The notes under the pieces: generated by a model | Told to the model about the DNA's origin: nothing | The model's input: the letters and a program-made list of their open reading frames with translations, nothing else | Databases searched by the model: none | Assembly: GCA_904420505.1 (NCBI GenBank) | Contig: CAJFVS010000007.1 | Span: 1-36,115, forward strand | Direction of reading: 5' to 3' | Source of the DNA: Candidatus Alloruminococcus vanvlietii | Lineage (GTDB): Bacteria > Bacillota > Clostridia > Oscillospirales > Ruminococcaceae | Length of the DNA stretch: 36,115 nucleotides | Shown here: piece after piece, positions 1 through 36,115 of the stretch | How positions within the stretch are numbered: the stretch's first letter is position 1 | Layout of the letters: every line of letters begins with the position of its first letter | Translations under genes and position numbers: made by a program

Positions 1-31
1 AATCTTTGGGATTATTGATAATCTTTTTCAT
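1..31 (-). CDS. dhaK: Probable DhaK, dihydroxyacetone kinase subunit (N-terminus only)
   Basis: Only the first ten codons lie in the window, reading MKKIINNPKD on the minus strand from the ATG at 31-29. A purine-rich ribosome binding site (AGGGGCGACG) stands just upstream, about 6 bases before the ATG. The peptide fits the conserved start of the PTS-dependent dihydroxyacetone kinase subunit DhaK, which binds dihydroxyacetone covalently and receives phosphate from DhaL. Ten residues are a thin basis and another protein is possible. A promoter is visible upstream at 85-113. Confidence 0.5.
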   Translation of the reverse strand, partial: MKKIINNPKD

Positions 32-84
32 TTGGTCGTCGCCCCTTTTTCATAAAATTGGATGTCAAACATCAACCTGTGTTA

Positions 85-113
85 ATTTTATCACAGAAGC
101 ATTCAAAATACAA
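85..113 (-). promoter_or_regulatory. Sigma-A-type promoter for the probable dhaK, with a dyad
   Basis: On the minus strand a -35 TTGTAT (113-108), a 17-bp spacer and a -10 TAAAAT (90-85) lie about 55 bp before the probable dhaK start. Immediately upstream is an inverted repeat, ATTGTGCAA at 113-121 and TTGCACAAT at 148-156, whose half-sites are 35 bp apart centre to centre. This could be a regulator site. Function is inferred from position only. Confidence 0.45.
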
Positions 114-240
114 TTGTGCAAATTGCAAACCATTCTTTTTGTATACATTGCACAATAATCCGTTTGGATTTGTAGTAACATCGCTACTTTCCAAAAAATC
201 CCAACTCACAGCGGCCCTTGCAAAAAACACCCATAAAAAT

Positions 241-273
241 AACAAAAGCAGAGCATATTGCCCTGCTTTTGTT
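241..273 (-). terminator. Rho-independent terminator after uxaA
   Basis: Perfect 11-bp inverted repeat (AACAAAAGCAG at 241-251, CTGCTTTTGTT at 263-273), followed on the minus strand by a T-rich run. It lies about 50 bp beyond the uxaA stop codon, as expected for the end of the uxaBA transcript. Confidence 0.75.
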
Positions 274-325
274 ACTAAGAATGAGAAAAAATATCAGAAA
301 AAAGTGGGATTGGCCAAAAATTGTT

Positions 326-1807
326 TTACACCGAAACGCCGTGCTTGAAAATAGCAATTTCGCGGGCGTTGTTTTCCTCGGCGCGGGTGCGCTTACCAGA
401 CGCCACCTGCAAGATGTAATCAAAAAAGCGGCTGGCTGCGTCCTGTATGCTTTCGCCGTTGACGATATCGCCGGCGTTAAAATCAATCCAGTTGCCTTTT
501 TTATGGAAAAGCTCGGTGTTGGTGGAAATTTTCACCGTAGGGGCCGGTGCGCCAAAAGGTGTGCCGCGCCCGGTGGTGAACAAAACCATATGGCAGCCCG
601 AAACGGTAAGCGCGGTGGAGGCAATCAAATCGTTGCCCGGGGCGCTTAACAGGTTCAAGCCCTTGGTGTGCACCCGCTCGGCGTGTTTAAGCACGTCCGA
701 AACCGGCGCCTTGCCGCCCTTTTGCACACACCCTAAGGATTTATCCTCCAGGGTAGTGATGCCGCCCTTTTTGTTGCCGGGCGAAGGGTTTTCATATATC
801 ACTTGGTTATGGGAAATGAAGTATTCTTTAAAATCGTTGATGAGATGCACCGTTTTTTCAAAGATTTCACGGTTTTTGCAGCGGTCCATCAATAAGGTTT
901 CCGCGCCGAACATCTCAGGCACCTCGGTTAAAACGGTGGTACCGCCCTGGGCGACCAGCATATCGGAAAACACGCCCACCATGGGGTTGGCGGTGATGCC
1001 CGAAAACCCGTCCGATCCGCCGCATTTTAAGCCTACAACCAGCTTGTCGGCCGAAACCTCCACCCTTTTTTGCGGGCGAATCATTTGGGCCAGCTCTTTT
1101 ATCTGCCCCAAAGCGGCTGCAAGCTCGTCTTCTTCGTCCTGGCACTGCACAAAGCGCACGCGCTCAGGGTCGTACTCGCCTAAAACTTCTTTAAACGAAG
1201 CCTGGGTGTTGTTTTCGCACCCTAAGGAAAGCACCAGCACGCCCGCCGCGTTGGGGTGATGCACCAACCCCGCCAGGGTTTTCTGGGTGTTTACCAGGTC
1301 ATCGCCCATCTGCGAGCAGCCAAAGGGATGCACAAAGGTGTATACGCCCTCTAAGCCTTCGGCTACAAACTGCTGGGCTTCTTTTGCGATGTTTTGCGCA
1401 ATGGCGTTTACGCAGCCAACGGTGGGGATAATCCAAATCTCGTTGCGAATGCCCACCGACCCGTCTTTTCTGGGGTAGCCCAAAAAGGTGCGGGCAGGCT
1501 GCTTTTGCAGCGGCTGAAAATGGGGGTGGTACTCGTAGTTGAGCACCTCGCCCAGGTTGGTTTTTACATTGTGGGTATGCACCCACTCGCCTTTATGAAT
1601 ATCACACACGGCATGCCCGATGGGAAAGCCGTATTTGATGATGTTTTCGCCTTGTTTGATGTCGCGTATGGCGATTTTATGCCCCTGGTCGATGTCCTGC
1701 TGCACAACAATCTGGCCTGCAACCGCATCGACTATGCTCCCCTTTTTTACCGGGTGCACCGCCACCACAACATTATCCATCTCGTTAATCAACAGTGTGG
1801 AAACCAT
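326..1807 (-). CDS. uxaA: Altronate dehydratase (UxaA)
   Basis: Dehydrates D-altronate to 2-keto-3-deoxygluconate, the last step of galacturonate breakdown before the KDG pathway; cytoplasmic, metal-dependent. The 493-aa product has an N-terminal SAF-like domain (roughly residues 1-90, containing HPVKKG and the HKIAIRDIKQGE stretch) and then the UxaA/GarD catalytic region with PFGCSQMGDDL, LGCENN and GLKCGGSDGFSG, all typical of altronate/galactarate dehydratases. I place the start at the ATG at 1807, which has GAGGGG five bases upstream. An ATG at 1828 also exists and overlaps the uxaB stop (TAATG), but has no good ribosome binding site. It follows uxaB directly and is surely co-transcribed with it. 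Confidence 0.93.
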   Translation of the reverse strand: MVSTLLINEMDNVVVAVHPVKKGSIVDAVAGQIVVQQDIDQGHKIAIRDIKQGENIIKYGFPIGHAVCDIHKGEWVHTHNVKTNLGEVLNYEYHPHFQPLQKQPARTFLGYPRKDGSVGIRNEIWIIPTVGCVNAIAQNIAKEAQQFVAEGLEGVYTFVHPFGCSQMGDDLVNTQKTLAGLVHHPNAAGVLVLSLGCENNTQASFKEVLGEYDPERVRFVQCQDEEDELAAALGQIKELAQMIRPQKRVEVSADKLVVGLKCGGSDGFSGITANPMVGVFSDMLVAQGGTTVLTEVPEMFGAETLLMDRCKNREIFEKTVHLINDFKEYFISHNQVIYENPSPGNKKGGITTLEDKSLGCVQKGGKAPVSDVLKHAERVHTKGLNLLSAPGNDLIASTALTVSGCHMVLFTTGRGTPFGAPAPTVKISTNTELFHKKGNWIDFNAGDIVNGESIQDAASRFFDYILQVASGKRTRAEENNAREIAIFKHGVSV

Positions 1808-1827
1808 GCCGGCCCCTCGCTTTCGCA

Positions 1828-3306
1828 TTATTTAACCAAATCCTCCAGCACAGCGCGCATGCCGCGGGTGCGGATATCTTTGACATAGGCGGCCACCTGC
1901 GGTACAAAGCCCTCATAACGGCTTAAGTCCTCGCCCCAGAAATCCACATTGGAAGCGGCTTTCTGTACGTATTCGTCCACGTCGCCGGTGGAATATTTCT
2001 GGAAGAACTGAAGGTTTTTGGCGTCGTCAAAAATATTGTAGGTGTTTTGGCCGCGTGTGCCCTGCAGCTGGCCGTTTTGGATGTCTTTGCCTGTGTAGAA
2101 GGCAAGCAGCGCTGCAAACGAGAAGGTGAGGTATTTGGGCAAATTGCCGGTTTTTTCTATATAGCCTGTAAAAGAAGGCAATACTCTGGCTTTCCATTTG
2201 GAAACCGAGTTCATAGAAATCGACAGCAGCGCATGCTTGATGTAAGGATTTTCAAAGCGCTCAATCACCGAGTTGGCAAAATCTTTAAGTTCCTGCTCGG
2301 GCAAGGTGAGCGTCGGGATGACATCATTGAAAATTACACGCTGCATGTAAGTGCGGATGGTTGGGTCGTCCATGCACTCCAGGATGTAGTCCTTGCCGGC
2401 TAAGTATGCCGCCAGCACCGACGAAGTATGTACGCCGTTTAAAATGCGCACCTTCCTGTCGCGGTAGGGTTTGATGTCGTTTGTAAAGATAACGTCCATC
2501 TGCGCTTTGTTCTGCATGGCTTTGTCCAGCGGAAATTCTTTGGAAATATCCTTGTCGCTTTCAATAACCCACAACGCAAACAGCTCGCCGGAATCCAAAA
2601 GCTTGTCTTCATATCCAAGCTCATTACACAGGCTTTCGGCTTCGTCTTTGGGGTAGCCGGTGATGATACGGTCTACCAAAGTGGTGCAGAAAATGCAGGC
2701 GGACTCTACCCAAGCCTTAAACGCATCGGGCAAACCCCACAATTGGATGAACTGGAGCACGCACTCCTTGAGCTTTTTACCGTTGGCTTCGATGAGTTCC
2801 ACCGGAACCATCACAAGGCCCTTGGTTTCATCGCCATTAAAATAGGTAAAACGCTCGTACAAGAATTTTGTAAGCTTGCCGGGGAATGTTTTGGGCGGGG
2901 TGTTCTCTATTTTATCCTCCGCGTCAAACACAATGCCGGCTTCTGTGGTGTTGGATACCACAAAACGCAGGGTGTCTACATGCGCCAGTTCCATGTATTC
3001 TTTATATTGGCTGTATGCATCCACCACCGAATCCACGCTGGTGATAACCGAGTTTTCCACTACGGTTTTTCCTTCTAACCTACCCCTTAAAGATAAAGTA
3101 TACACGCAATCCTGTTTAACAAAGTTTTCCAAGCTGCCAAATTCAATTGGCTTTACAATAACGATACCCGCATCCATGACACCTTCTTTATTTGCGGTGT
3201 CAATCATATAATCCACGAATCCCCTTAAAAAGTTGCCTTCTCCATACTGAATTACCTTGATTGGGCGTCGAGTCTTAGGCGCGATACTTTGGTTCAGGAT
3301 GTTCAT
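1828..3306 (-). CDS. uxaB: Tagaturonate reductase (altronate oxidoreductase, UxaB)
   Basis: Reduces D-tagaturonate to D-altronate with NADH; cytoplasmic member of the polyol-specific long-chain (mannitol) dehydrogenase family. The 492-aa length is normal. The N-terminal nucleotide-binding signature GEGNFLRG (residues 22-29) is characteristic, as are the VVSNTTEAGI and KVRILNGVHTSS stretches of the catalytic C-terminal domain. The ATG at 3306 is preceded by AAGGAGGAG with ideal spacing. It is first gene of the uxaBA operon, transcribed from a promoter whose start region is covered by a LacI-type operator. Together with UxaC (4594-6003) and UxaA it makes the three-enzyme isomerase route from galacturonate to KDG. 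Confidence 0.94.
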   Translation of the reverse strand: MNILNQSIAPKTRRPIKVIQYGEGNFLRGFVDYMIDTANKEGVMDAGIVIVKPIEFGSLENFVKQDCVYTLSLRGRLEGKTVVENSVITSVDSVVDAYSQYKEYMELAHVDTLRFVVSNTTEAGIVFDAEDKIENTPPKTFPGKLTKFLYERFTYFNGDETKGLVMVPVELIEANGKKLKECVLQFIQLWGLPDAFKAWVESACIFCTTLVDRIITGYPKDEAESLCNELGYEDKLLDSGELFALWVIESDKDISKEFPLDKAMQNKAQMDVIFTNDIKPYRDRKVRILNGVHTSSVLAAYLAGKDYILECMDDPTIRTYMQRVIFNDVIPTLTLPEQELKDFANSVIERFENPYIKHALLSISMNSVSKWKARVLPSFTGYIEKTGNLPKYLTFSFAALLAFYTGKDIQNGQLQGTRGQNTYNIFDDAKNLQFFQKYSTGDVDEYVQKAASNVDFWGEDLSRYEGFVPQVAAYVKDIRTRGMRAVLEDLVK

Positions 3307-3324
3307 GTTAACTCCTCCTTAAAG

Positions 3325-3338
3325 TGTAAGTGCTTACA
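3325..3338. promoter_or_regulatory. LacI-family operator O1 (uxaBA side)
   Basis: The 14-bp palindrome TGTAAG-TG-CTTACA lies directly downstream of the uxaB -10 box, so a bound repressor would cover the start site. An identical copy sits at 3475-3488. Palindromes of this form are usual for sugar-acid LacI/GntR-type repressors; the adjacent LacI-like gene is the natural binder. Confidence 0.75.
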
Positions 3339-3344
3339 AGTTTC

Positions 3345-3373
3345 ACTATAATACATCGATTCAAAAATGTCAA
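3345..3373 (-). promoter_or_regulatory. Promoter of uxaBA
   Basis: Minus-strand -35 TTGACA (3373-3368), exact 17-bp spacer and -10 TATAGT (3350-3345). The operator at 3325-3338 follows within seven bases of the -10. Confidence 0.8.
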
Positions 3374-3419
3374 TCTTATTTTTTATATAATTTTTCCAAC
3401 AAAAAATTGGCTATAATAA

Positions 3420-3448
3420 TTGATTTTTTGGCATATACGGTTTATAAT
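3420..3448 (+). promoter_or_regulatory. Promoter of the regulator/uxaC transcript
   Basis: Plus-strand -35 TTGATT (3420-3425), 17-bp spacer, perfect -10 TATAAT (3443-3448). The second operator lies about 20 bp downstream of the predicted start site, which suits roadblock repression. Confidence 0.7.
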
Positions 3449-3474
3449 CAAAGCAAATAAAAAAAGAAAATACC

Positions 3475-3488
3475 TGTAAGTGCTTACA
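3475..3488. promoter_or_regulatory. LacI-family operator O2 (regulator side)
   Basis: Identical to O1 (TGTAAG-TG-CTTACA). It is centred 150 bp from O1, so one regulator could bind both and loop the divergent region. Confidence 0.75.
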
Positions 3489-3558
3489 AAAAACATCTCA
3501 TTATAACGTCATTACATATGGCGTTTGGTGGATTTCTTTTCAGGAAGGGGCGACGCTT

Positions 3559-4554
3559 CTGAATATCTATGACATCGCTTCCAAAGCAAACGTTTCCATT
3601 GCAACCGTTTCCAGGGTTTTAAACAACAAAGGCTCTGTAAGCGAAAAAACCCGCCAGCGGGTGTTAAGCGTAATGGACGAAAACAACTACACCCCCAACA
3701 TGTTTGCCCGCAGCCTGGGGCTGAACACCATGAAAATGGTGGGCGTGCTGTGCTCGGATATTTCCGACATCTTTTATGCGCGTTCCATCTCGGTGATAGA
3801 AAAACGCCTGCGCGCCGAAGGGTTCGACATGATTCTTTGCTGCACGGGGGTCAACATCACCGATAAGAAAAAGTATATGGAGCTTTTGCTGCAAAAGCGG
3901 GTGGACGCCATGATTTTAATCGGTTCCATCTTTAAAGAGCAAAACGACAACTCCCATATCGAGGAAGCCGCCAGGCGCGTGCCGCTGGTGATTATCAACA
4001 GCTACCTGGACCTTCCCAACACCTAGTGCGTGTACTGCGATGAAGAAAACGCCGCGTACGAAGCCGTGAGCTTGATGATTAAAGACGGTCGCAAGCGCAT
4101 CGGGTATGTGTGCGGGCCGCAAACGCCCAACGCTTTGTTAAAAGAGGCGGGTTTCCGCCGCGCGCTGGCGGACAACAACCTGCCGGCCATACCGGAATTG
4201 ATTGTGCACGGGCGCCCCACCTTGGAAGACGCCTATGCGTATGTCAACCAGCTGGTGATTGACAAAGTGAAGTTTGACGCCTTTTTTATGGCCGAAGACA
4301 TCATCGCGGTGGGCGCCATCAAGACGTTAAGGCACCACAAAATCAAAATCCCGGACGATGTGTGCTTAATCGGCTTTAACAATTCCATCTACTCGCAGTG
4401 CTGCAGCCCCACCATTACCACAGTGGACAACTTGATTGAAACCTGCTCGACCACGGCGGTAAACATTTTATTGGATTTATTTGAAGGTAAGCAGGCCCCT
4501 ACCAGGGTGGCGCTTAATTCCAACCTGGTGGTGCGCGAAACCTTTACCGTGTAA
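3559..4554 (+). pseudogene. LacI-family hexuronate regulator, interrupted by in-frame TAG
   Basis: Read through its TAG, the frame encodes about 331 residues, the usual LacI-family length. The N-terminus has the LacI helix-turn-helix (IYDIASKANVSIATVSRVL) and is followed by a periplasmic-binding-like effector domain. There is no ATG, GTG or TTG at the expected start: the family's usual opening appears as CTG-AAT-ATC-TAT with AGGAAGGGG ten bases upstream. Codon 156 is TAG (4024-4026), where the flanking LPNT...CVYCDEE suggests a tyrosine codon was hit by one substitution. TAG ends ppk in this window, so it is not recoded. A downstream GTG at 4030 could only give the C-terminal half (174 aa). 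Most likely a decaying pseudogene; a sequencing error or suppression are alternatives. Confidence 0.75.
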
Positions 4555-4593
4555 ACGGGTTGATTTTTTAGACAGAAAGAAGAGGTTTATTGT

Positions 4594-6003
4594 ATGAAAG
4601 CGTTTATGGACAAAGACTTTCAATTAAACACCCCTACCGCGCAAAAGCTGTATTTTGACTATGCAGCCAAAATGCCCATCATCGACTACCACTGCCATAT
4701 CTCGCCCAAAGAGATTGCCGAAAACAAAACCTACGAAAGCATCACCGAGGTTTGGCTGGGCGGCGACCATTACAAATGGCGCGTTATGCGCGCATGCGGC
4801 GTGGACGAACGCCTGATCACCGGCGACGCCACCCCGTATGAAAAATTCGAAGCCTGGGCCAACACCCTGCCCAAATGCGTGGGCAACCCGCTGTACCACT
4901 GGGCGCATATGGAGCTGAAAACCTACTTTGGCTTTGACGAACCCTTAAGCGGCAAAAACGCCAAAAAATGCTTTGATATCTGCAACAAGCGCTTGGTGGA
5001 GGAAAAACTGTCGGTGCGCGATATCATCAAAATGAGCAACGTCAAGCTCATCTGCACCACCGACGACCCCATCGACTCGCTGGAATGGCACGAAAAAATC
5101 AAAAACGACCCCACCTGCGAGGTAAAAGTCATCCCCGCATGGCGCCCGGACAAAGCGGTCAACATCGACAAGGGCGGCTTTGTGGAATACATCCAAAAGC
5201 TGGGCGAGGTTTCGGGTGTGAAAATCGATTCGTTTGAAGCGCTGAAAAAAGCCCTCTCCCTGCGTTTGGACCATTTCTGCGCCTATGGCTGCAAAGCGTC
5301 CGACCATGGGCTGGACGCGGTGGTGTTTGCCCCCTGTACCGATGAAGAGGCCGACGCCATCCTGAAAAAAGCCCTTTCGGGCGGGGCGGTAAGCGAGGTA
5401 GAAGCCCGCCAGTACATGACCGCTTTGCTGTTGTTCTTTGGGCGCGAATACGCCCGCCGCGGCATTGTGATGCAGCTGCACTACGGGGCGATCCGCAACA
5501 ACAACACCCCCATGTTTAAGGCTTTGGGCCCCGACACTGGGTTTGACTCCATTGCCAAGCCCGACTGCGCCATGGCGCTTTCGCGCTTCTTGGATACCCT
5601 CAACTGCGACAACCTGCTGCCCAAAACCATCGTATACGCCATGAACGCTTACGACAACGAAGTCATCTCCACCACCATCAACTGCTTTAACCGCGGCGGC
5701 GAGCCTGCCAAAATGCAGCTGGGCTCCGCTTGGTGGTTTAACGACACCAAAACCGGCATGAAAAAACAGCTGACCGACCTTGCCAACACCAGCGTTCTGG
5801 CAAACTTTGTGGGCATGCTCACCGATTCCAGAAGCTTCCTTTCCTACACCCGCCACGATTATTTCCGCCGCATTTTGTGCGACCTTATCGGCACCTGGGT
5901 GGAAGAGGGCGAATACCCCTGCGATATGGAATTTTTAGGCAAAATGGTGCAGGACATCTCTTACAACAACACGGTAAACTACTTTGGGTTTGATGTAAAC
6001 TAA
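4594..6003 (+). CDS. uxaC: Uronate (glucuronate/galacturonate) isomerase UxaC
   Basis: Converts D-galacturonate to D-tagaturonate and D-glucuronate to D-fructuronate; first intracellular enzyme of the pathway and a divergent amidohydrolase-fold protein. The 469-aa length is standard. The metal-binding HCH motif is at residues 33-35 (IIDYHCHISPKEI), followed by WLGGDHYKWRVMRACGV and MQLHYGAIRNNN, all typical. The ATG at 4594 has AGAAGAGG upstream. It starts 39 bp after the LacI-type gene and is probably on its transcript. No fructuronate reductase (uxuB) or mannonate dehydratase (uxuA) is in the window, so the local set serves galacturonate. Confidence 0.95.
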   Translation: MKAFMDKDFQLNTPTAQKLYFDYAAKMPIIDYHCHISPKEIAENKTYESITEVWLGGDHYKWRVMRACGVDERLITGDATPYEKFEAWANTLPKCVGNPLYHWAHMELKTYFGFDEPLSGKNAKKCFDICNKRLVEEKLSVRDIIKMSNVKLICTTDDPIDSLEWHEKIKNDPTCEVKVIPAWRPDKAVNIDKGGFVEYIQKLGEVSGVKIDSFEALKKALSLRLDHFCAYGCKASDHGLDAVVFAPCTDEEADAILKKALSGGAVSEVEARQYMTALLLFFGREYARRGIVMQLHYGAIRNNNTPMFKALGPDTGFDSIAKPDCAMALSRFLDTLNCDNLLPKTIVYAMNAYDNEVISTTINCFNRGGEPAKMQLGSAWWFNDTKTGMKKQLTDLANTSVLANFVGMLTDSRSFLSYTRHDYFRRILCDLIGTWVEEGEYPCDMEFLGKMVQDISYNNTVNYFGFDVN

Positions 6004-6036
6004 CTTTTTTGACCTTCTCTGCATCAAACCGTATAC

Positions 6037-6072
6037 AAAAAAGGCCGCTTTTTAAAAGCGGCCTTTTGTTTT
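6037..6072 (+). terminator. Terminator after uxaC
   Basis: Hairpin built from GGCCGCTTTT (6043-6052) and AAAAGCGGCC (6054-6063), flanked by A and T runs, ending in a T-rich stretch. It may act in both directions. Confidence 0.8.
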
Positions 6073-6427
6073 GCTTTTTTGCACCAAATGGCGCCTAGGT
6101 AAAACCGTTTGCCCCGGCTACACGGCTGCTTTGGCCTAAGGCGGCGTTGGCAAATCTCCCCTTGGCCGGGCGCATGCTTTTGCTTGCCGGCCCCTGCTTT
6201 TGCTTTGCCAAACGGCCCCAGGCAGCAAAAACCGCATGCCCAACGGGGACGCGCCAAATTGATAACCGGTTTGCTCCACCCCATAAGCCGCGGCTTTTTC
6301 ATCTACAAGGGCAGCGCCGCTTGGCATGATGCAAAGCGCCAAAACAGCAGCCTTGCCAAAAATGCGGCGCGTATGCCAATGGGGGCGGCCTAAAACGCGC
6401 CTTAACAAATATGCGCCAAAACATAAA
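6073..6427. other. Gene-free stretch between uxaC and the DUF3783 gene
   Basis: About 350 bp with open frames on both strands but no ribosome binding sites, recognisable motifs or family resemblance. I see no gene, repeat or RNA here. Confidence 0.5.
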
Positions 6428-6470
6428 AATATCCCCACCGGCAAACTGCGCCTGCGGGGATATTGCTTTT
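6428..6470 (-). terminator. Terminator after the DUF3783 gene
   Basis: Inverted repeat AATATCCCC (6428-6436) and GGGGATATT (6456-6464), with T-rich flanks on both strands. On the minus strand it follows the stop codon at 6482 within 20 bp. Confidence 0.65.
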
Positions 6471-6481
6471 TAACCCAACGG

Positions 6482-6892
6482 CTATGAATTGCGCTTTTTT
6501 TGCATCCTGCCGATGGCCGCATGTTCGTTGGACAATTCTTCCAGCAATTTGCAAAAGCTCCAGCTTTGGTTGTTGGCGGTCACCATCGCCTTTAACGGGA
6601 TGTTTACCCCTTGTGTTTGCAGCGCTTTTAAAAAGGCGTTCATGCGTGCGTTTGGCATCGCGCACATCACCACGCACCCGCCGCAGTCAACATGCCGGCC
6701 GGCTTCCTCTTTGCGGGCAAACCCTGCAAAACCCGCCAAATACCCAATGCTTTGGGCAAGGTCTTGGTCGCTTATGTATTTGGCGGCTATGTCCATATCC
6801 TGCAAAATGGCATCCAGCGCCTGGCGGCGTTCATCGTCAATGCCATATGCCAGCACACACGCCTGCATTTGTGTAACAACCCGTGCTTTCAA
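6482..6892 (-). CDS. DUF3783 domain protein
   Basis: 136-aa soluble protein that matches the clostridial DUF3783 pattern: a short Rossmann-like start (ACVLAYGIDDERRQALDAIL), the QSIGYLAGFAGF stretch near the middle, then IPLKAMVTANNQSWSF and LLEELSNEHA at the end. No biochemical role is established for the family. I choose the TTG at 6892, because GGGAGG stands seven bases upstream; an internal ATG (MQACVLAY) eight codons later lacks one. It lies about 100 bp behind the ferritin-like gene and ends at a terminator, so it is probably the last gene of a three-gene transcript with the glycosyltransferase. Confidence 0.72.
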   Translation of the reverse strand: MKARVVTQMQACVLAYGIDDERRQALDAILQDMDIAAKYISDQDLAQSIGYLAGFAGFARKEEAGRHVDCGGCVVMCAMPNARMNAFLKALQTQGVNIPLKAMVTANNQSWSFCKLLEELSNEHAAIGRMQKKRNS

Positions 6893-6991
6893 AAAAATTC
6901 CTCCCTGCCCGGGGCGCCGCTTTGGCAAGTAAAAAAATGCGCGCCCTGTATTGCGCTTAGCATACCACACCTGCCGGCCGGTTGGCAAGGG

Positions 6992-7513
6992 TCAGGGCAA
7001 AATAGGCGGGCAGTTTTTGCACAGCTTTTGGTAAATTTGGGTAAACGCCTGCACATGCAGCTGTTCATCCTGGATGATACGTTCGAGCATTTTGACAATG
7101 TGCGGGTCGTCTATCACCGCCATTTGCCGCTCGTATTTTTCAATGGCCGCGCGTTCGCCCAAAATGGCCTGCTGCATCATGGCCTGCGGGGTGCCGGCAT
7201 AATGGTTGTAGCAGGCGTTCCAGTATATGTGGCGTCTTCCTTCCTGTTTCCACAAACGCGGGTCCTGCCCCAAAAGGCGCGTGAACTGCGCAAAAATTTC
7301 CAAATGGCGCATTTCCACCAGGCTGACCTGGTGAAACAGCTTGGCGATGGATTCGTCTTCCAACATCACCGAGTTGTAAAAATAGGTGCTTACCGCCCCC
7401 ATTTCGGAATTTCTTCCCCCGACATTGGAAAGCATAAGGCGGGCATAATAGGCGTTTTTCCCCTCCACCTGGATGGGCGGGTATGGGCTGTTATTGGTCG
7501 CAAGCATCTGCAT
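6992..7513 (-). CDS. Ferritin-like di-iron/di-manganese domain protein
   Basis: 173-aa helical protein with the full ferritin-like metal signature: Glu37, Glu67-x-x-His70, Glu120 and Glu150-x-x-His153. This arrangement of two ExxH motifs plus two glutamates is that of rubrerythrin/bacterioferritin/manganese-catalase relatives. No rubredoxin (CxxC) domain is present. Role is inferred to be metal-dependent oxidative-stress defence or metal storage; substrate unknown. The ATG at 7513 has AGGGGAGG seven bases upstream. It overlaps the end of the glycosyltransferase gene by 23 bp, so the two are co-transcribed and probably translationally coupled. Confidence 0.8.
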   Translation of the reverse strand: MQMLATNNSPYPPIQVEGKNAYYARLMLSNVGGRNSEMGAVSTYFYNSVMLEDESIAKLFHQVSLVEMRHLEIFAQFTRLLGQDPRLWKQEGRRHIYWNACYNHYAGTPQAMMQQAILGERAAIEKYERQMAVIDDPHIVKMLERIIQDEQLHVQAFTQIYQKLCKNCPPILP

Positions 7514-8594
7514 GGTGTGTCCTCCCCTTTTCGTTTTCAAAAAATGCTTTGTTATGCAAATACGCTTTGGAATACGGTTTTTCTTTGCCGGCAAGCTCGT
7601 TGTGATAAACGGCCAAATCGGTTTTTCCCAAATGGTAATAGCACACGCACAGCTGGATATGCGGCAAATACCCATAGCAATCGGGCAGAACAAACCCGCC
7701 GCGGCGTGCGTTGCGGTTGTTTCGCAGCGCGCATTCATACCAAAAAACAGCTTGGCCGTACCGTTGCTTGTTCAGCATATATTCCCCCGCTTTGCAGCAA
7801 ACCTCCGCGCGGGGGGTATCGTAAGCAAAACTGAAAAACAGCCATCTCAGCGCTTCGTCTTCCTGTTTTAACGCCATATGGCAGTCAAACAGGGTGATGC
7901 AGGCTTCAATGTTGTTTTCCACCCAGCCCTTTCCTTGGCGCAAAAACAAAACCAGTTCGTCAACCGCCTGTTCATAGCGCTGGTGGTAGTAAAGCTCCCT
8001 GGCATAATAAAACCGCTGGCGCGCGTCAAGCGGCGTGCCCTTTTGCAGCATGCTTTCAAAAATGCGCAGGTTGCGCATGGGGTCGCCCGGGCGCAGCTTT
8101 TTATGGCTTACCGCCGCCTGGCTGTATACAATGTTTCCCCGCGGCGCAATCACCTCATGAATAGCCCCCTGCCATAAAAATCCCTTATGGTTTTTGATTA
8201 AACGTTCGCGGTAATACGAAAAAACCGGCTTATCCCTCTCGTCAAACGCAACGTTGTACAGCATCATCACCACATCCACATCCGGCGTTAGGCTGGCTTT
8301 TAACTTTAAAAATTCCTGCCGGTCGTTTTCCAGCAGGATATCGTCGGCATCCAGCCACATGCAGTAATCCATCGTCGCTTTGGAAAACGAAAAATTGCGT
8401 GCCAGGGCAAAATCGTCCTGCCAGGCAAAATCGTATACATGCTTGGTATAGGTTTGCGCAATTTCACGGGTTTTGTCGGTCGAGCCGGTATCTACAATCA
8501 CAATTTCCTCTACCAAATCCTGCACGCTGTTTAAACAGCGCGCCAGCACGTCTTCTTCATTTTTTACAATCATGCACAGGCTAATACTCGGCAT
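7491..8594 (-). CDS. Family 2 glycosyltransferase with C-terminal TPR-like region
   Basis: 367-aa cytoplasmic enzyme. The GT-A domain occupies roughly residues 1-210, with the opening SISLCMIVKNEEDVLARCL, the nucleotide-sugar motif VDTGSTD (34-40) and the metal-binding DADD (82-85). The remaining 150 residues are helical and repeat-like (YYARELYYHQRYEQAV, YALNKQRYGQAVFWYE-like), similar to the TPR-bearing GT2 group that includes SunS-type peptide glycosyltransferases. Acceptor unknown. The ATG at 8594 follows GAGGG. It is first gene of a cluster with the ferritin-like and DUF3783 genes; no peptide substrate gene is visible nearby. Confidence 0.85.
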   Translation of the reverse strand: MPSISLCMIVKNEEDVLARCLNSVQDLVEEIVIVDTGSTDKTREIAQTYTKHVYDFAWQDDFALARNFSFSKATMDYCMWLDADDILLENDRQEFLKLKASLTPDVDVVMMLYNVAFDERDKPVFSYYRERLIKNHKGFLWQGAIHEVIAPRGNIVYSQAAVSHKKLRPGDPMRNLRIFESMLQKGTPLDARQRFYYARELYYHQRYEQAVDELVLFLRQGKGWVENNIEACITLFDCHMALKQEDEALRWLFFSFAYDTPRAEVCCKAGEYMLNKQRYGQAVFWYECALRNNRNARRGGFVLPDCYGYLPHIQLCVCYYHLGKTDLAVYHNELAGKEKPYSKAYLHNKAFFENEKGRTHHADACDQ

Positions 8595-8660
8595 CCGGTT
8601 CCCTCTTTCCCTTTTGTTTTGCTAAAGTGTATGCAAAAACATGCGGGAATTTGCACACAA

Positions 8661-8692
8661 AAAACATCCCGCCTGTTTAGACGGGATGTTTT
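8661..8692 (-). terminator. Terminator of the ECF sigma operon
   Basis: Perfect 11-bp inverted repeat AAAACATCCCG (8661-8671) and CGGGATGTTTT (8682-8692), continuing into TTTGTG on the minus strand. It follows the DUF3221-like gene stop by about 15 bp. Confidence 0.85.
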
Positions 8693-8704
8693 GGGAAGAA
8701 TGGT

Positions 8705-9055
8705 TTATTCCACCACGCGGATGGTATATACACGGTCAAACTGCGCCGGGTAGGTCTCCAGCACCTGGCCCGAATGCGTTATCTGCAATACGGCGCCTTC
8801 TTCAATTTGCGCAAACGAAATCGGGCTGCCGTCCTGGTTTAGCACATAGCCTTCCACCTCGGTAATGGCAAATTGCCCGGCGCTTAAGCGTTCTTCTTCC
8901 CCCAAATGGGGTTCTATAAGCAGTATGCCATCGTTTTGCAGCACACGCCCTTTGAATGCAAAGGTATCCTGGTCGCCCATAAGGCACCAGCATGTAACGC
9001 CTACCATCGTCATCATGCACAGCACAACAACCGAAACAAACGTACGTATTTTCAT
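8705..9055 (-). CDS. DUF3221-like exported or membrane-anchored protein
   Basis: 116 aa. Residues 5-25 form a hydrophobic N-terminal segment (signal peptide or anchor) with cysteines at 13, 22 and 24 but no clear lipobox. The rest resembles the small beta-rich DUF3221/YobA fold: AFKGRVLQND, ILLIEPHLGEEE, then QIEEGAVLQITHSG and the hallmark ETYPAQ. Function unknown. The ATG at 9055 overlaps the TGA of the preceding 37-aa ORF (ATGA), and has GAGGAGG upstream inside that ORF, so translation is coupled. It is last gene of the sigma factor operon and a likely envelope-stress effector or sensor. Confidence 0.65.
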   Translation of the reverse strand: MKIRTFVSVVVLCMMTMVGVTCWCLMGDQDTFAFKGRVLQNDGILLIEPHLGEEERLSAGQFAITEVEGYVLNQDGSPISFAQIEEGAVLQITHSGQVLETYPAQFDRVYTIRVVE

Positions 9056-9165
9056 AAGGTTTCCTCCTCGTCGGATGCCTCTTCCTCATAAGGCAAGCAA
9101 ATCTGCTTAAGCGCGCCAAACAGCGCCGCTGCACATTCCATAAAAACACAAAGCAGTTGTTTCAT
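9052..9165 (-). CDS. 37-aa small protein in the ECF sigma operon
   Basis: A short ORF with an excellent ribosome binding site (AAGGAGG, seven bases before the ATG at 9165) and an ATGA overlap with the next gene. The product starts MKQLLCVFMECAAALFGALK, a hydrophobic or amphipathic helix with two cysteines, and ends in an acidic tail (YEEEASDEEETL). It sits 22 bp behind the anti-sigma-like gene. It matches no family I know. It may be a small membrane-associated peptide or may serve mainly to couple translation of the DUF3221-like gene; the strong ribosome binding site favours real expression. Confidence 0.65.
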   Translation of the reverse strand: MKQLLCVFMECAAALFGALKQICLPYEEEASDEEETL

Positions 9166-9187
9166 CTGGCATCCTCCTTTAAGGCGG

Positions 9188-10078
9188 CTAGAATACCGAC
9201 AACAATGTGGTAATAAACTGCCGCTGGGTTAAGTTATGTCCTTCAATGTGGTAGCCCACACCGTTGTATACAAATTGTGCTACAAACAACGGGTATTCCC
9301 CGCTGGGTTGATGGGTAACCGGGTCGTAAGGGCCAAAATCGTTCATCAAATACCCAATAAACACCGGCGTATCTTCTACATAAGAGCGGTTTTCTTGCTG
9401 AAACTGGTACAGCCCGCATTGGGATGGGATTTTATTTTTTGCAACCTCTATGCGAAGCTGCGCGCGGTCGGGAACATATTCCTCTGGGTTTTCATTGTCC
9501 TGCCATTGGTAATAAAACGTATCGTGTACCAGCTCGCCCTGGGCGTTGTACACAACCGTTTGGGTGTGCCCTTCCCGCTGCTGGGGGGTTAACCCCTGCG
9601 GTATTTTGGTGGGCAAAAACGCATGCCCCAAATATTCCAGCACTTGGTTTTCATCCCATTTTTCCTCGGTGGTATCCTCCCCAAAATACAGGCGGGAAGC
9701 AACATCGCCCATGCCGTCGCTTTTCACAAAATACAGCACCCCATCGGAAAGCTCCACCTTCGGGGCAATCTGGCCGTCCTGCAAAGGGGTTTGGATTTGT
9801 ATGCCTTCTTCCGGTGCCGTGTCCTGGCTTTGCGGCTGTGTTTGCGGCTGCACGGCCGCCTGCTGGGGCAAATTTTGCGGCAAAAAGCGCACCAAAGGCA
9901 AACACAGGGCCACCAAAAGCGCGCATGCCACGCCCAATACAGCCGGCGCAGCCCCTTTTATTTTCCAAAAGCTTTTTTTCGGCTGCGGTGCCTTTGCGCA
10001 TGCTGCACAGGTTTTTTCCACCAGCTGCGCAGGGGCATGTATCTGGTTACACCATTGGGTGTATTGGTCTTGAAACAT
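9188..10078 (-). CDS. Membrane anti-sigma-like protein (DUF4367-like C-terminus)
   Basis: 296 aa. A short cytoplasmic N-terminus (residues 1-40, with Cys24-Ala-Ala-Cys27) precedes one transmembrane helix (about 45-65, VLGVACALLVALCLPLV). Then come a Pro/Gln-rich linker and a large extracytoplasmic domain whose end (FVAQFVYNGVGYHIEGHNLTQRQF) resembles DUF4367, common in proteins next to clostridial ECF sigma factors. It is inferred to hold the sigma factor inactive at the membrane until a signal is sensed. I chose the ATG at 10078, which has AAAGGAGA upstream, over an upstream in-frame start. It overlaps the sigma gene by 32 bp, so the pair is translationally coupled. Confidence 0.72.
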   Translation of the reverse strand: MFQDQYTQWCNQIHAPAQLVEKTCAACAKAPQPKKSFWKIKGAAPAVLGVACALLVALCLPLVRFLPQNLPQQAAVQPQTQPQSQDTAPEEGIQIQTPLQDGQIAPKVELSDGVLYFVKSDGMGDVASRLYFGEDTTEEKWDENQVLEYLGHAFLPTKIPQGLTPQQREGHTQTVVYNAQGELVHDTFYYQWQDNENPEEYVPDRAQLRIEVAKNKIPSQCGLYQFQQENRSYVEDTPVFIGYLMNDFGPYDPVTHQPSGEYPLFVAQFVYNGVGYHIEGHNLTQRQFITTLLSVF

Positions 10079-10559
10079 CGTCAAACTCTCCTTTGTACAA
10101 TTTGGCCAGGGCTTTGCGCGCACGGGTAAGGCCGGTGCGCACAGCGCCTTCGCTTTTGTGTAACATCCGGGCAATTTCCGCTGTGGAATAGCCTTCAAAA
10201 TAAAAAAGGTGAATAAGCGCGCGCTGTTTTGGGTTTAAAGCCCCCAGCGTCTCCAGCAAAGGGGAAAATGGCTCTTGTTCTACCTTAAAAGGCGCTTGCA
10301 CAGGCAGTGATTTTTCGCGTTTGGCACAGCGCCAAAAGGTTTTGCATTGGTTAATGCTCACCCGGATAAGACACGCCTTGCGGTGTTCTTCGCTGGCAAA
10401 TACGGGGGCTTTTGGCATATACGCCAAAAACACTTCCTGAAAAGCGTCCTGTGCATCGTAAGGGTTGCACAGCTGCGCATACAAAAGCCGGTATACCATA
10501 TCCGCGTAGCGAACAATTACCTGCTGGGGCGAAAGTTCTTCCAAGGGTGTAGGATGCAT
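10047..10559 (-). CDS. ECF-type RNA polymerase sigma factor
   Basis: 170-aa group IV sigma factor. Region 2 spans about residues 15-80 (YADMVYRLLYAQL, DAQDAFQEVFLAYM) and region 4 about 105-155 (LNPKQRALIHLFYFEGYSTAEIARML, then the recognition helix SEGAVRTGLTRARKAL). It redirects RNA polymerase to a dedicated stress regulon. The ATG at 10559 has GGGGGAAA upstream; an upstream in-frame ATG at 10601 would lie on the promoter and is rejected. It heads a four-gene operon with the anti-sigma-like gene, a 37-aa ORF and a DUF3221-like gene, probably under its own control through the promoter at 10581-10609. Confidence 0.9.
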   Translation of the reverse strand: MHPTPLEELSPQQVIVRYADMVYRLLYAQLCNPYDAQDAFQEVFLAYMPKAPVFASEEHRKACLIRVSINQCKTFWRCAKREKSLPVQAPFKVEQEPFSPLLETLGALNPKQRALIHLFYFEGYSTAEIARMLHKSEGAVRTGLTRARKALAKLYKGEFDDVSRPIHPMV

Positions 10560-10580
10560 CACATTTCCCCCTTTCACCCT

Positions 10581-10609
10581 TAATACGAACCAGCACCCCA
10601 ATTGTTACA
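10581..10609 (-). promoter_or_regulatory. ECF-type autoregulatory promoter
   Basis: Minus-strand TGTAACA (10609-10603), 15 bp, then CGTATTA (10587-10581). The AAC-containing -35 and CGT-starting -10 are hallmarks of ECF sigma promoters in Firmicutes. It lies about 20 bp ahead of the sigma factor start codon. Confidence 0.65.
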
Positions 10610-10795
10610 AAGAAGAGCGTATTTTTTTATTTTTCCTACACCACACAATGCCTACCGGTTTGCCAAGGCAAAATATAGGCAAATGGCACAAAATGCAAAA
10701 AAGCCGGTGCACCCGCGGTGCTTTCATCCTTTACAATGCAAAATTCGGCTTTTCTATTGGGGCAGGTGTGCGTTTTGTGAAAAAAGCAAAAAAAT

Positions 10796-10816
10796 AAGCG
10801 CCGGAGTTCGGCGCTT
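10796..10816 (-). terminator. Terminator of the MATE gene
   Basis: AAGCGCCG (10796-10803), loop GAGTT, CGGCGCTT (10809-10816), followed on the minus strand by ATTTTTTTGC. It starts 20 bp beyond the MATE stop codon. Confidence 0.85.
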
Positions 10817-10836
10817 TGCTGTATTTTTAAATGTTT

Positions 10837-12192
10837 TTAAATGCCGGGATCCTTTTGCAGCTTGCGGAATGTATAAACGGTCATCAAAACGCCTACCAGC
10901 GCCCCCACCAGTTCGGAAACCGGGAATGTAACCCATACCCCGATTAACCCCAGCGGCTTGCTGAATATAAGCGAAAGCGGCACAATTAAAACAAGCTGGC
11001 GCAAAAGCGATATCATAAGCGACTGTATCCCCTGGCCCATGGCCTCAAACACGCCCGAGAGCACCACCCCCACGCCGGAAAACAAAAAGCCAACGCTAAT
11101 TATGCGCAAAGCGGTTACCCCCATCTGCATCGTTTCGGGGGTGGCATTAAACAAACGCATAATCGGCTGTGGAACCGCCATAAACAGCACCGTGCCCACC
11201 GCCATAATCACCGTGGCCACCAGTATGCTTATTTTGATGGTTTTTTTCATGCGGTTGTAATAACCTGCGCCAAAATTGTACGAAACAATCGGGCGCATGC
11301 CCTGCACCAGGCCGGAGGTCGGCATATATACAAACGTCTGCATTTTGTAGTAAAGGCCGAACACCGCCACCGCGCTTTGGTGGATAGAAGCCAAAATGCC
11401 GTTTAATACGCTTACCAAAATCGAAGGCATAGACGTCATAAGCGCCGAAGGCACCGCAATGGAATACAGCTTGCCAATGGTGCGCCAGCGCAGCTTAAAC
11501 CCGCGGAAAGAAATATCCACCCCGTGGTTGGTTTTGATAAAGAAAATAACCGAAAGCACACAGGCGCACATCTGGCCAACAACCGTTGCAATGGCGGCGC
11601 CCATCACTTCCAGCCGCGGGAAACCAAACAGGCCAAAAATCATAATGGGGTCCAGAACAATGTTGATAATGGCCCCTACCCCCTGCATGATCATGGGGAT
11701 TTTCATATTGCCCTGCGCCTGGAACATTTTTTCAATGGTGATGTGGAACAAACTGCCAAACGCCAGGGTGATTACAATATAAGTGTATTGGCAGCTCATG
11801 TTTAAAACCTGGAAACTGGGTGAAAACATGGATAAAAACGGGCGGGTAAAAAACAAACCCAACCCCACAAAGAAAACCGAATGCACCGCGGTAAGCAGCA
11901 GCCCATGGGCGGCCGCATCCTGTACGCTTTGGCTGTCTTTGGCGCCCAAAGCTTTTGCCATAAGCGCGTTTACCGCCACCCCTAAGCCCACCGCAAACGC
12001 CAGCACCAAATTTTGCAGCGGGAACGCCAAGCTTACCGCCGTCAGCGCGTCTTCGCTTAGCTGTGCAACAAATACGCTGTCCACAATATTGTACAGCGAT
12101 TGAATGAGCATCGATACCATCGGCGGGATGGACATCTTCATCAACAGCCCAAAAATCGGGCTGGTGCCCATAGCATGTTCTTGTTTTTGCAT
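10837..12192 (-). CDS. MATE family multidrug/cation efflux transporter
   Basis: 451-aa inner-membrane protein with about 12 hydrophobic helices in two homologous halves, the MATE architecture. Typical stretches are IPPMVSMLIQSLYNIVDSVFVAQL at the start, SLAFPLQNL, and GLVQGMRPIVSYNFGAGYY opening the second half. It exports drugs or organic cations using a sodium or proton gradient; substrate cannot be told. The ATG at 12192 has GGGGAAAGGG upstream. It is transcribed alone from a strong promoter (12279-12307) and ends at its own terminator. Confidence 0.92.
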   Translation of the reverse strand: MQKQEHAMGTSPIFGLLMKMSIPPMVSMLIQSLYNIVDSVFVAQLSEDALTAVSLAFPLQNLVLAFAVGLGVAVNALMAKALGAKDSQSVQDAAAHGLLLTAVHSVFFVGLGLFFTRPFLSMFSPSFQVLNMSCQYTYIVITLAFGSLFHITIEKMFQAQGNMKIPMIMQGVGAIINIVLDPIMIFGLFGFPRLEVMGAAIATVVGQMCACVLSVIFFIKTNHGVDISFRGFKLRWRTIGKLYSIAVPSALMTSMPSILVSVLNGILASIHQSAVAVFGLYYKMQTFVYMPTSGLVQGMRPIVSYNFGAGYYNRMKKTIKISILVATVIMAVGTVLFMAVPQPIMRLFNATPETMQMGVTALRIISVGFLFSGVGVVLSGVFEAMGQGIQSLMISLLRQLVLIVPLSLIFSKPLGLIGVWVTFPVSELVGALVGVLMTVYTFRKLQKDPGI

Positions 12193-12278
12193 AAAAAACC
12201 CTTTCCCCGTGTTGTCGCAAAAAAGGAGGCCATATATCTTCTTTGCACGAAAACATACAGCCTTCCAAACGTGTTTTC

Positions 12279-12307
12279 AGTATAGCATTGTGCCAAACAA
12301 ATGTCAA
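12279..12307 (-). promoter_or_regulatory. Promoter of the MATE gene
   Basis: Minus-strand -35 TTGACA (12307-12302), 17-bp spacer, -10 TATACT (12284-12279). About 85 bp of leader precede the start codon; no riboswitch fold was recognised in it. Confidence 0.8.
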
Positions 12308-12394
12308 CGCCGGCAAAACGGCTGCTTACCCCCATAAAAATGCGAATTTTTTGTGAATTTTCAAAAATTTCCGTTATTTCTTCGCCCTTTGCTA

Positions 12395-12403
12395 TGGTAT
12401 CAT
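12395..12403 (+). promoter_or_regulatory. Possible extended -10 promoter of the antiporter
   Basis: TGG-TATCAT (12395-12403) is an extended -10 element 46 bp ahead of the antiporter ATG. No convincing -35 box is present 17 bp upstream. Confidence 0.35.
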
Positions 12404-12448
12404 AGTAGTAGTCTGTTTTGAACATCTTATATAAAAAGGAGGCCTGCT

Positions 12449-14044
12449 ATGACAACATTTTTGCTTATGATTGCCTTCGTGTCTTTGCTGGGCGTGCTGC
12501 TTTCACGCGTCAGCGGGCGTACCGGCATGCCCTCTTTGGTGCTGTTTATGGCGTTGGGGCTGCTATTTGGCAGCGAAGGGCTGTTAAAAATCCCCTTTGA
12601 CGATTACTCCATCGCCGAAAGCGCATGTTCCATTGCGCTTTTGTTCATCATGTTTTCCGGCGGTTTTGAAACCAACTGGAAAACCGCCAAAGTTGCCGCC
12701 AAACCGGGCATATTGCTCTCGGTAGGCGGGGTGATTATCACCGCGGGCATTACCGGGCTTTTTTGTTATTTTGTGCTGCAAATGCCCTTGCTGGAAGGGC
12801 TGCTTATCGGCGCGGTCATCGGCTCTACCGACGCCGCTTCGGTGTTTTCCATCCTGCGGCAAAAAAGCCTGAACTTAAAAAACGGCTTAGCCCCCATGCT
12901 GGAATTGGAAAGCGGCAGCAACGACCCAACGGCTTATGCGCTAACAGCCATTTTTCTTTCCCTTTTAACGGGCGCCAAAACCAACCTGGTATCCATGTTT
13001 GTGCTGCAAATGGTATTTGGCGTGCTGTTTGGCATTTTGTTTGGCAAGGGATGTGCCTTTGTGATAAAACGCGTGCCGTTTGAATCGGACAACATGCTTG
13101 TTATTTTTGTGCTGGCGGTTGTCGCGGCCTCTTATGCGCTTCCCCAGGTGCTGGGCGGCAACGGGTATTTAAGCGTGTACTTAACCGGTATTTTGTTAGG
13201 GCGCGAAAAACTGGTGGGCAAAAGCGATTTGGTCCGGTTTTTCAGCTCCATTGCGCAGCTTATGCAAATTTGGCTGTTTTTCTTATTGGGCCTGCTGGCC
13301 TTCCCTTCGCAGCTCATCGGGGCCATTGTGCCCGCGGTTCTCATCTGGCTGTTTATGACCTTTGTCTCCCGCCCGATTGCAGTGTTTTCCATTTTAACCC
13401 CGTTTCGCAAATACTCTTTTAAAGAGCAGCTTTTGGTTTCCTGGGCAGGGCTTAGGGGCGCGGCCGCCATTGTGTTTGCCATCTTTTCCATCAACAGCGG
13501 GGCGGCGCTTACAAACGATATTTACCATATTGTGTTTTGCGTGGCGCTTTTGTCGGTTAGCCTGCAGGGGTCGATGCTGCCGTTTCTCTCTAAAAAACTG
13601 GGGCTGGTAGACCATGACGGCAACGTATTGATGACCTTTAACGATTACCAGGACGAAACCGATTTGTTTTTGCGCGAGGTTCATTTGGACGAACACCATC
13701 CTTTGGCCAACCGCACCCTAGGGGCAGCGCATTTTCCGGCCGATAACCTGGTGGTGATGATTAAACGCCAGGGCGAAACCATCATCCCCAACGGTTCCAC
13801 CGTTTTGCAGGGGGGCGATACGCTCATTGTTTCCTCCCCGGCTTACCGGGGCGATACCTCCACCGCGCTTGAACAAGAAGAAATTTACCGCGGCCACCAA
13901 TGGGAAAACCAGACCTTAGCGCAGCTAAACCTGCCCCGCGGCACCCTGGTGGTGGCAATCAAACGCGCGGGGGAAACGCTTGTCCCCAAAGGGGATACCC
14001 GCATCCAGGCAAACGATATCCTGCTGCTGCACAACGGCGAATAA
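12449..14044 (+). CDS. K+/H+ antiporter of the NhaP2/CvrA type with two RCK_C domains
   Basis: 531 aa. Residues 1 to about 385 form a CPA1 cation/proton antiporter core of roughly 12 membrane helices, with LFIMFSGGFETNW and the ion-binding STDAASVFSIL motif. After it come two tandem RCK_C (TrkA-C) regulatory domains: one around ANRTLGAAHFPADNLVVMIKR and one around LAQLNLPRGTLVVAIKR, each ending in a GDTLIV/NDILLL strand. It exports K+ (or Na+) against protons for pH and potassium balance. RCK_C domains in related Firmicute proteins bind cyclic di-AMP, so nucleotide control is plausible. ATG at 12449 has AAGGAGG upstream. Monocistronic and divergent from the MATE gene. Confidence 0.9.
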   Translation: MTTFLLMIAFVSLLGVLLSRVSGRTGMPSLVLFMALGLLFGSEGLLKIPFDDYSIAESACSIALLFIMFSGGFETNWKTAKVAAKPGILLSVGGVIITAGITGLFCYFVLQMPLLEGLLIGAVIGSTDAASVFSILRQKSLNLKNGLAPMLELESGSNDPTAYALTAIFLSLLTGAKTNLVSMFVLQMVFGVLFGILFGKGCAFVIKRVPFESDNMLVIFVLAVVAASYALPQVLGGNGYLSVYLTGILLGREKLVGKSDLVRFFSSIAQLMQIWLFFLLGLLAFPSQLIGAIVPAVLIWLFMTFVSRPIAVFSILTPFRKYSFKEQLLVSWAGLRGAAAIVFAIFSINSGAALTNDIYHIVFCVALLSVSLQGSMLPFLSKKLGLVDHDGNVLMTFNDYQDETDLFLREVHLDEHHPLANRTLGAAHFPADNLVVMIKRQGETIIPNGSTVLQGGDTLIVSSPAYRGDTSTALEQEEIYRGHQWENQTLAQLNLPRGTLVVAIKRAGETLVPKGDTRIQANDILLLHNGE

Positions 14045-14455
14045 CCCTTTCGGGGCTTGCCTAACGGGTTATGCTTATAAAACCCGTCGGCCGTTGCGGT
14101 TTTTCAAAAATACAAAAAGGATATCCCCTTAAAAAGCAAACGGATTTTTCCTTTGTTTGGCAGCGGGTTTTGTAAAACGCCAAAACATATCCCATGCAGA
14201 AAGCCCTGAGGAAATGGATAAACCATTCCCTCAGGGCTTTTGTTTGCGCAGGCCTGGCAGGGGCCTGTGCTTTTCGCGCCCGGATGCCCTCTCGCCATTT
14301 TAGATGCGGCGGTTTTACAAGGGGTTTCGCCTAGGCGGGGGAGGAAAGCCTTCTTGCCCGCACGCTGCCAACCAGCGCCATGGGCGCAACAGGGCAGCAA
14401 AAGCATGGCTTTGCGCCGCGGCGGCAGGCGCGCATGTTCAAAATTTACCCTGCCG
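14045..14455. other. Gene-free stretch between antiporter and MerR gene
   Basis: About 410 bp. Apart from the terminator at 14200-14240 I see only GC-rich sequence with overlapping open frames lacking ribosome binding sites. No gene or RNA could be supported. Confidence 0.5.
14200..14244 (+). terminator. Terminator downstream of the antiporter
   Basis: Long hairpin with AAAGCCCTGAGG on the left and CCTCAGGGCTTT on the right, arms of about 19 bp with one mismatch, followed by TTTTG on the plus strand. It lies 155 bp after the antiporter stop. Confidence 0.75.
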
Positions 14456-15199
14456 CTAAAAAACTTCTATCCACGCGTGGTAGCAGTCGGTCGGGGCGGG
14501 GGCGGCAACGGTGGCCAAATAGCGCATAATTGCCTGCCCGGTATGGTACCCCATCTGCGCAAGCGCCTGGCGGTGCAAGGGCAAGTCCCCCTGCGTGCCC
14601 ATCCCGGTGGGGATTTGCACCAGGCAGGCCTTGTACGCTTTCTGTTGGGGGCGCCGCCATATCCGCGCTTCTTCTTTTAATTCGTCAATGCCGTCGGCCG
14701 CCAGCCCGTGGATGCATTCTTCCCCCGGCTTGGGCACCAGCAGCACATCCCGGTATTGGTCTTTTAAATAATGGGCAAGCGTTTTTTCCTGGGTCAGCTC
14801 AAATTGGATGATTTCTTCACAGTCGGGCTCTTCGTCCTGGTAAGGGCTGTCCAACAGCTTTTGCAGGTTTTCCACCGCCGCTATGCGCTGTTTTAAGCGC
14901 CGGCGTGTTTTTTTGAAATGTTCCATCTGCTCATCAATGCCGTGCAAATTCTGCTGCAACACTTCCTTTAGCTGGCCGGCATCCATTTGATGCAATTGTT
15001 TTAAAAAGCGCACCGGCATTTGCAGCTCGCGGTAAAACATCACGTCGGATAATTCCAGCATATCCTTCATGGAAAACTGCCGGTAGCCGTTTTCCCCCTT
15101 GTGCAGGGGCAAAATCCCCTCTTGCTGCCAATAGCGCAGGGTGGATTTGGGCACGCCGAACAGCTTGGAAATCTGCTGGATGGTATACAGTTTGGGCAT
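14456..15199 (-). CDS. MerR family transcriptional regulator
   Basis: 247 aa. The N-terminal winged helix-turn-helix (residues 4-72) contains YTIQQISKLFGVPKSTLRYWQQEGIL and the wing motif GYRQFSMKDMLEL. A long helix of about 75-125 forms the dimer coiled coil, and the last 110 residues form an effector domain I cannot assign. No metal-binding cysteine cluster typical of metal-sensing MerR proteins is seen. ATG at 15199 has AGGAGG upstream. It is divergent from a MATE exporter whose promoter carries the 19-bp spacer that MerR activators untwist, so it very likely activates that exporter in response to an exported compound. Confidence 0.88.
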   Translation of the reverse strand: MPKLYTIQQISKLFGVPKSTLRYWQQEGILPLHKGENGYRQFSMKDMLELSDVMFYRELQMPVRFLKQLHQMDAGQLKEVLQQNLHGIDEQMEHFKKTRRRLKQRIAAVENLQKLLDSPYQDEEPDCEEIIQFELTQEKTLAHYLKDQYRDVLLVPKPGEECIHGLAADGIDELKEEARIWRRPQQKAYKACLVQIPTGMGTQGDLPLHRQALAQMGYHTGQAIMRYLATVAAPAPTDCYHAWIEVF

Positions 15200-15235
15200 G
15201 CGTTTTTCCTCCTATTTTTCATTTGCAAATACCGC

Positions 15236-15266
15236 TTGACATTCAAGTAACTTTAAGGTTTATACT
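15236..15266 (+). promoter_or_regulatory. MerR-type promoter of the MATE gene (19-bp spacer)
   Basis: -35 TTGACA (15236-15241) and -10 TATACT (15261-15266) separated by 19 bp rather than 17. The spacer holds the near-palindrome AACTTTAAGGTT (10 of 12 positions match its reverse complement), the expected MerR site between the boxes. Confidence 0.82.
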
Positions 15267-15302
15267 ATCACATGTTGAAAATATTGACAAGGAGGCTGCG
15301 TT

Positions 15303-16661
15303 ATGTCCAAAGAAAGTTCCTTTACCGCTTGGTTTGCCAAATACGTTTCGTTAAATGTGTTGAGCATGACCGGCTTATCTTTGTATATTTTGGTGGATAC
15401 CTTTTTTGTCGCCAAAGGCATGGGCAACCAGGGCCTTACCGCGCTGAACCTGGTCATCCCGGTGTATAATGCCATCAACGCCGTGGGTTTGATGATTGGC
15501 ATGGGGGCGGCTACGCGTTTTACCATGCTGCGTGCCCAAAACCGCCAGCAGGCGGCGGATGGGGCCTTTACCCATGCGTTTGTGCTGGGCTGCGCATTTG
15601 GGGTTGTATTTACCGTGCTGGGCGTATTGTTTTCGGATAAACTGGTGTATTTTTTAGGTGCGCGCGGGGAGATTATCCCCCTGGCCAATTCGTATATCCG
15701 CACGATTTTGTGCTTTTCGTTGGCGTTTATTTTAAACCAGGTTTTTGTCTGCTTTGTGCGCAACGACCAACGCCCCAAACTGGCAATGGCCGCTATGATT
15801 TCCGGCAGTTTGTTAAATGTGCTGCTGGATTATATTTTCATCTTCCCCTTTGGCTGGGGCATGTTCGGCGCGGCGGCCGCCACCTGCTGTTCGCCCATAG
15901 CCAGCATGATCATCCTGTCTTCCCACCGCATCCAAAAACACAACCATTTTCATTTTACCCGCTGCCGCCCGCAGCCAAAAATTGCCGGGCGCATCTGTGC
16001 GCTGGGCTCCGCTTCCTTTATCACCGAGATTTCTTCCGGCATTGTAATTATGCTGTTTAATTACACCATTTTGTCCATCTCGCCGCAAGTAGGGGTGGCC
16101 GCCTATGGGGTCATCACCAACCTTGCCATTATCGTAATGGCCATCTTCACCGGCATTGCGCAGGGCATTCAGCCCATTGTCAGCCACCTGCGGGGCAAAA
16201 ACGATGTGCCGGGCATGTGCAAAGCGCTGTATATGGGGCTGGGGCTTTCACTGGTGCTTGGCGGGGTGTTCTTTTTGTGCGGTGCGCTGTTCCCGCAGCA
16301 GCTGGTGGGCATCTTCAACAAAGACGGCGACCAGGCGTTTTTGCAATTGGCGGTGCAGGGCGTGCGCATTTATTTCATCGCGTTTTGGTTTATGGGGCTG
16401 AACATTGTAACCGGCTCGTTTTTCTCCTCCATCGGCCAGGCGCGCTCGGGCTTTTTCATCACCCTGGGCCGCGGCCTTGTGCTGGTAATTGCGCTGCTGT
16501 TTGTATTGTCGCCCATATGGGGCATGCTGGGCGTTTGGCTTGCCACCCCTTTGGCCGAGGCCCTTTGCCTGCCGGCAACGCTTTTGCTGCTGCACCGCTT
16601 TGTAAAAAAAGGCCCTCCGCAAACGGCAAACGCCCCTGCAACTGCAAACGACATCTTCTAA
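15303..16661 (+). CDS. MATE family efflux transporter (MerR-controlled)
   Basis: 452-aa integral membrane protein with about 12 helices. It opens with VSLNVLSMTGLSLYILVDTFFVAKGMG, has LVIPVYNAINAVGLMIGMGAATRF, and the second half begins near IAQGIQPIVSHLRGKN, all typical MATE features. Similar to but clearly distinct from the MATE at 10837-12192, so the two are not a recent duplication. Exports an unknown toxic compound using an ion gradient. ATG at 15303 has AAGGAGG upstream. Divergent partner of the MerR gene and ended by the terminator at 16677. Confidence 0.92.
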   Translation: MSKESSFTAWFAKYVSLNVLSMTGLSLYILVDTFFVAKGMGNQGLTALNLVIPVYNAINAVGLMIGMGAATRFTMLRAQNRQQAADGAFTHAFVLGCAFGVVFTVLGVLFSDKLVYFLGARGEIIPLANSYIRTILCFSLAFILNQVFVCFVRNDQRPKLAMAAMISGSLLNVLLDYIFIFPFGWGMFGAAAATCCSPIASMIILSSHRIQKHNHFHFTRCRPQPKIAGRICALGSASFITEISSGIVIMLFNYTILSISPQVGVAAYGVITNLAIIVMAIFTGIAQGIQPIVSHLRGKNDVPGMCKALYMGLGLSLVLGGVFFLCGALFPQQLVGIFNKDGDQAFLQLAVQGVRIYFIAFWFMGLNIVTGSFFSSIGQARSGFFITLGRGLVLVIALLFVLSPIWGMLGVWLATPLAEALCLPATLLLLHRFVKKGPPQTANAPATANDIF

Positions 16662-16676
16662 TATCCTCTTTATAAG

Positions 16677-16702
16677 GACGGGGCGCAATGCTCCGTCTTT
16701 TT
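16677..16702 (+). terminator. Terminator after the second MATE gene
   Basis: Hairpin GACGGGG ... CTCCGTC (16677-16697) followed by TTTTTA on the plus strand, 15 bp after the stop codon. Confidence 0.75.
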
Positions 16703-16715
16703 ATTGATTCTTTAT

Positions 16716-16776
16716 GTAAAGTTTACTTGACATTTTTTCTCCTGTCCGTTATACTGTATGTAAAGTTAGCTTTACA
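16716..16776 (+). promoter_or_regulatory. Promoter of the XRE operon with flanking palindromic operators
   Basis: -35 TTGACA (16727-16732), 17-bp spacer, -10 TATACT (16750-16755). Abutting the -35 on its upstream side is GTAAA-G-TTTAC (16716-16726), and just after the -10 is TGTAAAG-TTAG-CTTTACA (16759-16776), a perfect inverted repeat. The shared GTAAAG/CTTTAC half-site suggests two binding sites for the XRE repressor encoded next, giving autorepression. Confidence 0.75.
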
Positions 16777-16800
16777 TCAAAACACGCAGGAGGTGGGTAT

Positions 16801-17004
16801 GTGAAAAACCGTTTGGAACAAATCCGCAAAGAGCGCGCTATTAAGCAGGAGGATTTGGCACACGCGCTGGGGGTATCCCGCCAGACCATCTGTTCGCTGG
16901 AAAACGGGCGGTACAACCCTTCTATTCTGCTGGCGTTTAAAATCGCCCGGTACTTTGGCATGGCTATTGAAGAAATTTTTATTTATGAGGAGGAAGAATC
17001 ATGA
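16801..17004 (+). CDS. Small XRE-family (Cro/CI-like) repressor
   Basis: 67 aa, essentially one helix-turn-helix domain: LEQIRKERAIKQEDLAHALGVSRQTICSLENGRYNPSILLAFKIARYF, with an acidic end. This matches the small YgzD/XRE group that accompanies membrane proteins in Firmicutes. The start is the GTG at 16801 with AGGAGG seven bases upstream. Its TGA overlaps the ATG of the membrane gene (ATGA), so the two are translationally coupled. It likely represses its own promoter through the GTAAAG/CTTTAC palindromes. Confidence 0.88.
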   Translation: MKNRLEQIRKERAIKQEDLAHALGVSRQTICSLENGRYNPSILLAFKIARYFGMAIEEIFIYEEEES

Positions 17005-17438
17005 AAAACCCGTTGTGTGTATTCAAGCGTTCTCGCGCATTTACCGTTGTGCTCATCGCGCTGGGCGCGGTACTGTTTTTGGGCGGCATCCTGCTGGTAT
17101 TGCTCGAGCGCAGCGACCGCTACACCATGTTTTACGGCTTTTTAACCGGCTTGGGGCTGTGCTGGCTGGTAATCGGCTGCATCCGCCACTGGCGCATCAA
17201 GCGTAACCCCGCCATTGTGCTGGAGGAAGAAATCGACCAAAAAGACGAACGCCACCAGGCCATCCGCAGCCGCGCGGGATATTACACCTTTTTGCTGTGG
17301 TTTGTGTTGCTGTTTGTTTCCATTATCGCGCTTGTCTTTTTGTCTTATAAAACCGCGTCGCTTGTTTTGTGCGGGGTGCTGGTGTTGATGGCCGTTACAT
17401 TCCTGCTGTTTTATGCCCTGCTGCAAAAACGCATGTAA
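17001..17438 (+). CDS. Small four-helix membrane protein (DUF2178-like)
   Basis: 145 aa with four predicted membrane helices, around residues 13-35, 44-62, 90-112 and 115-140. Between helices 2 and 3 lies a charged cytoplasmic loop with EEEIDQKDERHQAIRSRAGYY; the DER...IR...AG pattern is typical of DUF2178-type proteins paired with small XRE repressors. No function is known; roles in signalling to the repressor or antimicrobial-peptide immunity are only suggestions. Translationally coupled to the repressor gene. Confidence 0.72.
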   Translation: MKNPLCVFKRSRAFTVVLIALGAVLFLGGILLVLLERSDRYTMFYGFLTGLGLCWLVIGCIRHWRIKRNPAIVLEEEIDQKDERHQAIRSRAGYYTFLLWFVLLFVSIIALVFLSYKTASLVLCGVLVLMAVTFLLFYALLQKRM

Positions 17439-17457
17439 AAACACCCCTCCATCCGGC

Positions 17458-17529
17458 GCGTTGTTGTAGGAAAATTCACAGGGGGCGGCTGCCAGCCGCC
17501 CCCTGCATAATGTTTTCCTGTTGTAACGC
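17458..17529 (+). terminator. Long imperfect hairpin between the XRE operon and the transporter
   Basis: Core: perfect 12-bp GC-rich arms CAGGGGGCGGCT (17479-17490) and AGCCGCCCCCTG (17494-17505) with a three-base loop. Outer arms AGGAAAA/TTTTCCT and GCGTT/AACGC continue the pairing, separated by GTTGT on both sides. It lies between converging genes and probably ends both transcripts, though there is no classical T run. Confidence 0.5.
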
Positions 17530-17566
17530 CCCGCCATGGGGGAGTGTTTTGCGGTTATAGGGCTAT

Positions 17567-18934
17567 TTAAAAGAATTTTTGCACATAGCCGGATACAAAC
17601 ACCAACAGCACAATCACCGGCAGGATATATGAAACATATACCCTTGCCCATTTGGGAAATTTTAACCCCTTGCCGGCGTCGGCTTCGGAAATAAAGTTTT
17701 TCCAGCCCCAACCGTAACGGCTGGTACAAAACAGCAAAAAGGCCAAACTGCCCAGCGGCAGCAGGTTGTTGGAAACAATAAAGTCTTCCCAATCCTGTAT
17801 GTTCATGCCTGCCGGGGTAAAGCCCGCCAGCAAATTAAAGCCCAGCACACACGGCATGGAAAGCGCAATAATCAGCACCAGGTTGATAACAATGGCTTTT
17901 TTGCGGGGAATGCCCCAACGGTCCATTGTGCAGCTAATAATGTTTTCAAACACCGCAATCACGGTGGAAAGAGATGCAAAGCTCATAAAGATAAAGAACA
18001 ATACGCCCCAAATCTGGCCGCCGGCCATCTGGTTAAAAATATTGGGCAGCGTTACAAAAACAAGCCCGGGGCCTTCGCCGGGGTTTACCCCAAAGGCAAA
18101 GCAGGCCGGAAAGATAATCAAACCCGCTGTAAGCGCCACAAAGGTGTCCAGCGCGCAGATGTTCACCACTTCGCCCATAAGCGAACGGTCTTTGTCAATA
18201 TAGCTGCCAAAAATGGCCATAGCGCCAATGCCAAGGCTAAGGGTAAAAAACGCCTGGCCCATCGCGGCAAATATCGCTTCAAAAATGCCGTTTTCCACCA
18301 TTTTGCCAAAATCCGGCACCAGGTAAAATTTCAGCCCTTCTATGGCTTCGCCGCCCAGCGTAAGCGACCGCACCGCCAACACCAGCATAATCACCAGCAG
18401 CATCACCATCATCACTTTGGTAATGCGCTCCACCCCTTTTTGGAAGCCCAGCGCACAAATACCAAACGAAATAAGCACGGTAATAACCATCCAGAATGTC
18501 AGTTCCGCCGGGTTTGCCAGCATGTTGTTAAACACCTGGCTTACCCCTTCGGCGCTTTGGCCTACAAAATCACCCTTCGCCATTTTTACAATGTAAGAGA
18601 GCATCCAGCCGCCTACTACGGTGTAAAACATCATAAGCAAATAGTTGCCTGCCACCGCAAAATGCCCGGCTATATGCCATTTGCTGCCTTTGGGTTCCAA
18701 CGCCTGGTAAGCTTTGGCAATCGATTTTTGGCTGGCCCGCCCCACGGCAAATTCCATTGCCATAATCGGCATGCCCAAAATAACCAAAAATACCAAATAA
18801 ATCAATACAAACGCCGCACCGCCGTATTGACCCGTTATGTAGGGAAACCGCCATACATTTCCCAGGCCGATGGCACAGCCTGCCGAAATGAGGATGAATC
18901 CCAAGCGGGATGAAAACCGCTCGCGTTTTTCCAT
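17567..18934 (-). CDS. Neurotransmitter:sodium symporter family amino-acid transporter
   Basis: 455-aa inner-membrane protein, about 11 helices, the usual length for bacterial NSS members such as LeuT, MhsT and TnaT. Helix 1 carries the sodium- and substrate-binding signature (SAGCAIGLGNVWRFPYITGQYGGAAF, interrupted near GLGNVWRFPY), and helix 6 the unwound region within MGQAFFTLSLGIGAM. It imports an amino acid with sodium. Substrate cannot be read from sequence. ATG at 18934 has AAGGAGGAG upstream. It has its own promoter (18987-19015), and an orphan-looking T-box leader lies 300 bp further upstream on the same strand. Confidence 0.92.
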   Translation of the reverse strand: MEKRERFSSRLGFILISAGCAIGLGNVWRFPYITGQYGGAAFVLIYLVFLVILGMPIMAMEFAVGRASQKSIAKAYQALEPKGSKWHIAGHFAVAGNYLLMMFYTVVGGWMLSYIVKMAKGDFVGQSAEGVSQVFNNMLANPAELTFWMVITVLISFGICALGFQKGVERITKVMMVMLLVIMLVLAVRSLTLGGEAIEGLKFYLVPDFGKMVENGIFEAIFAAMGQAFFTLSLGIGAMAIFGSYIDKDRSLMGEVVNICALDTFVALTAGLIIFPACFAFGVNPGEGPGLVFVTLPNIFNQMAGGQIWGVLFFIFMSFASLSTVIAVFENIISCTMDRWGIPRKKAIVINLVLIIALSMPCVLGFNLLAGFTPAGMNIQDWEDFIVSNNLLPLGSLAFLLFCTSRYGWGWKNFISEADAGKGLKFPKWARVYVSYILPVIVLLVFVSGYVQKFF

Positions 18935-18986
18935 ATTCTCTCCTCCTTAAAATTCCCCATATTGGCAATACATACCAATTGTTTTC

Positions 18987-19015
18987 ATCATATAGCATAA
19001 AAAGTATACTGTCAA
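18987..19015 (-). promoter_or_regulatory. Promoter of the NSS transporter
   Basis: Minus-strand -35 TTGACA (19015-19010), 17-bp spacer, -10 TATGAT (18992-18987), about 50 bp before the start codon. Confidence 0.7.
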
Positions 19016-19070
19016 GGCTGAAAAAATCGTGCTTTTTTAGCATATTCGCCTATATGGCCGGGTTTGCAAT

Positions 19071-19106
19071 AAAAAAGAACCCCGCCTTAAGGCGAAGCCC
19101 TTTTTT
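19071..19106 (-). terminator. Second terminator downstream of the T-box leader
   Basis: CGCC-TTAA-GGCG core extended by G-T and G-C pairs (19077-19100), flanked by an A run and a T run, so it can act in both directions. On the minus strand it would stop any T-box read-through before it reached the transporter. Confidence 0.65.
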
Positions 19107-19161
19107 GAAAAGCTTTCCGTTACCGGTTGCTTTTTATGGGTAAAATTGCAAATGCCAAACC

Positions 19162-19202
19162 GCCGCAGCCGGAAAGGGGGCATGCAAACACCCCCGGCTG
19201 CC
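19162..19202. repeat. Long hairpin between T-box terminator and second terminator
   Basis: GCAGCC with GGCTGC as outer arms and GGGGG with CCCCC as inner arms, with a short bulge. No T run follows. It is the only marked structure in the non-coding gap between the T-box and the second terminator. Confidence 0.4.
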
Positions 19203-19234
19203 AAAAACCTTCTAACGTTGTTTTGCAAACCAAA

Positions 19235-19530
19235 TAAAAAACCCCGCCTTCAGCTGCTTGCCGAAGACGAGGTGAAATTCACTCCCGCGGTACCACTTCT
19301 CTTGCCATACAATATGGCCGCTCTCTGCAACAGCCAGCCCCTGCCGGCGATTGCATATCCTGTTAACGGGGGAATCCCGGCCGTACCTACTTGGCGTATG
19401 CCTTTGGGCAGGCAGCTCCCAGGGGAGAGATTTTGCCGCCGCTTACCGGTTTACAGCATCCACCGGCTCTCTGCAAAGCGTTTTGCAAACATCCATGTCC
19501 TGTTCATCGCTTTTGTATAGGTTTTCTTGT
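19235..19530 (-). ncRNA. T-box riboswitch leader
   Basis: Minus-strand leader with all main T-box parts: AGAGAG followed by the Stem I hairpin CCGGTGGATGCTGTAAACCGG-like region near 19440-19475, a CTGGGAGC segment, CCGTTA, the T-box core AGTGGTACCGCG (19297-19286) and a terminator whose arms are at 19241-19254 and 19261-19273, followed by TTTTTTA. It senses uncharged tRNA and prevents termination. The specifier is not certain; by position GGC (19437-19435, glycine) before AAAATC is the best candidate. Transcription starts near 19530. No intact gene follows before the next terminator. Confidence 0.88.
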
Positions 19531-19536
19531 ACCTTT

Positions 19537-19565
19537 ATTATAGGCTAGCGTTTTGGCATTGTCAA
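19537..19565 (-). promoter_or_regulatory. Promoter of the T-box transcript
   Basis: Consensus minus-strand promoter: -35 TTGACA (19565-19560), 17-bp spacer, -10 TATAAT (19542-19537). Predicted start is near 19530. Confidence 0.88.
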
Positions 19566-19629
19566 CGCCAAAACCTCACAAAACGCTTTGCACCATCCCC
19601 CAATTTTTAGCAATTCAACCCAACCGGCC

Positions 19630-20424
19630 TTACTGTTTGCCAGAACAAAACAGCGGCTGGTATGCTGCGGGCACACGCTGCGGCCATAGGCCGGCGCTTT
19701 GGCGCACCTGCATAATTTGCTTTTGTAAAAACGTGCAGTAATACAGCCCTTCTTCCTCCTGCCCGGCCAACGCCAGCACATGTTTGGCTTCCTCCGCAGA
19801 CTGCATCTCCCATGGGGTAAACGCGCACGAACGCCCTTTTTCCTCCCCCGGCGCATTGGCCATGGCAATGCCGACTTGGTTTTCGCAGGCGCGCACAGCC
19901 AGCTGCTGCAAATAAAAGGGGCGGATTTGCCGGTTGGAATCCACCAGCACAACCTGCGCGCCCAGCAGCCGCAGCATCCGTGCGCTTTCGGGGAAATCGG
20001 CGTCATGGTCGCTCATTAGCCCTATGTCAAAACCGTGCACCCTGGCAACGCCAAAGCGTTCCCCATGGCCAAATGCCGGGGCATCCAGCGGATGTACGCT
20101 GTCGTATTCCAAGGCAATGCGCCCCTGTTCGTCAATGAGCAACGTTTTGTCCAGCAATTCGCCTTTTTGCGTAAAAGCGCCCGCCACAACGATGGCAATC
20201 TGCAGTTGTCCGGCCGTTGCGCACAATGCCTGTTGCGCCGCGGATGATGAAAAGCCCTCCCACGCAAGAGGGCCGCCCCCTCCGTTTAACCACAGCCGCG
20301 GGAACAACACCAGATGCGCTCCCCCTTTTTTGGCCTGAAGCGCAATTTTTTGGCAGTCCTCCAGGTTTTGTTCCACATGGCCGTGCGCATGTTTTTGTAC
20401 CAACGCAACACACAGTTCTTCCAT
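19630..20424 (-). CDS. Nitrilase-superfamily protein lacking the catalytic triad
   Basis: 264 aa with the carbon-nitrogen hydrolase fold: conserved LVLFP strand, GFDIGLMSDHDADFPESARML, LAVRACENQVGIAMAN and a C-terminal sandwich segment. All three catalytic positions are altered. The Glu after FP is Arg43 (FPRLWL), the Lys in Y-x-K-x-H is Ser109 (YDSVH), and the nucleophilic Cys in the IC-Y-D motif is Asp139 (MSDHD). It is therefore not expected to hydrolyse amides or nitriles and is best called a pseudoenzyme. The frame is intact and the ATG at 20424 has GGGAGGGAGAGA upstream, so it is expressed rather than a decayed gene. Confidence 0.82.
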   Translation of the reverse strand: MEELCVALVQKHAHGHVEQNLEDCQKIALQAKKGGAHLVLFPRLWLNGGGGPLAWEGFSSSAAQQALCATAGQLQIAIVVAGAFTQKGELLDKTLLIDEQGRIALEYDSVHPLDAPAFGHGERFGVARVHGFDIGLMSDHDADFPESARMLRLLGAQVVLVDSNRQIRPFYLQQLAVRACENQVGIAMANAPGEEKGRSCAFTPWEMQSAEEAKHVLALAGQEEEGLYYCTFLQKQIMQVRQSAGLWPQRVPAAYQPLFCSGKQ

Positions 20425-20465
20425 ATCTCTCCCTCCCTGCTTTTGTTGCTCAACCCTTTTAACTG

Positions 20466-20471
20466 ATTATA
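20466..20471 (-). promoter_or_regulatory. Possible -10 box for the nitrilase-like gene
   Basis: Perfect TATAAT on the minus strand 42 bp ahead of the start codon. The -35 region (CTGGAT) is poor, so an activator or weak expression is likely. Confidence 0.35.
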
Positions 20472-20597
20472 ACACAATTTCCAAAATTATCCAGTATTTT
20501 TTTCCAAATTTATACAGAATTTTCCAAAATACGCCTTTTTTTACAAAAATGAGTTGCCATCATTTTGCAACCATTCGGTGGTATTATCAAAGCACAC

Positions 20598-20626
20598 TTG
20601 TAAGAAAAATGCAAACCGTGTATACT
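20598..20626 (+). promoter_or_regulatory. Promoter of the 84-aa gene
   Basis: -35 TTGTAA (20598-20603), 17-bp spacer, -10 TATACT (20621-20626), 30 bp ahead of the start codon. Confidence 0.6.
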
Positions 20627-20655
20627 GGAATATACAAAAGCAAGGAGGCCCCAAC

Positions 20656-20910
20656 ATGCTGGATTTGCGTGAAATCGCCTATTATGCAGCCAATAACCCT
20701 TTTTACGGCAGTCAAGGCAAGCTGCGGTTTTTGTTAAAGCCCAATTTGGAAGAAAACACCCTGTTGGTTTACACCTGGCAGGAGGACGTCTGCTTTGATT
20801 TGGCAAAAGGCCCTTCCTGCAAAAGCTTCCCCCTTACCCAGCAGGGGCTTGAGGAAGCCAATGCTTATCTAACCGCCTGCGCACAAGCGCTTGGGCAGGG
20901 CCAATGGTAA
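20656..20910 (+). CDS. Small protein of unknown function (84 aa)
   Basis: I do not recognise the family. The product is soluble, with no membrane helix or signal peptide. It has LREIAYYAANNPFYGSQGKLRFLL near the start, a beta-rich middle (TLLVYTWQEDVCFDL) and a helical end (QQGLEEANAYLTACAQAL). Expression is well supported by its own promoter, AAGGAGG eight bases before the ATG at 20656, and a terminator 10 bp after the stop. It is monocistronic and is the last chromosomal gene before the phage-derived cassette. Confidence 0.75.
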   Translation: MLDLREIAYYAANNPFYGSQGKLRFLLKPNLEENTLLVYTWQEDVCFDLAKGPSCKSFPLTQQGLEEANAYLTACAQALGQGQW

Positions 20911-20920
20911 AACCTTTTGA

Positions 20921-20957
20921 AAATCCCCCCGGAAGGAACGCTTCCGAGGGGATTTTT
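20921..20957 (+). terminator. Terminator after the 84-aa gene, at the edge of the phage cassette
   Basis: Two-tier hairpin: AAATCCCC/GGGGATTT outer arms and CGGAAG/CTTCCG inner arms (20921-20955), followed by T residues on the plus strand. As its A-rich left flank gives a T run on the minus strand, it may also stop the cassette transcript ending at 20977. Confidence 0.85.
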
Positions 20958-20976
20958 TCATGCCTTTTGGTTTTGT

Positions 20977-21396
20977 TTATTTAATCAAATTGTACAAACG
21001 CAAAGCGTTAAGCAAATCGTTTAAGCGGTTGCCAACATCCGAGATGGTAACCGAACCGGATAGGTTGGGCACGGTAAGCTGTCCGCGCCCAACGCTTCCG
21101 CCAAAAAAGGTCAAATACGTCCCCGCATGCCCCCAAATCGACCAGTTTACCGCATCCGACCTTTTGGGCGGGCCCACTTTGTATTCCACCACATAGGTGT
21201 TCGAATCCCGCAGGATTTTTACCCGGTCCCCCGCGGCAAATACAACGCTTGTGTTGGTTTGGTAATGCTTTTGCGTCGGCTCGGTTTCCCCGTCCAGTAT
21301 CAACGTCACCCCGTCTTCATACACCTGCGCCACCGTGGCAAATTGGGGCGGTTGTGTGTCAAAGGTTTCTTTATCCAATGTTTTGTCTTGCTGCAT
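20977..21396 (-). CDS. Small end protein of the phage cassette
   Basis: 139 aa, not recognised beyond its position. The first half (FATVAQVYEDGVTLILDGETEP, then AAGDRVKILRDSNTYVVEYKVG) looks like the small beta-barrel seen in phage baseplate or tail-tip accessory proteins. The second half ends in a helix (VGNRLNDLLNALRLYNLIK). The ATG at 21396 has AAAGGAGA upstream, and is preferred to an upstream open extension. Last gene of the cassette, right behind the hub-like gene, so probably a baseplate or fibre-tip part. Confidence 0.65.
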   Translation of the reverse strand: MQQDKTLDKETFDTQPPQFATVAQVYEDGVTLILDGETEPTQKHYQTNTSVVFAAGDRVKILRDSNTYVVEYKVGPPKRSDAVNWSIWGHAGTYLTFFGGSVGRGQLTVPNLSGSVTISDVGNRLNDLLNALRLYNLIK

Positions 21397-21410
21397 AGCT
21401 GTCTCCTTTC

Positions 21411-22514
21411 TTACCACAATTGTGTCAGCCTGCGCGCACGGTGAACCATCGCCGCGCCGGCGTGCAGCGGCATTTCCCAAGCGCTTTCCACATATACGCC
21501 CTGGGCGTTGGGATGGTCGATATACAGCACCTCGGCCTCGGAATGCATGGGCATAAGCGGCGTTTGGAAGGTGACAATTTCATACACCTGGCTGTTTTCA
21601 TGGGCAATGCGCTGCACAATGGCGTCCAAAGCCTCTTGGCTTTCCACCATATCCGGCTTGTAAATGGGGGAAACAATCCGCCGGCCGCGCTGCACGGTGG
21701 AAAGCGGCGAGGTGGGGTTGTCGTTTACATAAACGCTTTGCAGCGCCTCGTCGTTTTCCGGATTGGATACCACCGCGATAAACACATTGGGGGTGTTGTA
21801 CAAATCCTGCTCGCATAAAACTTCTGTTCCCAATACGCTTAACTGGCCGCTGGTGTATTGATAGGTGGTTTGCGCGGCCGAAGGGCTTGTGTATTTGCGC
21901 AGGCAGAATATCCCGTCTTCGTCCACGCTAATGCTTTGGAAATTGATTTGCGAAAGCAGCGTGTTTACCACCTGCAGCTTGGATGTGCCAATTTCAAACT
22001 CGCAGTCGCGCGGCAAAACGCTCTGGTTGGAGTCCGCCATCACCTGGTTAAGCCCCGCCGAATACAAAACCGAAGAAACCGCCTGGATATACGGCGTCTG
22101 CGCGGCGATAAACAGCCGGCTGGTTAAGCAGTCCTCCTGCAAAATCACGCTTTGGTCATACGCTTGCACTTCGTAATATACCCGCCCATTGCGCCAAATG
22201 CGCGTGGGGGTGGATAAAACAAACACCCCCAGCGGGAATTGCGCCCAGCCGTCCCCCATCCAAAGGCGCATGGAGGGCTTTACCAGATCGGTCAGCCAGT
22301 TGATGCGCGAATCTTCTTCAATGGTAAAGCGCGCGGTACGTTTGATGTCGGCAAAGCGGTTGAAAAAAATTTGCCCCGTTGCATCCAAACTGCAAACCTT
22401 TGCCCCATCCCGCAGCAAATCAAAGCAAAAATCCACCTTGCGCGCGCCGGTGGGTGCTAGCAGCGCCCGGTTCAATTCCTGCTGGGAATATCCCGCGTTC
22501 AAAGGCCATCTCAT
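21411..22514 (-). CDS. Tail hub/baseplate-like protein (DUF5048-type)
   Basis: 367-aa protein of the type found at the distal tail of Firmicute siphophages. The N-terminal part (RALLAPTGARKVDFCFDLLRDGAKV, FADIKRTARFTIEEDSRINWLTDLVKPSMRLWMGDGWAQFPLGVFVLSTPT) resembles the first domains of gp27/gp44-like hub proteins, and the middle (LQVVNTLLSQINFQSISVDEDGIFCLRKY) is the familiar hub segment. It lacks any C-terminal peptidase or lytic domain. ATG at 22514 overlaps the preceding stop and has GAGGTGAG upstream. Assignment is by motif resemblance and gene order. Confidence 0.7.
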   Translation of the reverse strand: MRWPLNAGYSQQELNRALLAPTGARKVDFCFDLLRDGAKVCSLDATGQIFFNRFADIKRTARFTIEEDSRINWLTDLVKPSMRLWMGDGWAQFPLGVFVLSTPTRIWRNGRVYYEVQAYDQSVILQEDCLTSRLFIAAQTPYIQAVSSVLYSAGLNQVMADSNQSVLPRDCEFEIGTSKLQVVNTLLSQINFQSISVDEDGIFCLRKYTSPSAAQTTYQYTSGQLSVLGTEVLCEQDLYNTPNVFIAVVSNPENDEALQSVYVNDNPTSPLSTVQRGRRIVSPIYKPDMVESQEALDAIVQRIAHENSQVYEIVTFQTPLMPMHSEAEVLYIDHPNAQGVYVESAWEMPLHAGAAMVHRARRLTQLW

Positions 22515-24586
22515 ACGCTCACCTCATCCTCTGCCTGCGGGGAATATTCCACCTGGCACAATTTTAGCACAAATTGCGTATACCGGGCGGTTTGTTCGCT
22601 TTGCACCTGGGTAACGCAGCCAAACAGGCAGTTGCCGGCGCAGTCGCGGTAACACAGCGTGCCGCCTTGCGCAATTAGCTGCCAAAATTTCTGCAAAAGC
22701 TCGTCTTCCAGCAAGGCAAAGCGTATGGTCGCCTCTATCTTGCTCTGCCCGTTTTGCTCAAAAATAGGCAAACGCCTGCCCATGCACCAAATGGCTTCGC
22801 CGGTTAACGTTTCCGTGCGGTTTAAAGCAAAGGGGGATTCCTGCCGAAGGCATAGTTTTAGCATGTCCCCCAGGTTTTCCACCGGTGCCAGGGTGGCGTT
22901 TTGCACGCAAACGGTAAATTCCACCGGCAGGGAAACGGCAAAGCAGTCCTGGGAGGTAACCGCGCGCAGGGAAAAGGAATGGGCGCCTACACAGCCAAAA
23001 TCGGTAAAGGACTGGGCTGCAAAACGGTGGATGGGCTTGCCGTCGCGCAAAAGGTAAATTTTCTCGTTTACCGGCCAGGAAGCCAGGGTGGCCTTTACCC
23101 CTCCTTCCACCCCTTCCAGCACAAATTCCGGCACCGCCGGCTTGGGCGTCTCAAGGGCAAGCGGGTAGCCGCCCCATTCGCTTACCAGCGAAAATTCGTT
23201 TTGTATGCGCACCTGCACCGAATATTCCCCGTCCGGCAAAAAGGCGCTCACCTTGTGTTCCTTTTGGGTGCCGGCCAACGGCCCCGCATGGTACACTTCC
23301 CTTTCGCCCTGCAAAATGCGCACTTCATACCCCAGCTGCCCCTGGCTTTGCCAGGCAATGGTTGGCCTGCCGCTTTGGCTTACCCCGGTGATGCTGGGCG
23401 CCTGGGGGGCTGCGCGCACCACGATGGAGGCAGGGGTGCAGTATTCCCCGGGCACAGAATCAATGTTGTAGGTGCGCACCCGCCACCAGCCCTGCCCTGC
23501 CTGCAAAGTGCCGGCGGCTGCGGTGTAGCTGGTCTGGGGGCCGGTTTGGCTTGCCAAAGGGGTAAATTCTTCCCCGTCCTGGCTGTATTCCAAATCAAAC
23601 CCGGCGGGGGTGGTGTTGGTGGCAATCACATGCCGCCAGGTAAAAACCGTGGGCGATAACGCATCCACAAACGCATTCACAGGGCTTACGGCCACCGCCT
23701 GCGAAACAGCGTCCTGGGTGGAAAGTTCCATCCACGCGCTGGGCGCGCTTGCCACCCCGTCGTCGCTTTCTAAAACAAGCTGCCATTCAAAGCTTTTGGC
23801 CGCCGGGAAGGTGTTGGCAGGCACTTCTACATAGCTTTGCGCGCCGTCTACTACGATTTCATTGACCGTTTCGCTTCCCTTTTCTCTCCAGCGGAAGGTA
23901 GCTTTTTTCTGGGTGATTTTCTCCTGCACGCCAGAAGAATTGTACCCAAACCGCCAGCGGAAGGTTTGGGGCTTGGTGCGGTCTACAAACCCCGAAGTCG
24001 GCGATAAATCCGATATGGTAGGCACTACGTCTTCATAGGTGTGCAAAAGGTAGGGCGGGTTTGCCCCCGTATGCGAGTTTGTGGTGATGGACGCCGATAC
24101 ATTGTACTGGGTATTGGCATATATATTCACCGAACACCCGCAGGTAGGGGATGCGAACACCGTATAGGTATCCCCTTGCTGGCTGGGGCTGCATTGGTTG
24201 GCATGGATATATTGCCCGTTTGTAAAATGGGGGATGCTTATGGAAGCGTCGATTGGCCCGGTGCCAGCTACAAAGCTGGAAGACCCCCAGCTTAACCAGT
24301 AGGTAAAGGTGCCGCCTGGCAGCGCGCCCGAACCCGAATAGCTTTTATCGGCTATGTAAATATACACCTGGGTATTCAATTTGCGTTTTTTGCCGTATTG
24401 GGTGGTGCCCACCGGGAACAGCATGCGCAGGTTGCGCCCCGATGTGGGCGGGTAATACCCGTCGTTTGCGTTAAACGAATACCCTACCGAGCTTGTCAAA
24501 GTATCCCCATCGATTCTCACCCCGCCATTTACAAAGTCTTCCAGGTATGTTTCGTTGCTGTATATTTTCTCTTCATAAGTTGCCAT
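22511..24586 (-). CDS. Large Fn3-repeat adhesin/tail fibre with Dit-like C-terminus
   Basis: 691 aa, the largest protein of the cassette. Residues 1-190 resemble a DNRLRE-type beta-sandwich (GYSFNANDGYYPPTSGRNLRMLF, QVYIYIADKSYSGSGALPGG). Residues of about 195-575 hold four Ig/fibronectin-III-like repeats, each starting with a PSI/PTISD-type strand. The last 115 residues (GDMLKLCLRQESPFALNRTE to FVLKLCQVEYSP) look like a distal-tail anchoring domain. I infer it binds a cell-surface glycan or protein and anchors directly to the particle. Start at the ATG at 24586 with GGAGGGAT upstream; an in-frame codon at 24610 has no such signal. Confidence 0.7.
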   Translation of the reverse strand: MATYEEKIYSNETYLEDFVNGGVRIDGDTLTSSVGYSFNANDGYYPPTSGRNLRMLFPVGTTQYGKKRKLNTQVYIYIADKSYSGSGALPGGTFTYWLSWGSSSFVAGTGPIDASISIPHFTNGQYIHANQCSPSQQGDTYTVFASPTCGCSVNIYANTQYNVSASITTNSHTGANPPYLLHTYEDVVPTISDLSPTSGFVDRTKPQTFRWRFGYNSSGVQEKITQKKATFRWREKGSETVNEIVVDGAQSYVEVPANTFPAAKSFEWQLVLESDDGVASAPSAWMELSTQDAVSQAVAVSPVNAFVDALSPTVFTWRHVIATNTTPAGFDLEYSQDGEEFTPLASQTGPQTSYTAAAGTLQAGQGWWRVRTYNIDSVPGEYCTPASIVVRAAPQAPSITGVSQSGRPTIAWQSQGQLGYEVRILQGEREVYHAGPLAGTQKEHKVSAFLPDGEYSVQVRIQNEFSLVSEWGGYPLALETPKPAVPEFVLEGVEGGVKATLASWPVNEKIYLLRDGKPIHRFAAQSFTDFGCVGAHSFSLRAVTSQDCFAVSLPVEFTVCVQNATLAPVENLGDMLKLCLRQESPFALNRTETLTGEAIWCMGRRLPIFEQNGQSKIEATIRFALLEDELLQKFWQLIAQGGTLCYRDCAGNCLFGCVTQVQSEQTARYTQFVLKLCQVEYSPQAEDEVSV

Positions 24587-24603
24587 TGGCTTATCCCTCC
24601 TCT

Positions 24604-25470
24604 CTACCAAATTTCATCGGTTTGCGCAGGGGAAAAAGCGTATTCTTTTTCCCCCTGTTCGTTTTCGGCGTAAGAAAATGTCCCGTTTTCTTCGCTAGTT
24701 AGCCACAGCGTAATGGCAAACGGGCAAACGCCGCTGCTGTCGGTGCTTTGCTGCCAATTGGTATCGGCGCTGGCGCTGTAACATACCGCCTGCGCGCAAG
24801 AATTTTCCCACGGCCCGCATACCTGCACCAGCGCAAGGCTGGTGTGTGCCTGCGCGCTTTTTTGTATGGCCTGCAAAGCGCTGTCATCCGTTGCAACGCC
24901 GGTGATATTCGCTTGTTTTTTGTCCGTTTGCATCACCCGCTGCAATTGGGCGTACATGTCGTAAAAGCAGGTTTTGGCAGGCGCGTTTTCCACCTGCAGC
25001 CGTTCAATGCCCCTGCCAAGGGGTTTGTACCCTTCGCCGGTGGAAACAAACCATGCCCCCTCTTTGGACGTTTGGCATTCGTGCAAAACATACAGCTTTA
25101 TTTCCACATCCAGCAGGGCAAACGCACCGTTGTCATCATCCCAGCTCAGCGTGCCCTTTTGCGCCTGGATGGCGGCCGCCTGCCCCTCATCCAGCTGGGG
25201 CAGTGCCTGCGCTTGCTGCACAAACTGCAAAACCTCTTCTATAGCGGTTTGGGCCTGTTTGCGTTCGCTTTCGCTTGCATAATACAAGCGCATATGCACC
25301 ATAAAGCTGTGGCAGGCCAGCCAACCGCCGTTTAAAAAGCGCTTTTGTATCTGCATGCCCGTATAGGTAACCGACGCCCCTTCGCCCTTTACAGGCGTTT
25401 TGGCACAGGCAATTGCCGCAAGCGGGGTACAGCCTGCCAAGTAACTTTGCATAGAATCTATTAGGCTCAT
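24604..25470 (-). CDS. Tail completion plus tail-tube-like protein (probable fusion)
   Basis: 288 aa. The first 135 residues (MSLIDSMQSYLAGCTPLAAIACAK; MQIQKRFLNGGWLACHSFMVHMRLYYASESERKQAQTAIEEVLQFV) look like a phage minor capsid/tail-terminator protein. The remainder starts near residue 145 with YKPLGRGIERLQVENA and reads like an A118-type major tail protein (PLGkGI start, then VTG...LSF-type strands). Those are normally two genes, so I infer a fusion. ATG at 25470 with AAGGAGGGA upstream. No tape-measure gene follows. Confidence in the phage structural role is fair, in the exact identity low. Confidence 0.55.
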   Translation of the reverse strand: MSLIDSMQSYLAGCTPLAAIACAKTPVKGEGASVTYTGMQIQKRFLNGGWLACHSFMVHMRLYYASESERKQAQTAIEEVLQFVQQAQALPQLDEGQAAAIQAQKGTLSWDDDNGAFALLDVEIKLYVLHECQTSKEGAWFVSTGEGYKPLGRGIERLQVENAPAKTCFYDMYAQLQRVMQTDKKQANITGVATDDSALQAIQKSAQAHTSLALVQVCGPWENSCAQAVCYSASADTNWQQSTDSSGVCPFAITLWLTSEENGTFSYAENEQGEKEYAFSPAQTDEIW

Positions 25471-25482
25471 CCAATCCCTCCT

Positions 25483-25884
25483 TTATATGCATGTAATGGC
25501 CATATGCCCCAGCGGGCCCTGGCGCAAATCCTGCACGGCGTTTACCGTGCCGGACACAAGCCCTAACGCATCCAGCTGCGAAACGCTTTGCAAAGCCTGC
25601 GGCCCCTGCCCAACGGCCACAATATCCCCCGGCGCTACGGTGTACTGGGCGGCGTCCTGTCCGTCAAACAATCCGGGTTCACAGTAACGCATGGGGTTAT
25701 CGTTCAAAATGCGCACGCAAAATGCATTGTCGGGCGTGCTGTGCCGCCCCGGAATGGCCACCCGGCGGATGCTGGGCTGGATCCCCACGCTTTGGCTGAC
25801 ACTTACGCCCTTTACCACGCGGCATACATACGCGCCATCCTCTGCCTGGTGGTAAATCGTTGCCTCTTTTGTAAAACCTAGCAT
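25483..25884 (-). CDS. Phage structural protein, DUF6751-like
   Basis: 133 aa. Pattern TIYHQAEDGAYVCRVVKGVSVSQS, then RVAIPGRHSTPDNAFCVRIL, then VAPGDIVAVGQGP matches small siphophage head or tail joining proteins annotated DUF6751. Its biochemical role is not established. ATG at 25884 has AAGGAGGT upstream and overlaps the preceding gene by seven bases. It stands where head-tail joining genes are expected. Confidence 0.6.
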   Translation of the reverse strand: MLGFTKEATIYHQAEDGAYVCRVVKGVSVSQSVGIQPSIRRVAIPGRHSTPDNAFCVRILNDNPMRYCEPGLFDGQDAAQYTVAPGDIVAVGQGPQALQSVSQLDALGLVSGTVNAVQDLRQGPLGHMAITCI

Positions 25885-26240
25885 GAAAACGACCTCCTTA
25901 TCCCGCGGAACAGCAAGCCTGTCCCGCGCAAATAAGGGTTAACCGCATCGTATATACGTATGCTTTTGCTTTGCATACTGGGGCTTTGGTCGCCGTAGGT
26001 AACGCTTAACCCGTCGTTTTTTTCGCTTTTTACCCCCTGCGGGGCGTCTTCCAGCTCTTTTAAAGCGTCTACGCAGGCGCAAAACGCCAGCTGTACCTGC
26101 TGCCTATCGGTGTAATCTTTGGCGCGGTCCAATGTCAACGCATCCAGTTCATAGTCTGCTTTGGGGCCGTACTTTAAAAATTCTTCCTCGCTTAATGCGC
26201 CGTGATAGGTGTTTTGATAAAATGTATAGGTTGCGTACAA
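25878..26240 (-). CDS. Head-tail connector-like protein
   Basis: 120 aa. YATYTFYQNTYHGALSEEEFLKYGPKADYELDALTLDRAKDY followed by a helical run (QQVQLAFCACVDALKELEDA) and IRIYDAVNPYLRGTGLLFRGI matches the small helical gp6/gp15-type connectors that sit beneath the portal. The TTG at 26240 is chosen as start because AAAGGGGG lies seven bases upstream; an in-frame TTG at 26258 would put that motif inside the gene. It follows a terminator-like hairpin after the capsid gene. Confidence 0.68.
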   Translation of the reverse strand: MYATYTFYQNTYHGALSEEEFLKYGPKADYELDALTLDRAKDYTDRQQVQLAFCACVDALKELEDAPQGVKSEKNDGLSVTYGDQSPSMQSKSIRIYDAVNPYLRGTGLLFRGIRRSFSC

Positions 26241-26261
26241 TGGTTTTCCCCCTTTCAAAAT

Positions 26262-26292
26262 AAAAAGCGGAGGAGCTTTTCCCCCGCTTTTT
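26262..26292 (-). terminator. Terminator or attenuator after the capsid gene
   Basis: AAAAAGCGG (26262-26270) with CCGCTTTTT (26284-26292), T-rich on both flanks. Lying inside the cassette, it probably reduces transcription of the downstream tail genes relative to capsid. The 170 bp between it and the capsid stop hold no gene. Confidence 0.7.
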
Positions 26293-26462
26293 TCATACCC
26301 TGCCGCTTATACAGCCTTTGGGGGCAATGTCCCGTTTGAATTGCCCGGCGCCAGCGGCCCAAACCCGCTTTCCCGCTTTTTAGGGGAGCGCGCAATAAAC
26401 GGGGTTTTTCAAATTCCCTCGTGGAACAAATCCTGCTGCCCGGCAGGCCATGCTGTTTTTGC

Positions 26463-27332
26463 TTATGCGGCGTAGCTTACATAAATGCCCGCCAGCTTGT
26501 TTTCCATCACGTCGGCCAGGCCGTAGGAACGGAAAAAGAACATCCAGCTGTCGTTTACCTGGTTTTCCTGCGGGGTGACGATTTTATTAACCGTATGTTT
26601 GGGGTATTGGATAACCGCCGGTTTGTGCACAATCATAAAGTGGATCGCCTTGGCGTCCGAAGCCGGGGCAAACCCACCATCGGTTTCGCCGTCGCTTGTG
26701 CCGTCTTTCAAGTCAATCTTGGTGTAAAAACGGCTTTTGGGCACGCGGATAACCGCTGCAAAAGAATCAAAAATATCCTTGTTTACCGTGATATCCACCT
26801 GCATGGCTTTGTTGTAGTCGGCCTGGGAAATGAACAGGTAGCGGTCGGTTTCGGGCACTTCGTCGTCATCCATTTTGGCGCTGGCCTGCACAATGGCGTC
26901 AATGACATCCTCGCCGGTGGTATAGGTGCCGGTGATGCTGCTTACACCCGCTTTGGAAGCATAGCAGGCAAAACGGAACGCGTCGATTTCGGGTGCGGTT
27001 TTGGTGCGGATAAACTCAGAAGAAAGCTTGCCAAACGCAACGCCGGCGGTTTCTTCGTTGTCCATCGCATCGATGGAAAATTTGCGGCCGCGGTCGTAGT
27101 TAAAGGTAACGGTCTCATTGGTCAAGGTCACATCGCCCGCCACATAGCCGCCGTTGCGCGAATAATCGGCCAGGCCGTCCATTGTAATTTTGGGAATCAC
27201 CAATTCGTTTGCATTGGCCCCCGCGCCCATCAATTCGGTGTCGCCGTCGAGCACCGAGGTCAAAGAACTTTGTTTGTACACTTCATCCAGCAAGCCGATG
27301 TAGCGTTTGAATAAAGTAATGGAATTTGCCAT
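26463..27332 (-). CDS. Major capsid protein
   Basis: 289 aa, a HK97-fold-type major capsid protein of the small class without a delta domain. It opens ANSITLFKRYIGLLDEVYKQSSLTSVLDG, continues KITMDGLADYSRNGGYVAGDVTLTNETVTFNYDRGRKFSIDAMDNEE, has the middle segment LFISQADYNKAM, and ends with FRSYGLADVMENKLAGIYVSYAA; all typical of Firmicute siphophage capsids. It follows the scaffold gene directly. Acidic composition and lack of cysteine-rich or membrane parts fit. It should form the shell with the scaffold and portal. Confidence 0.85.
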   Translation of the reverse strand: MANSITLFKRYIGLLDEVYKQSSLTSVLDGDTELMGAGANANELVIPKITMDGLADYSRNGGYVAGDVTLTNETVTFNYDRGRKFSIDAMDNEETAGVAFGKLSSEFIRTKTAPEIDAFRFACYASKAGVSSITGTYTTGEDVIDAIVQASAKMDDDEVPETDRYLFISQADYNKAMQVDITVNKDIFDSFAAVIRVPKSRFYTKIDLKDGTSDGETDGGFAPASDAKAIHFMIVHKPAVIQYPKHTVNKIVTPQENQVNDSWMFFFRSYGLADVMENKLAGIYVSYAA

Positions 27333-27357
27333 GTTTTTTTACTCCTTTTTTGTTTTT

Positions 27358-27867
27358 TTACAGTCCCATCGCGCGGCGCGCGGCCATGTCGGCCATGCTG
27401 GCGCTCGCGCTTTGGCTCATGGTGCAAAACTGCGGGTATTGGCCGTCGGGCGCTTCAAACAGGTACGGGCATTCCTCTTTGATGCGCTTTAGCTGCTCGT
27501 CTAACCCGGTCAGCTTGCCCTCCTCCAGGCGGATAAGCGATATATCCAGCAAAGCCATCACCGCTTTTGGGCTGCGCACCTGCGCGTCTTTGAGCGCTTG
27601 CCCCAGCGCATAGTCGCGCGCAAGCTGTTCTTTTTGCGCATACAGCGCCCCGTTTTCTTGCTCCAGGCGCAAAAGCTCTTGTTGCAGTTGGGCAAGGGTT
27701 TCCCCCTCCCCGTTTTCCAGCGCCTGCTGTGCGGTTTGCAGCTTCTTTTTCAGCGCGTTTACCTCGTTTTCGTGCTTGTAGCTTTTGCGAAAACGCTTTA
27801 AAAACGCCTCCTGGTTTTCTTTAGGCAGCTTTGCGCCAAATTCTTCTAATAATTCTAAAATATCCAT
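27358..27867 (-). CDS. Phage scaffolding protein (GP20 family)
   Basis: 169 aa, predominantly a long coiled coil from residue 30 to 95 (HENEVNALKKKLQTAQQALENGEGETLAQLQQELLRLEQE region) as in GP20-type scaffolds, with a C-terminal capsid-interaction segment (SPKAVMALLDISLIRLEEGKLTGLDEQLKRIKE). It directs capsid assembly and is lost at maturation. I place the start at the second ATG (27867), four bases after GGAGGG; the first ATG at 27879 has no ribosome binding site. Confidence 0.85.
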   Translation of the reverse strand: MDILELLEEFGAKLPKENQEAFLKRFRKSYKHENEVNALKKKLQTAQQALENGEGETLAQLQQELLRLEQENGALYAQKEQLARDYALGQALKDAQVRSPKAVMALLDISLIRLEEGKLTGLDEQLKRIKEECPYLFEAPDGQYPQFCTMSQSASASMADMAARRAMGL

Positions 27868-27886
27868 AAAACCCTCCATACATGTT

Positions 27887-29257
27887 TTATACAGGTTGTC
27901 CCTGTGAGGGGTGCCCGGCGTTTGTATCGTCTGTGTGCAGGTCGGTCAAATACCCCTTTGCCGTTTCTTCATCCACGTTAAAGTACCATGCCAGTAGCTT
28001 TTGCGGGCGCATCCCCATCTCCACCATGGCCTTTAAGCGGTCAAATTCGCTTTGGGTGTCCTCAAATACGCTGTCGCCAAACTGGATGGACGCTTTATAC
28101 TCCCCAACAGGGGCCAGATGGTACAAAGTTGCCAGCGCATCCAGCGCCTGTAACAATTCTTCAATGGCAGCACCGGCCGCGCGCTGAATGTCGGTGATGG
28201 TGTAATAGGTGGTGCGGTCCTCGCTTATCACCTGGGTGGCGGTTAAAGCCCTGCGGGCAGTATCAAACGAAAACGTACCCGAGGATACCCCCACCTGCAT
28301 TTCCAGCAGGCGCAGCAATTGGTTTAAACCGTTTTGGTATTCTTCCTGGCGGATGTGCGGGGTATAATCGGTGAACATTTGTTCTTGCCCCTGCAAATTC
28401 AGCTTGATGTATTCATCCGCGTCCTCCAGCATGATTTTGCCGGTTTTTAGGTCGCGGCGCACACAAAGCTCGTCCACAATTTTTTTGCGCTTGCCGCTTT
28501 TAAATTCCCATAGATAATCCTCGTACAGCTTGTCAATGCCGTCTAGCGTGTCCATGCACCTAGCAAACAGCGATACCGGCAACGGGCTTGCAGGGTCAAT
28601 ATGGTTTACCCCCGGCATGCGAAAACATCCAAACAGCGGGCGCAAAATGCCCTGCATCACGGTTTCTTCCTGCAATTGGCCCCAGTCGTCCACCACGCTT
28701 AAATTCACCCTGGCGCCCAAAACGCCGCCGCTGTTTACAAACGCTTCGTTGGTTACCACATACTCGTTGTTTTGCAGCGTGTGGCGCTCTAAGCGGGTGT
28801 AGCAAATGCCGTTTGTTTCACGGGTGTCGGTAAAAAAGGCGTCGGTCACCATGCCGGTTACATCGTATGCAAGCGGGAAAAACCGCTCGGCGCTGACAAG
28901 CTCAATGCCCACCTGCTTATTTTGCACCACCGGCTTTAGCACCACCTGCCCGCCTATGCACATAAGCTGCACCGCTTCGTGCATGCGCGGAAGCACCTGG
29001 CGCTGCAAAATGGCTTGCAGATACTGCGCCCTCTCGCCCCCCTGCACCGCAACTTGCAGCTCGGCGTTGGTTAAATGCGCAATGTGCGCGCTTACCACCG
29101 CCATCAAATGCAGCGAATCCTCCTCGCTGCAAAAACGGGTAAACCACATTTTTATCTGCTCGCGCATGGTGTTGGATACCTGCGGCTGCAAAAAATACGG
29201 CTTGATGGTAAGCTTAGGCGGCTTTTGCGCCAACCGCTTTTGTTTCAAATTGAACAT
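27887..29257 (-). CDS. Phage portal protein (SPP1 gp6/A118-like)
   Basis: 456 aa, the length of this portal class. It shows a helical opening (NTMREQIKMWFTRFCSEED), a middle beta segment (IELVSAERFFPLAYDVTGMVTDAFFTDTRE), and a stem/crown part with GVSSGTFSFDTARRALTATQVISEDRTTYYTITDIQ, a very typical portal motif. The portal ring is the DNA entry point and docks the terminase. AAAGGAGG lies 12 bases upstream of the ATG at 29257. Position between terminase and scaffold is canonical. Confidence 0.85.
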   Translation of the reverse strand: MFNLKQKRLAQKPPKLTIKPYFLQPQVSNTMREQIKMWFTRFCSEEDSLHLMAVVSAHIAHLTNAELQVAVQGGERAQYLQAILQRQVLPRMHEAVQLMCIGGQVVLKPVVQNKQVGIELVSAERFFPLAYDVTGMVTDAFFTDTRETNGICYTRLERHTLQNNEYVVTNEAFVNSGGVLGARVNLSVVDDWGQLQEETVMQGILRPLFGCFRMPGVNHIDPASPLPVSLFARCMDTLDGIDKLYEDYLWEFKSGKRKKIVDELCVRRDLKTGKIMLEDADEYIKLNLQGQEQMFTDYTPHIRQEEYQNGLNQLLRLLEMQVGVSSGTFSFDTARRALTATQVISEDRTTYYTITDIQRAAGAAIEELLQALDALATLYHLAPVGEYKASIQFGDSVFEDTQSEFDRLKAMVEMGMRPQKLLAWYFNVDEETAKGYLTDLHTDDTNAGHPSQGQPV

Positions 29258-29288
29258 TTTTTCTGAAAACCTCCTTTATACGCCGCTT

Positions 29289-30512
29289 CTACAACGGCAG
29301 AATGCGGCGCAATACACTTTGGCAAAAATACCGCATGTCGTCCATGGCATGGTCGTTTTCCTTTAAGGGCACATCGCCCTGGGCGTTTGTGTCCCAGCTG
29401 TAAAGGGCAATTTCCCGCAAAAAGTCCTTGCAGCTTTTATGGATTTGCAAGCGTCTGTTTTGCAGATATCCCATCACGCAGCGGATACCGTCAAGCACGC
29501 GGTTATCGCCCTTGCGCACCATAAATTCCCCATGCCGGCGGATGCACTCGATAAACGACGCGGCCGAAGGGTCTACCACCACATACGCAATTTTGCGCCC
29601 TTTTGCCAAAACGCAAAGCTGCTGGTAATATTCCTCGTCGGTCAAGCTGTGCCCGCATGCGCGCGAATCGTAGTAATATTCGCCAATGCGCACCGCACGG
29701 CTTTGGCCCACGCTCCACAACCCGGCTGAAAAAGGGTTTCGCGTGCCGTAATCCACCGAGATAAAATATTCCCCCTCCGGCTTATCCTCGCACACCATGC
29801 TTTTGTCAAACATCGGGTAAATAAGCCCCTGCGCCGCCACCCACTGCCCCAGCACAAACCGCCTGTAAAACACCCCGCTGTACAGCGTTTGGTAGCGTTT
29901 TTTTATCTGTTCGCTCAAAGATGGGTTGTCCTCCATGGTAAAGTGCAGGTACAGCACCTTTTTTTGCGCCCGGGCGGCGGGCTGTACCCATTCTTTGTAA
30001 AACCAGTGCGCCGGGCTTTGCGGGTTGCAGCTAAACCAGAATTTGCTCTTTTCCAGCGAAGCCCTTGCCAGCGCCTGCCATACAAAGCTCTGGGGCAAAA
30101 TCGCCGCTTCGTCAAACAGCACCCCGCCCAGCGTGATGCCCTGTATGCGCGCCGCCGCCCCTTCGTCCTTGCCGCCAAATAAATAAAAGCGGTTTTCCGC
30201 CTTTGCCCCTTTTACCAATAAGCACCGGCGGGATGCAATGTATTTTGCCTTGTAGCGGGTGTTTTTTTCCAGCGTTTTCAGCAGTGGGTAAACCACGTTT
30301 CGCTCGGCGCTTTGCAGTGTTTTGCCGCAAATGGCAAACGCGGTGTCGTCAAATGTGGCCATGGCCCATAACACAAACGAAAGCGATAAACACAGCGTTT
30401 TGCCCGAGCGCACCGCCCCGTCGCATAGAATCCCTTCGTGCTGGCGCATATCCGGGTGCATCCACCAGGTAAGCACCCTAAGCTGCTTTGGGCTAAACGA
30501 GGTAATCTCCAT
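29289..30512 (-). CDS. Terminase large subunit
   Basis: 407-aa packaging motor. ATPase domain: Walker A GAVRSGKT at residues 32-39 and Walker B VLFDEA at 131-136. A C-terminal RNase H-like nuclease follows: FISVDYGTRNPFSAGLW, then VVDPSAASFI, then the late acidic pair in NDHAMDDMRYF. These are the features of PBSX/SPP1-type large terminases, and no catalytic residue seems lost. ATG at 30512 has AAAGGGAGGA upstream; an upstream open extension to 30626 overlaps the small subunit and is rejected. Overlaps the small terminase gene by 20 bp. Confidence 0.9.
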   Translation of the reverse strand: MEITSFSPKQLRVLTWWMHPDMRQHEGILCDGAVRSGKTLCLSLSFVLWAMATFDDTAFAICGKTLQSAERNVVYPLLKTLEKNTRYKAKYIASRRCLLVKGAKAENRFYLFGGKDEGAAARIQGITLGGVLFDEAAILPQSFVWQALARASLEKSKFWFSCNPQSPAHWFYKEWVQPAARAQKKVLYLHFTMEDNPSLSEQIKKRYQTLYSGVFYRRFVLGQWVAAQGLIYPMFDKSMVCEDKPEGEYFISVDYGTRNPFSAGLWSVGQSRAVRIGEYYYDSRACGHSLTDEEYYQQLCVLAKGRKIAYVVVDPSAASFIECIRRHGEFMVRKGDNRVLDGIRCVMGYLQNRRLQIHKSCKDFLREIALYSWDTNAQGDVPLKENDHAMDDMRYFCQSVLRRILPL

Positions 30513-30939
30513 TTTCTTCCTCCCTTTGCCCGTCGTTTTCCTGACCATCCTTGCCTTCGCCGCCCATTGGCTTTTGCCAAATGCTGGCGCAGGCGTTGTC
30601 CAGTGCTTGAATGAGCGCTTCGTCACCCGGCTCTTCTTGCTGCGGCTGCGGTTTTTCCCGCCAGATATTGGGCAGGCGGTTTTTCAGCCAGAACACGCAT
30701 GCGGTGGTGTTGCCTTCCAGCGCCTTTTGCAGCAGGGCCTCTTCCACTAAGCAGCATTCCATCTCGCGCCCTTGCTCCAGCGCCTTTTGCAGCGCTTCGC
30801 TTTTGCGCACCCTGCGCAAAAAAACGGTTTTGCTTACCCCCAGCGCTTTGGCAATAGCCTCGTCGTCCAGCCCGCGGCGCGCATAAGCGCATAAGCGTTT
30901 TGCCAGGGTTTCATCGGCCTCATCCAGTTGTTTTGCCAT
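30493..30939 (-). CDS. Terminase small subunit
   Basis: 148 aa. A helix-turn-helix (residues 20-55: CAYARRGLDDEAIAKALGVSKTVFLRRVRKSEAL) for packaging-site recognition is followed by a helical oligomerisation part (ECCLVEEALLQKALEGNTTACVFWLKNRLPNIWRE), and an acidic Gln-rich tail. The phrase TTACVFWLKNR is highly typical of phage small terminases. ATG at 30939 has AAGGAGGAG upstream. It starts 48 bp after the sigma-like regulator gene. Confidence 0.85.
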   Translation of the reverse strand: MAKQLDEADETLAKRLCAYARRGLDDEAIAKALGVSKTVFLRRVRKSEALQKALEQGREMECCLVEEALLQKALEGNTTACVFWLKNRLPNIWREKPQPQQEEPGDEALIQALDNACASIWQKPMGGEGKDGQENDGQREEENGDYLV

Positions 30940-30987
30940 GTTTCTCCTCCTTTCAAGGGCATACTACACCCAACGCGCCCTGACATG

Positions 30988-31374
30988 CTATGCCCACATC
31001 GTATCCACAGCCTTTTTGTGCAGCCGGTAAATATGCCGCCAGGAATACTGCATCTGTTCGGCCAACGCTTCAAAGGTAAGCCCCCCTATATACCGCAGAT
31101 ACAACACCTGCTGCAAAACCGGGTCGCGCACGGTTTGTATGGCCTTGAGCACCTGAATGCGCGCCTGCACCAACCCTTCCACCTGCTTGCGCAGCGATTG
31201 TTCATAATGGGAATATTCTTCTTCCATCCAAGCCAAATCCTTTTGGGCATGCCCGCTTGTACAAAGCCGCTGCCGGTGCTGTTTGCACAAAGCCAGCTGT
31301 GCGGCGGTCTGGTCTACCAACGCGTCCGCCTTTTGGTAGGATTGTAAAAATTCCACCTTCTGTTGATAGGTCAC
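30988..31374 (-). CDS. Sigma-70 region-4-like phage regulator (DUF1492/ArpU type)
   Basis: 128 aa. Residues 1-85 form helices, and the C-terminal 45 residues (QTVRDPVLQQVLYLRYIGGLTFEALAEQMQYSWRHIYRLHKKAVD) are a sigma region-4-like helix-turn-helix, as in the DUF1492/ArpU/RinA-type late-gene activators next to terminase genes. It is inferred to turn on the structural genes behind it. The start is the GTG at 31374 with GGAAGGAA upstream. It is first gene of the cassette, immediately downstream of the LexA-type box, so SOS control would reach the structural genes through or with it. Confidence 0.78.
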   Translation of the reverse strand: MTYQQKVEFLQSYQKADALVDQTAAQLALCKQHRQRLCTSGHAQKDLAWMEEEYSHYEQSLRKQVEGLVQARIQVLKAIQTVRDPVLQQVLYLRYIGGLTFEALAEQMQYSWRHIYRLHKKAVDTMWA

Positions 31375-31410
31375 GAACGTTTCCTTCCTTTCCTGCTGTA
31401 TTTTTTACGC

Positions 31411-31428
31411 AAAGAACATATGTTCTTT
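31411..31428. promoter_or_regulatory. LexA-type SOS operator
   Basis: AAAGAACATATGTTCTTT is a perfect 18-bp palindrome containing GAAC-ATAT-GTTC, which fits the Firmicute LexA (DinR) consensus GAACN4GTTC. It lies between the cassette promoter and the GTG start at 31374, about 35 bp downstream of the predicted start site. Confidence 0.75.
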
Positions 31429-31467
31429 CACTTCAAATGCGTATGTTTACTGGGTTTTCTAGGGCTT

Positions 31468-31496
31468 ATCATATGCCAGTATCCGCCATAGGTCAA
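31468..31496 (-). promoter_or_regulatory. Promoter of the phage-derived cassette
   Basis: Minus-strand -35 TTGACC (31496-31491), 17-bp spacer, -10 TATGAT (31473-31468). With the LexA-type palindrome downstream it would be silenced by LexA bound in the early transcribed region. Confidence 0.7.
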
Positions 31497-31608
31497 ATTT
31501 TATAAATTGTTTGTATGCATGGCCCTCTGCAGCTATCTACGCATTTTTGAGTGATTTTGCCGTTTTTCCTGGAAAAAATTACACAAATTTTACAAAAAGT
31601 ACTGGTGC

Positions 31609-31638
31609 TTGGGTAAGCGGGTATGCTATTCTTATAAT
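31609..31638 (+). promoter_or_regulatory. Promoter of ppx-ppk
   Basis: -35 TTGGGT (31609-31614), 18-bp spacer, perfect -10 TATAAT (31633-31638), about 34 bp before ppx. No PhoB/PhoP box was recognised. Confidence 0.55.
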
Positions 31639-31671
31639 AAATATGCAAATCCCTCAGAAAGGAAGATTTTT

Positions 31672-32592
31672 ATGCATTGCGCAGTCATCGATATTGGTTC
31701 CAACACCATCCGTTTGTGCTTATACAACTGGGATGGACAGCAAATTCAAACCCTGTTTTCCAAAAAAGAAACCGTTGGTTTGGTTGGCTATGTCAAAAAC
31801 GGGACGCTTTCGCAAAAAGGCATCCAAAGCTGTATCAACACCCTGCAGGCTTTTAAAGAGCTTGCGCAAAATTTTAAGCCGGACGCTTTTTTGGTGTTTG
31901 CCACGGCTTCGCTGCGCAATATTGAAAACACCGACCAAGCCCTTCGCCAAATCAAAGAGGCAACCGGCATTGAAGTCGACGTCATCCTCGGTCGGGAAGA
32001 GGCCCGTTTGGACTTTGTAGGCGCCACACAGGCCACCGATATGTCCGAAGGCCTTTTGGTGGATATCGGCGGCGGTTCCATCGAGTTGGTCAGCTTCCAA
32101 AACCATGTCATGCAATTTGCCACCAGCATCGACGTGGGCTCCTTAAGCCTGTTTACCAAGCATGTGGAGCTGTTTTTCCCCGATAAATTTGAACGCCACG
32201 AAATCAAAAAAGAAGTCAAGCAAAAGCTCATGGAAATCCCCGAACTTCAAAACCAGAGCTTTCACACCATCTGCGGGGTGGGCGGCACCATCCGCAACAC
32301 CGGTAAGCTTTACAATTTTGCCCATTCCCTTGGCAATACCAACCGCATTTACCCGGCCAGCGCCGTTAAAGACTTTTTAAAGCGCTTTAAAAACCCCGAC
32401 AAAGAAGCCCTGCAGTTTTTGCTGCGTGTAGCGCCCGACCGTGTGCACACCATTGTGCCCGGCATGCTGGCTTTGCAGGTCATCATCCGGTATTTTGGCG
32501 TGCAGGAAATTCAGGTATCCCCTTTTGGCGTGCGCGAGGGCTATCTGTTCGACCGTATCTTAAAGGGAGGTACGCCAAATGCCCAAAGCTAA
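31672..32592 (+). CDS. ppx: Exopolyphosphatase/pppGpp phosphatase family (Ppx/GppA)
   Basis: 306 aa, the short one-unit Ppx-GppA form (ASKHA fold) without the C-terminal HD-like extension of E. coli Ppx. Phosphate-binding loops VIDIGSNTIRL (residues 5-15) and LLVDIGGGSIEL are intact, as is the catalytic-region glutamate context GREEARLDFVGA. It releases phosphate from the ends of polyphosphate, or acts on pppGpp. ATG at 31672 has AGAAAGGAAG upstream; an upstream extension to 31609 lies on the promoter and is rejected. It overlaps ppk by 14 bp. Confidence 0.9.
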   Translation: MHCAVIDIGSNTIRLCLYNWDGQQIQTLFSKKETVGLVGYVKNGTLSQKGIQSCINTLQAFKELAQNFKPDAFLVFATASLRNIENTDQALRQIKEATGIEVDVILGREEARLDFVGATQATDMSEGLLVDIGGGSIELVSFQNHVMQFATSIDVGSLSLFTKHVELFFPDKFERHEIKKEVKQKLMEIPELQNQSFHTICGVGGTIRNTGKLYNFAHSLGNTNRIYPASAVKDFLKRFKNPDKEALQFLLRVAPDRVHTIVPGMLALQVIIRYFGVQEIQVSPFGVREGYLFDRILKGGTPNAQS

Positions 32593-34723
32593 CCCTGCCG
32601 ATTACCCCTACACCCAAAACCGCGAGCTTTCCTGGCTGCGCTTTAACGAGCGCGTTTTGCAGCAGGCGCAGGACCCCTCCAACCCGCTGTTTGAGCAATT
32701 GAAATTTTTGTCCATCTTCACCAGCAATCTGGATGAATTTTTTATGATTCGCGTCGGCAGCCTGTTCGACCTTTCGCTTTTAAAAAAAGTGCATATTGAC
32801 AACAAATCCGGCATGACCCCCGCCCAGCAGCTCAAAGCCATTTACGCGGCCGTAGTGCCCTTATACCAAAAGCGCGATGAAATCTTTTTGCAGCTGGAAG
32901 CCCAATTGCAAATGCAGCACATCACCCGTGTGGACATGCAGCGCCTTACCCCGGCCCAGCGCCGTTTTATGGATGCCTATTTCCGCCAAAGCCTGCTGCC
33001 TTTGCTTTCCCCCCAGGTGGTGGATGCCTGCCATCCCTTCCCCCACCTGCCCAGCAAAATGCTTACCGTAGCCGCCGTGCTGCGCGCAAACAAAAAGGAC
33101 AAAGAAAAAGAAAACGAAATCTTCGCCCTTATCCCGGTTCCCCGCGCGCTTGAGCGCATTGTGGTTCTGCCCGGCGAAGAGCAACTTAGCTATGTCCTGC
33201 TTGAGGACGTCCTTTTGCACTACGTAGGCAAAGTGTTTGACCGTTACCATGTGGTGGACAAGGCCGTCATCTGCGTCACCCGCAACGCGGACATCAACCC
33301 CGACGATGAAAGCTATGAGCTGGAGGAGGACTACCGCCAGCGCATGAAGCAGGTGCTCAAAAAGCGCGCGCAGTTGGCCTGTGTGCGCCTGGAAATCCAA
33401 AACGATTTTTGCCCAAAGGGGCGCAACTGGCTTATAAACCGTTTAAACATCGGCAAAGAGCAGGTGTTTTTTTCCAAAACGCCCCTGTCCACCAAATACT
33501 TGTATTCGCTTATCGATATGGCTTCCCCGGCCCAAAAGCGCCAGCTTAGCTACCCGGCTTTTGCCCCGCAGCCAAGCCCGATGGTGCACGCGGGGGATAT
33601 GTTCAAGCAAATCCTTTCGCATGATATTTTGCTTTCTTACCCTTACGAGAGCATGGAACCGTTTTTGCGCCTTGTTAAGCAGGCCGCCGAAGACCCCAAC
33701 GTCCTGTCCATCAAAATCACCATCTACCGCCTGGCGAACCCTTCGCGGCTGGTGGATTTGCTGTGCCTGGCCGCGGAAAACGGCAAAGAGGTAGTGGCTT
33801 TGCTGGAACTGCGCGCACGCTTTGACGAAAGCAACAACATCAACTGGTCCGAGCAGCTGGAAAACGCCGGCTGCAAGGTATTGTACGGCACCCAGAATTT
33901 CAAAGTGCACTCCAAGTTGTGTTTAATCACCCGCCGGTATAAAAACCGCCTGCAGTATTTTACCCACATCGGCACCGGCAATTTTAACGAAAAAACCTGC
34001 AAGCTGTACACCGACCTTTCCCTGCTTACGGCGGATAAGCAGATTGGCGAAGATACCGTTGCCTTTTTTCAAAATATGGCCATTGCAAACCTTGCCGGGG
34101 AATACCACACCCTGCTGGTGGCGCCCCATTCGCTCAAACCGCGTTTAATCGAACTCATCGACCAGCAGATTCAGCGCGCCAAAGAAGGGCGCCCGGCGTA
34201 TATTTTGTTAAAACTCAATTCCATCACCGACCGCGACCTCATCGATAAGCTTTCACAGGCTTCCCAGGCGGGCGTGCCGGTTGATTTAATCGTGCGGGGC
34301 ATCTGCTGCCTTTTGCCAAAAGTGCCTTTTTACACCGAACATATCCGGGTGATAAGCGTTGTCGGGCGTTTTTTGGAACATTCGCGCGTGTATTGCTTTT
34401 TGCTCGACCAGGGCTATCAAATGTACATCTCTTCGGCCGATTGGATGACCCGCAATACCAGCAGGCGTGTGGAAGTTGCCTGCCCGGTAAACGACCCTTC
34501 CCTGCAGTCGCGCATCCTGCACAACCTGCAAACCATGCTGAGCGACACCAAAAAAGCCCGCGAGCTTTTGCCAAACGGCACCTATACGCCTATAGCGCCC
34601 AGCCAGGGCAAGGCCATCTCCTGCCAGGAGGTGTTTATGCAGCAGGCGTTGCATCCCCCGGCGCTTAGCAAGTCTTCCGCACAAAATGTCGGCTCGTTTT
34701 TTTCGCGCTTGTTCCGCCGTTAG
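32579..34723 (+). CDS. ppk: Polyphosphate kinase (PPK1)
   Basis: 714 aa, normal PPK1 length. Reversibly transfers the terminal phosphate of ATP to polyphosphate. The N-terminal domain opens YTQNRELSWLRFNERVL and has NLDEFFMIRVGSL. The catalytic half has two phospholipase-D-like domains: the autophosphorylated histidine is His444 in NFKVHSKLCLI, followed by THIGTGNFNEKT, and the second conserved histidine is His601 in LEHSRVYCFL. All key residues are present. AGGGAGG lies upstream of the ATG at 32579, inside the end of ppx, so the two are coupled; synthesis and breakdown enzymes in one operon are common. Confidence 0.96.
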   Translation: MPKANPADYPYTQNRELSWLRFNERVLQQAQDPSNPLFEQLKFLSIFTSNLDEFFMIRVGSLFDLSLLKKVHIDNKSGMTPAQQLKAIYAAVVPLYQKRDEIFLQLEAQLQMQHITRVDMQRLTPAQRRFMDAYFRQSLLPLLSPQVVDACHPFPHLPSKMLTVAAVLRANKKDKEKENEIFALIPVPRALERIVVLPGEEQLSYVLLEDVLLHYVGKVFDRYHVVDKAVICVTRNADINPDDESYELEEDYRQRMKQVLKKRAQLACVRLEIQNDFCPKGRNWLINRLNIGKEQVFFSKTPLSTKYLYSLIDMASPAQKRQLSYPAFAPQPSPMVHAGDMFKQILSHDILLSYPYESMEPFLRLVKQAAEDPNVLSIKITIYRLANPSRLVDLLCLAAENGKEVVALLELRARFDESNNINWSEQLENAGCKVLYGTQNFKVHSKLCLITRRYKNRLQYFTHIGTGNFNEKTCKLYTDLSLLTADKQIGEDTVAFFQNMAIANLAGEYHTLLVAPHSLKPRLIELIDQQIQRAKEGRPAYILLKLNSITDRDLIDKLSQASQAGVPVDLIVRGICCLLPKVPFYTEHIRVISVVGRFLEHSRVYCFLLDQGYQMYISSADWMTRNTSRRVEVACPVNDPSLQSRILHNLQTMLSDTKKARELLPNGTYTPIAPSQGKAISCQEVFMQQALHPPALSKSSAQNVGSFFSRLFRR

Positions 34724-34733
34724 AGCAAAACAC

Positions 34734-34765
34734 AAGGCAGCTTTTGCAAAAAGGCTGCCTTTTTG
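34734..34765 (+). terminator. Terminator of ppx-ppk
   Basis: AAGGCAGC (34734-34741) with GCTGCCTT (34754-34761), followed by TTTTTG on the plus strand, 10 bp after the ppk stop. Confidence 0.88.
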
Positions 34766-34887
34766 TTTGCATAAAGCCCGTATTTTTCCCCGCCCGGCAA
34801 AACGCCGGCCGACTGCAGGCAAACTTTTTTGGCCCATGGGCCTGCGCGCAAGTGGGTTATAAAGTGGGTTACACGCAAAAACAAAAA

Positions 34888-34930
34888 TCCCGTAGAACAG
34901 CCAATCAAGCCATTCTACGGGACTTTTTTG
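34888..34930. terminator. Bidirectional-looking terminator before the integrated element
   Basis: TCCCGTAGAA (34888-34897) with TTCTACGGGA (34913-34922), then CTTTTTTG on the plus strand and ATTTTTG on the minus strand. No gene ends close on the plus strand. On the minus strand it could be the ancestral terminator of the tRNA gene whose 3' fragment is at 35147-35176. Confidence 0.6.
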
Positions 34931-34984
34931 TGTAAACAGGTAGCGAAAGAGATGCCTGCGCAAAATTTTGAAATAGACTTAAAC

Positions 34985-35145
34985 CCGCAAAAAGTTGGTA
35001 GCGCCGCGGAGGCGTTGTGAGCGCGTTTACAAGCGAACAGCTGTAGCAAGCGTGACTTTTTGCGGAAAGGAGGAGCGACGGCGCGAGTGAGCCGATGACT
35101 TTTCAAAAGAAAAGTCGTCGCGAACGATACATAGTCCGCGACGAC
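34985..35145. repeat. Structured palindromic element
   Basis: Three nested or adjacent inverted repeats: CCGCAAAAAGT (34985-34995) with ACTTTTTGCGG (35055-35065); GACTTTTC with GAAAAGTC (35097-35116, four-base loop); and GTCGTCGCG (35114-35122) with CGCGACGAC (35137-35145). There is no reading frame with a ribosome binding site. It may be a genome-wide interspersed palindromic repeat or a structured RNA; copy number cannot be seen from one window. Confidence 0.5.
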
Positions 35146-35146
35146 G

Positions 35147-35176
35147 TGGAGCGGGTAAAGGGAGTCGAACCCTCTC
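35147..35176 (-). tRNA. 3' fragment of a tRNA-Gly gene (attachment-site remnant)
   Basis: Minus-strand sequence begins GAGAGGGTTCGACTCCC and ends TTTACCCGCTCCA. This is a complete T-arm (GAGGG, TTCGACT loop, CCCTT), the 3' acceptor strand TACCCGC, discriminator T and encoded CCA, matching tRNA-Gly types with a GCGGGTA acceptor. The D-arm, anticodon arm and 5' acceptor are missing; AT-rich unrelated DNA replaces them. This is the usual scar left at one end of an element integrated into the 3' end of a tRNA gene. It cannot be a working tRNA. Confidence 0.75.
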
Positions 35177-35217
35177 AAACTATATATAAATTGGCTTAAA
35201 TAAACGATTTTTTAAAA

Positions 35218-35239
35218 TTCGTGTGAAATTTCGTGTGAA
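35218..35239. repeat. Tandem TTCGTGTGAA repeats, possible integrase arm-type sites
   Basis: Two exact copies of TTCGTGTGAA (35218-35227 and 35230-35239), 12 bp apart, about 40 bp inside the element from the tRNA fragment. Spacing and place fit arm-type integrase sites or an excisionase site; no integrase gene is in the window. Confidence 0.5.
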
Positions 35240-35268
35240 CTTTTCTACAAAAAATTGCTTCATAATAA

Positions 35269-35312
35269 AAATGTCCCCGCATTTTACACTTCCATGAGAG
35301 GCGTGCGGGGGA
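35269..35312 (-). terminator. Terminator after the RelE-type toxin
   Basis: CCCCGCA with TGCGGGG arms around a loop that carries ACGCCTCTCA on the minus strand, then CATTTTTATT. It stands right after the toxin stop at 35318. Confidence 0.65.
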
Positions 35313-35317
35313 ATTTC

Positions 35318-35584
35318 TCAGTTATAAATATCTCTTCTGTGGCCGATATTCAAAATTAAAATGACAATTTTTTCATCTTGAATATCTGCAATTAAACGGT
35401 AATCCCCAACACGGTAACGCCATTGTCCGCTTCGGTTTGCCGTCAAGCCTTTTCCGTGCCGGCGAGGGTCATCGGTTCCAACCAGATTCTTTTCAATCCA
35501 CGAAAGCAACAGCGTCCGGGTATATTTATCCATTTTCTTAAGCTGCTTTACCGCCTGTTCTGTATATTCCACTTCCCACGCCAT
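35318..35584 (-). CDS. RelE/ParE family toxin
   Basis: 88 aa, the usual size. Sequence WEVEYTEQAVKQLKKMDKYTRTLLLSWIEKNL, then RHGKGLTANRSGQWRYRVGDYRLIADIQDEKIVILILNIGHRRDIYN matches RelE/YafQ/ParE toxins, with the basic core and conserved GxWRYRVGDYR and GHR-x-x-Y end. RelE members cut mRNA on the ribosome and ParE members poison gyrase; the two cannot be told apart here. The ATG at 35584 shares one base with the antitoxin TGA (TGATG); a TTG one codon upstream is also possible. Translationally coupled to its antitoxin. Confidence 0.88.
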   Translation of the reverse strand: MAWEVEYTEQAVKQLKKMDKYTRTLLLSWIEKNLVGTDDPRRHGKGLTANRSGQWRYRVGDYRLIADIQDEKIVILILNIGHRRDIYN

Positions 35585-35814
35585 CAATTATCGTCCTCCA
35601 TCGAGAACATTTTCATAACCTCTGCGTGGCTGTAGGTAACGGGGTTTTTCTTGTATTCTTCCATCGCCTGGTTATAAAGCTGCAAATCGTGTTCGTCTTC
35701 TATTCTGTCCATTACCGTTTCCCGGATGAAATCGGAAACGCTTTTGTTATACATCTGTGCATAAGCTTTTACCAGCTTATCGTCATTATCGCTAAAACGC
35801 ACGCTAATAGTCAT
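35584..35814 (-). CDS. RHH-type antitoxin (DUF6290/RelB-like)
   Basis: 76 aa. The N-terminal ribbon-helix-helix (MTISVRFSDNDDKLVKAYAQMYNKSVSDFIRETVMDRI) binds DNA; the C-terminal helix (LYNQAMEEYKKNPVTYSHAEVMKMF) should wrap the toxin. The ATG at 35814 has AAGGAAG upstream; the much longer open frame reaching 35961 has no signal and crosses the promoter. It neutralises the toxin and represses the operon through the tandem repeat in its promoter. Confidence 0.85.
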   Translation of the reverse strand: MTISVRFSDNDDKLVKAYAQMYNKSVSDFIRETVMDRIEDEHDLQLYNQAMEEYKKNPVTYSHAEVMKMFSMEDDN

Positions 35815-35836
35815 AATCACACTTCCTTTCATCCTT

Positions 35837-35865
35837 ATTGTATTACATTGTATTACAATTGTCAA
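35837..35865 (-). promoter_or_regulatory. Toxin-antitoxin promoter with tandem operator
   Basis: Minus-strand -35 TTGACA (35865-35860), 17-bp spacer, -10 TACAAT (35842-35837). The spacer and -10 consist of two exact tandem 10-bp repeats, ATTGTATTAC on the plus strand (35837-35846, 35847-35856), a typical RHH antitoxin operator. Confidence 0.8.
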
Positions 35866-35943
35866 TAGTATATTTAATAAATAATAAAAAGCATTCATTA
35901 GGTAGACTTTTCCCAACAAAGTACATATAATAAAGATAACAGA

Positions 35944-35990
35944 ACCCGACACGCCTCTCAACGATGCGAACCACGTCGGGTCGTTTAATT
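35944..35990 (+). terminator. Hairpin upstream of the toxin-antitoxin module
   Basis: ACCCGAC with GTCGGGT arms around a loop starting ACGCCTCTCA, then CGTTTAATTTT. Its loop motif repeats that of the terminator after the toxin. It may be a terminator or leader structure of the mobile element. Confidence 0.45.
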
Positions 35991-36031
35991 TTGCTTTTAC
36001 AAAAGGAGAAATATTTGCAATAATAGAAGAA

Positions 36032-36065
36032 CCCCGCCCTCTGTTTTAGAGAGCGGGGCGTTTTT
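36032..36065. terminator. Terminator at the window edge
   Basis: CCCCGCCCTCT (36032-36042) with AGAGAGCGGGG (36048-36058), one mismatch, then CGTTTTTAA on the plus strand. It directly follows the stop of the minus-strand partial gene at 36064. Confidence 0.7.
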
Positions 36066-36115
36066 AATAGTAGTAACCAAACAGCTTTTCCTTTTGTTTT
36101 GCTGTAAGCGGCAAA
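36064..36115 (-). CDS. C-terminus of an unidentified protein (partial)
   Basis: Only 16 residues and a TAA are inside the window; they read LPLTAKQKEKLFGYYY. The lysine-rich, tyrosine-ended tail followed at once by a terminator supports a true gene end. Family cannot be named. It probably belongs to the integrated element. Confidence 0.4.
   Translation of the reverse strand, partial: LPLTAKQKEKLFGYYY

Follow-up and report, generated by a model that had tools for sequence, protein, structure and literature searches.

Whether a compact phage-derived cassette with packaging, head and tail-tip genes is a prophage that has yet to decay, an element dependent on a helper or a particle kept by its host is the question raised by the window, the 36 kb contig (36,115 nucleotides) analysed here, which belongs to an assembly of 1.83 Mb that is 95.5% complete. 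GTAs outside Alphaproteobacteria are, to our knowledge, barely known, and the first GTA from the gut appeared in print in January 2026 and concerned a single genus. By means of ORF calls and Pfam/PHROGs profile matches, twelve intact minus-strand genes were found between 31374 and 20977, in the order regulator, TerS, TerL, portal, scaffold, capsid, adaptor, g08, g09, g10, hub and end protein (Table 1). It is proposed here, with a probability of about 60%, that in this cassette the late operon of a siphovirus has been domesticated into a GTA-like element.

The original prediction located the cassette correctly, with its strand and compactness, and its gene identities held with some corrections, but the number of genes is twelve instead of ten. 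All 12 frames were open, as had been claimed, and the packaging set was complete, and both features argue for the GTA-like reading. The genes are tightly spaced, and the good ribosome binding sites originally announced were recovered for most of them, with a clear SD at the first start or an SD-supported internal start (for TerL, the ATG at 30512, which gives 407 aa), the exception being g07, in which a simple pattern detected no SD. With regard to single genes, the "DUF6751-like" label of g08 corresponded to a sub-threshold Pfam match (E 0.038) and gave way to a PHROGs match, the supposed adhesin g10 proved to be an fn3-repeat protein beside the hub gene, the "tail-like" g09 was sharpened by modelling into a terminator and tail-tube fusion, and the hub-like g11 was also modelled as a hub of the gp27/VgrG type. 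Codon usage was host-like (mean score of 0.168 in the cassette and 0.180 in the flanking host genes), which likewise favours the GTA-like reading. The cassette is flanked by ordinary host genes, with ppx-ppk at one end and, at the other, genes for an 84-aa protein and a nitrilase-like protein. The 84-aa gene adjoins both the window and the genus g73 cassettes, at opposite sides, and was rejected as a cassette marker, being a small gene that occurs throughout the family next to varying neighbours. Elsewhere in the window, a LacI-type sugar-binding domain split across two ORFs (121 and 174 aa; 3661-4554), which adjoins hexuronate genes, looks like a broken regulator, and a RelE-like toxin and its DUF6290 partner (35318-35961) probably form a toxin-antitoxin pair.

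Table 1. Cassette genes and adjacent features, in window coordinates.
Feature	Coordinates	Strand	Length	Assignment and basis
g01 regulator	30988..31374	-	128 aa	sigma-70 region-4-like late activator, phrog_36
g02 terminase small subunit (TerS)	30493..30939	-	148 aa	phrog_309; HTH matches weak
g03 terminase large subunit (TerL)	29289..30626	-		Terminase_6N; ATP-binding motif GAVRSGKT
g04 portal	27887..29257	-	456 aa	SPP1 gp6-type, phrog_533
g05 scaffold	27358..27879	-	173 aa	Phage_scaffold
g06 major capsid protein	26463..27332	-	289 aa	phrog_422
g07 head-tail adaptor	25878..26258	-		phrog_541; start likely TTG near 26240
g08	25483..25884	-	133 aa	phrog_3366 (3.5e-6); probable head-tail stopper/closure, by position
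g09, one chain	24604..25470	-	288 aa	predicted: residues 1-131 tail terminator/completion fold, 133-280 tail tube fold
g10 fn3-repeat tail-tip protein	22511..24586	-	691 aa from SD-backed ATG	phrog_37549 (1.9e-17)
g11 baseplate hub	21411..22514	-	367 aa	gp27/Mu gp44/VgrG fold, Z 24 (model)
g12 end protein	20977..21396	-	139 aa from SD-backed ATG	phrog_12764/26792
Strong stem-loop, T tracts on both strands	20925..20963			z -4.2; cassette 3' end, before 84-aa gene; probable bidirectional terminator separating the two
84-aa gene	20656..20910	+	84 aa	small chromosomal protein, family-wide; tie to cassette uncertain

The tape measure protein (TMP) had been described as absent rather than missed, and this was borne out. 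The g09 stop at 24604 lies 18-20 bases upstream of the SD-backed g10 ATG at 24586, so that no space is left for a TMP between these genes, and tblastn comparison of TMP C-termini with the window gave nothing significant. The lack of integrase, holin and lysin was also confirmed when the larger window ORFs were compared with Pfam/PHROGs, a search that small holins with no family match could escape. Replication genes were not found in the scanned window ORFs, and no att-like repeats above chance were detected at the cassette ends (the longest direct repeat was 11 bp; shuffles reached 13 bp). The TMP, lysis cassette and integrase that mark an intact siphovirus prophage were not found in the window ORFs scanned, and the cassette is what is expected of a GTA, a chromosomal cluster of head, packaging and tail genes free of replication and integration genes. 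That no lysis genes were located counts against the GTA-like reading, under which they would lie elsewhere in the genome. The same inventory bears on the helper-dependent satellite contemplated in the original prediction, that is, a phage satellite with its own capsid that would borrow tail and lysis functions from a helper. The presence of packaging and capsid genes without TMP and lysis genes would fit such an element, but the features of capsid-forming (PICI-like) satellites, namely an integrase, att sites and a regulation/replication module of their own, were not found in the scanned window ORFs. Moreover, the cassette encodes its own tail tip, the genome has a single portal and a single capsid of the cassette's families, and inheritance in genera g73 and g12 is chromosomal and syntenic, which makes a satellite very improbable.

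Homologues of g10 and g11 were sought in IMG/VR contigs and in as many as 397 genomes from the window's family. Seventeen loci (six bacterial and eleven from IMG/VR) carried a TMP directly before the g10 homologue, with 539-806 aa where complete and, in one case, 307 aa cut by the contig end. Fifteen loci were TMP-free, namely the window, five g73 species, three species of genus g12, G062 (genus g63), G318 (genus g128) and four IMG/VR contigs, and the existence of similar TMP-free cassettes in these four further genera of the window's family argues for the GTA-like reading. So does the remnant found in G127 (genus g128), in which, as in one similar IMG/VR contig, a 124-aa protein corresponds to the TMP C-terminus; two further IMG/VR contigs end before the TMP position. 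At L043:14873-15247, a 124-aa TMP C-terminus stands alone before the fn3 gene, and two small genes persist between this remnant and the tail tube gene. It was also observed that the IMG/VR entries L346-L349 are g73-type cassettes listed as viral contigs, the relatives of which occupy conserved chromosomal loci. Close relatives of the portal, g09 and the hub were not found in IMG/VR, nor were those of the window portal in the genome contigs searched.

The main evidence that such cassettes are kept comes from genera g73 and g12. The capsid was present in 5 of the 5 g73 species searched, and the cassette lay beside the same host genes in all four species with contigs reaching the flanks (G072, G172, G296 and G242), sharing the upstream flank in 4/4 and the downstream flank in 3/4, with measured flank genes 80-95% identical to those of G296; the contig of the fifth species, G322, was too short for the locus to be placed. 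The genus g12 cassette was found in 3/3 species, at a locus common to G152 and G227 that G011 did not share within the stretch compared. In g73, dN/dS was 0.03-0.08 for the major capsid protein, 0.06-0.11 for TerL, 0.11-0.14 for the portal and 0.16-0.22 for the fusion protein, and elsewhere mostly below 0.3, individual small genes reaching 0.56, and genus g12 pairs gave 0.12-0.53; these ratios are approximate because many dS values exceed 1. No premature stops were found in g73 cassette genes, and dS in g73, for example 1.3-1.8 for TerL, was near that of flanking host genes (0.9-1.6). Judged from these sequences, the g73 pattern is that of a vertically inherited and used element. Vertical descent at one conserved site, with purifying selection, as expected of a GTA, was thus seen in g73 (4 of 5 species placed) and genus g12 (2 of 3 placed), and the locus conservation together with the low g73 dN/dS argues for the GTA-like reading. 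The dN/dS comparison of terminase, portal and capsid recommended in the original prediction returned purifying selection for g73; the window genus is represented by one genome.

The site of the window copy differs from that of the g73 cassettes. The arrangement expected in relatives (84-aa gene, cassette, ppx at the same locus) did not recur, given that 0 of 29 ppx loci of relatives had a cassette gene within 1.5 kb and that g73 carries ppx on contigs other than that of the cassette. The hub tree grouped the window with TMP-bearing phages (97/94), apart from g73, the fn3 tree was weakly resolved around the window-g73 placement, and the TerL families of the two differ. A shared origin of the whole cassette in the window genus (g1) and g73 was thus not supported, and the hub tree, the TerL family and the differing locus indicate that the window cassette is mosaic or was separately domesticated. 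The hub tree, the unlike TerL family and the single-genome genus count against the GTA-like reading, and we can only infer the maintenance of the window's own copy because the ppx locus of relatives is without a cassette. These observations would suit a prophage trimmed not long ago, in which a G117/G064-like phage would have lost its early, lysis and TMP genes by deletion and kept a late operon that has yet to decay: the window hub is nearest to those of TMP-bearing phages, the window capsid is 63-67% identical to those of intact phages, and relatives lack the cassette at this locus. Such an origin is nevertheless judged unlikely, since translational spacing is clean at the TMP deletion point, every frame is intact, the cassette has its own 5' intergenic region and terminator besides its host-like codon usage, and other genera keep the same compaction under selection.

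With regard to the tail, a tail-completion profile spans g09 residues 2-126, a search seeded with the g73 protein aligned across residues 1-273, and in the g73 one-chain proteins the latter half fits a tail-tube profile. The AlphaFold2 model of g09 (12-sequence alignment, mean pLDDT 79.9, pTM 0.54) comprises two domains, of which residues 1-131 align to tail terminators (best Z 11.8) and residues 133-280 to tail tube proteins (best Z 11.4, with an rmsd of about 7 Å); Foldseek E-values were weak (best 2.4e-3). The terminator and tube matches at Z 10-12, RcGTA chains among them, favour the GTA-like reading. One-chain proteins of this type, with 270-374 aa (in G172 the called ORF has 440 aa), were restricted to TMP-free loci (the window, five g73 and four IMG/VR contigs), and terminator and tube were separate genes in 3 of 3 TMP-bearing loci with both parts recognised. 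Since the TMP-free cassettes of genera g63 and g12 also keep terminator and tube as separate genes, fusion is one solution and not a requirement for TMP loss. Among phage records, the window query found no fused g09-like protein, and the g73 query gave only a weak partial match (E 0.7) in two records of one phage.

On this basis, regulator g01 would turn on the operon, scaffold, capsid and portal would form the head, TerS/TerL would load it with DNA, presumably of the host, and the adaptor, g08 and the terminator domain of g09 would seal the neck. The tube, fn3 and hub proteins would then add a very short tail, the length of which would be set structurally because there is no TMP: each g09 terminator subunit bears its own tube domain, and therefore one ring, and no more, would be assembled. 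Tail length may thus be fixed by the predicted terminator-tube fusion, and the product would be a stub-tailed GTA-like particle. Heads with stub tails could also serve as a PBSX-like killing particle that adsorbs to and damages related cells, its packaged DNA being undelivered. The hub, fn3 and end proteins could putatively bind cells, and the same option was left open by the authors of FpGTA, the Faecalibacterium system (PMC12946183), but it would presumably be wasteful to keep a whole terminase and a portal for DNA that served no purpose, and this alternative is considered improbable. The GTA-like or very short-tailed particle of the original prediction is the best supported reading, mainly by virtue of the genus-wide, single-locus, selected cassettes of g73 and g12. 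It is more tentatively suggested, at rather less than even odds, that siphovirus late operons became GTA-like by TMP deletion on separate occasions in several genera of one Oscillospirales family, and that the g1/g73 type, with terminator and tube in one protein, has a ruler-free one-ring tail. The mini-TMP is an intermediate state, and the terminator-tube fusion provides a testable answer to how tails are built without a length ruler.

Among known systems, the Rhodobacter capsulatus RcGTA resembles the window cassette in being a siphovirus-like cluster, and the g09 domains align to its neck/tail chains (6tba_4A, Z 11.6; 6toa_G, Z 10.5), as the g11 hub does to 6tba_8A (Z 12.0). RcGTA, however, still has a TMP, its tail is longer, its terminator and tube are separate proteins, and its host belongs to another phylum. 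The capsid of Eggerthella phage PMBT5 is 63% identical to the window capsid over its full length, but PMBT5 is a complete 30.9 kb phage, whereas the window has late head and tail-tip genes only. PBSX of Bacillus subtilis is a chromosomal phage-like element, with a longer gene set and a full tail. It has been cited as a GTA-like system of Gram-positives (PMC12946183).

The nearest known system to the window cassette, compared by description only, is FpGTA, a 10.5 kb ten-ORF operon present in 12/12 Faecalibacterium genomes examined, the 40 nm particles of which have no identifiable tail and contain about 9 kb of DNA (PMC12946183). This published operon argues for the GTA-like reading. Both are late operons of about 10 kb from the order Oscillospirales, with TerS, TerL, portal, scaffold, capsid and few further phage genes and without replication or integration genes; FpGTA is genus-wide and lacks a visible tail. 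Other compact cassettes were also observed. In genera g216 and g227 (family f13), five that were read (L334-L338) are podovirus-like, with nine genes including a P22-type portal, a phrog_422 capsid and TerL; they may be FpGTA-like. Capsid matches occurred in 25/25 g216 and 10/12 g227 species, a few being ordinary phage capsids, and flanks were conserved within the genus in 2/2 pairs compared. Another type (L165-L168, L185-L205) occurs in several species of g119 and relatives, including uncultured Oscillospiraceae/Clostridia MAGs, in the order TerL, portal, 149 aa, capsid, 149, 107, 114, 504 and 435 aa.

The authors of FpGTA regarded it as most likely podovirus-like and placed its baseplate, fibre and lysis functions in a second operon, and its TerS was said to have no obvious DNA-binding domain (PMC12946183). 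The window TerS, with its weak HTH matches, differs in this respect, which counts against the GTA-like reading. Moreover, the podovirus-like tail set of FpGTA, with baseplate genes outside operon I, does not recur in the window, where an SPP1-type portal, a siphovirus terminator/tube fusion and a hub are encoded in one operon. The siphovirus-derived, TMP-free type differs from FpGTA and spans genera of one bacterial family.
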